DNA from: Amphiplicatus metriothermophilus
GTDB taxonomy: Bacteria > Pseudomonadota > Alphaproteobacteria > Caulobacterales > Parvularculaceae
Reading direction: 5' to 3'
Length of the DNA stretch: 64,000 bases
Assembly: GCF_900199215.1 (NCBI RefSeq)
Contig: NZ_FZQA01000001.1
Location: 682,001 to 746,000, forward strand
The notes under the pieces are model-generated. The model was not told where the DNA came from and did not search any database. It worked only from the letters and a program-made list of their open reading frames with translations. A program made the position numbers and the translations under genes. Below are positions 1-64,000 of the stretch, piece by piece (position 1 is the stretch's first letter; every line of letters starts with the position of its first letter).

Positions 1-137
1 GCGCGCGGCATGCGTTCGAGAAAGACGTCGCGGATCGGATCCTTGTTGCGCGCCGCAGAGGGCGAGAACATCCGCCCGCCTGTCGCCCCGCGCGCTTCCA
101 GCGCGACCTCGCGGCCGCTTCCCCCATTTCGCGTCAT
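1..137 (-). CDS. DUF938 family SAM-dependent methyltransferase, 5' end only
   Basis: The first ~45 codons of a minus-strand gene whose remainder lies left of the window. The start is the ATG at 137-135. The N-terminus carries the segment MFSPSAARNKDPIRDVFLER, which matches the conserved opening of the DUF938 family (predicted class I SAM-dependent methyltransferases of unknown substrate). Only the N-terminus is visible, so the SAM-binding motifs cannot be checked. It starts 16 bp after the stop of the radical SAM gene, on the same strand, so the two probably share a transcript. Confidence 0.6.
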   Translation of the reverse strand, partial: MTRNGGSGREVALEARGATGGRMFSPSAARNKDPIRDVFLERMPR

Positions 138-153
138 CGTCGGTCCTGAATAG

Positions 154-1092
154 TCACCCGGAGCAGCCGGCGCCGCCGAGAACGCAGAACCGGGCGCAGT
201 GCGGATGATTGAGCGGCACCGATATTAGCGATTCGGCGAGGGTGCGGCCAAGCTCGAATGCAGGCGAATACGGTATAAGCGTGCACGCGAGAACGCTCGG
301 CGCCGGCGCGCCCCGGCGCTTCACGATCATGCGCGAGGAGGCGCACATCACCGAATCGGGACGGCGCCCGAGAATGTCCCAGCACGCTTCCGATATTTCC
401 GGAACCTCGGCGCGCTCGTCCATTTCCGGAAACAGGACGAGCGCGGACGGATCGTCGGCGTCGATGGGGATCTGCCGCTCGGCGAAGAGGCGGCGATAGC
501 CGGCGCGGGTCTCCTCTTCGGATTCGCCCCACAGGGTGCGCCCGGCCGCAGCGATCGCAAAACCGCGCTCGGCGAGCCAGGAAAGCCCTCGCATGGCCTC
601 CTCGAAAGCGCCGGGTCCGCGCTCGGCGTCGTGCCGGTCCGCCGCATAGTGATCGAGGCTGACGCGCAGGACGAGGCGCTCGCCATATTCGACGCGCAGC
701 GCCGCGAGGGCGGCCTGCACGCGCGGGCGCATCATCGGCCGCATGGCGTTGGTCAGCACGAGCGCGCGAAAGCCGGCGGCCAGCGCGTCGCACAGCATCG
801 CCGGCATGTCGGGATTCATGAAGGGCTCGCCGCCGGTGAAGCCGATTTCATGAGCGCCGAGACGCTTCGCCTCGTCTAGATAGGGGCGCAGCTCTTGCGC
901 GGACAGATAGGCGAGCCGGTCGTTGCGCGGGCTCGATTCGATATAGCAATGCGCGCATTCGATGTTGCACAGCGTGCCGGTGTTCGCCCAGAGCGTCTTG
1001 AGACGAACGAACGGCGCGCGCGCGCGCGGCTTTCCGTCCGCGGTCACGTCAGGATGCTGAAATTTCGCCGGCGTCGGCGCGCCGTAAGCCAT
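154..1092 (-). CDS. radical SAM protein
   Basis: A 312-residue radical SAM enzyme. The 4Fe-4S cluster motif CxxxCxxC is visible as CNIECAHC about 45 residues from the start, followed by the GGEP motif (FTGGEPFMNP) that contacts the SAM amino group. The C-terminus holds further cysteines (CARFC...GGAGC) that could bind an auxiliary cluster or metal. The substrate cannot be told from sequence. The ATG at 1092 (MAYGAPTPAKF) is chosen because it has GAGGA-like bases upstream and the residues before it look non-coding; an in-frame start at 1173 exists. Upstream hisN lies 135 bp away on the same strand. Confidence 0.8.
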   Translation of the reverse strand: MAYGAPTPAKFQHPDVTADGKPRARAPFVRLKTLWANTGTLCNIECAHCYIESSPRNDRLAYLSAQELRPYLDEAKRLGAHEIGFTGGEPFMNPDMPAMLCDALAAGFRALVLTNAMRPMMRPRVQAALAALRVEYGERLVLRVSLDHYAADRHDAERGPGAFEEAMRGLSWLAERGFAIAAAGRTLWGESEEETRAGYRRLFAERQIPIDADDPSALVLFPEMDERAEVPEISEACWDILGRRPDSVMCASSRMIVKRRGAPAPSVLACTLIPYSPAFELGRTLAESLISVPLNHPHCARFCVLGGAGCSG

Positions 1093-1227
1093 GAAGAGCC
1101 CGTCCTCGCCCGTTTTCCGCGCGCCACGTTGCCGCGCGCGCCGTAGCGGGATCAAGCGCCCCGACACGCGCACGCGATCAAAATTCCATGAGGAGGCGCG
1201 CGAAACCTGTCGTGGGAGAACGGAAAG

Positions 1228-2040
1228 TCATGCGCCGCGCAGGATGTCGAGCGCGGCGGCGTGCAGCGCCGGCGTCGCCGCCGCAACGATGGAGCCGCGC
1301 GCGTCCGAGCCGAGCGCCTCTCCGGACCAGGCCGTCACGACGCCGCCCGCGCCCTCGATGACGGGAATGAGCGCCGCGTAGTCATGACGTTTCAGGCTGG
1401 TCTCGACCACGAGGTCGAGCGCGCCGAGGGCGAGAAGGCCGTAGGCGTAGGCGTCGAAGCTGTAGCGCGCGACGCGCGCGCGCGCGGCCAGCGTCGCAAA
1501 GGCGTCGGCCTCGCGGACGGTGAAATAGCCGGCGGGCAGGGGGTCCGTCGTCGACAGGCGCGCCTCGGCGAGGGCGGCGACGCCGCTCGACCGGCAGACC
1601 GTCTCGGCGCCGCCCCGGCGCCAGACGGCTCGGCCGTTCGCGCCGATCCAGCGTTCATCCGTAAACGGCTGATCGATGACGCCGAGGACGGGCCGGCCGC
1701 CGCGCTCGAGGGCGATCAGCGTCGCCCAGCTCGCCGCGCCGCAGATGAAGGCGCGCGTGCCGTCCACGGGATCGAGCACCCAGCGCCACTCGGCGTCTTC
1801 GCGCTCGGCGCCGAACTCCTCGCCGATGACGCCGTGGTCGGGCCAGGCCTCGCGGATCATCGCGCGCAGGACCCGTTCGGCCTCGCGGTCGGCGTCAGTG
1901 ACGGGATCGAAAAAGTCGCCGTTCTTGCTTTCCACGGCGCCGTCGCGGCGGAAGCGCGGCAGGGTCTCGCGGCGCGCGGCGTCGGCCAGGCGCGCCGCGA
2001 AAGCGATATACTCGTCAGGAATGTCGCGCGCGCCGGCCAT
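1228..2040 (-). CDS. hisN: histidinol-phosphatase, inositol monophosphatase fold
   Basis: A 270-residue enzyme of the inositol monophosphatase superfamily. The metal-binding motifs are visible: EEFGAE around residue 74 and the signature DPVDGTRAFI. The TRAFI version of the DPxDGT motif, rather than TTNF as in SuhB, is typical of the HisN type that dephosphorylates L-histidinol phosphate in histidine biosynthesis. A related IMPase, suhB, occurs at 31.3 kb and keeps TTNF, which supports the split. The gene follows the XRE regulator by 45 bp on the same strand. Exact substrate is inferred from family. Confidence 0.82.
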   Translation of the reverse strand: MAGARDIPDEYIAFAARLADAARRETLPRFRRDGAVESKNGDFFDPVTDADREAERVLRAMIREAWPDHGVIGEEFGAEREDAEWRWVLDPVDGTRAFICGAASWATLIALERGGRPVLGVIDQPFTDERWIGANGRAVWRRGGAETVCRSSGVAALAEARLSTTDPLPAGYFTVREADAFATLAARARVARYSFDAYAYGLLALGALDLVVETSLKRHDYAALIPVIEGAGGVVTAWSGEALGSDARGSIVAAATPALHAAALDILRGA

Positions 2041-2085
2041 GCGGGCGGAATAATGGCCGGGCGCGGCGGGGCGCGCAAGCCGCGG

Positions 2086-2475
2086 CTATTCGCCGGACAT
2101 CGCCTTGGCGAGATCGAGCAGGCGCCGGCGCGGCTCTTCGTCGAGATTGTAGAAGGCGCGCACGAGGTCGATCGTCTCCTTGTTCGAGAAGACGTCTTCG
2201 CAGGCGTGCGCCGCGCAGCCGTTGCGGCCGTTGACGTCGCCGGCGGCGGCCGCCTCGTCGTCGAGGCCCTCGAAGAAATACGACACCGGAACCTGCAGCG
2301 CCTTCGCCAGCGACCACAGCCGCGAGGCGGAGACGCGGTTGGCGCCGCTTTCATATTTCTGGATCTGCTGAAAGCGGATGTTGACCTGCTCTGCGAGCTT
2401 CTGTTGCGTCAGGCCGAGAAAGCGGCGGCGCTGGCGCAGGCGCCGGCCCACATGAAGATCGATCGGGTTGGCCAT
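2086..2475 (-). CDS. XRE-family transcriptional regulator, PraR-like
   Basis: A 129-residue DNA-binding protein. The N-terminal helix-turn-helix runs from about residue 10 to 65 (GRRLRQRRRFLGLTQQKLAE, then FQQIQKYE), followed by VPVSYFFEGL and a C-terminal helix. This layout matches the short alphaproteobacterial XRE regulators such as PraR. The ATG at 2475 is chosen because AAGGAGGG lies 4-5 bases upstream; a longer in-frame version would add a basic, unconserved stretch. Its targets are unknown. It sits between hisN and a glycosyltransferase, all on the minus strand. Confidence 0.85.
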   Translation of the reverse strand: MANPIDLHVGRRLRQRRRFLGLTQQKLAEQVNIRFQQIQKYESGANRVSASRLWSLAKALQVPVSYFFEGLDDEAAAAGDVNGRNGCAAHACEDVFSNKETIDLVRAFYNLDEEPRRRLLDLAKAMSGE

Positions 2476-2633
2476 CAAGCCCTCCTTGCCGAATCGGCGC
2501 GCCCGCGCGCGACCGTTTCGGGAGAGGACAGGCAAGGCTCGTGCCGGTTTCCCGGTTCAGGCGTTTTCGGGCGGGAAAAAACCCGCGCCGGGGGGCTTGC
2601 GGCGGTCCGCACGCCCCGATCCGGGACAGGCGG

Positions 2634-3863
2634 TCAGTCGATCATCTTGGCCGAGCGCAGCCAGAACGCCTCGTCGAAGCCCGGGATCTCCAGATTGGCG
2701 ATGAACTGGCGCGTGGCGGCCTCCCAGGAGAAGTTTTCGGCATGGCGCCGACAGGCCTCCGGGTCGCGCCTGGCGAGGGCTTCGAGACAGGCGGCCTGGA
2801 GATTTTCATTGAGCGCCCCGCACCCTTCCGGCGCGCCGTCGAGAATCTCCAGCGGCCCGCGCACGGGATAGGCCGCCACCGGCACGCCGCAGGCGAGAGC
2901 CTCGACGTTCACGAGGCCGAACGTGTCGGTGCGCGAGGGGAAGACGAAGACGTCCGAGCCCTGATAGTAGCGCGTCAGCTCCTCGCCATATTTGGGTCCG
3001 ACGAAGACCGCGTCCTTGAACTTCTCCTCGAGCTCGACGCGCTGCGGTCCCTCGCCGACGATGAGCTTCGTGCCCGGAAGGTCGCAGGCGAGAAAGTCCT
3101 CGATGCTCTTCTCCACCGCGAGCCGGCCGACATAGAGAAAGATCGGGCGCTGATATTGATCGAGAAACGAGCGGTCGCCCGGCTTGAAGGCTTCAAGATC
3201 GACGCCGCGCGCCCACAGCTTCATGCGCGTGAAGCCGCGCTCCTTCAGCTCCTCCATCAGGCCGAGCGTGGCGACCATCATGGTCTCGCCGTCCTTGTGG
3301 AAGTCGCGCAGCACCGCATAGCCCCAGGAGATGGGAATCGCCCAGCGCTCGTTGGCGTATTCGGGAAAGCGCGTGTGAAAGCTCGTGGTGAAGGGATAGC
3401 CCCGCCGCTTGCAGAAGCGGCGCGTGGCGCGCCCGATCGGGCCTTCGGTGGCGATGTGGATGGCGTCCGGCTTGAAATCGTTGATGATCTTGGCCACCCG
3501 CCGGTTGGGCAGGATCGAGAGCCTGATTTCCGGATAGGACGGCAGCGGCACCGACTTGAATTCGTTCGGGGTGATGTAGCGGACGTGGTTGCCGAACCGC
3601 GTCAGGATATCGCCGAGCGTTTCGAGCGTGCGCACCACGCCGTTGAGCTGCGGCTTCCAGGCGTCGGTGGCGATGACGATCTTGAGGCCGCTCTCGGCGC
3701 CGGTGGGCATCTGAAACTTCTGGCGCGCGCGGGTCAGGCGCCCGACGCCGGAGCCGAGCCGGCGCAGCGGGCCCTTGCGAGGCGCCGGCGGGCGCTGCTC
3801 GCCGGGAGGCTCCCGCGGGGTTTCCGTCGCCGGCGGCGGCGGCGCGCTGTCGTCCTGGGTCAT
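2634..3863 (-). CDS. GT4 glycosyltransferase, probable alpha-mannosyltransferase
   Basis: A 409-residue GT-B fold glycosyltransferase. The Rossmann opening IVIATDAWKPQLNGVVRTLE is typical of the family containing GDP-mannose-dependent alpha-mannosyltransferases (MgtA type), and the nucleotide-sugar region FVFPSRTDTFGLVNVEALACG (EX7E-like) is intact near residue 300. The first 50 residues are Pro/Ala rich and low complexity. The start at 3863 (MTQDDSAPPPP) is preferred over an upstream one at 4028 that would read through the GC-poor leader. Donor and acceptor are inferred from family only; likely role is glycolipid or envelope glycan synthesis. Confidence 0.82.
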   Translation of the reverse strand: MTQDDSAPPPPATETPREPPGEQRPPAPRKGPLRRLGSGVGRLTRARQKFQMPTGAESGLKIVIATDAWKPQLNGVVRTLETLGDILTRFGNHVRYITPNEFKSVPLPSYPEIRLSILPNRRVAKIINDFKPDAIHIATEGPIGRATRRFCKRRGYPFTTSFHTRFPEYANERWAIPISWGYAVLRDFHKDGETMMVATLGLMEELKERGFTRMKLWARGVDLEAFKPGDRSFLDQYQRPIFLYVGRLAVEKSIEDFLACDLPGTKLIVGEGPQRVELEEKFKDAVFVGPKYGEELTRYYQGSDVFVFPSRTDTFGLVNVEALACGVPVAAYPVRGPLEILDGAPEGCGALNENLQAACLEALARRDPEACRRHAENFSWEAATRQFIANLEIPGFDEAFWLRSAKMID

Positions 3864-4012
3864 GGCTTTTTCGATCCGTCGGTCCGGACCGATTACGGAA
3901 GTTTCGCGGCTCTGACAACGCCAAGGCGTCTGCGCGGGCGAGTCGGCGACCGCCAGGCCGCTTCGCGGCGCGGCCAGGCCCCGAATCCGGGAAAAATCGG
4001 GGGCGCCGAAAA

Positions 4013-4049
4013 TTTTGCCGCACCGCAAAATAATTGTTGCGCTGCAGCA
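4013..4049 (+). promoter_or_regulatory. pair of PhaR/AniA-like operator sites
   Basis: Two elements precede the sRNA. At 4013-4030 TTTTGC and GCAAAA form a perfect inverted repeat around six bases; its minus strand at 4016-4027 reads TGCGGTGCGGCA. At 4038-4049 the plus strand reads TGCGCTGCAGCA. The consensus I recall for PhaR in Bradyrhizobium, TGCRNYGCASMA, is matched 12/12 by the second site and 11/12 by the first. The second overlaps the predicted -35 region, which would suit repression. AniA/PhaR is known to repress mmgR in Sinorhizobium; binding here is inference. Confidence 0.55.
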
Positions 4050-4065
4050 GCCCGCCCTGTTAGAG
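4037..4065 (+). promoter_or_regulatory. predicted promoter of the MmgR-like sRNA
   Basis: TTGCGC at 4037-4042 and TTAGAG at 4060-4065 are separated by 17 bases. That places transcription start near 4071, immediately before the first conserved hairpin of the sRNA. The hexamers are imperfect; the spacing and position are the main support. Confidence 0.45.
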
Positions 4066-4070
4066 TTCTT

Positions 4071-4155
4071 CGCGTAACGTCGTTGACGTTACGGCCCTTC
4101 TTGGGCGTTTCCTCCCTAGAACTTCCAGCCGCGGGTTCGCCCGCGGCTTTTTTTT
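4071..4155 (+). ncRNA. mmgR: MmgR / suhB-motif (alpha-r8) small RNA
   Basis: A plus-strand sRNA of about 85 nt between two minus-strand genes. It contains a 9-bp stem (4073-4081 with 4085-4093), a short GCCC/GGGC stem (4094-4106), the single-stranded decamer TTTCCTCCCT at 4108-4117, and a strong rho-independent terminator. This order, and the decamer, are the hallmarks of the alphaproteobacterial alpha-r8 family (Rfam suhB motif), whose Sinorhizobium member MmgR limits polyhydroxybutyrate storage. Identification rests on recalled family features and structure, not an alignment. No pha genes are in the window, and suhB is 27 kb away. Confidence 0.75.
4128..4155 (+). terminator. rho-independent terminator of the sRNA
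   Basis: GCCGCGGG (4128-4135) pairs perfectly with CCCGCGGC (4140-4147) around a TTCG tetraloop, followed by eight T residues (4148-4155). It is oriented for plus-strand transcription and is the clearest intrinsic terminator I found in the window. Confidence 0.9.
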
Positions 4156-4165
4156 GCGGCGAAGA

Positions 4166-5071
4166 TTACTCGGCGGCCTGGGCCGGACGCAAGGCCGCCG
4201 GATCGATTTGCGCAAGCTCGGCGATGAGGCGTTGCATGTTTGCGCGCAGCGCCTCGAAACAGGCGGTGCGGGCGATGCGCGCCTCGTCGAGATAAAGCGC
4301 GCGGTTGATCTCGATCTGCAGCACGTGCGCCCCTTCGGCCGGCCGGCCATAGGCGGCGGCCACGAAACCGCCGGCGTAAGGGGCGTTGCGCGACACGCCG
4401 TAGCCCATTTTTACGAGCGCGTGCTCGACCAGGCTGACGAGGCCCGGCGCGCATGACGCGCCGTAGCGGTCGCCCAGCACGAAATCGATGCGCCGGTCGC
4501 CCTCGCGCAGCGGCGCGCCGCCGGCCGACGGCATGGAATGGCAGTCGATCACGACCGCGCAGCCGAACCGGCGCCGCGCGTCCGCGATCAGCTGCTGAAG
4601 CGCCTCGTGATAGGGCGCGTAACAGGCCGCAAGGCGCCGGCGCGCGTCGATGTAATGGAGCTTGCGGTCGTAGATGTCCTGTCCGTCGGCGACGATCCGG
4701 GGCACGACGCCGAGCCCGGCGAGCACGCGCGTCGAGCGCGCATCGACGCTCTTGGGCAGGGGATCGGCGAACATGCGCGGGTCGAGTTCGTCCCGGCTGC
4801 GGTTGACGTCCACATAGGCGCGCGGGAACAGCGCCCGCAGCAGCGGCGCGCCGTAGCGCGGCGCGGCGTCGAAAATGAGATCGACATAGCTGTCTTCGGA
4901 CTGGCGCAGCGCGTGGCGGTCGAGCCGGCTCATGCGCAACAGGTCCGCCGGATAGCGCCGGCCCGAATGGGGCGAGGCGAAAATGAGCGGGCAGGTCGCC
5001 GTCGCCGGCGCCAGCACCTCGATCGCCTGGCGCAGCTCGCTTGCGTCTCCATCCGGCGGGGCGTGTTTCAT
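4166..5071 (-). CDS. N-formylglutamate amidohydrolase family protein
   Basis: A 301-residue enzyme of the N-formylglutamate amidohydrolase family (HutG type in the wider sense), which hydrolyses N-formyl-glutamate to glutamate and formate. Visible landmarks are FASPHSGRRYP near residue 31, VIDCHSMPS around residue 175 (metal-binding His region), NAPYAGG and the terminal LQIEINRALYLDE. It is not next to other histidine-degradation genes, so the physiological substrate is uncertain. Its stop is only 10 bp from the T-tract of the oppositely oriented sRNA. Confidence 0.85.
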   Translation of the reverse strand: MKHAPPDGDASELRQAIEVLAPATATCPLIFASPHSGRRYPADLLRMSRLDRHALRQSEDSYVDLIFDAAPRYGAPLLRALFPRAYVDVNRSRDELDPRMFADPLPKSVDARSTRVLAGLGVVPRIVADGQDIYDRKLHYIDARRRLAACYAPYHEALQQLIADARRRFGCAVVIDCHSMPSAGGAPLREGDRRIDFVLGDRYGASCAPGLVSLVEHALVKMGYGVSRNAPYAGGFVAAAYGRPAEGAHVLQIEINRALYLDEARIARTACFEALRANMQRLIAELAQIDPAALRPAQAAE

Positions 5072-5326
5072 GCGGTGATCGCCTGCGCGGCCGTCAACAT
5101 GCTCTCATGCTAACGGTATTCGGACGGATTCGTTAAGCAATTCCTCGCAAGACCCGCGCGGGCGCGCGCGGCGCCCGTTTCCGCTTTCGGGCGGCGCGGA
5201 ACTTGCTCGGCGGAACCGGGCGCGCCGCGGGGCGCGGCCCGTCTGTTCAAATCGGCGCGGGCGGCTTAACACTGCGGGCCGTCAGGGGGGGGCCGCTCGG
5301 CGAAAAACGAACGAGGCGAAAGAACG

Positions 5327-5686
5327 ATGGCGTCCATTCTTTTGGCGGAAGACGACGAGTCGATGCGCAAATTCCTGAAGAAGGCGCTGGAGCGCGCCGG
5401 CCATGTCGTCGTCGACGCCGGGCAGGGGGACGAGGCCCTGACGGAGCTGCAGCTCAGGGAGTTCGATCTTCTGCTGACCGACATCGTCATGCCGGTGATG
5501 GACGGCATCGAGCTCGCCCGGCGCGCCGCCGAGATCGACCCCGACATGAAGATCATGTTCATCACCGGCTTCGCGGCGGTCGCGCTCAATCCCGCCAACC
5601 GGGCGCCGCACGACGCCAAGGTGCTCTCCAAGCCTTTCCATCTGCGCGATCTGGTGCAGGAGGTCGAACGGCTGGTCGCGGCCTGA
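5327..5686 (+). CDS. cpdR: response regulator CpdR
   Basis: A 119-residue single-domain receiver. Acidic residues EDD (8-10), the phospho-acceptor Asp in LLTDIVMP (about 51), the Thr/Ser switch in FITGF and the conserved Lys in LSKPFH are all present. The stretch ALNPANRAPHDAKVLSKPFH closely matches CpdR of Caulobacter and relatives. Unphosphorylated CpdR primes the ClpXP protease for cell-cycle substrates such as PdeA and is needed for CtrA turnover; the CckA-ChpT relay controls it. ATG follows GAGGCGAAAGAACG. It is monocistronic in this window. Confidence 0.93.
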   Translation: MASILLAEDDESMRKFLKKALERAGHVVVDAGQGDEALTELQLREFDLLLTDIVMPVMDGIELARRAAEIDPDMKIMFITGFAAVALNPANRAPHDAKVLSKPFHLRDLVQEVERLVAA

Positions 5687-5713
5687 AGCGCGGGCGGCCT
5701 GAGGCGCGGGCGG
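5682..5713 (+). repeat. tandem 16-bp duplication at the cpdR 3' end
   Basis: CCTGAAGCGCGGGCGG (5682-5697) is followed directly by CCTGAGGCGCGGGCGG (5698-5713), one mismatch. The first copy contains the cpdR stop codon. It looks like a local slippage duplication; no further copies were seen. The rest of the 280 bp up to tRNA-Val shows no gene. Confidence 0.6.
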
Positions 5714-5967
5714 AACGGGGGACGCCGGCCGGCGCGCGGGCCTGGCGCGGTTCGACGGCGGGCGCGTTCGGCGCGGGCCGGGCGCGGCTGTCTCAAGGAA
5801 GCGGCCCGAGCCGGTCATTCGCCTCAGGCTGCGCCCGCCGCCGCCAAACGCCGCCCTTGCGCCCCGCCCGGCGCGGGCGGACCTGACTCCCGATCTCTTC
5901 TGATCCCTGATCCTTCTCCCGCCCGGCTTGCCTCCGTCGCGGTTTGCCGATAGACAGCGGGCCTTCA

Positions 5968-6042
5968 GGGCGCATAGCTCAGTGGAAGAGCGCCACCTTG
6001 ACACGGTGGAGGCCGATAGTTCGATCCTATCTGCGCCCACCA
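5968..6042 (+). tRNA. tRNA-Val (GAC anticodon)
   Basis: A complete cloverleaf: acceptor GGGCGCA (5968-5974) pairs with TGCGCCC (6032-6038), then A and an encoded CCA (6040-6042). The anticodon stem CCACC/GGTGG encloses loop TTGACAC, giving anticodon GAC for valine. The T-arm contains GTTCGATCC. The AT-rich accessory block begins directly downstream. Confidence 0.95.
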
Positions 6043-6142
6043 TTTCTCGCGATGCCGAAGCGGCTCGCTGCAGCTTTGGCAGACTCTCCCGACCGGGTCA
6101 AAAAAAATCCCCGCGCGATTACGCCGACGCCGCGCGCGAAGA

Positions 6143-6769
6143 TCAAGCGAGCGAACAGGCGGCGGCCAGCGTCAACGACCGTTTCGAAATTTCAAGCTGC
6201 GTCCGCGCCGTTTCAGCGAACGGCGAGTCAATATCTATGAGGCGTTGATAATCTCTGAGATTTAGACTCATGACCGCCACATCGCCATATTCTTCATGAT
6301 GCTTCCTGAAAAGAAATTCGTATCCGAATTTCTGGAAAAAACCGGTCAAGTGACGATTGCAATCCATAAACGACGTATCGATTTCATGAGCCAGGCCGAA
6401 CACGTACAGGTGCTTGAATATATCGACAGAGACATGAGTCCTGCGATACTTCGGCGATACCATCAGGCGCGTGCAAATGCTGGCGCGGCTCAGAGCATCA
6501 GGGTTGAGAAGCCGGTCAAGCTCGTAAAAGTCGAAGTAGTCGCCGACCGGACCTTCCTTGAGCAGGTTTGCACGGATGCAGGCGACGATTCGTCCGTCTT
6601 TATGCGCCACGACCTGCCTCGCCGTATCGTCCAGCGGATCGCGGATGGTTTTGGTTCTGTGGCAAGCATATCGTTGCTTGCGATGCATTTCCTCGACATA
6701 GATGCCGTATCTGAAAGAATACAGCTCTTCAGGACACTCGGCCGGGGTATATATGCGATACTCAAACAT
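6143..6769 (-). CDS. FeeM-like N-acyl amino acid synthase / GNAT-fold acyltransferase
   Basis: A 208-residue protein with the LuxI/FeeM-type acyltransferase fold: FRYGIYVEEM at residues 19-28, RDPLDDTA at 43-50, IVACIRANLL at 61-70, ICTRLMVSPKYRR at 98-110 and DCNRHLTGFFQKFGYE at 136-151. FeeM-type enzymes join a long acyl chain, usually from acyl-ACP, to an amino acid or amine. GC is low (counted 25/60 and 27/60 in two lines at 6301-6420) against about 70 % nearby, suggesting acquisition by transfer. It lies 4 bp after the diiron oxidase gene and is surely co-transcribed. The substrate is unknown; plain GNAT activity is the alternative. Confidence 0.7.
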   Translation of the reverse strand: MFEYRIYTPAECPEELYSFRYGIYVEEMHRKQRYACHRTKTIRDPLDDTARQVVAHKDGRIVACIRANLLKEGPVGDYFDFYELDRLLNPDALSRASICTRLMVSPKYRRTHVSVDIFKHLYVFGLAHEIDTSFMDCNRHLTGFFQKFGYEFLFRKHHEEYGDVAVMSLNLRDYQRLIDIDSPFAETARTQLEISKRSLTLAAACSLA

Positions 6770-6773
6770 GCGC

Positions 6774-7511
6774 TTACGCGACCGAGCGTCGGCTTTCGGT
6801 GGGAACGATGCGGTCGGCGTTTAACTCCTCCCAATTCCAGCCGGGTTCGGCCGGCGCGCGCGCATCTTCGACCGCCTGCATCATCATTTGAGAATAGAGA
6901 TATCCGGTCGTCTTCATGGCGTAGGAGACCCTGTCGAGATCCGCTTCATCCCGGATTAGGGCGTCCGCGTAACGCTCCATCATCCGGTTGTGGCCCTGAT
7001 CGATGGTCGTATGGTCGCGCAGGAAGGTCATGGCGCCGTCGGGCACGCCGATTTTGCGCAAGGCCTCCATCATGCCTGCGCCCGACTGCGTCGGCGTGAA
7101 TTCCAGGAAAAACAGATATCCCAGATACCCCAAAGGGTTGAGGTTGTAGATCTGATAAAAGCCATAGGCGAGAAGCGCCGTCGTGGCCGGCAACGGATTT
7201 TGGTACGGAACGTCGGTCGCGTCGCCGCCGAGGGCGACGTAGTCGTTCAGCGCGAGCTGGTCGTGCCCGATTTCCGAGGCCGCATGCTTGAAGAACATGC
7301 GGACCATGTCCCGCTGGCGGCCTTTGAAATAAACGGTCGCGAGCACCTGCAGCTGCGGGTTCTCGCGCGTATGGTGAAACACCTCCCGCATGATCGTCCG
7401 GTATTCCGCAACCGTCATCCGGCCGCTGGTCAACAGCGACACCGGCTCAGACCGGATGAAGTCTGCGAAAATTGGTTGAAACCGTTCCTTCAGACTCTCG
7501 AACATCGACAC
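6774..7511 (-). CDS. heme-oxygenase-like diiron oxidase (HDO, iron-containing redox enzyme family)
   Basis: A 245-residue all-alpha protein related to the TenA/heme-oxygenase-like oxidases (UndA, CADD, BesC group). A full candidate ligand set is visible: E80 and H83 in HAASEIGH, E137 in FLEF, and H167, D171, H174 in DHTTIDQGH, fitting the H-x3-D-x2-H pattern of the family. Known members use O2 to cleave or desaturate amino or fatty acids. The ATG at 7511 gives MSMFESL; an ATG two codons later is possible. It is the first gene of a two-gene operon with the FeeM-like acyltransferase and faces a divergent kinase gene. Confidence 0.75.
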   Translation of the reverse strand: MSMFESLKERFQPIFADFIRSEPVSLLTSGRMTVAEYRTIMREVFHHTRENPQLQVLATVYFKGRQRDMVRMFFKHAASEIGHDQLALNDYVALGGDATDVPYQNPLPATTALLAYGFYQIYNLNPLGYLGYLFFLEFTPTQSGAGMMEALRKIGVPDGAMTFLRDHTTIDQGHNRMMERYADALIRDEADLDRVSYAMKTTGYLYSQMMMQAVEDARAPAEPGWNWEELNADRIVPTESRRSVA

Positions 7512-7720
7512 AGGAAGTCCCCTTATTACCGTCGGCTGCGGAATTATCTTAACAAATAGTTAAAGTTTATCATTAATGCAATTCGAAAAAAACGCACAGC
7601 CCTTTCGACACGGACACGACGATCTCAGCGGGCGGGCGGAAAATCGTTAATAATCTTGAGCGGTCGCCGGCGCGCCTCGTTAACGCTATTCTAACGCTGC
7701 GTCGCCACTACTGTCGGCAA
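7512..7720. promoter_or_regulatory. divergent intergenic region between the HDO operon and the kinase gene
   Basis: These 209 bp separate the minus-strand oxidase/acyltransferase operon from the plus-strand kinase-like gene, so both promoters should lie here. The left part (7550-7600) is AT-rich, with AACAAATAGTTAAAG and GTTAAT-type stretches. TTAA appears several times, but no convincing CtrA pair (TTAA-N7-TTAA) was found. No inverted repeat for a lux-box-type operator was evident. Confidence 0.5.
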
Positions 7721-9166
7721 GTGGGCCGGCGCATGCGAAAATCGGGAAAAATCAATCGCTGGACGGGCAAGTTCGCCTCAGATGAACTGGAGGCGGAATT
7801 CCAGAGTCACATTTTCGACGTCAACAGACGGCATAATTTCCTAGCGGTGGCGATCGCCCTGCCGCTGATCTCCGGCTACGTGCTGCTAGACAGCACGGTG
7901 CTCGAGCATGCCGGGTTCGCGATTGCGTTGCGCCTGTCCGTCATCGCCTTCTGCGCAGCGCTGCTCGTCACCATGAAGATCCCTAGCCTGTCGCGCCATC
8001 ATGAGCTGGTGACGGCGACGATCATATTCCTGCTTGGATTGGTGATGAATGCGATCGTATGGAAAGAGCCGAGCCTCGGCCACAACTACTATGTTGGTCT
8101 TATACAGGGTGGGGTTTTTATTAGTTTTTTATTGAGAGTCGGCATTATAAAGTTATATTCTATATTAATATCTACATATTTGATATTTTTGATCGTTTCC
8201 CAGGGCAAGGGGCAACCTGAGGAGGCGATTCTTCAGGCGGTCGTGCTGCTCACGATGTTTTCCTTGTGCGGCTTCGGAAGCAATCTGCTGGAGCGGCACC
8301 GTCGGACGGAGTTTCTGCAGGCGCGGACCATCGAACGCCAGAACGCCCAGCTCAAGCGGATGCTCGAAGACATCCGGCTCGACAACGCGCGCAAGGTGGC
8401 GGCCATGAACACGCTCGTGCATTTCGTGCGCACGCCGATCCATCAGATCTCCGGCTTCACCGACGTCGTCATGAACGCGCTGAGCCAGGCGGCGGAGGAG
8501 GAAGGCAAGCTTCCCCCCGACTGCCTCAAGAGCGTCGGCTACATCAAGAACGCCTCCAACGAGCTGGCGGGCAACGTCGCCAAGCTGCTCGCCTATTACC
8601 GGCTCGACGACGGCGCGGCGCAAGGAAGACCGGCGCCGGCGCCGCTCCATGAGATGGCGCGCGACTTCAAGGAGCAGATCGCGCCGGAAATCGAATGCGC
8701 CTTTTCCGGCGAGAAGATCGAGATCATGAGCCATGTCGAGCCGATCCGCATCGCCCTCAGCTCGCTCGCGCAGGCCTATAACGAGAAAGCCGGCGCGATC
8801 TCGCGCATGGACGTCGTGCTCGCGCGCGCGCCCGAAGGCGCGGCGATCGTGATCGTCGACGACGGGCCCGGCCATACGCCGGAGGAGTTTCGCGAGCTCG
8901 CCAAGCCGCTCACCAAGCTCGACCGCTATCTCACCAGCGACGGCTCGGCCATGCCGATGGCGATCAGAACGGCCGCCCGCGCGGCCGAGGTCTGCGGCGG
9001 CGCCTTGACCTATGAGCCGGCGCCGGGCGCCAATCGCCTGACGCTGCGGCTCAAGGATCTCGCTCCGGCTGAGGGCGAGGCGGCCGGCGAGGCCGCGCCC
9101 GCGCCCGCGCCCGACGCCGAGAGCGCCGAAACGGCGCCCGCTCTTCGCGCCGCCGGGGCCGCCTGA
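7721..9166 (+). CDS. membrane-bound histidine-kinase-like sensor with degenerate catalytic motifs
   Basis: A 481-residue protein. Residues ~40-190 hold about six hydrophobic segments with few loops (an integral-membrane sensory domain), then a coiled-coil linker, a HisKA-like helix with VHFVRTPIHQ (candidate His234) and an ATPase-like part with VDDGPG (D380, G382, G384). The residue after the H-box His is Phe where active HisKA kinases keep Glu/Asp, the N-box asparagines are missing (SSLAQAYNE), and the G2 box is not GxGLGL. The tail is Ala/Glu/Pro rich. The 5' half is AT-rich (counted 18/60 GC at 8101-8160). Start is GTG at 7721 or ATG at 7733. Confidence 0.7.
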   Translation: MGRRMRKSGKINRWTGKFASDELEAEFQSHIFDVNRRHNFLAVAIALPLISGYVLLDSTVLEHAGFAIALRLSVIAFCAALLVTMKIPSLSRHHELVTATIIFLLGLVMNAIVWKEPSLGHNYYVGLIQGGVFISFLLRVGIIKLYSILISTYLIFLIVSQGKGQPEEAILQAVVLLTMFSLCGFGSNLLERHRRTEFLQARTIERQNAQLKRMLEDIRLDNARKVAAMNTLVHFVRTPIHQISGFTDVVMNALSQAAEEEGKLPPDCLKSVGYIKNASNELAGNVAKLLAYYRLDDGAAQGRPAPAPLHEMARDFKEQIAPEIECAFSGEKIEIMSHVEPIRIALSSLAQAYNEKAGAISRMDVVLARAPEGAAIVIVDDGPGHTPEEFRELAKPLTKLDRYLTSDGSAMPMAIRTAARAAEVCGGALTYEPAPGANRLTLRLKDLAPAEGEAAGEAAPAPAPDAESAETAPALRAAGAA

Positions 9167-9208
9167 ACGTCCTGTCAACGGCTGCAGCAGCCTCTAGCGG
9201 AGAACGAA

Positions 9209-10669
9209 ATGAATCAGCGCAGAATGAAAGCACGCCGCGCGCGCGTCGTCGAAGCGCCGGGCGCGGCGCGCACAAAAAGGGGGGAGCGCGTGGCTTTCCG
9301 GTTCAATCGCATCGACTGTCTTCGCACGATTTCGGGCGCAGTTTCCGGGGCCGCTTTGAGCGCGGTCCTGGGGGCGATCCCGGCCGGGGGCGCGTTCGCC
9401 TCGGGGTTCGCGGTCGAGCACCATAACGCCCGCGCGCTGGGCGCGGCCTTTGCGGGCGCCCAGGCCCGCCGGGCCGACGCGGGCTTTGCGGCCTACAATC
9501 CCGCCGCCATCGCAGGGCTCGCGCGCGCCGAGATCTCCTCGAGCGCGACGGCGCTATGGGGGCCGACGGAGTATGCGGACGCCGAGGGCGTGCTGCTGGG
9601 GACGACCCCGATCGCCGGGCGCGCCAGCGACGACGGCGTGCTGCCGCCCGCCTTCATTCCGAGCTTCGCCTACGCCGCGCCGCTCGCCGACCGGATCGCC
9701 GTCGGCCTGACGGTGATCTCGCCCTTCGGCCTGCGCAGCGAATTCGCGGACGACGCGATCGTGCGCTATCACGCGCTCGACTCGCGCCTTCTCACCATCG
9801 CCGTCTCGCCGACGCTCGCCGTCGATGTGGCGCCGGGCCTGACGATCGGCGCGAGCCTGCGCCTGCAATACGCCGATATCTCGCTGGAGACGGCGGTCGA
9901 TGCGGCCGGGCTCGCCGCGCTGCTCACGGGCGCGCCGCTGACGCCGGGGACAGACGACGTGCTCGCCGATCTCGACGGCGATGATCTCGCGGTCGGCTTC
10001 ACCGCCGGCGCGCAGATCGAGGTGACGCCGCGCCTGCGGGTCGGCTTCAGCTACGCGTCGAAAATCGAGCACGACCTGCGCGGCGACGCGGCCTTCGGCA
10101 TCGAGGACAGCGCCGCCGGCGCCGCGCTCAACGCCGCGACGGGCGTCTTCGCGCCGACGAAATTCTCGGGCGCGCTGTCTTTGCCGGCGACCTATGCGCT
10201 CGGGGCGGCATATGAGGCGAGCCCGGCGCTCACCCTGCTCGCCTCGGCGACCTATACGCGCTGGTCGGTTCTCGATCGGCTCGAATTCGCCTTCGACAAT
10301 CCCGCCCAGCCGCCCGAAGCGGTGACGCAGGACTGGTCGGACACCTGGGCGTTCTCATTCGGCGCCGATTACGCGCTCGGGGAGAAGACCGGGCTGCGCG
10401 CCGGCTTCATGTTCGACGAAACGCCCGTCAACGACGCCTTCGCCGGCCCGCGCATCCCGGACACGGACCGATACTGGCTCACGGTCGGGCTGACCCGCCG
10501 GCTGAACGAGCGGCTGTCGGCCGATCTCGCCGCGGGCTATGTGTTCAGCGCCGACCGCGAGGTCGCCCTTACGGGCGCCGCGCCGGAGGACCTGCTGCGC
10601 GGCTCGCTGTCGACCAGCATCGCCGTGACGACCTATGTCGCGGGCGGGCGGCTGCGCTACGCATTCTGA
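9209..10669 (+). CDS. fadL: OmpP1/FadL-type outer membrane transporter
   Basis: An outer-membrane beta-barrel of the FadL family for uptake of long-chain fatty acids or other hydrophobic compounds. After the signal sequence the mature N-terminus GFAVEHHNARALGAAFAGAQ and the NPAAIAGL motif are typical (NPA family box), and the protein ends in a beta strand with terminal Phe. ATG 9209 has GGAG six bases upstream. An in-frame GTG at 9290, preceded by AGGGGGGAG, gives a better-sized signal peptide (459 aa) and may be the true start. It follows the kinase-like gene by 42 bp on the same strand. Confidence 0.85.
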   Translation: MNQRRMKARRARVVEAPGAARTKRGERVAFRFNRIDCLRTISGAVSGAALSAVLGAIPAGGAFASGFAVEHHNARALGAAFAGAQARRADAGFAAYNPAAIAGLARAEISSSATALWGPTEYADAEGVLLGTTPIAGRASDDGVLPPAFIPSFAYAAPLADRIAVGLTVISPFGLRSEFADDAIVRYHALDSRLLTIAVSPTLAVDVAPGLTIGASLRLQYADISLETAVDAAGLAALLTGAPLTPGTDDVLADLDGDDLAVGFTAGAQIEVTPRLRVGFSYASKIEHDLRGDAAFGIEDSAAGAALNAATGVFAPTKFSGALSLPATYALGAAYEASPALTLLASATYTRWSVLDRLEFAFDNPAQPPEAVTQDWSDTWAFSFGADYALGEKTGLRAGFMFDETPVNDAFAGPRIPDTDRYWLTVGLTRRLNERLSADLAAGYVFSADREVALTGAAPEDLLRGSLSTSIAVTTYVAGGRLRYAF

Positions 10670-10725
10670 GCGGCCGGGCGCGAAACGCGCGCGCTCATGA
10701 CAGCGCCGGGAATCCGGGCTAGCTA

Positions 10726-11032
10726 GGGTCAAAACTCAATTATCGCGCGCGCCGCGATGGAGGCGAAAATGACCGGCTGGCAGGAGGAAAGCGAAGAGCG
10801 TAGCAGGGCCTACGGTCGAGCTTTCCGACGAACCGGCCGATCATTTTCGCCCCGCCCGGCGGGGCGCTTCCGCTTTCGCGCCTCGTTCGGCGAGGAATCG
10901 GGGCCCCAACCCCGATTCCTGCCGCCTCGCCGTCGCCGATCTTGCCCGTACCGCGGGCGCGCGCGGCGATCGGCTCCTGCCGGCGGCGCCAAAGCGGGGC
11001 GTCGCGGCCGCGGGATAATCGAGTTTTGACCC
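10726..11032. mobile_element. 307-bp MITE-like element with terminal inverted repeats
   Basis: The left end GGGTCAAAACTCAATTATC (10726-10744) and the right end GATAATCGAGTTTTGACCC (11014-11032) are inverted repeats matching at 18 of 19 positions. Inside are a second inverted pair (10762-10777 with 10836-10851, 15/16) and an 11-bp hairpin with a six-base loop (10893-10920). It encodes no credible protein. The size, ends and lack of coding capacity fit a non-autonomous element. I see no clear target duplication and no other copy in this window. It fills nearly all of the fadL-dapE gap. Confidence 0.6.
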
Positions 11033-11040
11033 TGAGCGCG

Positions 11041-12210
11041 ATGAGTCCCGTCGATCCGATAGAGCTGGCGCGCGCGCTGATCCGCTGTCCGTCGGTCACG
11101 CCCGCCGACGCCGGCGCGCTCGGCGTGCTGGAGGGCGCGCTCAAGTCCCTCGGCTTCGTCTGCGCGCGGCTGCGCTTCGAAGAGCCGGGGACCGCGCCCG
11201 TCGACAATCTCTACGCGCGGCGCGGGACGGCGCGGCCGAATTTCTGCTTCGCCGGCCATACGGACGTGGTCCCCCCCGGCCGGGAGTCGGCCTGGCGCTT
11301 TCCGCCTTTCGCCGCCGAGGTCGCCGACGGCGCCGTGTGGGGGCGCGGCGCGGCGGACATGAAAGGCGCGATCGCGGCCTTCGTCGCGGCGGCCGATCGC
11401 GTCCTCGCGGCCGGCGAGGCGGCCGGCTCCGTCAGCCTGCTGATCGCCGGCGACGAGGAAGGCCCGGCGATCAACGGCACGCGCAAGGTTCTCGACTGGC
11501 TGGCCGCGCGCGGCGAGGTCGTCGACCATTGCCTCGTCGGCGAACCGTCGAGTCAGGAGCGTCTCGGCGACATGATCAAGGTGGGCCGTCGGGGCAGCAT
11601 CAACTGCTGGCTGACCGTCCAGGGCCGCCAGGGCCATGTCGCCTATCCCCATCGGGCGAAGAACCCAATCCCGCCGCTGATGCGGATGCTGCTGGCTCTG
11701 GGCGAGACGCCGCTCGACGCAGGCCATGAGCGGTTTCAGCCTTCCAATCTGGAAGTCACCGAGCTCGCCGTCGGCAACGAGGCGCATAACGTCATCCCGG
11801 CCGAGGCGCGCGCGCGCTTCAACATCCGGTTCAACCCGACCTGGACGGGCGCCGCGCTCGACCGTCATCTGCGCGCGCGCCTCGACGCGCTGGCGGCGGG
11901 CGAAGGGATCGCCTATGCGCTCGAAACCGTCGTTTCCGGCGAGGCGTTTCTGACCACGGACGAAAGGTTCATCGCGCTCGTCTCGGATGCGGCGGAGCGG
12001 CGGACGGGCCTGCGCCCCGTCGCCTCCACATCCGGCGGCACGTCCGACGCGCGGTTCATCAAGGACGCCGCGCCGGTGATCGAGCTCGGCCTGCCCAATG
12101 AGACGATCCACCAGATCGACGAGCGCGCCGCCGTCGCCGACATTCTGGCGCTGTCGGACATCTACGCCGATATTTTACGGGGGTACTTCCGGCTGGAGGC
12201 CGCGCCCTGA
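11041..12210 (+). CDS. dapE: succinyl-diaminopimelate desuccinylase
   Basis: A 389-residue M20 family zinc hydrolase that cleaves N-succinyl-LL-2,6-diaminopimelate in the lysine/peptidoglycan DAP pathway. Visible motifs: FAGHTDVVPPG (first metal His and Asp), GRGAADMKG (bridging Asp), AGDEEGPA (catalytic Glu pair) and the C-terminal SGGTSDARF. Start ATG 11041 is the only sensible one; it lies 8 bp after the end of the inverted-repeat element, and no Shine-Dalgarno sequence is recognisable there. The downstream membrane gene overlaps its stop (TGATG). Confidence 0.93.
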   Translation: MSPVDPIELARALIRCPSVTPADAGALGVLEGALKSLGFVCARLRFEEPGTAPVDNLYARRGTARPNFCFAGHTDVVPPGRESAWRFPPFAAEVADGAVWGRGAADMKGAIAAFVAAADRVLAAGEAAGSVSLLIAGDEEGPAINGTRKVLDWLAARGEVVDHCLVGEPSSQERLGDMIKVGRRGSINCWLTVQGRQGHVAYPHRAKNPIPPLMRMLLALGETPLDAGHERFQPSNLEVTELAVGNEAHNVIPAEARARFNIRFNPTWTGAALDRHLRARLDALAAGEGIAYALETVVSGEAFLTTDERFIALVSDAAERRTGLRPVASTSGGTSDARFIKDAAPVIELGLPNETIHQIDERAAVADILALSDIYADILRGYFRLEAAP

Positions 12211-12827
12211 TGGACCTCGACTACGCCGCCCGCCAGATCGCCGGCGTCTGGAAAATGGCGTGGAACCGCCCCGGCTGGACCGACGCGCTCGACCGGTCCG
12301 TGGACGGCGTTTTCCGCTCCTTCTGGGCGGTCGTCTACGCCGCCCCGCTCGTGGTCGCCGGCGCGGTCTCGCTGCGGCGGGTCGCCGACCGGACGCCGTC
12401 TCCTTCCGCCGATCCCCTGCTCGAGGCGCCGCTGAGCGTGGTCCTGGGCGCGCAGATGGCGAGCTATCTGATCGACTGGGCGGCGAGCGTGGCGGCGCTC
12501 GTCTTCGCCGTGCAGGCGGCGGGCGGGCGCCGGCGCGTCGCCGACGTCATCATCGGCTTCAACTGGGCGCAGGTCATGGCGAGCGCCGCGCAGGTCGCGC
12601 CGATGGTCGTGCTCGCCTTCACCGGCGCGCGCGCGCTCGCCTCGCTGCTGCTGATCGTCGCCGTGGCTTTCGCCGTCGCCCTGCACTGGGGCGTGATCCG
12701 GCGCGCCGCCGCGGCGTCCGTTCCGTTCGCCGTCGGCGCGATGGCGCTGCTGATCCTGATAACGCTGGTCGTCAGCGGCCTGGTCAACGGCGCCGCGCTC
12801 GCCCTTTACGCGCTCGTCTCGTCATAG
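12210..12827 (+). CDS. hypothetical integral membrane protein
   Basis: A 205-residue protein not recognised to a named family. It begins with an amphipathic segment ([18 protein letters not shown]) and then has about four or five hydrophobic helices (around residues 35-55, 78-102, 115-135, 138-160 and 170-200). The start overlaps the dapE stop as TGATG, so it is translationally coupled to dapE. Its 3' end overlaps the end of the convergent truA gene by 22 bp. Function unknown. Confidence 0.75.
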
Positions 12828-13558
12828 TCCGCGCGCAGAAAATAAAGGCCGTGCGCCGGCGCCACGGGCGCGCAGGCGCGCCGGTCGCGCGCCTTCAGGG
12901 CGGCCTCTACGTCGTCGGGCGTCCAGCGGCCGAGGCCGGCCTCGACGAGCGCGCCGACCATCGAGCGGACCTGATGATGCAGAAAGGAAGGCGCGCGCGC
13001 ATAGACCGAAATTTCCTCCCCCTCGCGCTCGACCCATAGCGCGCTCAGGGTCTTCACCGGCGAGGCCGACTGGCACTGGGCGGCGCGAAAGGTCGAGAAA
13101 TCATGCCTGCCGACGAGCCGGCGCGCCGCCGCGTTCATGGCGTCCGCGTCGAGCGGGCCCGGCACGCGCCAGGCGCGGCCCGCATCGAGCGTCAGCGGCG
13201 CGCGCCGGTTGACGATGCGGTAAAGATAATGGCGCGCGCGGGCGCAGAAGCGGGCGTGGAAATCGGGCGCGGCGGTCTGCGCCGACAGGATCGCGACCGG
13301 CGCCGGGCGCAGATGATGGTTGAGCGCGTCGCGCACCGTCTCAGCCGGATAATCCCTGCACAGATCGATATGCACGGGCATCGCCAGCGCGTGCACGCCG
13401 GCGTCGGTCCGCCCCGCCGCATGGGCGACGACCGTCTGCCCGCTCAGCGCGCGCGCGGCGTCCTCGATCGCGGCCTGAACCGAGGGGCCGTTCTCCTGGC
13501 GCTGCCAGCCGACGAAGGGCGCCCCGTCATATTCCACGATGAGCTTGTAGCGCGGCAT
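12806..13558 (-). CDS. truA: tRNA pseudouridine(38-40) synthase TruA
   Basis: A 250-residue TruA that converts uridines 38-40 of the anticodon arm to pseudouridine. The opening [18 protein letters not shown] and the catalytic motif [10 protein letters not shown], with its Asp at about residue 52, are intact, as is [11 protein letters not shown] near the C-terminus. It is last in the def-fmt-truA minus-strand series and starts 17 bp after the fmt stop. Confidence 0.95.
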
Positions 13559-13575
13559 GGAAATCCGTCTGCGGA

Positions 13576-14508
13576 TCAGGAAAGAACGAGGCCTTCGGCG
13601 AGAGGAAAGCCGCGCAGAAAGGCGTCTGCGTTCTGCGCGGCCCTGCCCGCCCGCTGCAAACGAAGAAGCGCGACCGCGCCTTGCCCGCAGGCGACGACGA
13701 GCCGCTCGCCGGCTTCGAGAATCTCGCCGGGCGCGCCGGCGCCTTCGACGGGGCGCGACATCAGGGCCTTCACCCGCTGCGCGCCGCGCGGCGAGGGCGC
13801 CTCGAACCAGGCGCCGGGAAAGGGCGACAGGCCGCGGATCAGCCGGTCGACCTCGGCCGCGGGGCGGCGCCAGTCGATGCGCGCCTCGGCGGGCGATATT
13901 TTCTCCGCATACGTCACGCCTTCGGCGGCTTGCGGAGTCTGCGTCGCGCCGCCGCGCTCGATCGCGGCGAGCGCGCGCGGCAACAGGCTCGCCCCGATCT
14001 GGGCGAGGCGGTCGTGCAGGCTTCCCGCCGTGTCGGTCTCGGCGATCTCGACCGTCTCCGACAGCACGATCGGGCCCGTATCGAGCCCCTCCTCCATGCG
14101 CATCACCTGCACGCCGGTGCGCCGGTCGCCGGCGATGATCGCGCGATGGATGGGCGCCGCGCCGCGCCAGCGCGGCAGCAGCGAGGCGTGCAGGTTGAAG
14201 CAGCCCAGCCGCGGCGCGTCGAGAATCGCCTTCGGCAGAATGAGGCCGTAGGCGACGACGACCGCGGCGTCGAGATCGAGCGCGGCGAAGGCGCGGCGCT
14301 CCGCCTCGCTTTTGAAGCTCGCGGGCGTGCGAACGGGCAGGCCGTGCGCCTCGGCGAAGCGGTGCACGGGCGAGGGCTGCGGGCGATGGCCGCGCCCGGC
14401 GGGCCTCGGCGGACGGGTGTAGACGGCGGCGATCTGATGGCCGGCCGCAAGCAGCTCGCTCAGCGCGGGAACCGCGAACTCCGGCGTTCCCATGAAGGCG
14501 AGGCGCAT
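13576..14508 (-). CDS. fmt: methionyl-tRNA formyltransferase
   Basis: A 310-residue enzyme that formylates initiator Met-tRNA using 10-formyl-tetrahydrofolate. N-terminal [16 protein letters not shown], the catalytic stretch [20 protein letters not shown] with its Asn and His, and [12 protein letters not shown] are conserved. ATG 14508 is chosen because AAGGA lies 9 bases before it and the family starts at MRLAF; an in-frame GTG six codons upstream is less likely. The gene lies 43 bp downstream of def, the usual pairing of formylation and deformylation. Confidence 0.95.
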
Positions 14509-14551
14509 GTCGGAAAGTCCTTGCACGGGCGGGCGCGCCGGGCGCGTCCGG

Positions 14552-15070
14552 TCAGCTCGCCGCGGCGAGGCGCTGCTCTTTTTTCAGCCGGCGCAGGATG
14601 CGATCGCGTTTGAGGCGCGAGAGATGGTCGATGAACAGAACGCCGTTGAGATGGTCCATCTCGTGCTGGATGCAGGTGGCGAGCAGCCCTTCGGCGTCCT
14701 CGATCTTCTCCTCGCCGTCATAGTCGAGATATCGGATCCGGCAGCGCGCGGGCCGTTCGACCTCGTCATAATAGTCCGGCACCGACAGGCAGCCTTCCTC
14801 ATAGACGGCGGTCTCTTCGGAAGGATCGAGAATCTCCGGATTGACGAAGCAACGCGGCTGGCGCGCGTCCGCTTCGCCGGAAATGTCCATGACGATCACG
14901 CGCAGCGGCACGCCGACCTGAATCGCCGCCAGCCCGATGCCGGGCGCGGCGTACATGGTCTCCAGCATGTCGTCCATCAGCGCGCGCAACGAATCGTCCA
15001 CCTTTTCGACAGGCCTGGAGACCTGCCGCAGGCGCGGATCCGGCGCGACCAGAATTTCGCGTATGGCCAT
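14552..15070 (-). CDS. def: peptide deformylase
   Basis: A 172-residue metalloenzyme that removes the formyl group from nascent proteins. All three family motifs are visible: [10 protein letters not shown] (motif I), [12 protein letters not shown] (motif II, metal Cys) and QHEMDHLNG (motif III, HExxH). Start ATG 15070 ([15 protein letters not shown]) fits family length; upstream in-frame codons read into non-coding DNA. It is first of def-fmt-truA and divergent from the RmuC-like gene. Confidence 0.96.
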
Positions 15071-15246
15071 GGCGGCGAGATATGGCGCGCAGGGGCCGTC
15101 GTCAAGCGCGCCCCCGCCTGCCGCGGCTCGCCGGGGGCGGGATGCGGGATCGACGGCTTTTAACCCTAAGCCCTCGCGATTCTTGCGTTTTTCCCTTAAG
15201 ATCGGCCGGTCGAGGGTCTTGTATTTTGGGGGCGTTGGGGGCGCCG

Positions 15247-17142
15247 ATGGCGTTTTTGCAAGCATTCGCAGTCGGGATGAACGGCCCGACCGGCCTCGCG
15301 CCGGCCGCGCCCGAGCCGATTCTCACGGGCGAGGCCGGCTTTCTGTGGACCGGGGCGCTCACCGTCCTCGGCGTCTTCCTGATCGTGCTGCTGCTCATCA
15401 TGCGCGGGCGCGCCGCCGGCGCCGCCGCGCGCCGCGCGAAGAAGAAAGAGTCGCGCGCGCCGGGCGACTTCTTCCAGCCGGCCGGCGAAACGGCCGAGAT
15501 CGCCTTCGAGGAAGACGCGCCGCCCGCGCGGCAGGCGACGCAGGAGGAAGCCGCGCCGGACGACGACCCGCCCGCGCCGGCGCCCCAGGAGCCCCGACGG
15601 CAGGGCGGGCCCTTCGCCGGCCTGTTCGCGAAGAAAAAGAACGCCGAAGAGCGCGCCGAAGAGCGCGCCGAACCGGTCGCGGCGCGTGAAGAACGCCCGG
15701 CTCCAGCGCCGCCGCCCCGGCGGATGGAGCCGCCGCGCGGCCATCCGCTGGCGACGGCGCGCGCGCGCGACATCGCCGAGGAAGCGCCTGCGCCGGCCGC
15801 GGCCGAAGGCGAAGTCGCCTATCTTCGCGACTGGCGGCGAGGCGAGGCGGAGGCCGAACGCCGTCAGGCTGCGGAGGAATCGCGCAGCCTCGCCGCCGCG
15901 CGCGAGGCCGAATTCGAGCGGCGCAAGCTCGCCGCCGCCTTCGACCAGCGCCAGCGCGCGCTCGAGATGCGCGCCGAGGCGCTTTCGGGCGAATTCTCCG
16001 CGCTTCAACGCGAGCTCGCCGACGAGCTGGACCGGCGCTTCGTGACGATGTCGAACCGGCTTGAGGAACGCTTCGAGCGCGAAGGCGGCGACGCCGGCGC
16101 GATCGCGATGCGGATCGAGTCGCTGGAGCGGCGCCTGATGGATCTCGCCGAGCGCATCGAGACGCGCATCGGCGCGGCGCTCGCGACGGCGGAGGCGGAA
16201 GGCGGCGACAGACAGTGGATCGACGCTGTATCGCATCGGCTCGCCGAACATCGCGAGTCGGTGAACGCGACGCTCGCCTCCCTGTCCAACCAGATCGACG
16301 TCCTCGCCGGCGCGCCGGAAGACATCCGCGCCCTGCGCGAGGACATCGCCGCGCTGCGCCGCGCGATGGGCGAGCGCGTGACCGGGCCGAACGCGCCGCA
16401 GATCCATCTAGCCGACATCGTGCGCGACGCGCTGGCGCCGGGGGCCTATGACATGCGCGCGCGGCTGTCGAACAACCGGACGGCCGACTGCCTCGTGCGC
16501 GTCTCGCCGGCGCTGCGCCCCACGGGGATCGACGCGCGCTTTCCGCTGGAGACGTTCTTCGCCCTGCGCGCCGCGCCGCCCGAGGACCAGGCGCGCGCCG
16601 AGAACGAGTTCCGTCGGGCGGCGCTGCGCCATCTGGTCGACGTGGCCGAACGGCTGATCTCGCCGGAGGAGACGGCGGATTTCGCTCTCGCCTTCATCCC
16701 GTCGGAAAGCATGTATGCGGAGCTTCATGCGCGGTTCCCCGACGTGGTGCAGGACGCCTATCGCGCGAAGGTCTGGTTCGTCTCCCCGACGACGCTGACC
16801 GCGGCGCTCCACGCCATGCGCGCCGCCGCGCAGGGCGGAAGCGGCGCCCCGGTCGAGGCCGAGGACGCCGCAGCCGAGCAGGAACGCGCAGCGGCCGACC
16901 TTCTCGCCGCGCTCGACGAATTGCGCCGGCGGGTCGCGGCGCTCGAAGAGGCGCGCGCGACGCCGCAGAAAGCCGATTCGCTCCAGAAGACGGACGCGCC
17001 GGTCGAGGCTTCCGACGCCCAGCCGGAAGATTCGACAGAAGTCGCTTCATCCGTAGACGGACAGGCAGAATCGACGGACGCCGAGTCCGCCGCGCGCGAG
17101 CCGGACCATCCGCCCGCCCGCTCGCCCTTTCCGCTGCGCTGA
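15247..17142 (+). CDS. divergent RmuC-domain protein, membrane-anchored
   Basis: About 631 residues. One transmembrane helix near residues 32-54, a long acidic/Pro-Ala region, then an extended coiled coil (residues ~190-380) and a C-terminal RmuC-like domain: the segments [27 protein letters not shown] and [15 protein letters not shown] align by eye with the nuclease-like core of RmuC. The C-terminal tail is low complexity. It is convergent with a canonical rmuC only 18 bp away, so the genome has two RmuC-type proteins side by side. Start ATG 15247 is tentative; ATG 15277 is an alternative. Confidence 0.7.
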
Positions 17143-17160
17143 CCCGGCGCGACCGGCTGG

Positions 17161-18594
17161 TCAGGCTGCGGACTGATCCTCGTCTTCCTCGCCGGACTCC
17201 GGCAATAAAAGATCGCGGTCCTCGCGCAGGGCGCGCACCGGCGTTTCCGCCTCCCTGAGCGGGTCGATGGCGCCGTCGATTCCCGGCAGCTCGTAATCGG
17301 CGAAGCGGCGCGCGCGCGGCATGACCCGCTGCTCGATCGCCCCGACCGCGGCGTTGTACTTGCCCACGGCGTTCTCAAGCGCCTTGCCGAGCGCGGCGAG
17401 ATGGCGGCCCATGCCGCGCAGGCTGTCGTAAAGGTCCTTCGCCATGCGCGCCACGGCGGCGGCGTTCTCCGCGGCCTTTTCCTGCCGCCAGGTGAAGGAG
17501 GCGGCCTTGAGCATCGCGAGCAGGGTGGTCGGCGTGGCGATCAGCACCTTGCGCTCGAAGGCCTCCTGGAAGAGCTGCGGGCGGGCCTCCATGGCGGCGG
17601 CGAAGTAGTTTTCTCCGGGCACGAACATCACGACGATGTCGAGGGAATCCTTGAGGCCCGCCGCATAGTCCTTCGCCGAGAGCGCCTTGACGTGCGCCCA
17701 CAGATCCTCGCCGTGGCGCGCCAGGCAGCTTGCGCGTCTGGCGTCGGTGTCGGCCTCCAGGGCGTCGAGATAGGCGTTGATCGAAACTTTCGAGTCGACG
17801 GCGATCTTCCGCCCGCCCGGCAGGTTGACGATCATGTCGGGCTGCTTGCGCCGCTCGCCGTCGTCATGGCTCTTCTGCTCGACGAAATCCACATAGGCGG
17901 CCATGCCGGCGATCTCGACGACGTTGCGAAGCTGCTCCTCGCCCCAGCGCCCGCGCACCTTCGCGCCGGAGCGCAGGGCGGTGGCGAGCTTGCGCGCTTC
18001 GGCGCGCACCGCCTCGGCGGAGCTTGCAAGCTCGCTCATGCGGCCGATCAGCTCGCCGCGCGCCTTCTGCTGGTCGGCGCGCATCTCGGCGAGACTCGCC
18101 TCGTAGCGGCCCAGCGTTTCCGCCATCGGCCGGATGAGCTCGTCGAGCGCCTTGCGCCGGCGCTCGGCTTCCGCGCTGGCCGCCTCGCGGTGGCGCTCGA
18201 AGGTTTCGTTCGCGCGCTTCAGGAAGTCTTCATGGGCGTTCTGAAGCATTTGCGAAGCCGCGGCGCGAAACTCCGAATCGAGGCGCGCCTTGAGCTCGGC
18301 GAAGGCGCGTTCGCGCTCGGCCAGCCGCGCCTCCATCGCCGCAGCCTCGCTTTCGAGCCGCAAGCGACGGGCGCGCTCGGCTTCGAGCTCGGCTCTGAGC
18401 GCCTCGGCCTCCTGCGCCAGCGTCTCCGCCCGCGACAGGCGCACGCGCGCCTCTTCGTGGGCGGCGCGCAGCCGGTCGCGCCCGCGCGCGAGCAGAACCG
18501 CCAGAACAGCGAGCGCGATCGCGAGCGCGCCGAGAACGGCGAAGGCCGCGAGCATCGCGCCGTCGAGTCCGAAAAGAGCCGGTTGCGGGATCAT
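17161..18594 (-). CDS. rmuC: DNA recombination protein RmuC
   Basis: A 477-residue RmuC with an N-terminal transmembrane helix (residues ~10-35), a coiled-coil stretch to about residue 210, and the conserved core: RGRWGEEQLRNVVEIAGM, PDMIVNLPGGRKIAVDSKVS, DIVVMFVPGENYFAAA and VLIATPTTLLAMLKA. RmuC limits inversions and repeat-associated rearrangements in E. coli and is predicted to be a nuclease-fold protein. It faces the RmuC-like paralogue tail to tail, and its start lies 28 bp from the Rieske gene stop, on the same strand. Confidence 0.92.
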   Translation of the reverse strand: MIPQPALFGLDGAMLAAFAVLGALAIALAVLAVLLARGRDRLRAAHEEARVRLSRAETLAQEAEALRAELEAERARRLRLESEAAAMEARLAERERAFAELKARLDSEFRAAASQMLQNAHEDFLKRANETFERHREAASAEAERRRKALDELIRPMAETLGRYEASLAEMRADQQKARGELIGRMSELASSAEAVRAEARKLATALRSGAKVRGRWGEEQLRNVVEIAGMAAYVDFVEQKSHDDGERRKQPDMIVNLPGGRKIAVDSKVSINAYLDALEADTDARRASCLARHGEDLWAHVKALSAKDYAAGLKDSLDIVVMFVPGENYFAAAMEARPQLFQEAFERKVLIATPTTLLAMLKAASFTWRQEKAAENAAAVARMAKDLYDSLRGMGRHLAALGKALENAVGKYNAAVGAIEQRVMPRARRFADYELPGIDGAIDPLREAETPVRALREDRDLLLPESGEEDEDQSAA

Positions 18595-18622
18595 CGCGCC
18601 ATCCTATGTCGATTCGAGCGGT

Positions 18623-19705
18623 TCAGGTCCGCCAGCGCAGGGACCCGCCCGCCGTCGGATTGACGAAGCCGCCAGCCGCTTCGCGCGCGCGCCAGGCCCG
18701 CGCGAGCTGGAGATACCATTTGGCCGGCTCGTCCGCGTCGCCGACGTAAAGCGGGCGATGGCCGAGCCGGGCGAGGTTCTCGTTCTGGGCGCGCAGGATC
18801 GCGCCGTCCTGGGCGAGAAAGCTCCGGGCCATGCGCGCCAGAACCGGGCGGGCGAGGTCGAGAAGGGGCCAGTCCCAGAACATGACGTGCAGAATGCTCG
18901 CCTTTCCCGGTTCGGTCGGCGTGATGGCGGTGAGGCCGACGATCGTGTTGTGCGCTGTACGGATGGTCTCTATACGGATGGAAGGCAGGCGGAACTCGAT
19001 CTCCGTCGTCGGCGCGCCGCCGAGAAAGCGGTAAATGCGGCTGTTCGAGGACGGGGCGTGCGCGGGCATTTTGAACCCGAGCGGCGTCGGCTCGAAAGCC
19101 TTGCGCTTTTCCCTCAGCGCGGCGCCCGCGCGCCACCACCACTGGCGGTGCACGAAAGGGGTATGGGCGGGATCGACGAGGCCGATCACCGCTTCGTCGA
19201 AGGGGCCCTCGGCGCCGGCGCGCGCGACGACGCGGGGGCGCAGGCGCGCATCGAGGCCGAAATCCGGCGCAGGCGGCGCGCTCTGGCGCGGCGCGCGCGC
19301 CTCCTCGTCCCGGTAAAGCCAGACGAGGCCGTTCTCTTCGTGCAGGCGAAAGGCGCGCGTCCGGATTTTTCCCGGCGCGCCGTCTTCGCCGCACAGCGCC
19401 GGAATCGCCGCGCAGGCGCCGTCCGCGACGCGGAACCGCCAGCCGTGATAGGGACATTCGACGAGCGTCTCGCCGCCCGTCTCGCGCAGCCGTCCGTAAG
19501 AGAGCGGCGCGCCGCGATGGGGGCATACGTCGCGCAGCGCGAACGGAGCGCCGGCTTTCGTCCGTCCAAGGACGACAGGTTCGCCGAACAGGATGCGCCG
19601 GCGCATCGCGCCCCGCGGCAGATCGCGCGAGGGCGCGGCGAGATACCACAGACCCGTCAGCGGCGGGGGCTCTTCGCGCGGGGCGGGATGGCGCGCGCCG
19701 GTCAT
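18623..19705 (-). CDS. Rieske 2Fe-2S ring-hydroxylating oxygenase alpha subunit family
   Basis: A 360-residue Rieske non-heme iron oxygenase. The 2Fe-2S ligands are C61, H63, C84 and H87 (CPHRG...CPYHGW). The mononuclear iron site is seen as DPAHTPFVH (D178, H181, H186). Such enzymes hydroxylate or demethylate aromatic and other hydrophobic substrates; this one resembles the PaO/Vanillate-demethylase type, but the substrate is unknown and no ferredoxin or reductase partner is adjacent. The start codon overlaps the recR stop as ATGA, so it is coupled to recR. Confidence 0.85.
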
Positions 19706-20313
19706 GCGGGCCGGCGGGTCTTCATCGCCGCGGCGAGCGTGCCTTCGTCGAGATAGTCGAGCTCGCCGCCCACGGGCACGCCCTGCGACAGGCGCGTGAG
19801 CGCGACGGCGCATCCGGCGAGATGCTCGCTGAGATAATGCGCCGTGCTCTGACCGTCGACCGTGGCGGGTAGGGCGAGCACCACCTCCTTCACCGATTCG
19901 GCGCGCGCGCGCTCGACGAGCCGGCCGATATTGAGATCGTCCGGGCCCACCCCGTCGAGCGGCGACAGAAGCCCGCCGAGCACGTGATAGAGCCCGCGAT
20001 GGGCGCCGGCCCGCTCAAGCGCCCACAGGTCGCCGACGTCCTGCACCACGCAGATCACCGAGCCGTCGCGCTCGGCGTCGGCGCAGATCGCGCAAGGGTC
20101 GATCGAGTCCCAGTTGCCGCAGGTCGAACAGGCCGCGACCTTGTCCGCCGCCTCGGCGAGGGCGTAGGCGAGCGGGCGCATGACGGGCTCGCGCTTCTTG
20201 AGCAGATAGAGCGCGGCGCGCTTGGCCGAGCGCGGCCCCAGCCCCGGCAGCTTGGCCAGGAGGTCGATGAGGCGCTGAAGTTCGGGGCCGATCTGGCCTT
20301 TACCTGTCGGCAT
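19702..20313 (-). CDS. recR: recombination protein RecR
   Basis: A 203-residue RecR of the RecFOR pathway that loads RecA onto gapped DNA. Visible: the N-terminal helix-hairpin-helix ([21 protein letters not shown]), the Cys4 zinc finger ([16 protein letters not shown]) and the Toprim domain with [15 protein letters not shown] and the [16 protein letters not shown] ending. The usual dnaX-ybaB-recR order is preserved except that a GNAT gene sits between ybaB and recR. Confidence 0.96.
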
Positions 20314-20370
20314 AATCGTCAGCTTTCCGTGGTCAGTCCTGCAGCCTCTACGGCGGCTCGCTCAGGCTCA

Positions 20371-20898
20371 TCAACTCCCATCAGGCGGGCGGCGCATGAT
20401 GAGATTCGGCACGAGTCTGCTGGCTTTCGCCTCGGGGTCGATTTCGAAGCCGAACTTTCTGTAAAAGTGAATCGCCCGCTGGTTATAGGCGATGACGTTC
20501 AGCCAGACAGGCCTGTCTGCGCCGAGCCAGTCGAGGCCGGCGGCCATCAGGGCTCCGGCGACGCCCGAGCCATGAAAGGCAGGCGCGATCATCAGCCAGT
20601 CGAGCTCCAGATCGTCCGGCCCATGGCGCGTGGCGATCATGTAACCGGCGAAAGTCTCCCCGACGAAGGCGGCCGAGAAGCGCTGATGCGCATTGCGCGC
20701 AGCGGCTTCGCAGCATGACGCGCTGATCTCGACGACGCGCCGGTTCTCGGCGATCTGCTCGTCCGTGAGGCCGTCGCGATAAAAAGCCTTCCGCGTGGCG
20801 GCCTCGGTCAGCGCCGTAACATCTTCTTTGCGAAGGCGTCGCCAAGCCGAGCCGTCATGCAGGATCGCCGGCGTCGGCCTGGCGCTGTACGCATCCAT
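20371..20898 (-). CDS. GNAT family N-acetyltransferase
   Basis: A 175-residue acetyltransferase. Conserved GNAT features: the beta-4 strand LELDWLMIAPAFHGSGVAGALM with the acetyl-CoA pyrophosphate loop (HGSGVAG, a Q/RxxGxG/A variant) and the terminal NQRAIHFYRKFGFE. Substrate unknown. It interrupts the common ybaB-recR pairing and appears somewhat less GC-rich than its neighbours, so it may be a later insertion. Confidence 0.8.
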   Translation of the reverse strand: MDAYSARPTPAILHDGSAWRRLRKEDVTALTEAATRKAFYRDGLTDEQIAENRRVVEISASCCEAAARNAHQRFSAAFVGETFAGYMIATRHGPDDLELDWLMIAPAFHGSGVAGALMAAGLDWLGADRPVWLNVIAYNQRAIHFYRKFGFEIDPEAKASRLVPNLIMRRPPDGS

Positions 20899-20920
20899 GC
20901 GCGTCGTCTCCGCGACCGGT

Positions 20921-21244
20921 TCAAAACGGCAGCTTCATGCCCGGCGGCAGGGGCAGGCCGGCGGTCAGCGCCTTCATTTCTTCCTGCACGCGCTCTTCGA
21001 GCCGGGCCTTGGCGTCGTTAAGGGCGGCGACGATGAGGTCTTCGAGCACCTCCGCCTCGTCCTCCTTGAGAAGCGCAGGATCCACAGAGGCGGCCCTGGC
21101 GTAGCCCTTGCCGTTAAGCGTGAGCTTCACCATGCCGCCGCCGGCGGCGCCTTCGACCTCGATGGCGGCGATCTTCTCCTGGATGTCCTGCATCTTCGCC
21201 TGCAGGCCCTGGGCCTGTTTCATCAGCTCACTGAAGTCTTTCAT
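20921..21244 (-). CDS. YbaB/EbfC family nucleoid-associated protein
   Basis: A 107-residue small DNA-binding protein. The opening MKDFSELMKQAQGLQAKMQ and the core VEGAAGGGMVKLTLNGKG are typical of YbaB/EbfC, dimeric nucleoid-associated proteins. It follows dnaX by 78 bp on the same strand, the classic dnaX-ybaB-recR arrangement. Confidence 0.93.
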   Translation of the reverse strand: MKDFSELMKQAQGLQAKMQDIQEKIAAIEVEGAAGGGMVKLTLNGKGYARAASVDPALLKEDEAEVLEDLIVAALNDAKARLEERVQEEMKALTAGLPLPPGMKLPF

Positions 21245-21322
21245 TGAACGTCGCTCCGGAAATTCCGCTCGATCCTCTCGGCCTTCGCCTGGATGAGCGG
21301 AGAAAACAACCCTGCGCGCAGC

Positions 21323-23146
<1,824 letters not shown>

Positions 23147-23246
23147 CGTCGCCTGTCCTCGGCGGGCATTATGGGGATTCGCCGGCGCAGGCGAAAGCCG
23201 CCGGCGCGTCCGGAACGGCGCTGTGGAAAAATCAAAGGGGGAGGCG

Positions 23247-23336
23247 GAAGGCTGAAACGACCCGGGCCGAAACTCGTTACGGCTGCTTCCTTCCGGACCT
23301 GACCGGGTTGGCGAGAGGCTCGTCCGCCAGCCTTCC
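23247..23336 (-). ncRNA. ffs: bacterial small SRP RNA (4.5S type)
   Basis: Read on the minus strand, this stretch contains the conserved SRP domain IV sequence GGTCAGGTCCGGAAGGAAGC (Ffh-binding tetraloop and symmetric loop). The ends GGAAGGCTG and CAGCCTTCC pair with each other, closing a rod of about 90 nt, the normal length for the short SRP RNA. It lies 100 bp upstream of dnaX on the same strand. The RNA joins Ffh to target membrane proteins to the Sec machinery. Confidence 0.93.
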
Positions 23337-23343
23337 GCGGCGG

Positions 23344-23372
23344 AATATCGGCGCGCGCGGCCGCGATTGCAA
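23344..23372 (-). promoter_or_regulatory. predicted promoter of the SRP RNA
   Basis: On the minus strand TTGCAA (23372-23367) and GATATT (23349-23344) are separated by 17 bases. The predicted start near 23337 agrees with the closing stem of the RNA. Confidence 0.6.
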
Positions 23373-23386
23373 GAGATGCGACGGGA

Positions 23387-23475
23387 GGTTGCAGGTTGCA
23401 GGTCGCGGGTTGCAGGTTGCAGGTTGAGATCCGGCTTGGACCGCCTGCTCGCCGCAACCTGCAACCTGCGACCTC
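23387..23475. repeat. heptad-repeat hairpin upstream of nudC
   Basis: The left arm is six 7-mers in register from 23387: GGTTGCA, GGTTGCA, GGTCGCG, GGTTGCA, GGTTGCA, GGTTGAG. The right arm (23453-23473) carries the reverse complement: CGCAACC, TGCAACC, TGCGACC. The arms can pair over about 20 bp. The right arm ends a few bases before the nudC ATG, occupying the place where a ribosome binding site would be, and the left arm lies just upstream of the ffs promoter. Confidence 0.75.
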
Positions 23476-23479
23476 GCAC

Positions 23480-24388
23480 ATGCCCGCCCCCTCGCTCTGC
23501 CTCTTCGCCGCCGAGCCGCTCGATCGCTGCTCGGACGCGCGCGCCGACCCGGACTGGATCGCTGCGCGCCTCGCCGATCCCGAAAGCCTTCTTCTGCCGC
23601 TTTACAAAGGCGACCCGCTGGTCTCGGGCGACGCGCCGGTCTGGCTGGCGACGGCGGCGCGCGCCGAATTTCCCGCCGACGCGCCGGTCGTCTTTCTGGG
23701 CGTCGCCAGGGGGCGGGCGCATTTCGCGCTCGACGCCTCGGCCGCGCCTTCGCCCGAATCCGCGCCGTTCGCCGGGATCGGGCGCTATGCGCCCCTGCGC
23801 GAGGCCGCCGGCTTTTTCAGCGACGACGCCCTCGCCGTCGCCGGCCAGGCGCGCTGGCTGCTCGACTGGCATCGCCGGCATCGCTTCTGCGCGGTCTGCG
23901 GCGCGCCGACCGACATGGCCGACGGCGGGGCGAAACGTCGGTGCGCGTCCTGCGGCGCCGAGCACTTCCCGCGCTCCGACCCGGTGGCGATCGTCCTCGC
24001 CGCGCATGGGGACGCCTGCCTGCTGGGGCGGTCCCCGCATTTCCCGCCGGGCTTTCTGTCGGCGCTCGCCGGCTTCGTGGAGGCCGCCGAGACGCCCGAA
24101 GCCTGCGCCGCGCGCGAGCTGAAGGAGGAGGCGGGCGTGACCCTGACGGACGTGCGTTATCAGTTCTCCCAGCCCTGGCCGTTTCCCTCCTCGCTGATGA
24201 TGGGCTTCATCGCGACCGCCGCGGACCGGTCTTTGACGCTTGACAGACGCGAGATCGAGGAGGCGCGCTGGCTGACGCGGGACGAGATTCGCGCGCTGCT
24301 GGCCGGCGAACGCCGCGAGGACGCGCGCCTGCCGCCGCGCTTCACCATCGCGCGGCGGCTGATCGAGCGGTGGGCTGAGAGTTTGTAG
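23480..24388 (+). CDS. nudC: NAD(+)/NADH diphosphatase NudC
   Basis: A 302-residue Nudix hydrolase. The zinc ribbon is CAVCG...CASCG (around residues 139-157), followed by FPRSDPVAIVL, the Nudix box spanning GFVEAAETPEACAARELKEEAGV (with conserved RELKEEAG) and the NudC-specific SQPWPFPSSLM. NudC hydrolyses NAD(H) and removes NAD caps from RNA. Start ATG 23480 is at the family N-terminus; no Shine-Dalgarno is visible because a heptad-repeat arm lies directly before it. The TAG stop is the first triplet of another repeat element. Confidence 0.94.
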   Translation: MPAPSLCLFAAEPLDRCSDARADPDWIAARLADPESLLLPLYKGDPLVSGDAPVWLATAARAEFPADAPVVFLGVARGRAHFALDASAAPSPESAPFAGIGRYAPLREAAGFFSDDALAVAGQARWLLDWHRRHRFCAVCGAPTDMADGGAKRRCASCGAEHFPRSDPVAIVLAAHGDACLLGRSPHFPPGFLSALAGFVEAAETPEACAARELKEEAGVTLTDVRYQFSQPWPFPSSLMMGFIATAADRSLTLDRREIEEARWLTRDEIRALLAGERREDARLPPRFTIARRLIERWAESL

Positions 24389-24461
24389 TCCGTAGGGCTT
24401 AGTTCGTAGTCGCAGCGCGCGCCGCCCTGCGTTCCATCTGGCGCTACGGACTACGCGCTAT
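24386..24461. repeat. heptad-repeat hairpin spanning the nudC and pheA stops
   Basis: Left 7-mers from 24386: TAGTCCG, TAGGGCT, TAGTTCG, TAGTCGC. Right arm 24441-24461: GCGCTAC, GGACTAC, GCGCTAT, the reverse complement type of the left arm. The nudC stop codon (24386-24388) is the first TAG of the left arm, and the pheA stop (complement of 24458-24460) is in the last heptad of the right arm. It lies between convergent genes and may also terminate transcription. Confidence 0.7.
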
Positions 24462-25303
24462 CGCGCCCGGGCGGCCTTGTAGACGCCGAGGATCTTGAGC
24501 GAGGTGGAGAAGAAGCCCAGCTCCTCCAGCGCGCGGCGCACCGGCGGGTGCTGCGGGTGGCCTTCGATGTCGGCGTAGAACATGGTCGCCGAGAAGGTTC
24601 CGTCGAGCTGATAGCTTTCGAGCTTGGTCATGTTGACGCCGTTGGTGGCGAAGCCGCCGAGCGCCTTGTAGAGCGCGGCCGGAATGTTGCGCACCTGGAA
24701 GACGAAGGTGGTCACGATCGGCCCGTCATCCGGGTCGGGGTCGAGCGGGGCGCGCGCCATCTGCAGGAAGCGCGTGGTGTTGTGCCCGGCGTCCTCCACG
24801 TCGGCGCGCAGGATGTCGAGCCCGTAGATCTCCGCCGCCCGGCGCGAGGCGATCACCGCTTCGTCCGGCCCGCCGCGCTCGGCGAGCCGGCGCGCCGCGC
24901 CGGCCGTGTCGCCGGCCATTTCGGGCCGCGCGCCCAGCGCCTTGATGATCCCCCGGCACTGGCCGAGCGCCATCGCATGGCTGCGCACGACCCTGATGTC
25001 TTCGAGGCGCGCCCCCTTTCGGCCGAGAAGCTGGTGGCGGATCGGCAGGAAGTGCTCGGCGACGATATGAAGGCCCGCATCCGGCAGCAGATGGTGGATG
25101 TCCGCGACCCGGCCGGCGAGCGAGTTCTCGATGGGCAGCATCGCCCGCGCGGCCCGCCCGGCGGCGACCGCGCCGAGGGCGTCCTCGAAGGTCGCGCAGG
25201 CGACCGGCTCGTGGTCGGGCGCGAAGACGACGCAGGCGAGCTCCGAATAGGCGCCGGGCTCGCCCTGGAACGCGATCTTCGGTCTGTCCTGCGCGGCGGT
25301 CAT
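24458..25303 (-). CDS. pheA: prephenate dehydratase
   Basis: A 281-residue monofunctional prephenate dehydratase, converting prephenate to phenylpyruvate for phenylalanine. Visible: IAFQGEPGAYSE, LPIENSLAGRV, VRSHAMALGQCRG, the catalytic Thr region GHNTTRFLQMA and the C-terminal ACT regulatory domain (PAALYKALGGFATNGVNMTKLESYQ). No chorismate mutase domain is attached. Start ATG 25303 (MTAAQDRPKIAFQG) fits family length. Its last codons run into a heptad-repeat element. Confidence 0.95.
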   Translation of the reverse strand: MTAAQDRPKIAFQGEPGAYSELACVVFAPDHEPVACATFEDALGAVAAGRAARAMLPIENSLAGRVADIHHLLPDAGLHIVAEHFLPIRHQLLGRKGARLEDIRVVRSHAMALGQCRGIIKALGARPEMAGDTAGAARRLAERGGPDEAVIASRRAAEIYGLDILRADVEDAGHNTTRFLQMARAPLDPDPDDGPIVTTFVFQVRNIPAALYKALGGFATNGVNMTKLESYQLDGTFSATMFYADIEGHPQHPPVRRALEELGFFSTSLKILGVYKAARAR

Positions 25304-25498
25304 CGACGGGGCCTTTCTTGCGGCGTGCGGATCAGCCTTTGACCGTTGAAGGCGGAAGATTGCAAGCGCCTTGTCGGCGCCGGCTTCCGCCGCGATCAAA
25401 GGCCGCGCCCCGCGCCGGGCCGCGGTCGTTGCGCGGCCGGCGGAAGCCCGATAGAACCCCGGCCAATTCCGCGCCGCCTGCGAGATCGGGGCCCTTCC

Positions 25499-26290
25499 AT
25501 GAAAGATCCCTTGCGCTTCAACAAATACGCCGCCGCCGGCCTGACGGCGCTGCTGCTGATTTTCGGCCTGCCGCAGCTGACCAACGCGCTGTTCGGCGGC
25601 GGGCACGGCGGCGGCCATGGCGGCGAGATGAAGCTCGCCTATCCGGTCGAGATCGAATTCGGGGCGCCCGCCGCCGGCGAGGAAGCGCCCGAGGTCACCC
25701 TCGCCGAGCTGCTGGCCGAGGCCAACCCGGCCGCCGGCGAGCGGCGCGCGGCGCTGTGCAAGTCCTGCCACACCTTCGAGCGCGGCGGGGCGAATCTGCA
25801 AGGGCCCAATCTGTGGGACGTGGTCGGCCGGCCGGTCGCGTCCGTCGAGGGCTTTTCCTACACGCCGGCGATGAAGGCGCTCGGCGGAGAGTGGACCTAT
25901 GAGCGCCTCGACAAGCTGATCGAAAATTCGCAGGCCTTCCTGCCCGGCACCGCGATGGTGCAGCGCTTCCCGCGCGCCGATCAGCGGGCGGACATTCTCG
26001 CCTATCTCGCGACCCTCTCGGACGATCCGGTCCCCTTCCCCGAGCCGCCGGCGCGCGCCGCCGAGGCGGCGCCGGAGGAAGCGGCCGCCGGCGAGGCTGC
26101 TCCCGGAGATGCGGCGACGACGGAAGAATCCGGCGAAGTCGCGCCGGAAGGCCAGGCGCCCGAGGGCGCCGCCGGCGACGGGGAAGCCGCGCCGGGCGAG
26201 ACAGCGCCCGCGGCCGAATCCGGCGAGGCCGCGCCGGCAGTCGACGAACCCGCGGCGCGCGACGGCGCCGATCAGCCGACGCAGGACTGA
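25499..26290 (+). CDS. membrane-anchored c-type cytochrome
   Basis: A 263-residue cytochrome c of the CycM/c552 type. An uncleaved N-terminal helix (residues ~10-32) anchors it, followed by a Gly/His-rich linker, a single heme site CKSCH (around residue 85) and the distal Met in PGTAM. The cytochrome domain ends near residue 180 (YLATLSD). The last 80 residues are a repetitive Ala/Glu/Pro/Gly tail (AAPEEAAAGEAAPGD...), common in high-GC relatives and probably disordered. Likely role is electron transfer between the bc1 complex and a terminal oxidase, inferred from family. Confidence 0.88.
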   Translation: MKDPLRFNKYAAAGLTALLLIFGLPQLTNALFGGGHGGGHGGEMKLAYPVEIEFGAPAAGEEAPEVTLAELLAEANPAAGERRAALCKSCHTFERGGANLQGPNLWDVVGRPVASVEGFSYTPAMKALGGEWTYERLDKLIENSQAFLPGTAMVQRFPRADQRADILAYLATLSDDPVPFPEPPARAAEAAPEEAAAGEAAPGDAATTEESGEVAPEGQAPEGAAGDGEAAPGETAPAAESGEAAPAVDEPAARDGADQPTQD

Positions 26291-26364
26291 GGCGCCGCCC
26301 GCGCCGAAGGCGGCCTTGCTTCCGTACTAATGCGAGAACGCGGACGCCCGCTTCAGGAGAATCT

Positions 26365-26438
26365 TGGAGCGGGTGAAGGGAATCGAACCCTCGTCTTAAG
26401 CTTGGGAAGCTTCTGCTCTGCCATTGAGCTACACCCGC
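26365..26438 (-). tRNA. tRNA-Gly (CCC anticodon)
   Basis: On the minus strand the acceptor GCGGGTG pairs with CACCCGC, followed by T and an encoded CCA. The D-arm is GCTCAATGGCAGAGC; the anticodon loop TTCCCAA gives anticodon CCC for glycine; the T-arm contains GGTTCGATTCC. The outermost anticodon-stem pair is a G-A mismatch. Confidence 0.92.
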
Positions 26439-26702
26439 GCGGGGCCAGATGCTTCAGCGCGCAGGCGCGAAATGTCAAGACGGCGGGCGGCAAGCCGCCC
26501 CGGCGCGTTTTGATCGCAAAACGGTCCCGCCGGGCTCGACGCGGGGGGCGAACCTCTCCAAGATTTCATGACGGCCGCCCCGTCCTCGCCGCTTTTCGCG
26601 GGCAGGGGAGCGGCGCAGGGATAGGATCTTACTTAAGCCCGGCCGTCGTCGCAGCGCCCCGCAAGGCGCGCCCGGCGGCCCGGCAGCGCAAAGGAGGCTC
26701 AT
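26439..26702. other. intergenic region without a recognised gene
   Basis: Between tRNA-Gly and the SYLF gene I see no coding region, tRNA or clear terminator. The only recognisable signal is the ribosome binding site AAAGGAGG at the right end, belonging to the next gene. Confidence 0.5.
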
Positions 26703-27503
26703 ATGCTTATCCGGATCATGCGCGCGACGGTCCTCGCCGGTCTCGCCGCGCTTCTCGCCGCCGCGCCTGCGCGCGCCGAGACCAAGCGCGAAAAGGCCGA
26801 GGAGCTCGTCGCCAGGGCGGCCGAAACGGTCGCCTATTTCAGCGAGGACAGCGCCTTCGAGCCGATGTGGTCGCTCGCCGACGACGCCAAGGCGATGGTG
26901 ATCATACCCAGCTCCTGGCGCGGCGGATTCATCTTCGGCGGCGCCGGCGGCAACGCCGTGATGATCGCCCGCAACGAGGACGGCTCCTGGTCGCAGCCGA
27001 CCTTCTTCACCATCGGGGCTTTCTCCTTCGGGTTTCAGGCCGGGCTCGAAAATTCCGAGACCGTGCTGCTCGTCATGACCCAGCGCGGCATGGAGCATCT
27101 CCTGTCGACCACGGTGAAGCTTGGCGCGGACGTGTCCATCGCGGCCGGCCCCATCGGCGCCGGCGCGAAAGCGCAGACCACGGACATTCTCGCTTTCTCC
27201 CGCGCGCGCGGGCTCTATGGCGGGGTCTCGCTCGAAGGCGCGATCCTGAAGGCGCGTCACGCCTGGAACGAGGCCTATTACAACGCCGCGGTCTCGCCCG
27301 CCGACATCATCTATCGCGAGCGGGCCTATAATCCGCGCTCCGCGGTTCTGCAGGGCGCGGTCTGGACGCTCGCCAATCGCGACGCGCCTGCGAATCTGGC
27401 TCCGGTTCAGGCCGCGCCGGTCTCGCCGCCCGCCGACAAGCAGGAATACGAAGACGACGCGGTATGGGGCGAGCCCGTCGGCGGAAAGACGGACGGGCGA
27501 TAA
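26703..27503 (+). CDS. exported SYLF (Ysc84-like) domain protein
   Basis: A 266-residue protein with a signal peptide (cleavage after APARAE) and a SYLF/Ysc84 lipid-binding domain: KAMVIIPSSWRGGFIFGGAGGNAVMIAR, PTFFTIGAFSFGFQAGLENSETVLLVMT, and AGPIGAGAKAQTTDILAFSRARGLYGGVSLEGA. SYLF domains bind phosphoinositides in eukaryotes; in bacteria they are exported and of unknown role. A strong site AAAGGAGG precedes the ATG. A second SYLF protein occurs at 42.0 kb. Confidence 0.9.
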   Translation: MLIRIMRATVLAGLAALLAAAPARAETKREKAEELVARAAETVAYFSEDSAFEPMWSLADDAKAMVIIPSSWRGGFIFGGAGGNAVMIARNEDGSWSQPTFFTIGAFSFGFQAGLENSETVLLVMTQRGMEHLLSTTVKLGADVSIAAGPIGAGAKAQTTDILAFSRARGLYGGVSLEGAILKARHAWNEAYYNAAVSPADIIYRERAYNPRSAVLQGAVWTLANRDAPANLAPVQAAPVSPPADKQEYEDDAVWGEPVGGKTDGR

Positions 27504-27510
27504 GCCCCGC

Positions 27511-28632
27511 TCAGGCCTCGGCGGCCAGCCGGCCGCCGGCCGGAACGATCCGCGGTTCGACGAAGGCGTCGAACGCCGCCCAGAAGGCGCGGCGGAATTC
27601 GTCCCGCTCCATCAGGATCTCATGCAGCGCGCCCTTGATCAGCGCATGCTCGATCAGCGGGCTGCGCGCGGCGAGAACAGGGTGATCGGTCGAATCGACC
27701 AGCGCGTCCCGTTCGGCCGAGACGATCAGCACGGGCGTCTTCAGCCGCGCGAAGCGGTCCGGCCGGTGCAGGTCCGCCATCGCCTCGCTCGCCGCCTTGA
27801 GCCAGCCGTAGGTCGGTTCGCGGATGATCGCGTTCGGCGCGGCCTCCTGCAGCAGGCGGAAGCGGTCGTGCCGCGCCCGGTCCGAGGTGAGGGCGTTGCC
27901 TTCGAACTGCAGCGAATGCTCCTTGACGGCGAGCACGGGCTGGCGCGCCGCGCCGAGCCCGCAGGCCGCGCGGGCGAGCGCGCCGGCGAAGGCGCGCTTG
28001 AAGGGATTGCGGAACAGCCGCGTCATCGGCGCGCACAGAACCGCCGCCGCGAAGGCGTCATAGCCGTCGGCGAGAAGCTGCAGCGCGGGCGTCCCGCCCA
28101 TCGAATGCGTAAGAAGGACGTAAGGCCCGCCGAAGCGCTTCCTGGCGATCTCCTCCGTAAACAGACGAAGATCGGCGCGGTAGACGCCGAAATCGAGGAT
28201 GTGTCCTTTCTCCCTGACCGGCAGCAGCCGCTCCGACAGGCCCTGGCCGCGCCAGTCGAAAGTCGCGACGGCGAAGCCTCGCGTCTGCAGGTCGCGCACG
28301 ACCTCGAAATATTTCTCGATGAATTCCGAGCGCCCGCCGAGAAGAACGATGCAGCCCTTCGGGGCTCGCCCCGCCGCCGCGTCCGGCGGGAACGCGGCCG
28401 CGCGCAGGCGCCCGCCGTCCGCGCCGCGAAAGTCGAAGGCTTCCCCGCCCGGCGGGACGGGATTGCTGTCTATACGGATGAATTCGGCTATGTTCCGCGC
28501 TCCATCTGCAGCCGGGCCATGACGCTCATGTCGCCGGCGATGGCGATCTCGCCCGAGACATAGGCGCTGGCCAGAAGCCTGTCGCCTTCGAAGATGCGTT
28601 GCAGGGTGTCGCGCGAGGCGCGCCAGACGCAC
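27511..28632 (-). CDS. alpha/beta hydrolase, lysophospholipase (PldB-like)
   Basis: A serine hydrolase of the lysophospholipase L2 / monoacylglycerol lipase type. Visible: VLLGGRSEFIEKYFEVV, the oxyanion region FDWRGQGLSERL, the nucleophile elbow THSMGG, the Asp in SAERDALVD and the His in GALHEIL. The only usual in-frame start is GTG 28632, which overlaps the SCP2 gene by 145 bp and adds an unconserved 45-residue basic leader; homology begins near 28480, where no ATG, GTG or TTG exists. The true start is therefore unresolved. It is third in the methyltransferase/SCP2 operon. Confidence 0.78.
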   Translation of the reverse strand: MRLARLARHPATHLRRRQASGQRLCLGRDRHRRRHERHGPAADGARNIAEFIRIDSNPVPPGGEAFDFRGADGGRLRAAAFPPDAAAGRAPKGCIVLLGGRSEFIEKYFEVVRDLQTRGFAVATFDWRGQGLSERLLPVREKGHILDFGVYRADLRLFTEEIARKRFGGPYVLLTHSMGGTPALQLLADGYDAFAAAVLCAPMTRLFRNPFKRAFAGALARAACGLGAARQPVLAVKEHSLQFEGNALTSDRARHDRFRLLQEAAPNAIIREPTYGWLKAASEAMADLHRPDRFARLKTPVLIVSAERDALVDSTDHPVLAARSPLIEHALIKGALHEILMERDEFRRAFWAAFDAFVEPRIVPAGGRLAAEA

Positions 28633-28820
28633 AGGCCCCCGCCCCCGCTTTCGCCTTCGCCCGCGCCCGGGTCCTCCGTCACGATCCGCGCGGCCGCGCC
28701 GCGCCCGTCCGCCCAGAAGGGCGCCGCGTCCGCCGGTTCGAGCCGGATCACGCCGGCGAAGGGCTTTGAAAAAGCCTTGCGCGCGGCGGCGAGAAGGGGG
28801 TCGGGCGCGGCCTCGGCCAT
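28488..28820 (-). CDS. SCP2 sterol-binding domain protein
   Basis: A 110-residue single-domain SCP2-like lipid-binding protein: FAGVIRLEPADAAPFWADGRG, then DTLQRIFEGDRLLASAYVSGEIAIAGDMSVMARLQ, the usual SCP2 C-terminal helix pattern. SCP2 domains bind acyl-CoA, sterols or quinones. ATG 28820 lies 5 bp after the stop of the methyltransferase-lipoprotein gene, and its 3' end overlaps the hydrolase reading frame, so the three form one operon. Confidence 0.8.
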   Translation of the reverse strand: MAEAAPDPLLAAARKAFSKPFAGVIRLEPADAAPFWADGRGAAARIVTEDPGAGEGESGGGGLCVWRASRDTLQRIFEGDRLLASAYVSGEIAIAGDMSVMARLQMERGT

Positions 28821-28825
28821 CGGGC

Positions 28826-29722
28826 CTATTCCAGAAGCGCGCCGTCGGCGCCCAGCGGCTTGCGGAACTTCAGCGTCATGCGGTCGCTTTCGCCGATGGC
28901 GTCGTATTTCGTCCGGTCGAAATCCGGATCCTCGGTTCCGCGTACGGCGGATGTGCGCCGCGTCGGCGGCAGGGTCCATACCCCGAAGGGATGATCCTTC
29001 GTGTCGGCGGGATTGGCGTTGATCTCGGACGCGGCTTCGAATGCGAAGCCGGCCGCTTCGGCCAGCGCGATCACGGTCGACTCCTTGACGTAGCCGGACG
29101 ATCCTTCGAAATCGGCCGGCGCGTCCTCCGGCGCGCGATGCTCGACGACGCCGAGCACGCCGCCGGGCTTCAGCGCGGCATAGAACTTGTGAAAATTCTC
29201 CTGCGCCGTCCCGTTGTTCAGCCAGTTGTGCACGTTGCGGAAGGTCAGGACCATGTCGGCGCTTTCCGGCGGGGCGATCTCGGGATCGCTCAGCGCCGTG
29301 ACATGCACCGTCCCGTAAAGCGCCGGGTCGCCCTGGAGCTTTTCCCTGAACGCGGCGACGAGCGCGCCGGCGCGCGCGCTCGCGGCCGGGTCGAGATGGG
29401 CGGCGTAATAGACCCCGCCGCCCTGCGCCAGAAACGGCGCGATGACGTTGGCGTACCACCCCCCGCCCGGCCAGATTTCGACGATGGTCATGTCGGGCTC
29501 GGCGCCGAAGAACAGAAGCGTCTCGCGGGGATGGCGGTATCGGTCGCGGGCGCGCTCTTCTTCGCTGCGATGGGCGCTGTCGATGACCGCGTCGAGGACG
29601 GCCTTCGGCGCGAGCGCCTCGGGCGCCGGGGCTTCGCCAGCCTCCGGGGCGTCCTGCTCCCGGCCGCAGGCAGCGAGCGCGGCGAAGCCCGCCGCCAGCG
29701 CGAAAATCGTCAGCTTCCGCAT
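28826..29722 (-). CDS. predicted methyltransferase carrying a lipoprotein signal
   Basis: A 298-residue class I SAM-methyltransferase-like protein (COG4798 type). The fold is marked by MTIVEIWPGGGWYANVIAPFL (motif I) and ADMVLTFRNVHNWLN. The N-terminus is a lipoprotein signal peptide: MRKLTIFALAAGFAALAAC with lipobox LAAC and lipid-modified Cys19. That predicts a periplasmic, membrane-anchored protein, an odd place for an enzyme needing cytosolic SAM. Family members commonly share this signal, so it is unlikely to be an artefact. The ATG is preceded by AGGGAG. First gene of the SCP2/hydrolase operon. Confidence 0.82.
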   Translation of the reverse strand: MRKLTIFALAAGFAALAACGREQDAPEAGEAPAPEALAPKAVLDAVIDSAHRSEEERARDRYRHPRETLLFFGAEPDMTIVEIWPGGGWYANVIAPFLAQGGGVYYAAHLDPAASARAGALVAAFREKLQGDPALYGTVHVTALSDPEIAPPESADMVLTFRNVHNWLNNGTAQENFHKFYAALKPGGVLGVVEHRAPEDAPADFEGSSGYVKESTVIALAEAAGFAFEAASEINANPADTKDHPFGVWTLPPTRRTSAVRGTEDPDFDRTKYDAIGESDRMTLKFRKPLGADGALLE

Positions 29723-29860
29723 GGAGAACTCCCTCTTGGGCGTTTCTTGTTCGTCGTTCGCTTCTTCCTAGCACGCATCGGCGCCCGGTCCAGCGCGCCG
29801 GCCAAGGGGACCTGAAGCCGAAGCGATGCGACGCCCCCGCCGGCGGGGCCGAACCGGCAG

Positions 29861-29888
29861 CTTGAACGGCCGCGCCGGGCGCCTATCT
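29861..29888 (+). promoter_or_regulatory. RpoH (sigma-32)-type heat-shock promoter
   Basis: CTTGAA (29861-29866) and CCTATCT (29882-29888) are separated by 15 bases, close to the alphaproteobacterial RpoH pattern (CTTGAA ... CCTATNT). The predicted start near 29895 gives a leader of about 88 nt for the small heat-shock gene. Confidence 0.65.
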
Positions 29889-29959
29889 CAAGAGACGCCG
29901 GAGGCCTTGACGGCTCCGGCCGCGGCGGCGTCGGCCATCGGCGGCGGCGGCGCGATCCC

Positions 29960-29983
29960 TTGCTTCTTGAAGGAGGACACTCA
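29960..29983 (+). promoter_or_regulatory. ROSE-like RNA thermometer hairpin over the hsp20 ribosome binding site
   Basis: TTGCTT (29960-29965) can pair with AAGGAG (29970-29975), the Shine-Dalgarno sequence, across a CTTG loop. The pairing includes a G opposite G, which is the signature of the ROSE family (UYGCU opposite AGGA). The start ATG is at 29983. GC-rich hairpins occupy the leader upstream. Melting on heat shock would release the site; this is predicted from sequence only. Confidence 0.7.
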
Positions 29984-30441
29984 TGCGCAGCTACGATCTC
30001 ACGCCCCTTTACCGCAACGCGGTGGGCTTCGACCGGATTTTCGACCTGCTCGACACCATCGGCAAGGTCGATACCAGCGGCTATCCGCCCTACAATATCG
30101 AGCGGCTCGACGAGAACGACTACCGCATCACCATCGCGGTGGCGGGCTTCTCCGAGGACGATCTCGACATCGTCGCCCATGAAAACACGCTGATCGTGAC
30201 CGGCAAGCGTCCGGAGAAGGACGACGGCCGCACCTATCTGCATCAGGGCATCGCCGGGCGGTCCTTCGAGCGGCGCTTCCAGCTCGCCGAGCACGTCCAG
30301 GTGACCGGCGCGTCGCTGGAGAACGGGCTTCTCAACATCGAGCTCCGGCGCGAGGTTCCCGAAGCCATGAAGCCGCGCAAGATCCGGATCTCCAAAACCG
30401 GCGGCGACGCGCAGACCCTCAAGGCCCAGGACGCCGCGTAA
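29983..30441 (+). CDS. Hsp20 family small heat-shock protein
   Basis: A 152-residue IbpA-type small heat-shock protein (holdase for unfolded proteins). N-terminus MRSYDLTPLYRNAVGFDRIFDLL, alpha-crystallin domain from PPYNIERLDENDYRITIAVAGF to LENGLLNIELRREVPE, and the C-terminal IxI motif as IRI. It has its own RpoH-type promoter and a ROSE-like thermometer, both consistent with heat-shock control. Confidence 0.94.
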   Translation: MRSYDLTPLYRNAVGFDRIFDLLDTIGKVDTSGYPPYNIERLDENDYRITIAVAGFSEDDLDIVAHENTLIVTGKRPEKDDGRTYLHQGIAGRSFERRFQLAEHVQVTGASLENGLLNIELRREVPEAMKPRKIRISKTGGDAQTLKAQDAA

Positions 30442-30580
30442 CCGGCCGTCTTTCGCCTTTCGCCTGCGTTCGGCCGCGCCCGTTCGCGTCGGGCGGGCGC
30501 GGCGCGCGCCGCGGTCTTTGTTCGCGGCGCGCGGCCTGATAGGCTTCCTTCTCGCCTTCGTGGGCGGGAGGAGGTTGGCG

Positions 30581-30844
30581 ATGAGCGCAAGAGCAAGACT
30601 GCCGGGGATCGGGCTGGTCGTCGCCGCGCTGGCGCTGGCGGGCTGCGCGAGCCGGCCGGAGACGCCCTGGGGCGCGCAGCGCTCGATCACGGTCCCTTAT
30701 AATCCTTACGACTACGACCCGGACGAGCTGTTCGCCGTCGCCCAGACCCATTGCGAGGCCTACGGCCTGCGCGCGCAATATGTGGACGAGACGATCGACC
30801 CCAACTCGGTGCGCTGGCGCTACCGGCATTTCGACTGCGTGTGA
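30581..30844 (+). CDS. small putative lipoprotein
   Basis: An 87-residue protein with a lipoprotein signal peptide (MSARARLPGIGLVVAALALAGC; lipobox LAGC, Cys22). The mature part is about 65 residues, Tyr/Asp rich (VPYNPYDYDPDELFAVAQTHCEAYGLRA) and keeps two further cysteines that could form a disulfide. A strong site GGGAGGAGG precedes the ATG. Function unknown. Confidence 0.75.
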   Translation: MSARARLPGIGLVVAALALAGCASRPETPWGAQRSITVPYNPYDYDPDELFAVAQTHCEAYGLRAQYVDETIDPNSVRWRYRHFDCV

Positions 30845-30913
30845 GGGCCGCGCGCGTCTCGCCGACACCCCCGGAAGGGGCCGGAAAAATTTTCCGCGAG
30901 GGCCGGAAAACGC

Positions 30914-31001
30914 GCCTTTTCGCCTGTCAGGCGAAAAGGCAAGACGCTGAAATAAAAGCGCTTTTTCATCAAAGGGGGATAACTGTTCACGAGTTATCCC
31001 C
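30914..31001. repeat. three consecutive perfect palindromes in a convergent intergenic region
   Basis: Within the 429-bp gap between the lipoprotein gene and suhB lie: a 27-bp palindrome with 13-bp arms around one base (30914-30926 / 30928-30940, arm GCCTTTTCGCCTG), the 12-bp palindrome AAAAGCGCTTTT (30954-30965), and a 10-bp inverted repeat GGGGATAACT with a 7-base loop (30975-30984 / 30992-31001). Downstream, AGGAAGGAGG precedes an ATG at 31055, but that reading frame does not stop until 33811, across suhB and the flippase, so no gene is called there. Confidence 0.7.
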
Positions 31002-31273
31002 GCCTTTCGCGCCGGCTTTAAGCTGGCCTCCGACCGTTGAGGAAGGAGGCCGCTATGGCCCGCGTCGAATCCGTTTCCGGCGTTCATGCGCCCCGTCGCC
31101 AAGCGCCCCGGCCGGCGCCGGCGCGCGCAACCGTCGCGGGCGCGATCGCGCGAAACGGCGCGATCCGAATCGTTCGAAATCGGGCCGAACCCCGTGGCGC
31201 TATCGACTCGAGTCGACTCGCGCCGTCGGCGTTTCGCGCGGTTTCAGGCCGGGCGCCCGCGCGCGGGGCGCGC

Positions 31274-32065
31274 TCACGCGCCGGCGATGAGCGCCTTGGC
31301 CTTGTCGTAGATTTCGGCGTTCGCCGCGAGGATGGAGCCCGCCAGCGCCGGGCGCGGCCCGCCGTCGATCTCGGTGACGATCCCGCCCGCCTCGCGCACC
31401 AGCACGACGCCTGCGGCCACGTCCCAGTTGTTGAGCCCGCGCTCCCAATAGGCGTCGTAGCGGCCGGCCGCGACGAAGGCGAGATCGAGCGCGGCCGAGC
31501 CGAAGCGGCGCACGCCGGCGGTCTTTTCGAGCACGCGGTCGACCTCGGCGAGCGCTTCGGCGCGCCCGGGCCGGCCCTTGAACGGCAGGCCCGTGGCGAA
31601 CAGCGCCTCGTCCAGCGCGCCGCGCGCCGAGACCCTGAGCCGGCGATCGTTGAGCCAGGCGCCTTCGCCCTTTTCGGCCCAGTAAAGCTCGTCCGTCGCC
31701 GGATTGTAGATGACCCCGGCATAGGGCTGGCGGTCGCGTTCGAGCGCGATGGAGATGGCGAAATGCGCAAGTCCGTGCAGGAAGTTGGTGGTGCCGTCGA
31801 GGGGATCGACCACCCAGCGGTTGGAGTTGTCGGCCCCTTCGATCTCGCCCTTCTCCTCCATCACGAAGCCGTATTTCGGCCGGGCGCGGGCGAGCTCCTC
31901 GAACAGGACCTGCTCGGCGCGCAGATCGGCGGCGGAGACGAAATCGGCCGCCCCCTTGCGCGAGACCTGCAGCGCCTCGACCTCGCCGAAGTCGCGGCGC
32001 AGCCCGCGGGCGGCCTTGCGCGCGGCGTTGATCATCACGGTGACGAGGGCGGAGGCGTGCGGCAT
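31274..32065 (-). CDS. suhB: inositol monophosphatase family protein SuhB
   Basis: A 263-residue IMPase. Motifs: FVSAADLRAE, MEEKGEIEG (metal Glu), VVDPLDGTTNFLHGL (DPLDGTTNF signature) and LNNWDVAAGVVLVREAGG. In bacteria SuhB hydrolyses inositol phosphates and also takes part in rRNA antitermination with Nus factors. ATG 32065 (MPHASALVTVMINAARKA) matches family length; in-frame starts further upstream add unconserved residues. It is divergent from the flippase. Confidence 0.9.
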   Translation of the reverse strand: MPHASALVTVMINAARKAARGLRRDFGEVEALQVSRKGAADFVSAADLRAEQVLFEELARARPKYGFVMEEKGEIEGADNSNRWVVDPLDGTTNFLHGLAHFAISIALERDRQPYAGVIYNPATDELYWAEKGEGAWLNDRRLRVSARGALDEALFATGLPFKGRPGRAEALAEVDRVLEKTAGVRRFGSAALDLAFVAAGRYDAYWERGLNNWDVAAGVVLVREAGGIVTEIDGGPRPALAGSILAANAEIYDKAKALIAGA

Positions 32066-32210
32066 GAGGCTCTGGGCTCGCTGGGAACGGGCGCGCACCA
32101 TAGCCGCGGACTTCTCCGGCGCAAGAGGGCGCGCGGCCGTAGGGATCGCGGGCGGATCGGTGTAAGGGCCTCGCAAGAGGCGCCGTCATCATGCGGCGGC
32201 GAGGCGGCGG

Positions 32211-33728
32211 ATGGAGCGCAGCGGACCGGAGCGGGCGGCGGCGGATCTCGGCGGGCGCGTCGCGCGCGGGGCGGGCTGGATTCTCGCCGCGCGGCTCGTC
32301 ATGGGCGGGCTCGGCTTCGCGAGCGCCATCATCGTGGCGCGCCTGCTGGCGCCCGAAGCGTTCGGAATCATCGCGGTGAGCGTGACCGCGATGCAGCTTC
32401 TCCAGAACGTCTCCGACTTCGGCGCGGCGCAGGCGGTGGTGCGCTTTCGCGACGCGGGCCGGGGCGAGCTCGACACGCTGTTCACGCTTTCGGCGCTGCG
32501 CGGGGGGCTGGTCGCGCTCCTGCTCGCGGCCGGCGCGCCGCTCGCCGCGGCGTTTTACGGCGATCCCCGTTACGGCTGGGCGCTCCTCGGGGCGAGCCTC
32601 TGCCCGCTTCTGTCGGGCTTCAACAATCCGCGCTTTTTCGAGTTCGAGCGCGCCATCGACTTTTCGCGCGATTTCGCCTGGCAGGTCGCGGCCAAGCTCG
32701 CGAGCGCGGCGACGGCGATTCTCGTCGCGCTCGCGTGGCGCAATTACTGGGCGATCATCGCCGGGCTCGTCGCCGGAGCGGGCGTGCAGCTCGTCCTGTC
32801 CTACGCGCTGCGGCCTTATCGCCCGCGTCCGTCCTTCGCCGCCTGGCGGCGGGTCGCCGGCTTTTCCGGCTGGCTGGCGGGCGTGAGCTTCTTCGCCGCG
32901 CTCAACAACAAGATCGACTCCTTCATTCTGGCGCGCCTGCTCGGCGCGACCGGCGCGGGGACCTATTACTACGGGCTGCAGCTCGCCGATCTGACGACGC
33001 GCGAGCTCGCCCAGCCGCTCGCCCGCGCGGTCTATCCGGGGCTGTCCGCCCTTCAGGGCGCGCGCGAGCGGATGCGCGAGGCGTTTCTGGCGAGCGTCGA
33101 GGCGATGGGCGCGATCGCGCTGCCGGCCTCGCTGGGACTCGCCTTCGTCGCGCGCGACGCCATCGCGCTCCTGCTCGGCGAGAAATGGCTCGCCGCCGCC
33201 CCGGTGGTGGCGTGGCTCGCGCCCGTGCTCGGCCTGCAGACCCTGCTGGCCGCCGCGCAATATTACGCGATGGCGCTGGGCCTTGCGCGGTTCGTCTTCG
33301 CGCGCGAGGCGGCGTTCTTTCTCATCCGCACCCCGATTTTCATCTGGGCGGCGCTCGCCCACGGGCTGGCGGGCGCGCTTGCGGCCGCGGCCGGCTGCGG
33401 CGCGCTTTATGTGGCGCTGAACCTGCGGCTTTACGCGCGCGCTTCGGGCCGGCCCTTGTGGGAGCCGCTTGCGCGCGCGCGGCGCAGCCTGATCGCGGCG
33501 GCGGCCATGGCGGCGTATTTCCTCGTGCTGCGCCCGCATCTCGACGCGCTCGCCGGCGCGCCGGTTGCGGCGCGCCTTGCTGCGGACGTCGCCGCGGGCG
33601 CGGGCGTCTTCGTCGCCGCGATGGCGGGGCTGTGGGCGCTCGAAGGCCGCCCGGCGGGCGTCGAGCGCCGGCTTGCGCGTCTGGCGGCCGGCGTCCTCGC
33701 CCGCCCGCGCGCCGAGCGGCCGGAGTAG
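32211..33728 (+). CDS. polysaccharide flippase (Wzx/MATE-like MOP superfamily)
   Basis: A 505-residue inner-membrane protein with about 12-14 hydrophobic helices. The N-terminal WILAARLVMGGLGFASAIIVARLLAPEAFGI and the central NNKIDSFILARLLGATGAGTYYYG are typical of lipopolysaccharide/exopolysaccharide flippases. It would move an undecaprenyl-linked oligosaccharide across the inner membrane. No glycosyltransferases are adjacent, so the substrate is unknown. The ATG 32211 follows GAGGCGGCGG. Confidence 0.88.
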   Translation: MERSGPERAAADLGGRVARGAGWILAARLVMGGLGFASAIIVARLLAPEAFGIIAVSVTAMQLLQNVSDFGAAQAVVRFRDAGRGELDTLFTLSALRGGLVALLLAAGAPLAAAFYGDPRYGWALLGASLCPLLSGFNNPRFFEFERAIDFSRDFAWQVAAKLASAATAILVALAWRNYWAIIAGLVAGAGVQLVLSYALRPYRPRPSFAAWRRVAGFSGWLAGVSFFAALNNKIDSFILARLLGATGAGTYYYGLQLADLTTRELAQPLARAVYPGLSALQGARERMREAFLASVEAMGAIALPASLGLAFVARDAIALLLGEKWLAAAPVVAWLAPVLGLQTLLAAAQYYAMALGLARFVFAREAAFFLIRTPIFIWAALAHGLAGALAAAAGCGALYVALNLRLYARASGRPLWEPLARARRSLIAAAAMAAYFLVLRPHLDALAGAPVAARLAADVAAGAGVFVAAMAGLWALEGRPAGVERRLARLAAGVLARPRAERPE

Positions 33729-33810
33729 GACGGCGGCTGCGCCCGCTGGTTTTCCGTCCGGGCGCGCTCGGCTACAACCTTGCGCCGATGATGGAGAGGG
33801 AGTCGTTTTG

Positions 33811-35520
33811 ATGGCCGAAGAACAGCCGCTCGCCGATCCGGCGCGCGTTCAGGCCGCGCTCGCGCGTCTGGTCGCGGAAGAGCCGATGTTCGCGGTGGGC
33901 GAGGCGGAGATCAGAGGCGTCGTCTATCGGGTCTTCAAGAACGCCCCGCCGAGCCTCGTCGGCCTGTTCCTGTTCGGCCTGCAATATGGCGAGAAGGACT
34001 TTCTCCTCTACGAAGACGAGCGGGTGAGCCACGCCGAGCTGTGGCGGCGGGCCTGCCGCCTCGCGCACGCGCTGCGCGCGGAGCTGGGCGTGAAGCAGGG
34101 CGACCGCGTGGCGCTCGCCATGCGCAACTATCCCGAATGGTGCGCGGCCTATATGGCGGTCATCTCTCTCGGCGCCGTCGTCGTGCCGCTCAACGCCTGG
34201 TGGAAGGGCGACGAGCTGCGCTTCGGGCTCGAGGACAGCGAGGCGAAGATCGTCATCGCCGACGACCGGCGGCTCGACTATATCCGTCCGTTCAAGGACG
34301 AGCTCGGCCTGACGCTCATCCTCGCGCGCGGCGGCGCCGAGGGCGCGGATTACGAATACGAGGCCCTGCTCGCGGCCAGCGAAAATACGGCCCCGCCCCA
34401 GGCCGACATCGAGCCCGACGACGATTTCTGCATCGTCTACACCTCGGGCTCGACCGGCCGGGCGAAGGGCGCGATCCTGACCCATCGCGGCGCGATCTCG
34501 ACCCTGATGTCCTGGGCGCTGCTCGCCGCCGCCATCAAGGAGGCGCGCGACGGCATAAGCCCGCTCGGCGACAATCCGGGCGTGCTGCTCGGCATTCCGC
34601 TGTTTCACGTGACGGGCTCGCACTCGATATTCATGCTGTCCTGGCTGATCGGGCGGCGCGTGGCGATGATGCGCAAATGGGACCCGAAACGGGCCGTCGA
34701 GCTCATCAACGAACATCAGCTTACGAACTTCATCGGCGTGCCGAGCCAGTCTTACGAGCTTGTGGAGGCGGCCGGCGATACGCCCATGCCCAGCCTGGTC
34801 GACATCGGCTCGGGCGGCGCAAAGCGCCCGCCTGAACATGTCCGCCTGCTGAAGGAGAAGTTTCCGAACGCCAACCCATCGTCCGGCTACGGATTGACGG
34901 AGACGAATGCGGCGGGCTGCGTCATCTCGCTCGACGATTACCGCAAGCGGCCCGATTCCACGGGCCGCCCGCTGCCCCCGCTCACCGACGTCAAGATCAT
35001 GACCGAGGCGGGCGAAGCCGGGACAGGCGAGACGGGCGAGGTGTGGATCAGAAGCGCGGCCAACTTCCGCGGCTATCTCAATCTGCCCGAAGAGACCGAG
35101 CGGGCGATCACGCCCGACGGCTGGTTCCGCACCGGCGATCTCGGCCGCATGGACGAAGAGGGCTTCGTCTACATCGTCGACCGCATCAAGGATCTCATCA
35201 TCCGCGGCGGGGAGAACATCTCCTGTCTCGAGGTCGAGGGGCGCGCTTATGAGCATCCCGACGTCGCCGAGGCCGCGGTCTTCTCCGTGCCCGACGAGAC
35301 GCTCGGCGAGCGCGTCGGTCTCGCGGTCTACCCGAAAAACGGGCGCGCGCTCGACCCCGCGGCCTTGCGCGATTTCATGGCCGAGCGGCTCGCGGGCTTC
35401 AAGGTTCCCGAGCGCATCTGGCTGTCGCCGCAGCCGCTGCCGCGGCTCGGCACGGAGAAGTTCGACAAGCGCCTCGTGCGCGCGATCGCGCTTCAGCATC
35501 CGCCGGCGCTGAAGGCGTGA
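33811..35520 (+). CDS. acyl-CoA synthetase (class I adenylate-forming)
   Basis: A 569-residue AMP-binding enzyme. The P-loop motif YTSGSTGRAKGAILTHRG is near residue 210, then SGYGLTETNA, the adenylation motif WFRTGDLGRMDEEGFVYIVDR and the catalytic Lys in GTEKFDKR. It activates a fatty or related carboxylic acid to its CoA thioester. First gene of the downstream acyl-CoA degradation cluster; start ATG 33811 is at the family N-terminus (GAGAGGGAG about 10 bases upstream). Substrate unknown. Confidence 0.92.
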   Translation: MAEEQPLADPARVQAALARLVAEEPMFAVGEAEIRGVVYRVFKNAPPSLVGLFLFGLQYGEKDFLLYEDERVSHAELWRRACRLAHALRAELGVKQGDRVALAMRNYPEWCAAYMAVISLGAVVVPLNAWWKGDELRFGLEDSEAKIVIADDRRLDYIRPFKDELGLTLILARGGAEGADYEYEALLAASENTAPPQADIEPDDDFCIVYTSGSTGRAKGAILTHRGAISTLMSWALLAAAIKEARDGISPLGDNPGVLLGIPLFHVTGSHSIFMLSWLIGRRVAMMRKWDPKRAVELINEHQLTNFIGVPSQSYELVEAAGDTPMPSLVDIGSGGAKRPPEHVRLLKEKFPNANPSSGYGLTETNAAGCVISLDDYRKRPDSTGRPLPPLTDVKIMTEAGEAGTGETGEVWIRSAANFRGYLNLPEETERAITPDGWFRTGDLGRMDEEGFVYIVDRIKDLIIRGGENISCLEVEGRAYEHPDVAEAAVFSVPDETLGERVGLAVYPKNGRALDPAALRDFMAERLAGFKVPERIWLSPQPLPRLGTEKFDKRLVRAIALQHPPALKA

Positions 35521-35598
35521 GGGCGGGAACTGCGCCAGGCGCTTGCGTCCGCCGCGCCGCGCTGACAGTTCTTTCGACGAGGTTTCGAAGAGGCGCTT

Positions 35599-36807
35599 AT
35601 GGCCGATCTTGAAAAATTCCGCGCCGAGACGCGCGCCTGGCTCGAAGAGAACTGCCCGCCGGACATGCGCAAGCCCATGCGCGGCGAGGAGGACATCTGC
35701 TGGGGCGGCAAGCGCTGGAAGTTCCAGTCGGAAGCCCAGAAGATCTGGCTCGAACGGATGGCGGCGCGCGGCTGGACCGTGCCGACCTGGCCGAAGGAAT
35801 ATGGCGGCGGCGGGCTTTCTAAGGAGGAGGCGAAAATCCTCAAAGAGGAGATGCGCCGGATCAAGGCGCGCTCGCCGCTGGAAAGCTTCGGCATCTGGAT
35901 GCTCGGCCCGGCGCTGCTGGAGTACGGCGCGCACGAGCAGAAGGCGCATTTCCTGCCGCCGATCGCGCGCGGGGAGATCCGCTGGTGCCAGGGCTATTCC
36001 GAGCCGAACGCCGGCTCCGATCTCGCCTCGCTTCAGTGCCGGTGCGAGGACAGGGGCGATCACTGGCTCGTCAACGGGCAGAAGATCTGGACGTCCTATG
36101 CGGACGAAAGCGACTGGATTTTCGTCCTGGTGCGGACCGACAGAGAGGCGCCGAAGCATCTCGGCATCAGCTTCATCCTCATCGACATGGAATCGCCGGG
36201 CGTCACGACCAGGCCGATCCGGCTCATTTCCGGCAAGTCGCCCTTCTGCGAGACCTTCTTCGACGACGTGAAGGTCCCGAAGGAGCACGCGCCGGGCGTT
36301 TCCGCCGTCGTGGGAGAGCTAAACCGCGGCTGGGACGTCGCGAAATATCTGCTCACCCATGAGCGCGAGATGATCGGCGCGGGCGGCAGCGGCGCCATCG
36401 GCGGGGCGGCCAGCCCCGGCGAGGTCGCGGCGCGGCTGGTCGGCGTCGACGAGACCGGCCGGCTCGCCGATCCCATCCTGCGCGGCCGGATCGCGGAGGC
36501 GGAGATCGACGGCTGGGCGTTCCTCCTCACCATGGAGCGGCTCAAGGACGAGGCCAAGGCCGGCAAGGGCATGGGGGCGAAGTCCTCGATGCTCAAATAT
36601 TACGGCACCGAGTTCAACAAGCGCCGCTACGAGCTGATGATGGACGCGGCCGGGTCGGACGGCCTCGAATGGGAGGGCGAACGTTCCGAGGACGGAAAGC
36701 TCGCCCGGTCATGGCTGCGCACCAAGGCGAACTCCATCGAGGGCGGCACGTCGGAAGTGCAGCTCAACATCATCGCCAAGCGGATACTGGAGCTGCCGGA
36801 TGCGTGA
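35599..36807 (+). CDS. acyl-CoA dehydrogenase, probable alpha-type partner
   Basis: A 402-residue FAD-dependent acyl-CoA dehydrogenase. Visible: WPKEYGGGGLSKEEAKIL, CQGYSEPNAGSDLASLQ (flavin/substrate loop) and the C-terminal EGGTSEVQLNIIAKRILELP. It is followed 24 bp later by a second, dissimilar acyl-CoA dehydrogenase, an arrangement typical of the alpha2-beta2 heterotetrameric enzymes known from steroid side-chain degradation. ATG 35599 follows GAAGAGGCGCTT. Confidence 0.9.
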   Translation: MADLEKFRAETRAWLEENCPPDMRKPMRGEEDICWGGKRWKFQSEAQKIWLERMAARGWTVPTWPKEYGGGGLSKEEAKILKEEMRRIKARSPLESFGIWMLGPALLEYGAHEQKAHFLPPIARGEIRWCQGYSEPNAGSDLASLQCRCEDRGDHWLVNGQKIWTSYADESDWIFVLVRTDREAPKHLGISFILIDMESPGVTTRPIRLISGKSPFCETFFDDVKVPKEHAPGVSAVVGELNRGWDVAKYLLTHEREMIGAGGSGAIGGAASPGEVAARLVGVDETGRLADPILRGRIAEAEIDGWAFLLTMERLKDEAKAGKGMGAKSSMLKYYGTEFNKRRYELMMDAAGSDGLEWEGERSEDGKLARSWLRTKANSIEGGTSEVQLNIIAKRILELPDA

Positions 36808-36831
36808 GAGGCTGACGGAAAGGAAGCGTTG

Positions 36832-37971
36832 ATGCCCCTCGTCCTTACGGAAGAACAGGAAATGCTGCGCGACGCGGCGCGCGGCTTTCTTGAAGCGAAA
36901 GCGCCGGTCTCGGCGCTCAGGAAGCTGCGCGACGCGCGCGACGAGGTCGGCTTCTCCCGCGATCTGTGGAAGGAGATGGCCGAGATGGGCTGGGCCGGCG
37001 TCCTTGTCGAGGAGGCGTTCGGCGGGTCGGATTTCGGCTTCGCCGGCGCCGGCGTCCTCGCCGAGGAAATGGGCCGCACGCTGACGGCTTCGCCGTTTCT
37101 GTCGACCTCCATTCTCGCGGCGACGGCGCTGAAGAAATACGCCTGCGAGGCGCACAGGCAGGAATATCTGCCGAAGATCGCGGCCGGCGATCTCGTCATG
37201 GCGCTCGCCGTCGATGAGAAGAACAAGCACGCGCCCGCGAAGACCGCGCTTCGGGCGGAGAAGTCCGGCAACGCCTTCCGGCTTTCCGGCGAGAAGACCT
37301 TCGTCGCCGACGGGCATGTCGCGGACAAGCTCATCGTCGCGGCGCGCACCGCCGGCGCGCCGGGCGAGGAGGCGGGGATCACGCTGTTTCTCGTCGACGC
37401 GCAGGCGAAGGGGGTCGCGCGCGAGCGCACGATCATGGTCGACAGCCGCAACGCCGCGCGCGTCCGCTTCGACGGCGTGGAGGCGACCGGCGACGACGTC
37501 GTCGGCGAGATCGACGGCGGCTGGCGGGCGCTCGAAGGGGTCCTCAACGCCGGGCGCGCCGGCCTCGCCGCGGAAATGTCGGGCTCGGCCCAGCGCGCCT
37601 TCGAGATGACCGTCGGCTATCTCAAGGAGCGCACGCAGTTCGGCCGGCCCATCGGCGCCTTCCAGGCGCTGCAGCACCGCGCCGCGCATCTTTACTGCGA
37701 GCTGGAGCTGGCGAGATCGGCGGCGCTCAAGGCGCTGCAGGTCCTCGACGAAAGCTTCGAGGCGGCCGGCGCTTTCTGCTCGCTGGCCAAGGCGAAGGCC
37801 GGCGCGGTCGCCAGACTCGCAAGCCAGGAGGCGATCCAGATGCATGGCGGAATCGGCATGACCGACGAGCACGACATCGGCCTTTACATGAAGCGCATCC
37901 GCGTCGCGCAGGAGATGTTCGGCGATCCCGCCTTCCACGCCGACCGCATCGCGCGCCTGCGCGGATATTAG
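36832..37971 (+). CDS. acyl-CoA dehydrogenase, probable beta-type partner
   Basis: A 379-residue acyl-CoA dehydrogenase homologue. N-terminus LTEEQEMLRDAARGFLE, middle VDSRNAARVRFDGVEATGDDVVGE, GRPIGAFQALQHRAAHLY, and C-terminus QEAIQMHGGIGMTDEHDIGLYMKR. It does not carry the xEGT-type catalytic segment of single-subunit enzymes and instead resembles the second subunit of heteromeric ACADs. AAGGAAG precedes the ATG. Partnership with the preceding gene is inferred from adjacency and sequence type. Confidence 0.87.
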   Translation: MPLVLTEEQEMLRDAARGFLEAKAPVSALRKLRDARDEVGFSRDLWKEMAEMGWAGVLVEEAFGGSDFGFAGAGVLAEEMGRTLTASPFLSTSILAATALKKYACEAHRQEYLPKIAAGDLVMALAVDEKNKHAPAKTALRAEKSGNAFRLSGEKTFVADGHVADKLIVAARTAGAPGEEAGITLFLVDAQAKGVARERTIMVDSRNAARVRFDGVEATGDDVVGEIDGGWRALEGVLNAGRAGLAAEMSGSAQRAFEMTVGYLKERTQFGRPIGAFQALQHRAAHLYCELELARSAALKALQVLDESFEAAGAFCSLAKAKAGAVARLASQEAIQMHGGIGMTDEHDIGLYMKRIRVAQEMFGDPAFHADRIARLRGY

Positions 37972-38048
37972 ACCGTGAACGGACCGACCGTTTCGCGCGC
38001 CGCGAAGCTCTCCCGCCGGGGGATTGCGGCGACAAGAGGGAGCCGCAG

Positions 38049-38507
38049 GTGAAAACCGTCAAGCCGTCGGACGTGAAAAGCCATATCGGCGAGGAGGTCG
38101 GCGTCTCGGACTGGATCGTCGTCGATCAGGAACGGATCGACGCGTTCGCCGAGGTCACCGAAGACCGCCAGTTCATCCATGTCGATCCCGAGGCGGCGAA
38201 AGCCACGCCCTTCGGCGGAACCATCGCCCACGGCTTTCTCACGCTCTCGCTTCTGTCGCGCATGGCGTCCGGCTCGGTGCTGGTGCTCGAGGGAATCAGG
38301 ATGGGCGTCAATTACGGCTTCGACAAGGTGCGCTTCGCCGCGCCGGTGCGCGCAGGCAAGCGCGTGCGCGGCCGTTTCACGCTGATGTCGGCCGACGAGC
38401 GGACGCCCGGCCAGTGGGCGTTCAAATACGCCGTCAAGGTCGAGATCGAAGGAGAGGAAAAGCCCGCCCTCGTCGCCGAATGGCTGACCATGCAGGCGAC
38501 GGGCTGA
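38049..38507 (+). CDS. MaoC-like enoyl-CoA hydratase
   Basis: A 152-residue hot-dog fold hydratase. The hydratase 2 motif is visible as FAEVTEDRQFIHVDPEAAKATPFGGTIAHGF (catalytic Asp and His). It would hydrate the enoyl-CoA made by the dehydrogenases. GTG start at 38049 with GAGGGAG just upstream. Embedded in the same co-directional catabolic cluster. Confidence 0.9.
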   Translation: MKTVKPSDVKSHIGEEVGVSDWIVVDQERIDAFAEVTEDRQFIHVDPEAAKATPFGGTIAHGFLTLSLLSRMASGSVLVLEGIRMGVNYGFDKVRFAAPVRAGKRVRGRFTLMSADERTPGQWAFKYAVKVEIEGEEKPALVAEWLTMQATG

Positions 38508-38521
38508 CCCGGAGGCGCGTC

Positions 38522-38974
38522 ATGTCCGAACACGTCGCGGAAATCGTCTGGCGCCGGCGGAGCGAAAGCTTCGCCTACGAAGCATATAATCGCGCCCACG
38601 AATGGCGTTTCGACGGCGGGGTCGCGGTGCCGGCCTCGGCCGCGCCCGCCTATCGCGGCGAGCCCGAGCGCGTCGATCCGGAGGAAGCCTTCGTCGCGGC
38701 GATCGCAAGCTGCCACATGCTCACGTTTCTCGCCATCGCCGCGAAGAAGCGATTCGTCGTCGATTCATACGAAGACCGCGCCGTCGGCCATATGGAGAAG
38801 AACGAGGCCGGCCGGCTCGCGATCGCGCGGGTGGAGCTCGCGCCCCGCATCGCCTTCGCGCCGGGCGCCGCGCCCGATCCCGAGACCTTGAGGCGAATGC
38901 ATCATGACGCCCATGAGAACTGCTTCATCGCCAATTCGGTGAAGACCGAAATCGCCGTGCGTCATCAGGACTGA
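38522..38974 (+). CDS. OsmC family peroxiredoxin-like protein
   Basis: A 150-residue OsmC-type protein. Both redox cysteines are present: AIASCHMLTFL and AHENCFIANSV. Such proteins reduce organic, often fatty-acid, hydroperoxides. The ATG at 38522 lies 14 bp after the MaoC stop, with CCGGAGG nearby, so it is co-transcribed. Its presence inside a beta-oxidation cluster fits protection against lipid peroxides, which is inference. Confidence 0.9.
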   Translation: MSEHVAEIVWRRRSESFAYEAYNRAHEWRFDGGVAVPASAAPAYRGEPERVDPEEAFVAAIASCHMLTFLAIAAKKRFVVDSYEDRAVGHMEKNEAGRLAIARVELAPRIAFAPGAAPDPETLRRMHHDAHENCFIANSVKTEIAVRHQD

Positions 38975-38991
38975 AGGAGACGAAGAACGCC

Positions 38992-39912
38992 ATGGCCGAC
39001 ATACGCTTCGACGGGAAAGTCGCGATCGTCACGGGCGCCGGCGCCGGACTCGGGCGCAGCCATGCGCTCGCCCTCGCCGCGCGCGGGGCGAAGGTCGTCG
39101 TCAACGATCTCGGCGCGGCCCGCGACGGCGCAGGGGCTTCGTTGACGGCGGCGCAGTCCGTCGTCGAGGAGATCCGCAAGGCCGGCGGCGAGGCGATCGC
39201 CGACGGCGCCAATGTGACGAAGCCCGACGAGGTCGCCGCCATGGTCGAGGCGGCGATGAAGCAGTGGGGCCGGATCGACATCCTCGTCAACAACGCCGGC
39301 ATCCTGCGCGACAAGACTTTCGCCAAGATGGACCTCGCCGACTTCCGCGCGGTGATCGACGTGCATCTCATGGGAACGGCGATCTGCACCAAGGCGGTCT
39401 GGGAGATCATGCGCCAGCAGAATTACGGCCGCGTCGTCTGCACGTCCTCGCCCTCCGGCCTGCACGGCATTTTCGGCCAGGCGAACTACGGCGCGGCCAA
39501 GGCGGCGATGATCGGCTTCATGAACGCGCTGCATCTCGAAGGCGCGAAATACGACATCAGGATCAACCTGCTGTCGCCTTCGGCCAAAACGCGGATGACG
39601 GAGGATCTCGGCATCCCGCCGGAGATTCTCGACAGAATGACGCCGGAGGCGATCACCGCCGCGCTCTTGTTCCTTGTGAGCGAAGACGCGCCCTCGCGGG
39701 CGATCGTGTCCTGCGCCGCGGGCGGTTATGCGCGCGCCTTTGTCGTCGAGACCGACGGGATTTACCTGCCTCCGGAAGAGCAGACCCCGGAGAATATCGC
39801 CGCGCGCTGGGACGAAATTTCCTCGACCGAGAAGGTCCATTATTATGAAGCCAGCGGCGGGCCGACCGCGAATTTTCTCGCCAAGGCGCAGGCCGCCGCG
39901 CGGAAAGAATGA
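38992..39912 (+). CDS. SDR family dehydrogenase, 17-beta-HSD4 / 3-hydroxyacyl-CoA dehydrogenase type
   Basis: A 306-residue short-chain dehydrogenase. Cofactor motif TGAGAGLG, NNAG, catalytic Ser in TSSPSGLHG, and Tyr/Lys in QANYGAAK. The extended C-terminus after residue 250 resembles the dehydrogenase part of multifunctional enzyme type 2 (HSD17B4), which oxidises 3-hydroxyacyl-CoA. Together with the MaoC hydratase and thiolase it completes a beta-oxidation round. GAAGGAG precedes the ATG. Confidence 0.9.
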   Translation: MADIRFDGKVAIVTGAGAGLGRSHALALAARGAKVVVNDLGAARDGAGASLTAAQSVVEEIRKAGGEAIADGANVTKPDEVAAMVEAAMKQWGRIDILVNNAGILRDKTFAKMDLADFRAVIDVHLMGTAICTKAVWEIMRQQNYGRVVCTSSPSGLHGIFGQANYGAAKAAMIGFMNALHLEGAKYDIRINLLSPSAKTRMTEDLGIPPEILDRMTPEAITAALLFLVSEDAPSRAIVSCAAGGYARAFVVETDGIYLPPEEQTPENIAARWDEISSTEKVHYYEASGGPTANFLAKAQAAARKE

Positions 39913-40652
39913 CGGGCCTTGTTCTTATGAACGCCGGCGCGGCGCCGTCCCGTCATGATCCGGCGCCGCTGCGCCGACGGATCCCGCCGATGAACGAGCA
40001 TGGGAACGGCCGGAAAGATTACACCCCCGCGCTGGGCGCCCATTGGCTGACGCCTTTTTATGACTTCGCGATCGCGGCCTTCACGCGCGAGGGCGTCTGG
40101 CGCGGCGCGCTCGTCGATCTCGTCGATCCGCAGCCGGATGACCGCATTCTCGACGTCGGCTGCGGCACGGGCTCGCTCGCCGTGAGGCTGGGCCGGGTCG
40201 CCGACGTCGTCGGCGTCGATCCGGACCCGGCGGTCCTCGCCCGCGCCCGCGCCAAGGCCGCGAAAAGCCGCGCCCGCGCGCGCTTCGCGCAAGGGTTCCT
40301 CCGCGCCGGCCTTCTGCCCGAGGGCTGGCGGCCGACCAAGGCCGTCTCCTCGCTGGTGCTGCATCAGACGCCGCTCGAGGAAAAGCGCCGCATCATCGGC
40401 GAAATCCATGCGCTGCTTGCGCCGGGCGGCGTCTTCTGCCTCGCCGATTACGGGCGCCAGCCGGACCGCGCGCAGCGATTTCTGTTCCGCGCGCTTGTGC
40501 AAAGCGTGGACGGGGTCGAGAATACCGAACCGAACGCGCAAGGCGTCATCGAGACCCTGCTCGCGGAGGCGGGGTTCGCGCCGTCGACGCCCGCGCGCGT
40601 CGTCCGCACGCCCACCGGCGCCGTGTCGCTGTGGCGCGCGGTTCGCCAGTGA
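39909..40652 (+). CDS. class I SAM-dependent methyltransferase
   Basis: A 247-residue methyltransferase, motif [17 protein letters not shown], post-I GVDPDP, and [15 protein letters not shown]. Substrate unknown. ATG 39909 overlaps the SDR stop as ATGA, pointing to coupling; an internal ATG at 39990 ([13 protein letters not shown]) would give a 220-residue protein of more usual length. It lies between the SDR and the thiolase. Confidence 0.8.
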
Positions 40653-40674
40653 TTTTCGGTCAGGGAGCCCCGTC

Positions 40675-41871
40675 ATGCGCGAAGCCGTCATCGTCTCCAC
40701 CGCCCGTACGCCCATCGGCAAGGCCTATCGCGGCGCCTTCAACGCGACCACCGCGCAGACCCTTGCGGCTCATGCGCTCAAACACGCCGTGGCGCGCGCG
40801 AAAGTCGCGCCCGAAGAGGTCGAGGACGTGGTTCTCGGCTGCGCGCTGCAGCAGGGCACGGCCTTTCAGAACGTCGCGCGCCAGGCGGCCCTGCGCGCGG
40901 GCTTTCCGACAAGCGTGCCTGGCATGTCGCTCGATCGTCAGTGCGCGTCGGGCATGATGGCGATCGCGACCGCCGCCAAGCAGGTGATTTGCGACGGAAT
41001 GGCCGTCGCGGTCGGCGGCGGGGTGGAGTCGATCTCCATGAACCAGACCGGCGACATGTTCGTGCGGCCCGACCCCTGGCTCGTCGAAAATCTTCCCGCA
41101 ACCTATATGACCATGATCGAAACGGCCGAGGTCGTCGCCGAACGTTACGGGATCAGCCGCGAGGCCCAGGACGAATACGCCCTTCAGTCACAGCAGCGCA
41201 CCCACGCTGCGCAAGCCGCCGGCAGGTTCGACGACGAGATCGTTCCCCTGCCTTCGGTGATGAAGGTCGTGAACAAGGAGACCGGCGAGACGTCCGAGGT
41301 CGAGACCCGGCTCGAAAAGGACGAAGGGAACCGGCCCGATACGACTCTCGAAGGACTGTCCGGCCTCAAGCCCGTCTTCAAGGGCGGCCAGCGCGTGCAG
41401 GAGGGCAAGCACGTCACCGCGGGCAACGCCTCGCAGCTTTCCGACGGCGCCTCGGCCGCCGTCGTGATGGAGGCGAAGGAGGCCGAACGCCGCGGGCTCG
41501 AACCGCTCGGCTTCTATCGCGGAATCGCCGTCGCCGGGACGGACCCGGACGAAATGGGCATCGGCCCCGTCTTCGCCGTGCCGAAACTGCTTGAGAAGTT
41601 CGGTCTCAAGATGGACGACATCGGTCTGTGGGAGCTGAACGAAGCCTTCGCAGTACAGGTTCTCTACTGCCGCGACAGGCTGGGCGTCCCGAACGAGCGC
41701 CTGAACGTCAATGGCGGGGCCATCTCCATCGGCCATCCCTACGGCATGTCGGGCGCGCGCATGGTCGGCCACGCCCTCATCGAAGGAAAGCGCCGCGGCG
41801 TCAGATACGTCGTCTGCACCATGTGCGTCGGCGGCGGACAAGGCGCGGCGGGGGTGTTCGAAGTCGCGTGA
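40675..41871 (+). CDS. acetyl-CoA acyltransferase (thiolase)
   Basis: A 398-residue thiolase. The acyl-accepting Cys is C90 in [31 protein letters not shown] (catalytic His) and the second Cys in [12 protein letters not shown] are conserved. It performs the final thiolytic cleavage of 3-ketoacyl-CoA and ends the co-directional cluster. ATG 40675 follows CAGGGAG. Confidence 0.94.
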
Positions 41872-42010
41872 TCGCGGCCCGCCCGGGGCGCGGATGCGGA
41901 CAATGCGGCGGGCGAAGATGACGGCCTTTTAATCCGGTTGCGCCCATTTTCGACGCAATTTAGGGCTGATCTCGCCCGGTCGCTCGCAGTCCTGTCAACG
42001 GAGACGCCCC

Positions 42011-42559
42011 ATGGCCATCGCCGCGCCCCGCTTGCTTCTGGTCCTGGCCGCCGCCCTCGCCGCGTTCGCCGGGCCGGCCTTCGCCGCCTCGAAGGAGAAG
42101 ATCGACCGCCGCGTCGACAAGGCGCTCGCGGAGTTCCGCGAAGACATCGGCGGCGCCGACGCGGTGCTCGCCCGGGCCGTCGGCGTTCTGGTGTTCCCGT
42201 CCGTGAAGAAAGCGGGGATCGGCATCGGCGGGGAATATGGCGAGGGCGCGCTGCGCGTCGGCGGGCGCACGGTCGCCTATTACTCGACGGCTTCGGCCTC
42301 GATCGGCTTTCAGCTCGGCGCCCAGGCCCGCCGGCAGATCATCGTCTTTCTCGATCCGAAAGCGCTCGAGAAGTTCCGCGCCAGCGACGGCTGGGAGATC
42401 GGCGTCGACGCCTCGGTCGCCGTGGTCACGCTCGGCGCCGGGGGAACCATCGACACGACCCAGCTCAACCAGCCCGTCGTCGCCTTCGTCTTCGACAACA
42501 AGGGGTTGATGTACAACCTGTCGCTCGAAGGCTCGAAGATCTCGCAGATCCACCGCTGA
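42011..42559 (+). CDS. exported SYLF-domain protein (second copy type)
   Basis: A 182-residue protein with a signal peptide (cleaved after AFAAS) and a compact SYLF/Ysc84 domain: LARAVGVLVFPSVKKAGIGIGGEYGEGAL, YYSTASASIGFQLGAQ, DGWEIGVDASVAVVTLGAGG and VFDNKGLMYNLSLEGSKISQI. It is shorter and diverged from the SYLF protein at 26.7 kb. Role unknown. The ATG follows CGGAGACGCCCC. Confidence 0.9.
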   Translation: MAIAAPRLLLVLAAALAAFAGPAFAASKEKIDRRVDKALAEFREDIGGADAVLARAVGVLVFPSVKKAGIGIGGEYGEGALRVGGRTVAYYSTASASIGFQLGAQARRQIIVFLDPKALEKFRASDGWEIGVDASVAVVTLGAGGTIDTTQLNQPVVAFVFDNKGLMYNLSLEGSKISQIHR

Positions 42560-42568
42560 GCGGGCCGC

Positions 42569-43141
42569 TCACCCGGACGGGCGGCGGCGGAAGATATCGG
42601 CGCCGGCGCGCGCGAGCAGCGCGAGGAGCAGAATCCCCGCGACGATCAGCGCCGGCAGGCTCGCCGTCCATTTGAGCGTCGTCGCCGCCTGCTGGAGCGG
42701 AACGAGCGCCGCCGGCGCGCCCGGCGCGCCGTTGGCGAGAATCGCAAGCAGCGGGTTCTCGACGAACTCCGCAAACAGATAGACGAACGGCGAAAGGATC
42801 AGCCAGCGCAAAGGCGAGGCCGGCCCGCCGAAGCGCTTCGCGCCGAGCGCGAAGAGGGCGGCGAGCGTCAGGGTGTTGAAGATCGCATAGGGAATGTCGA
42901 TCGCCTGAAAGCGGACATAGTCGTCCGTCAGATCGCCGAGCCGCGCGAGGGAGGCCGCCGGCTCGCCGGCGGGAAAGCCGGGCCGCATCTCCGGCAGGCT
43001 TCCCCCCGCCGCGGCCAGCGCGCGCATGAATTCGCTCTCGGGACGGAACGCCCAGAAGGAATAGGCGAGCAGAAGCGCGAGGAAGACCGCCAGCTTGACC
43101 CAGGACGCGCGCTCGACGGCGCGTGCGAGATAACGGCCCAT
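42569..43141 (-). CDS. hypothetical membrane protein
   Basis: A 190-residue protein with about four hydrophobic helices (residues ~15-32, 82-100, 110-130 and 152-178) and a periplasmic-looking loop between the first two. I do not recognise the family. Convergent with the SYLF gene (9 bp apart) and upstream-adjacent to phoD on the same strand with 85 bp between. Confidence 0.7.
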   Translation of the reverse strand: MGRYLARAVERASWVKLAVFLALLLAYSFWAFRPESEFMRALAAAGGSLPEMRPGFPAGEPAASLARLGDLTDDYVRFQAIDIPYAIFNTLTLAALFALGAKRFGGPASPLRWLILSPFVYLFAEFVENPLLAILANGAPGAPAALVPLQQAATTLKWTASLPALIVAGILLLALLARAGADIFRRRPSG

Positions 43142-43226
43142 CGGCTCCCTCCGCTTCGGCGTCGAGCAAGACTACCGCGATTTGGCGGCCGCGCGGAACC
43201 GGGCTTCCGGAGCGGCGGGCGTTCCC

Positions 43227-44951
43227 TCAGAACAGCCATTGCTCCTTGAAGGAGAGCCCTTTGGCGCTCGCAAAGGCGGCCGCGCCGTCGCGCCCGCGCC
43301 TGATTTCGAAACGGGCTTTCTCGAAGGCGTTGTAGGCCGGCGACTCCACCGTATCGACGGCCATGAAGCGCGCGGTCGCGCCGTCGCGGCGAAGCTCGAG
43401 CGCGACATAGCCGTGATCCTCGCCGGAAAGATAGCGCACGGCCTTATTCTCGCGAGCGGTCAGGAGCGCGTATTCCGCGCCCTTGCCGCCCAGAAACGAC
43501 TTGCGATAGGGCGAGGGCGAGGTCACCGAGTGCGTCCCCAGCTCGACGCCCATGCGCCGCCCGTCGCGCGCGGCGAGATCGTTCGCCCACCAGGTATGGG
43601 TGTCGCCGGTGAGCACGATGAGTCCGCCGTCGCCGCTGTTCCGCGCGACGTCGTAAAACCGCTCGCGCGCCGCCGGATAGCCGTCCCAGGCGTCGAGATT
43701 GGCTGGCAGTCCGAGCGCGGAGAATTCGACGAAAGCGCGCGCCTGGTCCCATTCCTTTTCAAGCGCGACGATGTCTTCCTCGCCGACATGCGGCGTGAGG
43801 TCCGGCGCGGTCACGTTCGCCATGATGATCTGGTTGGCGACGAGCCGCCAGGGCTGGCCGATCGCGGTCGAGCGGCGGAACGCGCGGTCGAGATAGTCGA
43901 GCTGCGCCGCGCCCAGCATTTCCCGCGAGGCGTCCCAGAGAATCTCCTCGCGGAAGCGCGCGACGTCCGCCGGCGTCTTTAGCGTCGGGATGATCTCGGA
44001 ATAGACGAACTGCCGCGCGCGGGCCATCAGGCGGGTCTCGAGCGCGGTCAGGGTCAGAAGGTCGCCGAAGGAATAGGCGCGGAACAGCGCCTCGCGGGCC
44101 TGGCCGGGGCCGGGCTCGCGCACCGGCATCCATTCGTAATAGGCCTGCAGCGCGGCGCGCTTTCGCGCCGCCCAGTCGCCTTCCGTTTCAGGGTCGTGAT
44201 TTTCCGCCCCGTCCCGCCAGGAATTGTTGGCGGTCTCGTGATCGTCCCAGATCATGATCATGGGGTGGGCGGCGTGCATCGCCTGCGCAGCCGGGTCGGA
44301 TTTGTACTGCGCGTGCCGGCGGCGGTAGTCTTCGAGCGTGACGGTCTCATGCGCCGGGTCGTGCGCGCGGCCGAGCCGGGCGCCGGTCTCGCCGCCATAG
44401 CCGTCATGGCCGTATTCATAGAGATAGTCGCCGAGATGGATGACGGCGTCGAGATCGTCGCGCCGCGCGATCTGGTCGTAGACGTTGAAAAAGCCGAAGG
44501 GATAATTCGAGCAGGAGACCGCCGCAAAGACGGCCCGCTCGATGGATCCCGCGGGCAGGGTGCGCGTGCGCCCGACGGGGGAGACGGTCTGTCCGGCGCG
44601 GAACCGGTAATAGTAGGTCGCTCCGGGCGCGAGGCCGTCGGGAACCGCCTTGACGGTCCAGTCCGCGCCGGGCGCGGCGAGCGCCTCGCCGCGCGCGCGG
44701 ATGTCGGCGAAGGCCGGATCCGCGGCGACCTCCCAGCTCACCGGAACGGCGCGCCCGTCTTGCGTCGTCGCTCGCGTCCAGATCACGACGCTGTCCGGAC
44801 CGGGATCGCCGCTCGCCACGCCATGGGCGAAGACGCCGCCGGCGCGCGCGCTCGTCGCCGTGAAAGGGGTAAGGCGCGGGGCGGTGGAGCAGGCGGCGGC
44901 GCCCCCCAGAAGAGCGGTCTGAAGCGCTTTCCGGCGCGTGATGAAGGCCAT
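43227..44951 (-). CDS. phoD: PhoD-like alkaline phosphatase
   Basis: A 574-residue metallophosphoesterase. A Tat-type signal opens the protein (ITRRKALQTALLGGAAAC). The PhoD N-terminal beta domain contains GVASGDPGPDSVVIWTR; catalytic motifs include VSCSNYPFG, HLGDYLYEYG, WDDHETANN, and LTGDTHTWW. It hydrolyses phosphomonoesters/diesters outside the cytoplasm to release phosphate. No obvious pho box was found in the 148-bp divergent gap to the amidohydrolase gene. Confidence 0.93.
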   Translation of the reverse strand: MAFITRRKALQTALLGGAAACSTAPRLTPFTATSARAGGVFAHGVASGDPGPDSVVIWTRATTQDGRAVPVSWEVAADPAFADIRARGEALAAPGADWTVKAVPDGLAPGATYYYRFRAGQTVSPVGRTRTLPAGSIERAVFAAVSCSNYPFGFFNVYDQIARRDDLDAVIHLGDYLYEYGHDGYGGETGARLGRAHDPAHETVTLEDYRRRHAQYKSDPAAQAMHAAHPMIMIWDDHETANNSWRDGAENHDPETEGDWAARKRAALQAYYEWMPVREPGPGQAREALFRAYSFGDLLTLTALETRLMARARQFVYSEIIPTLKTPADVARFREEILWDASREMLGAAQLDYLDRAFRRSTAIGQPWRLVANQIIMANVTAPDLTPHVGEEDIVALEKEWDQARAFVEFSALGLPANLDAWDGYPAARERFYDVARNSGDGGLIVLTGDTHTWWANDLAARDGRRMGVELGTHSVTSPSPYRKSFLGGKGAEYALLTARENKAVRYLSGEDHGYVALELRRDGATARFMAVDTVESPAYNAFEKARFEIRRGRDGAAAFASAKGLSFKEQWLF

Positions 44952-45099
44952 TTCTTTCCCCCTTTGACGGCGCGACAGGCGGCTTTGCGACGAACGGGCT
45001 TTTGTCCCCGGGAAAATCGGCTAGGGTCATGCCCGCCTTTGATGACAGTCTTATGCAGCGGCGCGCGTCCGCGCCAGAACCTAACGGGATGAGAGGCTT

Positions 45100-46617
45100 A
45101 TGAAACGCAGCTTATGGCTGGCGAGCGCGCTCGCCTTGCTCGCCGCATGCGCGCGGCAGGATGCGGAAGAGACGGCGCGAACGCCCGAAGCGTCGCCAGA
45201 TGAGAAGGTCGAAACGGCGGCCGCCGACGCCGAATCGCCCGTCGTCCGTCCGCCCGTCGATCCTTATCCCTCGACCTACGAGCCCTATCCGTCTCAGACG
45301 ACGCTCATCACGGGCGCGACGGTGCTGACGGGAACGGGCGCGCGCATCGACGACGGCGCGGTGCTGATCCGCGACGGCAGGATCGCCGCGGTGGGGCCCG
45401 CCGATTCGATCGCCGCGCCGGAAGGGGCGGTCCGCATCGACGCCGCCGGCAAGTGGATCACGCCCGGCGTGATCGACATCCATTCCCATCTCGGGGTCTA
45501 TCCGGCGCCGTCCACGGACTCCACTTCCGACGGCAACGAGGCCACGAACCCCAACACCGCCCAGGTCTGGGCCGAGCATTCGGTCTGGCCGCAGGACGCA
45601 GGCTTCACCCGCGCGCTCGCCGGCGGGGTGACGACGCTGCAGATCCTGCCCGGCTCGGCCAATCTGTTCGGCGGGCGCTCCGTGATTCTCAAGAACGTCC
45701 CGGCCCGGACGGTTCAGGCGATGAAGTTTCCAGGCGCGCCCTACGGCCTCAAGATGGCCTGCGGGGAGAACCCGAAGCGCGTTTACGAGGACAGCGGCCC
45801 GTCCACGCGCATGGCGAATTTCGCCCAGTACCGCGCCGCCTGGATCGACGCGGCGGAGTACAAGCGCAAGTGGGAGAAGTACTGGGAGGAGGCGGAGAAG
45901 TTCTACGCTGAGAACGGCGGGGCCGGAAACGGCGAGAACGACGAGAAGAAGCCGCCCGAGCCGCCCAAGCGCGACCTGAAGCTGGAGACGCTCGCCGCCG
46001 CGCTCGCCGGCGACATCCGCGTCAACATGCATTGCTATCGCGGCGACGAGATGGCCTTCGTGCTCGATATGGCGAAGGAGTTCGGCTACAAGGTCGCGAC
46101 CTTCCATCATGCGGTCGAGGCCTACAAGATCGCCGACCTGCTCGCCGAAAACGGCGTATGCGCCGCGATGTGGGCCGACTGGTGGGGCTTCAAGCTCGAG
46201 GCCTATGACAGCGTGCGCGAGAACGTGGCGCTCGTCGACGCGCAGCCGAACGGCTGCGCCATCGTGCACTCCGACAGCGACATCGGCATTCAGCGCCTCA
46301 ATCAGGAAGCGGCCAAGGCCATGGCGGACGGGAACCGCCTCGGCCTCGATATCGCGCGGGAGGAGGCGATCGCCTGGATCACCGCCAATCCGGCCAGGGC
46401 CATGGGAATCTTCGATCAGACCGGCTCGCTTGAGGAAGGCAAGATGGCCGACGTCGTAGTGTGGAGCGGCGATCCCTTCTCGGTCTATGCGCGCGCGGAG
46501 AAGGTCTTCATCGACGGCGCGCTGCTTTACGACCGGGCCGATCCGGCGCGCTCGCCGCGGGTCGACTTCGAGCTCGGCCAGCTCGGCCAGGACTTCACCG
46601 GCGGAGCGGGACAATGA
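45100..46617 (+). CDS. amidohydrolase, lipoprotein, with intact metal site
   Basis: A 505-residue amidohydrolase-superfamily protein. A lipoprotein signal (lipobox LAAC, Cys17) is followed by an acidic linker. Metal ligands are intact: IDIHSHLG (HxH), NMHCYRGDE, TFHHAVEAY and HSDSDIG (final Asp). A charged insertion of about 35 residues lies near residue 250 (KRKWEKYWEEAEKF...). Substrate unknown. It overlaps or closely couples with the next gene, a homologue lacking the HxH motif. Confidence 0.87.
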   Translation: MKRSLWLASALALLAACARQDAEETARTPEASPDEKVETAAADAESPVVRPPVDPYPSTYEPYPSQTTLITGATVLTGTGARIDDGAVLIRDGRIAAVGPADSIAAPEGAVRIDAAGKWITPGVIDIHSHLGVYPAPSTDSTSDGNEATNPNTAQVWAEHSVWPQDAGFTRALAGGVTTLQILPGSANLFGGRSVILKNVPARTVQAMKFPGAPYGLKMACGENPKRVYEDSGPSTRMANFAQYRAAWIDAAEYKRKWEKYWEEAEKFYAENGGAGNGENDEKKPPEPPKRDLKLETLAAALAGDIRVNMHCYRGDEMAFVLDMAKEFGYKVATFHHAVEAYKIADLLAENGVCAAMWADWWGFKLEAYDSVRENVALVDAQPNGCAIVHSDSDIGIQRLNQEAAKAMADGNRLGLDIAREEAIAWITANPARAMGIFDQTGSLEEGKMADVVVWSGDPFSVYARAEKVFIDGALLYDRADPARSPRVDFELGQLGQDFTGGAGQ

Positions 46618-46652
46618 GGCGCGCGATGACGACAGGAAAAGGAGCAGCGAAC

Positions 46653-47957
46653 ATGGTTCAGTCGGCATGCGGAACGCTCAAGAGACTGGCCGGCGCGGCG
46701 CTCGCCTTCGCCGTCGCGCTCGCGCCCGCCGCCGCGCAGACGATCTTCATCGACAATGCGCGCCTTTACACGATGGGCCCGCAGGGGCTGATCGAGAACG
46801 GCGACGTCCTTGTGCGCAACGGCGTCATCGCCGCCGTCGGGGCGAATCTCGAAGCGCCGGAGGGCGCGAGCGTCATCGACGCGGCCGGCCGCGTCGTCAC
46901 GCCGGGCTTTTTCGCGCCCTACTCCCAGCTCGGTCTCGTCGAGATCGGGCTCGACCGCGAAGCCAACGACGCCGGGCCGCGCGGCGAGTTTCCGCTCAGC
47001 GCGGCGCTCGATGCGCTCGACGCCTATAACCCGTCCTCGTCGCTGATCGCGATCAACCGCGCAGGCGGCGTCACGCGCGCGCTCGCCGCGCCCGAGCCCG
47101 GCGATAAGCTGTTCGCCGGCCGCGCCGCGGTGGTCGATCTGTCCGGGCGCGTCGCCTCCGTCACCAAGCCGCAGGCGGCGCAGGTCGTCGCCATGGGCTA
47201 CGCCGGGGCGCGCCGGGCGGGCGACACGCGCATGGGCGCGCTCGCGCTGCTGCGAAGCTATCTCGACGAGGCGATCTCCTATCGCTCGAACCCGCGCGAT
47301 TACGTGATGCGCGCGCGCGGACCCGCCTTCGCGCTCGCCGACCTGCGCGCGCTGGGGCCGGTCGTCGCCGGCGAGCAGCTGTTGCTCGTCCATGCGAACA
47401 GCGCGTCGGACATCCGCGCGTTGCTCCGCATCAAGAACGATTATCGCCTGAAGATGGCGATCGTCGGCGGCGCGGAGGCCTGGCGCGTCGCGCGCGAGCT
47501 CGCCGCGGCCGACGCGCCGGTCATTCTCGACCCCACGGCGAACCTGCCCTTTTCCTTCGAGATGCTCGGCTCGACATTGGCCAACGCCGCGCGCCTGCAC
47601 GGGGCGGGCGTGCGCATCGCGTTCCTGGCGCCGGATACGCACAATCTGCGCCTTCTGCCGCAGATGGCCGGGAACGCCGTCGCCAACGGGCTTCCCTATG
47701 AAGCCGCGCTCGCTGCGCTAACGATCAATGCGGCGGCGATCTACGGGCTTGAGAGCCGGCTCGGCTCCATCGAGGCCGGCAAGGCGGCCGATCTCGTGGT
47801 CTGGGACGGCGATCCTCTCGAAGTGACGGCGCGGCCCGCCGCGGTGCTGATCGACGGGCGGGCGATGTCTCTGGACAACCGCCAGACCAGGCTGCGCGAC
47901 CGCTATCGCGATTTGTCGCGGGGCGATCTGCCCCACGCTTATCGGGGCGAAAATTAG
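46653..47957 (+). CDS. exported amidohydrolase homologue lacking the HxH metal motif
   Basis: A 434-residue amidohydrolase-fold protein with a Sec signal peptide (cleaved after APAAAQ). Where the partner has IDIHSHLG, this protein has FAPYSQLG, so the Asp and both metal-binding His of strand 1 are replaced by Ala, Tyr and Gln. It is probably non-catalytic or uses a reduced metal site. ATG 46653 has AAGGAG about 8 bases upstream; an in-frame ATG at 46614 overlaps the preceding stop as ATGA. It likely pairs with the upstream protein. Confidence 0.82.
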   Translation: MVQSACGTLKRLAGAALAFAVALAPAAAQTIFIDNARLYTMGPQGLIENGDVLVRNGVIAAVGANLEAPEGASVIDAAGRVVTPGFFAPYSQLGLVEIGLDREANDAGPRGEFPLSAALDALDAYNPSSSLIAINRAGGVTRALAAPEPGDKLFAGRAAVVDLSGRVASVTKPQAAQVVAMGYAGARRAGDTRMGALALLRSYLDEAISYRSNPRDYVMRARGPAFALADLRALGPVVAGEQLLLVHANSASDIRALLRIKNDYRLKMAIVGGAEAWRVARELAAADAPVILDPTANLPFSFEMLGSTLANAARLHGAGVRIAFLAPDTHNLRLLPQMAGNAVANGLPYEAALAALTINAAAIYGLESRLGSIEAGKAADLVVWDGDPLEVTARPAAVLIDGRAMSLDNRQTRLRDRYRDLSRGDLPHAYRGEN

Positions 47958-47989
47958 CGCCTTGTATCGCAGCCGGCGCGCGGATCATG

Positions 47990-48016
47990 CCGTCTTGGCA
48001 TAATATGCCAAGACGG
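47990..48016. repeat. 27-bp perfect palindrome upstream of gltD
   Basis: Arms CCGTCTTGGCATA (47990-48002) and TATGCCAAGACGG (48004-48016) are exact inverted repeats around one A. No T-tract follows on either strand. It could be an operator for gltDB or a terminator-like hairpin for the preceding operon. Confidence 0.8.
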
Positions 48017-48099
48017 TCCATCACGGCGGCGACCTTCGGTCAAATTTTTCAGCGCCAGACCTTGCATGACGCGGCCGCTTCGTGCAGGGTCTCGCCGCA

Positions 48100-48123
48100 G
48101 CCGCGAAGAGCGTTCTTCGCGGC
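48100..48123 (+). promoter_or_regulatory. hairpin in the gltD leader
   Basis: GCCGCGAAGA (48100-48109) pairs with TCTTCGCGGC (48114-48123) around a GCGT loop, 53 bases before the gltD ATG. There is no U-tract after it. It may be part of a regulated leader; no known riboswitch was recognised. Confidence 0.45.
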
Positions 48124-48176
48124 GGGGGCGACTGCGCTCCGACTCGCCGTTTCATAGTCAGTCGGCGATCAAGGAC

Positions 48177-49613
48177 ATGACCGAACGGATGTTGAAATTC
48201 GTCTCGCGCGAGCGCGAGACGCCTGAAAAGCGCGCCGCAGAGGAGCGCCGCAAGGATTTCGATGAAATCTATGCGCGCTTCGCCGACGCGCGCGCCGCCG
48301 AGCAGGCCGGCCGCTGCTCGCAATGCGGCGTGCCGTTCTGTCAGGACCATTGTCCGCTCGGCAACGACATTCCCGACTGGCTGCGTCTCGTCGCCGAAGG
48401 CCGGCTCGAGGAGGCCTACGCCGTCTCGGCCGCCACCAACAACATGCCCGAGGTGTGCGGGCGCATCTGCCCGCAGGACCGGCTGTGCGAGGGCGCCTGC
48501 GTCATCGAGCAGTCCGGCCACGGCACGGTGACCATCGGCGCGGTGGAGCAGTACATCACCGAGACCGCCTTCGAAAAAGGCTGGGTGAAGCCCATCCGGC
48601 CGGACGAGGAGCGCGCCCAGTCCGTCGGGATCGTCGGCGCGGGCCCCGCCGGCCTCGCCGCCGCCGAACAGCTGCGCGAGCAAGGGTTTCAGGTCACGGT
48701 CTACGACCGCTACGACCGGGCCGGCGGGCTGCTCGTCTACGGCATTCCCAACTTCAAGCTCGACAAGGCGGTGGTCGCGCGCCGCGTCGCGCGGCTCGAA
48801 GAAGGCGGCGTGGCGTTCGCGCTGAATTTCGAGGTCGGCCGCGACGCCGGCCTCGCCGAGCTCAGGGCGCGCCACGACGCGATCCTGATCGCGACCGGCG
48901 TCTACAAGGCGCGCGAGCTTTCCTGTCCCGGCGCCGGGGAAGCCCATGTGGTCGCCGCCCTCGATTATCTGACCGCCTCGAACCGCAAGGGGCTGGGCGA
49001 CGCGGTCGCCGATTTCGACAGCGGCCGGCTCGACGCCGACGGCAAGCGCGTCGTCGTCATCGGCGGCGGCGACACCGCCATGGACTGCGTGCGCACGGCC
49101 GTGCGCCAGGGCGCCGCGTCCGTACGCTGTCTTTACCGGCGCGACCGCGCCAACATGCCGGGCTCGCAGCGCGAGGTCGCCCACGCCGAGGAAGAAGGCG
49201 TCGTCTTCGAATGGCTCGCCGGCCCGAAGGCCGTTGCGGCGCGCCGCGTGCGCGCGGCGCGCATGCGTCTCGGCGCGCCCGACGCCTCGGGACGGTCCGC
49301 CCCGGAGGAGATTCCGGACGGCGGCTTCGAGCTCGAGGCCGACCTCGTGGTGAAGGCGCTGGGCTTCGAGCCGGAAGACCTGCCGCGCCTGTTCGGCGAG
49401 CCGGCGCTGGCCGTGACGCGGCGGGGCACGCTGAAGGTCGATCCGGCCACGCTTGAGACGGCGCTGCCCGGCGTGTACGCGGCCGGCGACATCGTGCGCG
49501 GGGCTTCGCTCGTCGTCTGGGCGATCCGCGACGGCCGCGTGGCGGCGGCCGCCATCGCCGAGCGCCTCGGCGCGCGCGCGACGGCGACGCCGGCGCTCGT
49601 CGCGGCGGAATAG
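48177..49613 (+). CDS. gltD: glutamate synthase (NADPH) small subunit
   Basis: A 478-residue flavoprotein. Two cysteine clusters for the 4Fe-4S centres are visible (CSQCGVPFCQDHCPLGND and CGRICPQDRLCEGAC), then the FAD site VGIVGAGPAGLAAAEQL and the NADPH site VVVIGGGDTAMDCVRTA, and a terminal GVYAAGDIVRGASLVVWAI. It passes electrons from NADPH to GltB for ammonia assimilation. Here it precedes gltB. ATG 48177 follows AAGGAC. Confidence 0.95.
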   Translation: MTERMLKFVSRERETPEKRAAEERRKDFDEIYARFADARAAEQAGRCSQCGVPFCQDHCPLGNDIPDWLRLVAEGRLEEAYAVSAATNNMPEVCGRICPQDRLCEGACVIEQSGHGTVTIGAVEQYITETAFEKGWVKPIRPDEERAQSVGIVGAGPAGLAAAEQLREQGFQVTVYDRYDRAGGLLVYGIPNFKLDKAVVARRVARLEEGGVAFALNFEVGRDAGLAELRARHDAILIATGVYKARELSCPGAGEAHVVAALDYLTASNRKGLGDAVADFDSGRLDADGKRVVVIGGGDTAMDCVRTAVRQGAASVRCLYRRDRANMPGSQREVAHAEEEGVVFEWLAGPKAVAARRVRAARMRLGAPDASGRSAPEEIPDGGFELEADLVVKALGFEPEDLPRLFGEPALAVTRRGTLKVDPATLETALPGVYAAGDIVRGASLVVWAIRDGRVAAAAIAERLGARATATPALVAAE

Positions 49614-49713
49614 GGGCGCCCCCGATGATCCGCTCCCGAATCACGCGCGACGTGTCTCGCGAGGGCCGCGGGACGGACCGTCGCGCCGCCGCGCCGGAAA
49701 AGGAAGAAGACCG

Positions 49714-52700
49714 ATGAGCGCATTGACCTGGGAAGAACAGCTTCGCGCGCGCAAGATCGCGCAGGAAGCCGGCCTGTGGTCGCCGGAGGACGAACGCGAC
49801 GCCTGCGGCGTCGGCCTCATCGTCGCGCTCGACGCCATTCCGCGCCGCGAGATCGTCGACATGGCGATCCGCTCGCTGAAGGCCGTCTGGCATCGCGGCG
49901 CGGTCGACGCCGACGGACGCACCGGCGACGGCGCGGGCGTGCGGCTCAATCTGCCGCAGGACCTCTTCAAGGCGTTCGTCAGACGCACCGGCCACGAACC
50001 GGCGCGGGCCGACGTGTGCGTCGGCCAGATGTTCCTGCCGCGAACCGACTTCGCGGCCCAGGACCTTGCGCGCGCCATCGTCGAAAGCGAAATTCTGCGC
50101 GCCGGCTTCATCCTGTACGGCTGGCGGCAGGTTCCCGTCGAGGCGAGCGTGCTGGGCGCGAAAGCGAACGCCACGCGGCCCGAGATCGAGCAGGTTCTGT
50201 TCTACGATCCGCAAGGGCGCGACCGCGAGGCGCGCGAGCGCGCGCTCTATATCGTCCGTCGCCGGATCGAAAAGCGCGCGCTGGCGCAGAATCTGACGAG
50301 CCTCTACATCTGCTCCTTCTCCAGCGACGACATCGTCTATAAAGGCATGTTCCTCGCCCAGGACATCGACGCCTTCTATCCGGACCTGAAGGACGAGCGC
50401 TTCGTCTCGAGGGTGGCGATCTTCCACCAGCGCTACTCGACGAACACGTTCCCCGAATGGCGCCTCGCCCAGCCTTTCCGGATGCTCGCCCATAACGGCG
50501 AGATCAATACGCTGAAGGGCAACGTCAACTGGATGAAAAGCCATGAGATCCGCATGGCGTCCGAAGCCTTCGGCGCGGACGGGGAGGACGTGAAGCCGGT
50601 GATCCAGCCGGGCTCGTCGGACTCGGGCGCGCTCGACCAGGTGTTCGAGGTGCTCGCCCGCGCCGGGCGCTCCGGTCCGATGGTTAAGTCCCTGCTCATT
50701 CCCGAAGCGTGGTCGAAGCGCGAGGCGATCGTGCCCAAACGCTGGCGGGCGCTTTACGAATACTGCAACGCGGTCATGGAGCCCTGGGACGGGCCGGCCG
50801 CGATCGCCGCCTATGACGGACGCTGGGCGATCGCCGGGCTCGACCGCAACGGACTGCGCCCCATGCGCTACGCGATCACCGAGGACGGCGTGCTCGCCGT
50901 CGGCTCCGAGACGGGCATGTGCCCGCTTTCCGGCAAGACGATCAAAAAGCGCGGCGCGCTCGAGCCCGGCGCGATGATCGCCTTCGATTTCGAGGAGAAG
51001 AAATTCTACACGCATGCGGAGATTCTGGATCACCTCTCCGCTAAGCACCCGTATGAAAAGTGGATCGACAACATCCTGGAGCTGGAGCCGCATATCGGTC
51101 CGGGTCCGGAGGACCGCCTTTTCGACACGGAAGAGACGCTGCGCCGGCAGACGGCGGCGGGCTACTCTCTCGAAGAGCTCGATCTCGTGCTGCGCCCGAT
51201 GGCGGAGGACGGCAAGGAGGCGATCGGCTCCATGGGCGACGACACGCCGCTCGCGGTGCTGTCGAAAAAGTACCGGCCGCTGTCGCATTACTTCCGCCAG
51301 AAATTCAGCCAGGTGACGAACCCGCCCATCGATCCTTTGCGCGAGGCGCGGGTGATGAGCCTCAAAACGAGGTTCAAGAACCTCGGCAACATCCTCGTCT
51401 CCGACGAAACGCAGACCAATGTCTACGTGCTCGAAAGCCCGTTCCTGTCGAACGGGATGTTCGAACGCTTCCGCGACTACGCCGAAGACGCGGTTGAGAT
51501 CGACTGCACGTATCCCGCGCCGGCCGAGCCCGGTTCGGGGGCGGCGCTGCGCGGCGCGCTCGACCGCATCCGGGCCGAGGCGGAGAAGGCCGTCCGGGAC
51601 GGGGCGCAGCATGTGATCCTTTCCGATCTCGGCCAGGGGAGGGAGCGCCTCGCCGCGCCGATGATTCTCGCCGCCGGCGGCGTGCACGCGCATCTGACGC
51701 GGAAGGGGCTCAGGACCTTCTGCTCGATCATCGTGCGCTCGGCCGAATGCGTCGATCCGCATTACATGGCGGTGCTCGTCGGGGTCGGCGCGACGGCGGT
51801 CAATCCTTACCTCGCCTGCGAGTCGATCGCGCTCGCCCATGAAAAGGGCCTGTACGGATCGCTCACGCTGGGACAGTGCATTCTCAATTACAAGCGCGCG
51901 ATCGAGGCGGGCCTGCTGAAGATCCTCTCGAAGAGCGGAATCTCGGTCATTTCCGCCTATCGCGGCGGGTGCAATTTCGAGGCGCTGGGCCTGTCGCGCG
52001 CGCTGGCGGCGGAGTTCTTCCCCGGCGTGCAGTCGCGCATATCCGGCATCGGCCTGCCGGGGCTGGAGAAGAAGACCGCCGAGCTCCACGCGCGCGCCTT
52101 CGGCGCGGCGACGCCGGCGCTGCCCATCGGCGGCTTCTACCGGCATCGCCGGCGCGGGGAGCTGCACGCGCTTGAAGCGACCCTCATCCATGAGCTGCAA
52201 AAGGCCGTGCGCGAGGAGGATTACGAGGCGTACAAACGATATTCCGCAGCCCTCGCCGCCCAGCCGCCGGTGCAGCTTCGCGACCTTCTCGGCGTGCGTC
52301 CGCTCGGGCGCGAGCGCGCCCTCGACGACGTCGAATCGGCGAACGCCATCCGCAAGCGCTTCGTCACCCCCGGCATGTCGCTCGGCGCCCTGTCGCCGGA
52401 AGCGCATGGCGCGCTCAACGTCGCCATGAACCGGATCGGCGCGAAGTCGGTCTCAGGCGAGGGCGGCGAGGATCGCGCGCGCTACAAGCCGCTGCCCAAC
52501 GGCGACAACGCCAACTCCGCGGTCAAGCAGATCGCCTCGGGCCGGTTCGGCGTGACGGCGGAATATCTCAACCAGTGCCGCGAGATCGAGATCAAGGTCG
52601 CCCAGGGCGCCAAGCCCGGCGAGGGCGGTCAGCTTCCCGGCTTCAAGGTGACCGAGATGATCGCGAAGCTGCGCCACGCCACCCCCGGCGTGACGCTGAT

Positions 52701-54246
52701 CTCGCCGCCGCCGCACCACGACATCTATTCGATCGAGGACCTCGCGCAGCTCATCTACGATCTCAAGAACATCAATCCGGACGCGCGGGTCTGCGTGAAG
52801 CTCGTCTCGACGGCGGGCGTGGGCACAATCGCGGCGGGCGTGGCCAAGGCGAAGGCGGACGTCATTCTGATCTCCGGCCATGTGGGCGGCACAGGCGCCT
52901 CGCCGCTCACCTCGATCAAATACGCCGGCAGCCCGTGGGAGATCGGCCTTTCCGAAGCCCATCAGGTGCTGACGCTCAATAACCTGCGCGAATCCGTCAC
53001 CCTGCGGACGGACGGCGGCATCCGCACGGGGCGCGACGTGGTCATCGCGGCGATGCTCGGCGCGGAGGAATTCGGCATAGGGACGATTTCGCTCGTCGCG
53101 ATGGGCTGCCTGATGGTGCGCCAGTGCCATTCGAACACCTGCCCCGTCGGGGTGTGCACGCAGGACGAAGACCTGCGCCGGCGCTTCCGCGGCGCGCCCG
53201 AGCATGTCGTGACGCTCATGTCGTTCATCGCCGAGGAGACGCGCGAGATTCTCGCCTCTCTCGGCGCGGCCTCGCTCGAGGACGTGATCGGCCGCGCGGA
53301 TCTGCTCGATCAGGTTCACCGGGGCGCGCCCGATCTCGACGACCTCGACCTCAATCCGATTCTCACGCGCGTGGATGCGGGCGGGCGCCCGCGCCGGTCG
53401 ACGCGCGCAGGCCGCAACGAGCCGGCCAAGGCCCTCGACGAGGAGATTCTCGCCGACGCGGCGCCTGTTTTCGAGCGCGGCGAGAAGATGCAGCTCACCT
53501 ATGCGGTGCGCAACGTCCATCGCGCGGTGGGCGCGCGCCTGTCCTCGGCGATCGTGCGCAAGTTCGGGCCCGACGGCCTCGCCGACGGCCATCTGACAGT
53601 GCGCCTGAGAGGCTCGGCCGGCCAGTCGCTCGGCGCTTTCGCCGCCAAAGGCCTGCGGCTCGAGGTCGACGGCGACGCCAATGACTATGTGGGCAAGGGC
53701 CTGTCCGGCGCGACCATCGTCATTCGTCCGCCTGCGGATGCGCGCCAACGCGCCCATGAAGATGCGATCATCGGCAACACCTGCCTCTATGGCGCGACCT
53801 CGGGCGCCCTGTTCGCGGCGGGGCGCGCCGGCGGGCGGTTCGCCGTGCGCAATTCGGGCGCGACGGCGGTGATCGAAGGCTGCTCGGCGAACGGCTGCGA
53901 ATACATGACCGGCGGAACCGTCGTCATCCTCGGGAGCGTCGGCGACAACTTCGCCGCCGGCATGACGGGCGGGCGCGCCTATGTGCTCGACGAGGACGGT
54001 CGCTTCCGCGATCTCGTCAATGACGACAGCGTGGTCTTCCGCCGCTTCGACGAGGCCGCGCGCGAGGGCGAAAGCGGCGAGGAGGAATGCCTGGCGCTCA
54101 TCCGCCGTCACGCCGAGGAGACCCGCTCGGCGCGCGCCGAAGCGATGCTGAAGGACTGGGACGCCTGGCGCGGCCGGTTCTTCGACGTGATCCCGAGGGA
54201 GATCCTTGCGCTCAAGCGCAAGGGCCGGCTCGCCGCCGCCGAGTAG
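49714..54246 (+). CDS. gltB: glutamate synthase (NADPH) large subunit
   Basis: A 1510-residue enzyme. The glutaminase nucleophile is C31 in DERDACGVG, so a 30-residue propeptide must be removed. Next come the class II amidotransferase domain, the central domain, the FMN/synthase domain (GGTGASPLTSIKYAG, and 3Fe-4S cysteines in CHSNTCPVGVC) and the C-terminal beta-helix with GxGxG-like repeats (YMTGGTVVILGSVGDNFAAGMTGG). It forms glutamate from glutamine and 2-oxoglutarate with GltD. AAAAGGAAG precedes ATG 49714. Confidence 0.97.
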   Translation: MSALTWEEQLRARKIAQEAGLWSPEDERDACGVGLIVALDAIPRREIVDMAIRSLKAVWHRGAVDADGRTGDGAGVRLNLPQDLFKAFVRRTGHEPARADVCVGQMFLPRTDFAAQDLARAIVESEILRAGFILYGWRQVPVEASVLGAKANATRPEIEQVLFYDPQGRDREARERALYIVRRRIEKRALAQNLTSLYICSFSSDDIVYKGMFLAQDIDAFYPDLKDERFVSRVAIFHQRYSTNTFPEWRLAQPFRMLAHNGEINTLKGNVNWMKSHEIRMASEAFGADGEDVKPVIQPGSSDSGALDQVFEVLARAGRSGPMVKSLLIPEAWSKREAIVPKRWRALYEYCNAVMEPWDGPAAIAAYDGRWAIAGLDRNGLRPMRYAITEDGVLAVGSETGMCPLSGKTIKKRGALEPGAMIAFDFEEKKFYTHAEILDHLSAKHPYEKWIDNILELEPHIGPGPEDRLFDTEETLRRQTAAGYSLEELDLVLRPMAEDGKEAIGSMGDDTPLAVLSKKYRPLSHYFRQKFSQVTNPPIDPLREARVMSLKTRFKNLGNILVSDETQTNVYVLESPFLSNGMFERFRDYAEDAVEIDCTYPAPAEPGSGAALRGALDRIRAEAEKAVRDGAQHVILSDLGQGRERLAAPMILAAGGVHAHLTRKGLRTFCSIIVRSAECVDPHYMAVLVGVGATAVNPYLACESIALAHEKGLYGSLTLGQCILNYKRAIEAGLLKILSKSGISVISAYRGGCNFEALGLSRALAAEFFPGVQSRISGIGLPGLEKKTAELHARAFGAATPALPIGGFYRHRRRGELHALEATLIHELQKAVREEDYEAYKRYSAALAAQPPVQLRDLLGVRPLGRERALDDVESANAIRKRFVTPGMSLGALSPEAHGALNVAMNRIGAKSVSGEGGEDRARYKPLPNGDNANSAVKQIASGRFGVTAEYLNQCREIEIKVAQGAKPGEGGQLPGFKVTEMIAKLRHATPGVTLISPPPHHDIYSIEDLAQLIYDLKNINPDARVCVKLVSTAGVGTIAAGVAKAKADVILISGHVGGTGASPLTSIKYAGSPWEIGLSEAHQVLTLNNLRESVTLRTDGGIRTGRDVVIAAMLGAEEFGIGTISLVAMGCLMVRQCHSNTCPVGVCTQDEDLRRRFRGAPEHVVTLMSFIAEETREILASLGAASLEDVIGRADLLDQVHRGAPDLDDLDLNPILTRVDAGGRPRRSTRAGRNEPAKALDEEILADAAPVFERGEKMQLTYAVRNVHRAVGARLSSAIVRKFGPDGLADGHLTVRLRGSAGQSLGAFAAKGLRLEVDGDANDYVGKGLSGATIVIRPPADARQRAHEDAIIGNTCLYGATSGALFAAGRAGGRFAVRNSGATAVIEGCSANGCEYMTGGTVVILGSVGDNFAAGMTGGRAYVLDEDGRFRDLVNDDSVVFRRFDEAAREGESGEEECLALIRRHAEETRSARAEAMLKDWDAWRGRFFDVIPREILALKRKGRLAAAE

Positions 54247-54292
54247 GCGCCGCCGCTTGCCGGCCTGCGGCGGCCGGCGTAAACCCCCGGGC

Positions 54293-55975
54293 GTGACCGA
54301 GCGGCTTTCCATCGCCATCGCCCAGATCGCCCCCGTCGTCGGCGACGTGGCGGGCAATGTCGCGCGCATCCGCCGCGCGCGCGCCGAAGCGGCGGCGCTC
54401 GGCGCCGATCTCGTCGTCTATTGCGAGCTGTGCGTGTCGGGCTATCCGCCCGAGGATCTGGTTCGCAAGCCCGCCTATCAGCGCGCCTGCCGGGCGGCCG
54501 TCGAAGCGCTCGCCGCCGACACGGGCGACGGCGGGCCGGCCATGATCGTCGGCGCGCCGTGGAAGACGGACGAAGCGGACAAGCCTTACAACGCCGCCTT
54601 CCTGCTCGACGGCGGCCTGATCGCGGCGACGCGCTGCAAATGCCGGCTGCCCAATTACGGCGTATTCGACGAGCCGCGCCATTTCGAGCCCGCCGTCGGC
54701 TTTCCTCAGCCAACGGAATTTCGCGGAGCGAAGCTCGGGCTCATGATCTGCGAGGACATGTGGATCGAGGGCGCGGGCGAAGCGCTGGCTGCGGCGGGCG
54801 CCGATTTCTTCATCGTCCCCCATGGCTCGCCCTTCCGGAAGACGGCGCTCGCCGAGCGCACGGCGGCGGCGCGGGCGCGCTGCCGGGCGACCGGCCGGCC
54901 CCTTGTTTTCGTCAACCAGCTCGCGGGCCAGGACGAGGTCGTGTTCGAAGGCGCGGCGTTCGTCATGGACGCGCATGGCGAGGTCGTCTTTCGCGCGCCG
55001 CAGTTCGAGGAAGGGGTCTTCCTTACCGAATGGCGCAGGGAAGCGTCGCGCTGGATCTGCGCGGACGGGCCGAAGGCGCGCTGGATCGGCGGCGAGGAGA
55101 TGGTCTATCGGGCCGTCGTGCTGGGCGCGCGCGATTATATCGAAAAGAACCGCTTTCCCGGCGTCGTCATCGGCCTTTCGGGCGGCGTAGACTCCGCGCT
55201 GACCGCGGCGATCGCCGTCGACGCGCTGGGGCCCGAGCGGGTGCGCTGCGTGATGATGCCTTCGCGGTTCACGTCGAAAGAGAGCCTTCAGGACGCGGAA
55301 GAGTGCGCCGCGATGCTCGGCGTCTCGTATGAGACGATCCCCATCGAGCCGGCGGTCGCCGCTTTCGAGCAGATGCTCGCCCCCGTCTTCCGCAACCTGC
55401 CGCGCGACGCGACGGAGGAGAACATCCAGTCGCGCATCCGCGGCGTGCTTCTGATGGCGCTGTCGAACAAGTCCGGCTGGATGGTGCTCACGACCGGCAA
55501 CAAATCGGAGATGTCGGTCGGCTACGCTACGCTCTACGGCGACATGAACGGCGGCTACAATCCGCTCAAGGACATTTACAAGACGGAAGTCTACGCGCTC
55601 GCGCGCTGGCGCAACGCCCGCGCGCCGGCGGGGCTCAAGGGGCCTGCGGGGCTCGTCATCCCGGAGCGCATCCTGACCAAGGCCCCCTCGGCGGAGCTGC
55701 GCGCCGGCCAGACCGACCAGGACAGCCTGCCGCCCTATGACGCGCTGGACCCGATCCTCGAACGCCTGGTCGAGAAGGAGATGGCGGTGCGCGACATCGT
55801 CGCCGAAGGATACGACGAAGCGACCGTGCGCCGAATCGAGCACATGCTCTATGTCGCCGAATACAAGCGCCGGCAGGCTCCGCCGGGCCCCAAAGTCACG
55901 GCGGTCAATTTCGGCCGCGACCGGCGCTATCCCATCACCAACGGCTGGCGCGACCGCGACGCGCCCCTCGTTTGA
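54293..55975 (+). CDS. nadE: NAD(+) synthase, glutamine-hydrolysing
   Basis: A 560-residue two-domain enzyme. The N-terminal nitrilase-like glutaminase has the Glu-Lys-Cys triad (YCELCVSGYPPEDL, CRLPNYGVFDE, LMICEDMW); the C-terminal synthetase has the PP-loop GLSGGVDSALTAA and TGNKSEMSVGY. It amidates deaminated NAD. Start is GTG 54293 (VTERLSIAIAQIAPV); no ATG fits. It lies 46 bp after gltB and may share its transcript. Confidence 0.95.
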   Translation: MTERLSIAIAQIAPVVGDVAGNVARIRRARAEAAALGADLVVYCELCVSGYPPEDLVRKPAYQRACRAAVEALAADTGDGGPAMIVGAPWKTDEADKPYNAAFLLDGGLIAATRCKCRLPNYGVFDEPRHFEPAVGFPQPTEFRGAKLGLMICEDMWIEGAGEALAAAGADFFIVPHGSPFRKTALAERTAAARARCRATGRPLVFVNQLAGQDEVVFEGAAFVMDAHGEVVFRAPQFEEGVFLTEWRREASRWICADGPKARWIGGEEMVYRAVVLGARDYIEKNRFPGVVIGLSGGVDSALTAAIAVDALGPERVRCVMMPSRFTSKESLQDAEECAAMLGVSYETIPIEPAVAAFEQMLAPVFRNLPRDATEENIQSRIRGVLLMALSNKSGWMVLTTGNKSEMSVGYATLYGDMNGGYNPLKDIYKTEVYALARWRNARAPAGLKGPAGLVIPERILTKAPSAELRAGQTDQDSLPPYDALDPILERLVEKEMAVRDIVAEGYDEATVRRIEHMLYVAEYKRRQAPPGPKVTAVNFGRDRRYPITNGWRDRDAPLV

Positions 55976-56035
55976 CGCCGCCGCGGCGAGCGCGTAACTG
56001 CTCGCGCTTTCCGGATCGACAGGTAATCTGAGCCC

Positions 56036-57382
56036 ATGACCGTCATCGTCCGTTTCGCGCCGTCGCCCACCGGCAAGCTGCATGTGGGCAATGTCCGCGC
56101 CGCCCTGTGGAACTGGCTGTTCGCCCGCAAGGAGGGCGGCAGGTTCATCCTGCGCATCGACGACACCGACCGGGAGCGCTCGACTAGGGCCTATGAGGAA
56201 GGGATCAAGCGCGATCTCGAATGGCTCGGCCTGTTCTGGGACGAGACTTTCCGCCAGTCCGAGCGCTTCGGCGAATATGACGCGGTGGCGGAAATCCTGC
56301 GAAAGCGGGGCCTGCTTTATCCCTGCTACGAGACGCCGGAGGAGCTGGAGCGCAAGCGCCGCCTGCAGCGCGCGCGCGGGCTTCCCCCGGTCTACGACCG
56401 CGCCGCGCTTCAGTACACGGACGAGCAGATCAGCGCCTTCGAGAGAGAAGGCCGTCGGCCGCACTGGCGGTTCAGGCTTTCCCAGAAGCCGGTTTCCTGG
56501 AACGACCTCATCCGCGGCGAGACGACGGTCGACACCGCGAGCGTGTCCGACCCGGTGCTCGTCCGCGAGGACGGGGTCTATCTCTATACGCTGCCGAGCT
56601 GCATCGACGACGTCGACATGGGGATAACCCACGTCATCCGCGGCGAGGATCACGTGACCAACGCCGCGGTGCAGATCGAGATCATGCAGGCCGTGATCGA
56701 GGCGCGGGGAAAGGGGGCGGTCCCGGCTTTCGCCCATCACTCGCTGCTCGTCGGGGCCGACGGGCAGGGCCTTTCGAAGCGGCTCGGCGCCCTGTCGATC
56801 GAGGCGATGCGCGAGGACGGACTCGAGCCGGCGGCGATCACGAGCCTGCTCGCCCGGCTCGGCACCGCCGATCCGGTGACGCCCGAGCGCGACCTCATGG
56901 CGCTGGCCGCGGGATTCGATTTCGCCCGGCTCGGCCGCGCGCCGGCGCGGTTCGACCCGGCCGATCTCGACGCCCTCAACGCGAAGATCCTGCACGCCGC
57001 GCCCTATGAGGCGGTCGCCGACCGGCTGGCCGCGTTCGGCGTCTCCAAACCCGTATGGGAGGCGGTCAAAGGCAATATCGCGCGCCTGTCCGAGGCGGCG
57101 CGGTGGCGCGACATTGTCGAAGGCGAAATCGACCCGGTCATCGAGGACGAAACGCTGACGCGTGAGGCCGCCGGGCTCGTTCCCGACGACCCGCTCGACG
57201 GCGCGAGCTGGGACGATTTCGTCGCGCGGGTCCAGGAAAGGACCGGCGCGAAGGGCAAAAAACTCTTCATGCCGCTGCGGCTGGCGCTGACCGGCGAAGC
57301 GCGCGGGCCTGAAATGGCGCAGCTATTTCCCCTTATCGGGGCCGAAAAGGCGCGCGCGCGGCTTTCAGGCCGCCGGGCGTGA
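56036..57382 (+). CDS. gltX: glutamyl-tRNA synthetase
   Basis: A 448-residue class I synthetase. The HIGH-type signature is FAPSPTGKLHVGN, and the KMSKS-type loop is GQGLSKRLG. Alphaproteobacteria often carry two GltX proteins; this one is of the ~450-residue type and may be either the canonical or the second copy, which cannot be decided here. The ATG at 56036 matches the family N-terminus. It forms a glutamate-linked run with gltD, gltB and nadE. Confidence 0.94.
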   Translation: MTVIVRFAPSPTGKLHVGNVRAALWNWLFARKEGGRFILRIDDTDRERSTRAYEEGIKRDLEWLGLFWDETFRQSERFGEYDAVAEILRKRGLLYPCYETPEELERKRRLQRARGLPPVYDRAALQYTDEQISAFEREGRRPHWRFRLSQKPVSWNDLIRGETTVDTASVSDPVLVREDGVYLYTLPSCIDDVDMGITHVIRGEDHVTNAAVQIEIMQAVIEARGKGAVPAFAHHSLLVGADGQGLSKRLGALSIEAMREDGLEPAAITSLLARLGTADPVTPERDLMALAAGFDFARLGRAPARFDPADLDALNAKILHAAPYEAVADRLAAFGVSKPVWEAVKGNIARLSEAARWRDIVEGEIDPVIEDETLTREAAGLVPDDPLDGASWDDFVARVQERTGAKGKKLFMPLRLALTGEARGPEMAQLFPLIGAEKARARLSGRRA

Positions 57383-57524
57383 ACGGCCAAGGCTCTGGAT
57401 TTTCAGAAGAAACCCGGCCTAAAGTCGCCGCTCAACCCGCGGCATGGCCGCGGATTTTCATAACCGAAAGGGGCTGAAAGCCCCGGGACTGGCGCACGGG
57501 GGCGGCGCCGCAAGCGGAGGGATC

Positions 57525-59072
57525 ATGACGGAAGCAGTTGCAACGCCGGGGGCCGGCGCCGAGCGAAAGACCTGGTTCGGTCATCCGCGCGGACTGGCGG
57601 TCTGCTTTTTCACGGAGATGTGGGAGCGTTTCTCCTACTACGGCATGCGCACGATCCTCGTGCTCTATCTGACGAAGTACCACCTGTTCACCGCCGGCGA
57701 GGCGAGTCTCATCTACGGCGCCTATGCGGGCCTCGTTTATATGATGCCCATTCTCGGCGGCTATTTCGCAGACCGCTATCTCGGCCAGCGCAAGGCGGTG
57801 ACTTACGGCGCCGTTCTGCTGGTCGCCGGCCACGGCCTGATGGCGTTTCACGGGCCGCAGGCCTTCGTGGAAGGCGACGTCGTCGTCCGCAACGATTTCT
57901 ACATCAACATTTTCTTCCTGGCGCTCGCCCTTATCATCACCGGCGTCGGCTTCCTGAAGGCGAACATCTCGACCATCGTCGGCGCGCTGTACGGACCGGA
58001 CGATCCGCGCCGGGACGGCGGCTTCTCGATCTTCTACATGGGGATCAATCTCGGCTCGCTGATCGCGACCCTGCTCGTGGGCTATGTCGGCGAAACTTAC
58101 GGCTGGAACTACGGGTTCGGCCTTGCGGGCATCGGCATGTTGATCGGCCTTCTGGTGTTTCTGTCCGGGCAGAAGCTGCTCGAAGGCAAGGCGGAGCCGC
58201 CGAGCCCGGAAAGGCTGAAAGAAAAGACGCCTATCGGCGTCAATAAAGAGGTCGCCATTTATCTCGCGGGCGTCGGTCTCGTGGGCGCCAGCTGGGTGAT
58301 GATGCAGTTTCAGGAGCTGGTCGGCCGGCTGCTGGGTTTCTCCGGCCTCGTCATGCTCGCCATCATCATTTTCTACGCTTTCACCAAATGCGACCGCATC
58401 GCGCGCGACAGGCTTCTGGTGGCGGCTTTTCTGATCGCCATTCAGTCGGTGTTCTGGGCTTTGTTCGAACAGCAGGCGGCGAGTCTGACTCTGCTCGCGG
58501 ATCAGCAGTTCGATCTCACCGTGCTGGGGATCGAGCTCAAGGCCTCTCAGGTTCAGTTCATGAACCCCCTGTTCATCGTGATGTTCGCGCCGGTGTTCGC
58601 CTGGCTGTGGCTGGCGCTGGCCAAACGCAAGCTCGAACCCACGAGCCCCGGGAAGTTCGGCATCGCCATGCTGCTGATCGGCCTCGGCTATATCGTCTTC
58701 TCGTGGGGCATGGGGCTTGAGGACGGGACGAACAAGAGCTTCTTCTGGCTGATCCTGATCTATCTTGCGCTGACCTTGGCCGAGCTTTGCCTGAGCCCGG
58801 TCGGGCTTTCCATGGTGACGAAGCTCAGCGTGCCGCAGATCGTCGGCATGATGATGGGCACGTGGTTCCTGTTCACGGCGCTGGGCAATTACGTCGCGGG
58901 CTGGATCAGCTCGCTCACCGGCGCGGAAGGCCACGGCGTCGAGGCGGGCCAGCTCGACATGTCGGCCGTCATGTCGGTCTATACGCAGATCGGCCTTATC
59001 AGCATCGGGGTCGGGGTGTTCATTCTCGTCCTGACGCCGCTTCTCAACAAGGGAATGCACGGCCGGCATTGA
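57525..59072 (+). CDS. POT/PTR family proton-dependent oligopeptide transporter
   Basis: A 515-residue MFS-type peptide transporter with about 14 helices. The POT signatures EMWERFSYYGMR (ExxER motif and PTR signature) and GGYFADRYLGQRKAV are near the N-terminus; FLKANISTIVGALY and FYMGINLGSLIA follow. It imports di- and tripeptides with protons. ATG 57525 has GCGGAGGGATC directly upstream. The leader contains two GC-rich hairpins (for example GGGGCT/AGCCCC), not recognised as a riboswitch. Confidence 0.93.
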   Translation: MTEAVATPGAGAERKTWFGHPRGLAVCFFTEMWERFSYYGMRTILVLYLTKYHLFTAGEASLIYGAYAGLVYMMPILGGYFADRYLGQRKAVTYGAVLLVAGHGLMAFHGPQAFVEGDVVVRNDFYINIFFLALALIITGVGFLKANISTIVGALYGPDDPRRDGGFSIFYMGINLGSLIATLLVGYVGETYGWNYGFGLAGIGMLIGLLVFLSGQKLLEGKAEPPSPERLKEKTPIGVNKEVAIYLAGVGLVGASWVMMQFQELVGRLLGFSGLVMLAIIIFYAFTKCDRIARDRLLVAAFLIAIQSVFWALFEQQAASLTLLADQQFDLTVLGIELKASQVQFMNPLFIVMFAPVFAWLWLALAKRKLEPTSPGKFGIAMLLIGLGYIVFSWGMGLEDGTNKSFFWLILIYLALTLAELCLSPVGLSMVTKLSVPQIVGMMMGTWFLFTALGNYVAGWISSLTGAEGHGVEAGQLDMSAVMSVYTQIGLISIGVGVFILVLTPLLNKGMHGRH

Positions 59073-59143
59073 TCGCCGCGCTTTGTGACGACGCCGCCCG
59101 GCGGGTATCATCCCGTCGGGCGTTTTCATGGGAGGCCGCGCCG

Positions 59144-59704
59144 ATGCCTGACCGCCTTACGAAAATCGTCACCCGGCGCGGGGACAAGGGGACGACCGGG
59201 CTGGGCGACGGGACGCGCCTTTCCAAGACCGATGCGCGCATCGCCCTGATCGGCGAGATCGACGAGCTCAACAGCTGGATCGGCGTCGTCCTCGCCCATG
59301 CGCCGGGCGAAGCGGCCGCCGCGACGCTCGCGCGCGCGCAGCACGATCTGTTCGATCTCGGCGGCGGGCTCGCCATGCCCGGCGCGCCGCTCCTCTCGCC
59401 GCGCCATGTCGCGCGGCTGGACGAAGCGGCCGCCGCGCTCAACAAAGACCTGCTCCCGCTCAAGGAGTTCATCCTGCCCGGCGGGGCGCCGCTCGTCGCC
59501 TGGCTGCATGTGGCGCGGACCGTGTGCCGGCGCGCCGAGCGCGCCGCAGTCCGGCTGCTCGCGGGCGAGGAGGCGGGCGCGGCCGCGCTCGCCTATCTCA
59601 ACCGGCTGTCGGACTATCTTTTCATCGCCGCGCGCTTCGAGGCGAAGCGCCTTGGCGCGGGGGAAGTCCTCTGGCGCAAGGGCGGCGGGTCCGCCGACGA
59701 TTAA
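59144..59704 (+). CDS. PduO-type cob(I)alamin adenosyltransferase
   Basis: A 186-residue ATP:corrinoid adenosyltransferase. N-terminal ATP site TKIVTRRGDKGTTGLGDGTRLSK, then EIDELNSWIGVV, FILPGG, ARTVCRRAERA and LNRLSDYLFIAARFE, all conserved in PduO-type enzymes. It converts cob(I)alamin to adenosylcobalamin. GGGAGG precedes the ATG. It converges on, and overlaps by 4 bp, the cobalamin ABC transporter operon. Confidence 0.94.
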   Translation: MPDRLTKIVTRRGDKGTTGLGDGTRLSKTDARIALIGEIDELNSWIGVVLAHAPGEAAAATLARAQHDLFDLGGGLAMPGAPLLSPRHVARLDEAAAALNKDLLPLKEFILPGGAPLVAWLHVARTVCRRAERAAVRLLAGEEAGAAALAYLNRLSDYLFIAARFEAKRLGAGEVLWRKGGGSADD

Positions 59705-60480
59705 TCCGCTTCGGGAAGATCGAAAACGATAGTCGGGCGCGACGGCTCGCCCAGGAAGGCGGCGCGCACGCCGAAAACCTGCTTGAGGCGTTCAGGCGCG
59801 AGAGCCGTCTCGGGCGGGCCGTCCGAAGCGATCGCGCCGTCGCTTAGAAGGACGATCCGCGTGCAGAATCGCGCCGCGAGCGCGAGGTCGTGCAGCGCCG
59901 CGATGACCAGCGCGCCCTCGTCGGCCCGCCGCCGCAGAGTCTGCATGATCGCGAGCTGGTGGCGCGGGTCGAGCGCGGCGGTCGGCTCGTCCGCGAGAAG
60001 CGCAGGCGTCTCGGCGGCCAGGGCGCGCGCCAGATGCACGCGCGCCGCTTCGCCGCCCGACAGCGCGTGGGCCGGGCGCGCCGTCAGATGCGCGACGTCG
60101 CACGCGGCGAGCGCGCGCGCGACCGCCGCCGCGTCCTCGCCCTCAAGGCGCGCCGGCGCGCCGTAGGCGAAACGCCCGAGCGCGACGATCGCGCCCGCCG
60201 GCATCGCCCAGTAAACGGGGCGCGCCTGCGGCAGATAGGCGACGCGCCGGGCCCGGACGATCGGCGCAAGCGCGCGCGCCGGCGTCCCGTCGATCAGGCA
60301 CGCGCCCGCGTCCGGCTCTTCCAGGCCGATGAGCGCGCGCAAGAGCGTCGATTTGCCCGCGCCGTTGGGGCCGACGAGCGCGACGAACACGCCGGCTTCC
60401 GCGACGAAAGACACGCCCTTGAGGATCGGCGCGCCGTCGCGGCCGACATGAAGGTCGCGGGCTTCGATGCGCGCGCTCAT
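59701..60480 (-). CDS. btuD: ABC transporter ATP-binding protein, cobalamin type
   Basis: A 259-residue ATPase. Walker A GPNGAGKST, Q-loop YLPQARP, signature LSGGEAARVHLARAL, Walker B ALLADEP and switch His ALHDLALA are intact. It belongs to the FecE/BtuD type for siderophore, heme or B12 import. The start overlaps the permease stop as ATGA. B12 is preferred over iron because the operon faces a cobalamin adenosyltransferase. Confidence 0.85.
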   Translation of the reverse strand: MSARIEARDLHVGRDGAPILKGVSFVAEAGVFVALVGPNGAGKSTLLRALIGLEEPDAGACLIDGTPARALAPIVRARRVAYLPQARPVYWAMPAGAIVALGRFAYGAPARLEGEDAAAVARALAACDVAHLTARPAHALSGGEAARVHLARALAAETPALLADEPTAALDPRHQLAIMQTLRRRADEGALVIAALHDLALAARFCTRIVLLSDGAIASDGPPETALAPERLKQVFGVRAAFLGEPSRPTIVFDLPEAD

Positions 60481-61496
60481 GCGGCGAGCCTCCGCGTGCG
60501 CGCCGCGATCCAGACAAAGCCCGGCGCGCCGATCAGCGCGGCGGCGACGCCGAGCCGGAGCTCCTGCTCGAAGGGCAGGAGCCTCACGGCGAAATCCGCC
60601 GCCGCGACAAGGGCGCCGCCGACGAGCGCGGCCGGAATGATCGCGCGCGCCGGGTCGTGGCCGACGAAGGGTCGCGCCAGATGCGGCGCGACGACGCCGA
60701 CGAACCCAATCGCGCCGGCGATCGATACGCTCGCCCCGACCATCAGCGCGGCGCCGGCGATCGTCAGCAAACGGAGCCGGGGAAGATCCGCGCCGAGGCT
60801 GAAAGCGGCCTCTTCGCCCAGCGTCAGCGCGCGCAGGCCCGGCGCGGCGAGGAGCAGCATGGCGAGGCCGGCGGCGAGAAACGGCGCGGCGAGCGCGAGG
60901 TCCGGAAAGCTGCGATTGGCGACCGAGCCGAACAGCCAGGAGACGAGATCGGTGAGCACGAAGGGATTGGGCGCGAGATTCATGACGAGCGCGGTGAGCG
61001 CGCCGCAGAAAGAGGAAATGCCGACGCCGACGAGAATGAGCCGCGCCGTCGAAACGCGTCCGGCGCCGAGGATGTAAAGCAGTCCCGTCGCGCCCAGCGC
61101 GAACAGGATCGAGGCGAGCGGCGTCATCCAGAAGGCGAGCGCGGCGAGATTGAAGTAGATGGCGATCACTGCGCCGAGGGCCGCCGCCGCCGACACGCCC
61201 AGAACGCCCGGATCGGCGAGCGGATTGCGCAGCAGCCCCTGCAGGCCCGCCCCCGCCGCGCCGAGCGCCGCGCCGGCGAGCCAGGCCGCAAGCGCGCGCG
61301 GCAAGCGCACTTCCTGCGCCACGAGGACGATCGCCGGATCGCCCGCGCCGACCAGCCCGGCGAGCGCCGCGCCGACGCCAATGGGCGCCGGGCCGAAGAG
61401 ACAGGAGACGACGATGACCGTCGCGCCCGCGCCCGCGAGCAGCGCCGTTGCAGGAAAAGCGGCGCGCGACAGCGCGGACAGGTCACTCGGCGGCAT
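60477..61496 (-). CDS. btuC: FecCD-family permease, cobalamin type
   Basis: A 339-residue inner-membrane permease with about ten helices. Typical motifs: RLPRALAAWLAGAALGAAGAGLQGLLRNPLADPGVLGVSAAAALG (conserved helix and loop, abbreviated here as RNPLADPGVLG), WLFGSVANRSF, GFVGVVAPHLAR and LPFEQELRLGV. ATG 61496 is chosen because GGAGGGCGTC lies directly before it; a TTG start 21 bp upstream is less likely. It overlaps the end of btuF by 14 bp. Confidence 0.87.
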   Translation of the reverse strand: MPPSDLSALSRAAFPATALLAGAGATVIVVSCLFGPAPIGVGAALAGLVGAGDPAIVLVAQEVRLPRALAAWLAGAALGAAGAGLQGLLRNPLADPGVLGVSAAAALGAVIAIYFNLAALAFWMTPLASILFALGATGLLYILGAGRVSTARLILVGVGISSFCGALTALVMNLAPNPFVLTDLVSWLFGSVANRSFPDLALAAPFLAAGLAMLLLAAPGLRALTLGEEAAFSLGADLPRLRLLTIAGAALMVGASVSIAGAIGFVGVVAPHLARPFVGHDPARAIIPAALVGGALVAAADFAVRLLPFEQELRLGVAAALIGAPGFVWIAARTRRLAA

Positions 61497-62325
61497 GACG
61501 CCCTCCGGCGACCCCAAGGCCGGCGGCGATGCGTTCGGCGGCTTCGACAGAGAACCATGCCGGGCAGCTCAAGAGGTCCGCAGGCAGATGAACGACCCGC
61601 GCCTGCTCGAAGACCGCCCGAAAGGCGGGATGGCGCGCCGCCGACCAGTTGCTCGCGCGTTCGCTGGCGAGGGTGAAAAAGCCCGTGACGATCGCTCCCG
61701 GCGGGTCGAGAACCAGCGTCTCGGCCGGCAGGGGCGGCCAGCCGGAAAGGCCCGCCGCGGCGGCGGCGTTTCTCACGCCCGCGGCGGCGAAAATCGCGTC
61801 GACCATCGTCCCGGCGCCGGCGGTGACGCCGCCCGGGGTGACGTAAAGCGCGGTCGGCGCGGTGGTTTTACGCTGTGCGAGCGCGGCGAGTCTTTTATCG
61901 AGCTCCGCGATCAGCGCTTCGCCGCGCGCGCGCTGCTCCAAAGCGTCCGCCGCCATACGGATATTCGCGCGCACCGTATCGAAGTCGGTCGTGTAGGAAA
62001 GGGTGACGACCCGCGCGCCGGCGCGCTCCAGGGTTTCCGCCAGCCGCGGGGCGCCGCCCCAGAAGCGAAGGACGACGTCTGGCCGGCGCGGCAATATCTC
62101 CTCGGCGGCGGGACGAAGCTGCGGCAGGCCGCGCGCCGCTTCGCGCAGATAGGCGTAATCGCCGGTCGCGCCCGGCGAGACGCCGGCGATCTGATCCGGG
62201 TCGGCGAGCGCGATCAGAAACTGGTCTGCGCAATAATCGAGCGAGACGGCGCGCGGGCCTGCCTGCGCGGCGGCCGACGCCGCCGCGCAAAGAAAAAGCG
62301 CGAAGACGCCCGCGCGCGCGCTCAT
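61483..62325 (-). CDS. btuF: periplasmic substrate-binding protein, BtuF-like
   Basis: A 280-residue binding protein with a signal peptide (cleaved after ASAAAQA). The helical-backbone binding fold is marked by AVSLDYCADQFLIALADPDQIAG, RPDVVLRFWGG, and TDFDTVRANIRMAADAL. It would deliver cobalamin to the BtuCD transporter. Start ATG 62325 overlaps the receptor gene stop as ATGA, so the whole transport system is one operon. Confidence 0.83.
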   Translation of the reverse strand: MSARAGVFALFLCAAASAAAQAGPRAVSLDYCADQFLIALADPDQIAGVSPGATGDYAYLREAARGLPQLRPAAEEILPRRPDVVLRFWGGAPRLAETLERAGARVVTLSYTTDFDTVRANIRMAADALEQRARGEALIAELDKRLAALAQRKTTAPTALYVTPGGVTAGAGTMVDAIFAAAGVRNAAAAAGLSGWPPLPAETLVLDPPGAIVTGFFTLASERASNWSAARHPAFRAVFEQARVVHLPADLLSCPAWFSVEAAERIAAGLGVAGGRHAAE

Positions 62326-64000
62326 AGCCGTGCCCTCACGCCGCCGAAGACGGCGATCCCCGGCTCGCCGAAGCCGAGAACGTCCTGGTACTGCGCATCG
62401 AAGGCGTTCTCCAGCCGGGCGTAAAGCTCGATTTTCTCGTTGACGGCGTAAGCGCCGCGCAGATCGACCCGGACGAAATCGTCGACGATCCCGCCGATGT
62501 CGTTCTCCTCGCCGTTATAGCGAAGCGTCGCGCCGAGGCTCAGCGCGGCCGTCGCCCGCCAGTCGGCGCTCGCCGTTGCGGCGTGGCGCGGCTGGCGCAA
62601 CAGCGGCGCGCCGGTCTGTTCGTTCTCGCCCTTGACGAAGGCGTAGGCGACATGAAGGTCGAGCGCGGAAAGGGGCCTCAGGGCGAGCTCGGCCTCGACC
62701 CCGCGCCGCAGGGTTTCGTCGAGATTGACAAAGGCGCCGCTGAAAAAGTCGAAGTCGATCTGGTTTTCCGTCCGCTGGCGGAAATAGGTCGCGCGCAACG
62801 TCGCAAGCGCGCCGAAGCGCTTGTCGAAGCCGGCCTCCCAGCCGGTCGACGTCTCCGGCCTCAGGTCGCGATTCGGCGCCGTCCCGCCGCAGCAGACGAA
62901 ATTGAGCTGGAACAGCGTCGGCGCGGCGAAGCCCTCGCCCCAGCTTCCGCGAAGCGTAAGGTCGGCCGCCTCGACCGCGTAGGCGGCGGTCACGCGCGCG
63001 GTAGTCTCGCCTCCGAAGGTTTCGTGATCGTCATGGCGCGCGCCGGCGGTGACGGTGAGCGGCGCGACGGGCTTGACGGCGACGAGGCCGTAGACGCTGT
63101 TGACGACGACGTCCTCGTCGGCCTCGGCCGTGTCGATGCGCGTGCGCTCGCTCTTTGCTCCAGCGACGAGCGAAAGGCGTTCCGAAAAACGGATGCGCGC
63201 GAGATATTCCGCCGAGATCCGGCCGCCGCGCGATTCGAAAGTCGTCATTTCGCCGAGCCGGTTCTCCCGCTCGATGCGGTGATAGCCGATGCTGGCGATA
63301 TTCTCGGACCTGCCGTCGAACAGCGTCAGAATCGCGCGCCCGGCGGCGAGCACGGACTCCGACTCCTCGACGTCGTCGGTGTCGGCGAGCGTAAAGTCCG
63401 GGGGCGGAAAGCCGTCGAACTCGGTCAGGGCGTGATTGTAACGCAGCGAGCTTTCCAGACGGAAATTTTCGGCGAGATCGGCGCCGAGATTGGCGCTCGC
63501 CGTATAGCGCTCGAGCCCGTCGGCCTCGCGCGCGCCGTCCGCTTCGTCGGCGCGGCTGACTCCGTCGGTCGTCAGGCCGGAGACGGTAAGGCCGTAATCG
63601 AGCCTGCTTCCCGCGCCGGTAAGGCCCGCCCCGCCCCGAAAGGTCGCGAAGGAGCCGCCTTCGACAAAAGCATTGAGCGAAGGGGCGCCGGCGCCGCGGC
63701 GGGTCGTGATCGCGACGACGCCGCCAATGGCCTCCGAGCCGTAGAGAATGCTCTGCGGCCCGCGCAGGATCTCGATGCGCGCGATGTCGGCGACGTCGAG
63801 ATCGCCGAAATTGAACCCGCCGCCTGGCGCGGCCGGGTCGTTGACGACGACGCCGTCGATCATGACGAGGGTGCGCCCGCTCGCCTCGCCGCGAATGCGC
63901 AAGGCCGCCTGGCCGCCGAACGCGCCGTTGCGCGCGATCGAAAGGCCGGCCGCGTCGGCGAGCGCGTCGGCGACGAACTGATACTGCCGCGTCTCGATCT
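62322..64000 (-). CDS. btuB: TonB-dependent receptor, BtuB-like, 5' part outside the window
   Basis: The C-terminal ~559 residues of an outer-membrane TonB-dependent receptor; the signal peptide, TonB box and start lie beyond the right edge. Plug-domain motifs are visible (VMIDGVVVNDPAAPGG, IEILRGPQSILYGSEAIGGVVAITTRRG), then a 22-strand-type barrel ending in the terminal strand FGGVRARL. Assignment as vitamin B12 receptor rests on its place at the head of the btuF-C-D operon. A cobalamin riboswitch would be expected upstream, outside this window. Confidence 0.85.
   Translation of the reverse strand, partial: IETRQYQFVADALADAAGLSIARNGAFGGQAALRIRGEASGRTLVMIDGVVVNDPAAPGGGFNFGDLDVADIARIEILRGPQSILYGSEAIGGVVAITTRRGAGAPSLNAFVEGGSFATFRGGAGLTGAGSRLDYGLTVSGLTTDGVSRADEADGAREADGLERYTASANLGADLAENFRLESSLRYNHALTEFDGFPPPDFTLADTDDVEESESVLAAGRAILTLFDGRSENIASIGYHRIERENRLGEMTTFESRGGRISAEYLARIRFSERLSLVAGAKSERTRIDTAEADEDVVVNSVYGLVAVKPVAPLTVTAGARHDDHETFGGETTARVTAAYAVEAADLTLRGSWGEGFAAPTLFQLNFVCCGGTAPNRDLRPETSTGWEAGFDKRFGALATLRATYFRQRTENQIDFDFFSGAFVNLDETLRRGVEAELALRPLSALDLHVAYAFVKGENEQTGAPLLRQPRHAATASADWRATAALSLGATLRYNGEENDIGGIVDDFVRVDLRGAYAVNEKIELYARLENAFDAQYQDVLGFGEPGIAVFGGVRARL

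Follow-up and report, generated by a model that had tools for sequence, protein, structure and literature searches.

The locus lies within a 64,000-nt stretch of the Amphiplicatus metriothermophilus genome (the window, to which all positions refer) and comprises three genes beside tRNA-Val(GAC), encoding a FeeM/LuxI-fold N-acyltransferase, a haem-oxygenase-like diiron oxidase (HDO) and a membrane sensor (Table 1). The adjacency given in the preliminary description was confirmed, with 4 bp between the acyltransferase and HDO ORFs and the sensor ORF divergent from them. With a GC content of 58.6%, against 69.0% for the whole window, the block was also borne out as its lowest-GC part, and the lowest 3,024-nt segment in a scan at 100-nt steps (57.5%) starts at 5901; the local values were revised, since the 60-nt minima of 35% within the acyltransferase and 18% within the membrane part of the sensor lie below the lines counted earlier. 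GC3 was 60% for the acyltransferase, 79% for the HDO and 80% for the sensor, compared with 87-89% in five neighbouring genes. PADLOC gave no match to anti-phage defence systems for the three proteins (E 0.01), and a sigma-70 scan returned 6 promoter-like sites against 1.2 expected, several of them intragenic, which is not decisive.

Table 1. Genes and sequence elements at the locus (window positions).
Feature	Position	Strand	Basis or remark
CpdR response regulator of the CckA-ChpT-CtrA network	5327-5686	+	NF046022, 201 bits (cut-off 180)
tRNA-Val(GAC)	5968-6042	+	ARAGORN; syntenic landmark for the site
FeeM/LuxI-fold N-acyltransferase (GNAT superfamily), 208 aa	6143-6769	-	PF21926; AlphaFold; Foldseek
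Haem-oxygenase-like diiron oxidase (HDO), 245 aa, 3 His + 3 carboxylate ligands	6774-7511	-	PF14518
CtrA-type box TTAA-N7-TTAA, upstream of the HDO gene	7549-7563	.	Exact motif, conserved
Imperfect CtrA-type box (1 mismatch), upstream of the sensor gene	7680-7694	+	Motif scan
Probable histidine pseudokinase: six-helix membrane protein with DHp and degenerate ATPase domain, 481 aa	7721-9166	+	
FadL/OMPP1 outer-membrane lipid transporter	9209-10669	+	PF03349, 258 bits; outside the conserved core

The acyltransferase matched the Pfam family FeeM (PF21926) with 36.2 bits (cut-off 27), and its AlphaFold model (pLDDT 95.5, pTM 0.88) was compared with the PDB using Foldseek. Ranks 1-7 were occupied by CoA-dependent acyl-homoserine-lactone synthases (MesI, BjaI, RpaI), with general GNATs from rank 8 (GCN5 first) and LasI and FeeM lower among them. 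FeeM (2g0b) first appeared at rank 15 and accounted for five chains in the best 50 matches, with TM-scores of 0.62-0.65 (by query length) and a best E value of 1.4e-7, compared with TM-scores of 0.50-0.58 for the general GNATs in the list. The FeeM/LuxI-fold assignment made earlier is thus upheld by the family score and the predicted fold; the ordinary GNATs that had been named as the contrary outcome do not supply any of the best seven fold matches. A Pfam scan to E 1 returned FeeM and general GNAT families only, with no autoinducer-synthase family, and NCBIfam gave no match. Six of nine related acyltransferases also exceeded the PF21926 cut-off (L037 40.1, L050 35.2, L051 30.1, L052 44.5, L088 37.3 and L090 35.7 bits), with L053 below it at 20.8 and L055 and L093 without a match; a cyclic-nucleotide domain is present in L050, L088, L090 and L093. 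The catalytic glutamate of FeeM is Glu95 (PMC4897644), and the only carboxylates invariant in our acyltransferase alignment (A4, built without the FeeM sequence) are E27 and D44.

The HDO scored 64.7 bits against PF14518 (Haem_oxygenas_2, cut-off 28.9). As the preliminary description had it, the ligand set is complete, with E80, H83, E137, H167, D171 and H174 invariant in all 22 close relatives (the window's own included); in a wider set, E80 is replaced by Lys in L054 and D171 is missing from L057. A profile search of the PDB found 3dde (99 bits) and MboA (43.5 bits), and a profile from the broader alignment found CT610/CADD (1rcw, 32 bits) and BesC (7twa, 25 bits). On this profile evidence the protein is assigned to the haem-oxygenase-like fold family.

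Six membrane helices were predicted for the sensor, both by hydropathy over 21 orthologues and in the AlphaFold model (pLDDT 81.7, pTM 0.51), the cytoplasmic part of which matches HK853, RetS and EnvZ-type structures. Its Pfam scores were below cut-off for HisKA (19.1 bits) as well as HATPase_c (17.4 bits). The phospho-acceptor H234 of the DHp motif is present in 21/21 sensors, and the DHp threonine is likewise invariant. The residue following the histidine is Phe in place of the catalytic acid in every one of these sensors, whereas the four aligned canonical relatives (L141, L142, L143 and L056 12137-13630) have Glu there. The glycines of the G2 box are replaced throughout (Met at 413 in 21 sensors and at 411 in 20), and the second glycine of G1 (DxGxG) has been lost from 20 of the 21; the window's sensor is the one that keeps it, and may retain some ATP binding. 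Three congeners that lack the enzyme pair carry, at this site, relatives with complete kinase motifs and HATPase_c scores of 61.6-77.8 bits. Judged by these motifs the divergent protein is probably a histidine pseudokinase, and the term kinase used for it in the preliminary description was too strong.

A canonical relative of the sensor lies beside the module in L044 and L056, and a search of the window's genome with the L142 kinase revealed no close canonical relative at E 1e-30. No response regulator was recognised within the module. A PhcB-like identity was considered for the methyltransferase-like genes beside canonical kinases but is not claimed, as their Pfam methyltransferase matches were below cut-off (L056, L141, L142, L143) or absent (L144). 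Searches of plasmid records gave 37 records for the HDO, all of less than 60% identity and some with SDR and AMP-binding neighbours, and one match for an acyltransferase; neither these nor searches with the methyltransferase-like gene and the L142 kinase helped in naming a function.

All three genes were found in 22/22 close HDO relatives, which belong to the Parvularculaceae, and the acyltransferase-HDO pair was found in 25 of 27 named related loci, 21 of which are also in the set of 22. The possibility, raised with the first proposal, that the two genes might never occur together elsewhere can therefore be set aside. The trio is not a chance association. The pair also occurs in MAGs of other proteobacteria with differing gene orders, and the acyltransferase may be downstream, upstream or convergent relative to the HDO, so that the linkage goes beyond inherited operon structure alone. 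Among distant HDO loci, the pair was present in 3 of the 48 tested, the other 45 having no acyltransferase within about 1.5 kb. Seven loci of other proteobacteria have the pair but not this sensor (L050, L052, L053, L055, L088, L090 and L093). Flanks are short in some of them: L052 has 0.1 kb ahead of the pair, L050 has 0.8 kb beyond it, and the L090 contig is 3 kb long. In L050 a partial kinase-type gene lies convergent to the oxidase, and in L053 the pair is immediately followed by a fatty acid desaturase, a lipid context. Going by these seven loci, the enzymes do not require the sensor, and sensing is perhaps an add-on or unrelated. Within the genus, six of nine genomes gave no HDO match, three of those six being only 72-84% complete; one of the genomes without a match (G005) has a pseudokinase-type sensor beside FadL at a contig end, so that the module may be cut off there.

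The two acyltransferase types are inconsistent with both the HDO tree and the sensor tree, requiring 4 changes on each, at least two of them forced by well-supported branches. Judged by these phylogenies, one acyltransferase type seems to have taken the place of the other around a retained HDO-sensor core, as though the core continued to need a partner of this sort.

The 209-bp intergenic region between the divergent genes contains the motif TTAA-N7-TTAA(C), derived from ChIP-seq in Hyphomonas (PMC7200025). Exact TTAA-N7-TTAA was present in 19/22 orthologous regions (missing in L037, L049 and L051), against a mean of 0.48 and a maximum of 4 in 300 shuffles. Of the 18 sites whose flanks are complete, 13 have C after the box; the nineteenth (L041) has A. 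In the window the copy at 7549-7563 is the only exact one, and one of 27 in the genome; across 21 named loci, the intergenic regions held 20 box sites compared with 3 in 372 kb of flanks. On the sensor side, 14/22 loci have a box with at most one mismatch no more than 80 nt from the start of the sensor gene. The genome encodes CtrA (424.7 bits, cut-off 350) and a ChpT-type phosphotransferase (79.2 bits, cut-off 22.9). No CtrA-type box was detected in the 400 nt upstream of the canonical kinases L141-L143, nor upstream of the first gene in L050, L052, L053 and L055. From the motifs, both divergent promoters appear to be wired to CtrA, which would bind at these boxes.

As regards the surroundings, cpdR and tRNA-Val(GAC) are both present in 7 of the 10 stretches retrieved from relatives. 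FadL, which had been proposed as part of the system, adjoins the sensor in only three of the 22 loci (L031, L033 and the window) and is further off in L056, several contigs being short on the FadL side; it was therefore rejected as a core component.

Taken together, there is about an even chance, in our view, that this conserved, CtrA-wired three-gene module makes an oxidised N-acyl amino acid, or a similar acyl amide, and probably senses its product. We infer substrates, product, ligand and direction of signalling as follows. With acyl-CoA or acyl-ACP as donor, the FeeM/LuxI-fold enzyme would N-acylate an amino acid or a comparable small amine with a fatty acyl group, and the HDO, with two irons and O2, would oxidise the acyl product by desaturation, oxidative decarboxylation or a similar reaction, a step made plausible by analogy with the Tyz cluster. 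The six-helix domain would probably read the acyl product or the lipid state of the membrane. The phospho-acceptor helix pair is kept and a working ATP site probably is not, so the pseudokinase would act by contact, dephosphorylation or phosphate relay to another two-component system, not by self-phosphorylation. Both promoters would be under the cell-cycle master regulator CtrA. A more far-reaching version is put forward only tentatively: a new lipid-signal circuit, in which an oxidised acyl amide is read ATP-free by the pseudokinase and feeds the CckA-ChpT-CtrA network that controls both promoters, with enzyme sets and sensor types swapped at the site between species.

Sensing is favoured by the 22/22 co-occurrence within a single family and by the CtrA-type boxes ahead of both divergent genes, and disfavoured by the pairs that stand without the sensor. 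The same observations bear on the rather unlikely alternative that the product of the pair is a structural or protective lipid or a natural product (an acyl amide, biosurfactant or envelope lipid), the membrane protein tuning the envelope during the cell cycle with no sensing of the product. The sensor-less loci speak for it, FeeM-type products include surface-active N-acyltyrosines (PMC4897644), and cell-cycle control by CtrA would fit envelope lipids; the constant coupling of the pair to the divergent six-helix protein in the Parvularculaceae and the boxes on both sides argue against it. The earlier notion of a lipid signalling or natural-product system is partly supported, with the linkage of the pair, the fold, the sensor co-occurrence and the boxes in its favour and the sensor-less pairs and the removal of FadL against it. 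It is improbable that the acyltransferase synthesises acyl-homoserine lactones for LuxI-type quorum sensing through a membrane receptor: the seven top fold matches would agree, whereas the Pfam and NCBIfam scans gave no autoinducer-synthase family, and TyzA, which makes N-acyl amino acids, shows the same fold similarity (PMC10404671).

It is very doubtful that the trio is a standard two-component-regulated set whose membrane protein works as an ordinary, active sensor kinase, since the Phe after the histidine, the lost G2 box, the missing DxGxG glycine and the weak HATPase_c score relative to the same-site relatives outweigh the invariant DHp residues and the resemblance of the model's cytoplasmic part to HK853, RetS and EnvZ-type structures. 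Hardly credible, finally, is a recently acquired tRNA-associated island whose genes are adjacent by accident. The lowest GC of the window and the tRNA alongside would suit such an island, yet the trio is conserved, mere adjacency is contradicted by the co-occurrence, the cpdR and tRNA-Val context is shared with relatives, no second copy of the tRNA end lies within the window, and the only repeats found were imperfect and GC-rich; recent tRNA-mediated insertion was accordingly rejected as the cause of the adjacency. Older horizontal spread of the module is possible.

Among the known systems closest to the proposed maker and probable sensor of an oxidised acyl amide is the Tyz acyl-oxazolone cluster (TyzABC), with its relative Oxz, in which a LuxI/FeeM-fold N-acyl amino acid synthase is combined with an O2-dependent oxidase acting on the acyl product: TyzA forms N-acyl amino acids, which TyzC desaturates, and FeeM and BjaI are the nearest structural neighbours of the TyzA model in DALI (PMC10404671). 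In contrast to the present locus, with its HDO and no third enzyme, the Tyz oxidase is a flavin enzyme of the nitroreductase superfamily accompanied by a ThiF-like cyclase. FeeM-type synthases share the PF21926 match and the predicted fold but not the HDO partner; two published members bear a C-terminal second-messenger (PilZ) domain (PMC4897644), comparable to the cyclic-nucleotide domain of the four related loci. The HDO family (UndA, MboA, BesC, SznF, CADD) shares the fold family and the 3 His/3 carboxylate ligands, MboA being the nearest member found with a known function; the present HDO stands apart in having an acyltransferase as its partner. It is a large family with only about a dozen functionally validated members (PMC13108848). 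We found no characterised member of this subfamily; in the text available to us, the review just cited describes no HDO-acyltransferase pairing and contains the word 'acyltransferase' 0 times, and no link between HDOs and FeeM-type enzymes was found among the open-literature matches listed. An HDO subfamily nearly always paired with an N-acyltransferase offers direct access, through just two genes, to a new reaction and a new lipid.

In gene content, the Phc, Lqs and Cqs lipid-signal systems may be comparable, with a signal-synthase-like enzyme beside a histidine-kinase-type membrane sensor, but their synthases are different, and here the sensor is a probable pseudokinase with no response regulator seen in the module. 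CqsS has six helices, as do PhcS and LqsS. DivL resembles our sensor in being a histidine pseudokinase, and its structure was found by the sensor profile (21.5 bits); we know of no six-helix sensor of this kind in DivL, and of no lipid enzyme pair alongside it. Testable predictions follow from the boxes, from the pseudokinase motifs and from the exchange pattern. DivL is tied to the CtrA pathway (PMC7200025), and AHL quorum sensing acts upstream of the CckA-ChpT-CtrA network in Ruegeria (PMC3692519); if the pseudokinase does read the lipid made by the pair and CtrA does control the genes, the module would tie a lipid signal to the control of the cell cycle in Alphaproteobacteria in concrete molecular terms.

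The acyltransferase, the oxidase and the divergent membrane protein form a real and conserved module, and the coordinates of the block in the preliminary description were correct on re-checking. In the window, 4 bp separate the two enzyme genes, from which the membrane protein (the sensor) diverges across 209 bp. With a GC content of 58.6%, against 69.0% for the window, the block lies inside the lowest-GC 3-kb region. Neither enzyme matched NCBIfam (E up to 1), and none of the three proteins matched PADLOC (E 0.01). Elsewhere in the window, a 542-aa transporter-like ORF (57444–59072) lies in the lowest-GC kilobase outside the block (58001–59000, 61.3%), and an ABC transporter set was seen by eye beside a TonB-dependent receptor-like ORF (59701–63902), a stretch with strong AT skew at 60001–62000.

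Coordinates of the module genes in the window and of acyltransferase fusions beside oxidases in other genomes (L handles)
Feature	Position	Strand	Pfam match
Acyltransferase	6143–6769	minus	FeeM, 36.2 bits (cut-off 27)
Oxidase	6774–7511	minus	Haem_oxygenas_2, 64.7 bits
Membrane protein (sensor)	7721–9166	plus	kinase-domain scores, all sub-threshold
Acyltransferase + cyclic-nucleotide-binding domain	L050:8800–9903		
Acyltransferase + cyclic-nucleotide-binding domain	L088:383–1516		
Acyltransferase + cyclic-nucleotide-binding domain	L090:371–1495		
Acyltransferase + cyclic-nucleotide-binding domain	L093:317–1453		

The oxidase was found at ≥54% identity in 22 of 149 genomes searched (its own included), all from the family of the window; the remaining 16 matches had ≤28% identity. 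At every one of the 22 close loci the acyltransferase adjoins the oxidase and the membrane protein is divergent to it, and residues E80, H83, E137, H167, D171 and H174 are invariant in all 22 oxidases. A second genome scan gave 27 loci, with the acyltransferase adjacent in 25 and the membrane protein in 21. By contig position, 21 loci were those of the close relatives and were counted once; all are MAGs (13 Marinicaulis, 5 Parvularculaceae and 3 only Alphaproteobacteria by name). The other six fall outside the close-relative set. Outside the family, the pair occurs without this sensor in MAGs whose taxon labels are to be taken with caution: Rhodospirillaceae (L050), Deltaproteobacteria CG11 (L052), Pseudomonadales (L053) and Gammaproteobacteria (L055). 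In L050 a fragment of a kinase-type gene, which scores 35.5 bits against the sensor profile, converges on the oxidase gene. No acyltransferase was seen at L054, where the contig stops 612 nt past the oxidase gene, or at L057 (Planctomycetota, 38% identity), and each of these two oxidases also deviates at one metal-ligand position (E80 in L054, D171 in L057). In L053, a fatty acid desaturase (10813–11925; PF00487, 113.5 bits) directly follows the pair.

As a control, more distant members of the oxidase's Pfam family were viewed over about 1.5 kb on each side. An acyltransferase partner was present at 0 of 36 loci drawn from the search of 149 genomes (8 of its 16 distant matches) and from a further search (28 of its 70 matches), and at 3 of 12 in a class-wide search. 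The three (L088, L090 and L093, of the same class) have acyltransferases of about 375 aa which, with that of L050, carry a C-terminal cyclic-nucleotide-binding domain (60–74 bits), a fusion that suggests second-messenger control of the acylation step. In the reverse view, 22 of the 289 genomes of the class have acyltransferases of this type, at 23 places in all; at four of the 23 places (our own locus among them) such an oxidase adjoins. From these counts, the oxidase subfamily is nearly always accompanied by the acyltransferase, and not vice versa. The further search also showed many relatives of the oxidase (75–107 bits) elsewhere in the phylum, above all in family f39; they form a separate group that is frequent in a single family with small genomes, and the 28 loci counted above, all without an adjoining acyltransferase, come from this set.

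Two arrangements occur among the 22 Parvularculaceae loci: in 12 (A) the acyltransferase gene runs in the same direction as the oxidase gene, and in 10 (B) the two genes converge. The acyltransferase tree gathers the B rows into one group (98/97) and 11 of the 12 A rows into a second (99/98); the remaining A row, L051, joins the B side on a long branch. The labels, though clustered, require four changes on the oxidase tree, many inner branches of which are weak (7 of 25 starred), and four on the sensor tree, with at least two changes on each forced by well-supported branches. The oxidase–sensor core, with its divergent layout, is therefore stable. Another enzyme of the same kind seems to have taken the place of the acyltransferase on more than one occasion, and this speaks for the pair being functionally required.

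The predicted fold of the acyltransferase (AlphaFold, 26 sequences; pLDDT 95.5, pTM 0.88) gave the CoA-dependent acyl-HSL synthases MesI, BjaI and RpaI as its seven best PDB matches, with LasI (rank 10), FeeM (15) and TofI (18) mixed with general GNATs such as GCN5. No autoinducer-synthase family was matched in Pfam. For TyzA, an enzyme proven to synthesise N-acyl amino acids, FeeM and BjaI have likewise been reported as structural neighbours (PMC10404671). Because of these shared neighbours and the lack of an autoinducer-synthase match, we infer that the enzyme probably N-acylates an amino acid or a comparable amine. The position of the catalytic Glu reported for the FeeM-type family (PMC4897644) was not located in the window acyltransferase. 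The nearest solved relatives of the oxidase are 3dde (function unassigned, 99 bits) and MboA (43.5 bits), described as iteratively desaturating a peptide side chain to alkynes (PMC13185094).

According to hydropathy and the predicted model, the sensor has six membrane helices, after which come the paired DHp helices and an ATPase-like domain. All 21 aligned orthologues retain the phospho-acceptor His and, four residues further on, the Thr. In 21 of 21, Phe follows the His where an acid is usual, and other residues stand in place of the second glycine box; the second Gly of DxGxG is present only in the window's own sensor, and alignment of the N box is uncertain. The ATPase score is 17.4 bits. 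The label 'kinase' in the preliminary description does not hold, and these motifs point to a probable pseudokinase. By comparison, three congeners without the pair (L141, L142 and L143) have, at the same cpdR/tRNA-Val/FadL site, sensor relatives with complete motifs (HELRTP, ENA, DxGxG and a normal second glycine box) scoring 61.6–77.8 bits. All three also have genes with methyltransferase matches below cut-off, and L142 and L143 a fatty acid desaturase (72 and 115 bits), so that the site holds an alternative lipid-enzyme/sensor set. L056 carries both sets in a row: pseudokinase, oxidase, acyltransferase, canonical kinase, a methyltransferase-like gene (29.3 bits, cut-off 30) and FadL (259 bits). 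In L148, a relative from another genus, none of the three module genes was found in the interval from the tRNA to the following syntenic gene, and in L145 none on the 3 kb of contig remaining after the tRNA. Given these varied gene sets, it therefore looks as though a six-helix sensor is combined at this site with different lipid enzymes. Canonical relatives a few kb from the pseudokinase module (L044:12178–13641; L056:12137–13630) might work together with it. At the profile level the membrane domain of the sensor family (window 7721–8310) weakly resembles, at 25 bits, the six-helix domain of ImcA (8wcn), described as a diguanylate cyclase (PMC10904736).

An exact TTAA-N7-TTAA box lies between the divergent genes in 19 of the 22 loci, which as related loci are non-independent, compared with a mean of 0.48 loci (maximum 4) in 300 dinucleotide shuffles; other spacers (4–6, 8–10) occur in 1–5 loci each. 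The 21 close-relative loci of the second scan have 20 exact sites in their intergenic regions, compared with 3 in the 372 kb that flank them. Spacer bases are variable, and of the 18 sites whose flanks are complete, 13 are followed by a C, matching TTAA-N7-TTAAC, the CtrA motif reported from ChIP-seq in Hyphomonas neptunium (PMC7200025). On the sensor side, a site with ≤1 mismatch lies within 80 nt in 14 of 22 loci (200 shuffles: mean 2.0, maximum 8), and five of the 14 start with TTAACCAT, a published half-site (PMC3692519). No box precedes the first gene at four pair loci checked outside the Parvularculaceae. Genes for CtrA and a ChpT-type protein are present in the genome itself, and across its 3.16 Mb the exact box occurs 27 times, compared with 10 times for the reversed pattern. 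By their sequence, the boxes are candidate CtrA sites.

The module is a predicted N-acyl synthase and an oxidase combined with a lipid-sensor-like protein, and no description of it was found in the open literature among the matches listed. The preliminary idea of a lipid signalling or natural-product system survives in part, shorn of the kinase and of the link to FadL. The grouping of the genes, the ligand residues, the erosion of the kinase motifs and the boxes are direct observations, and the folds are predictions. In the likely mechanism, the acyltransferase would make an acyl amide, the oxidase would modify it, and the six-helix domain would read either this product or the state of the membrane. 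The main objection to signalling is that the pair exists elsewhere without this sensor, where it may simply make a lipid. For signalling through the module, the pseudokinase would act by contact, by dephosphorylation or by phosphotransfer, and the recipient may be the CckA–ChpT–CtrA network. DivL, described as a pseudokinase acting by contact with CckA (PMC7200025), is a parallel for such a route.
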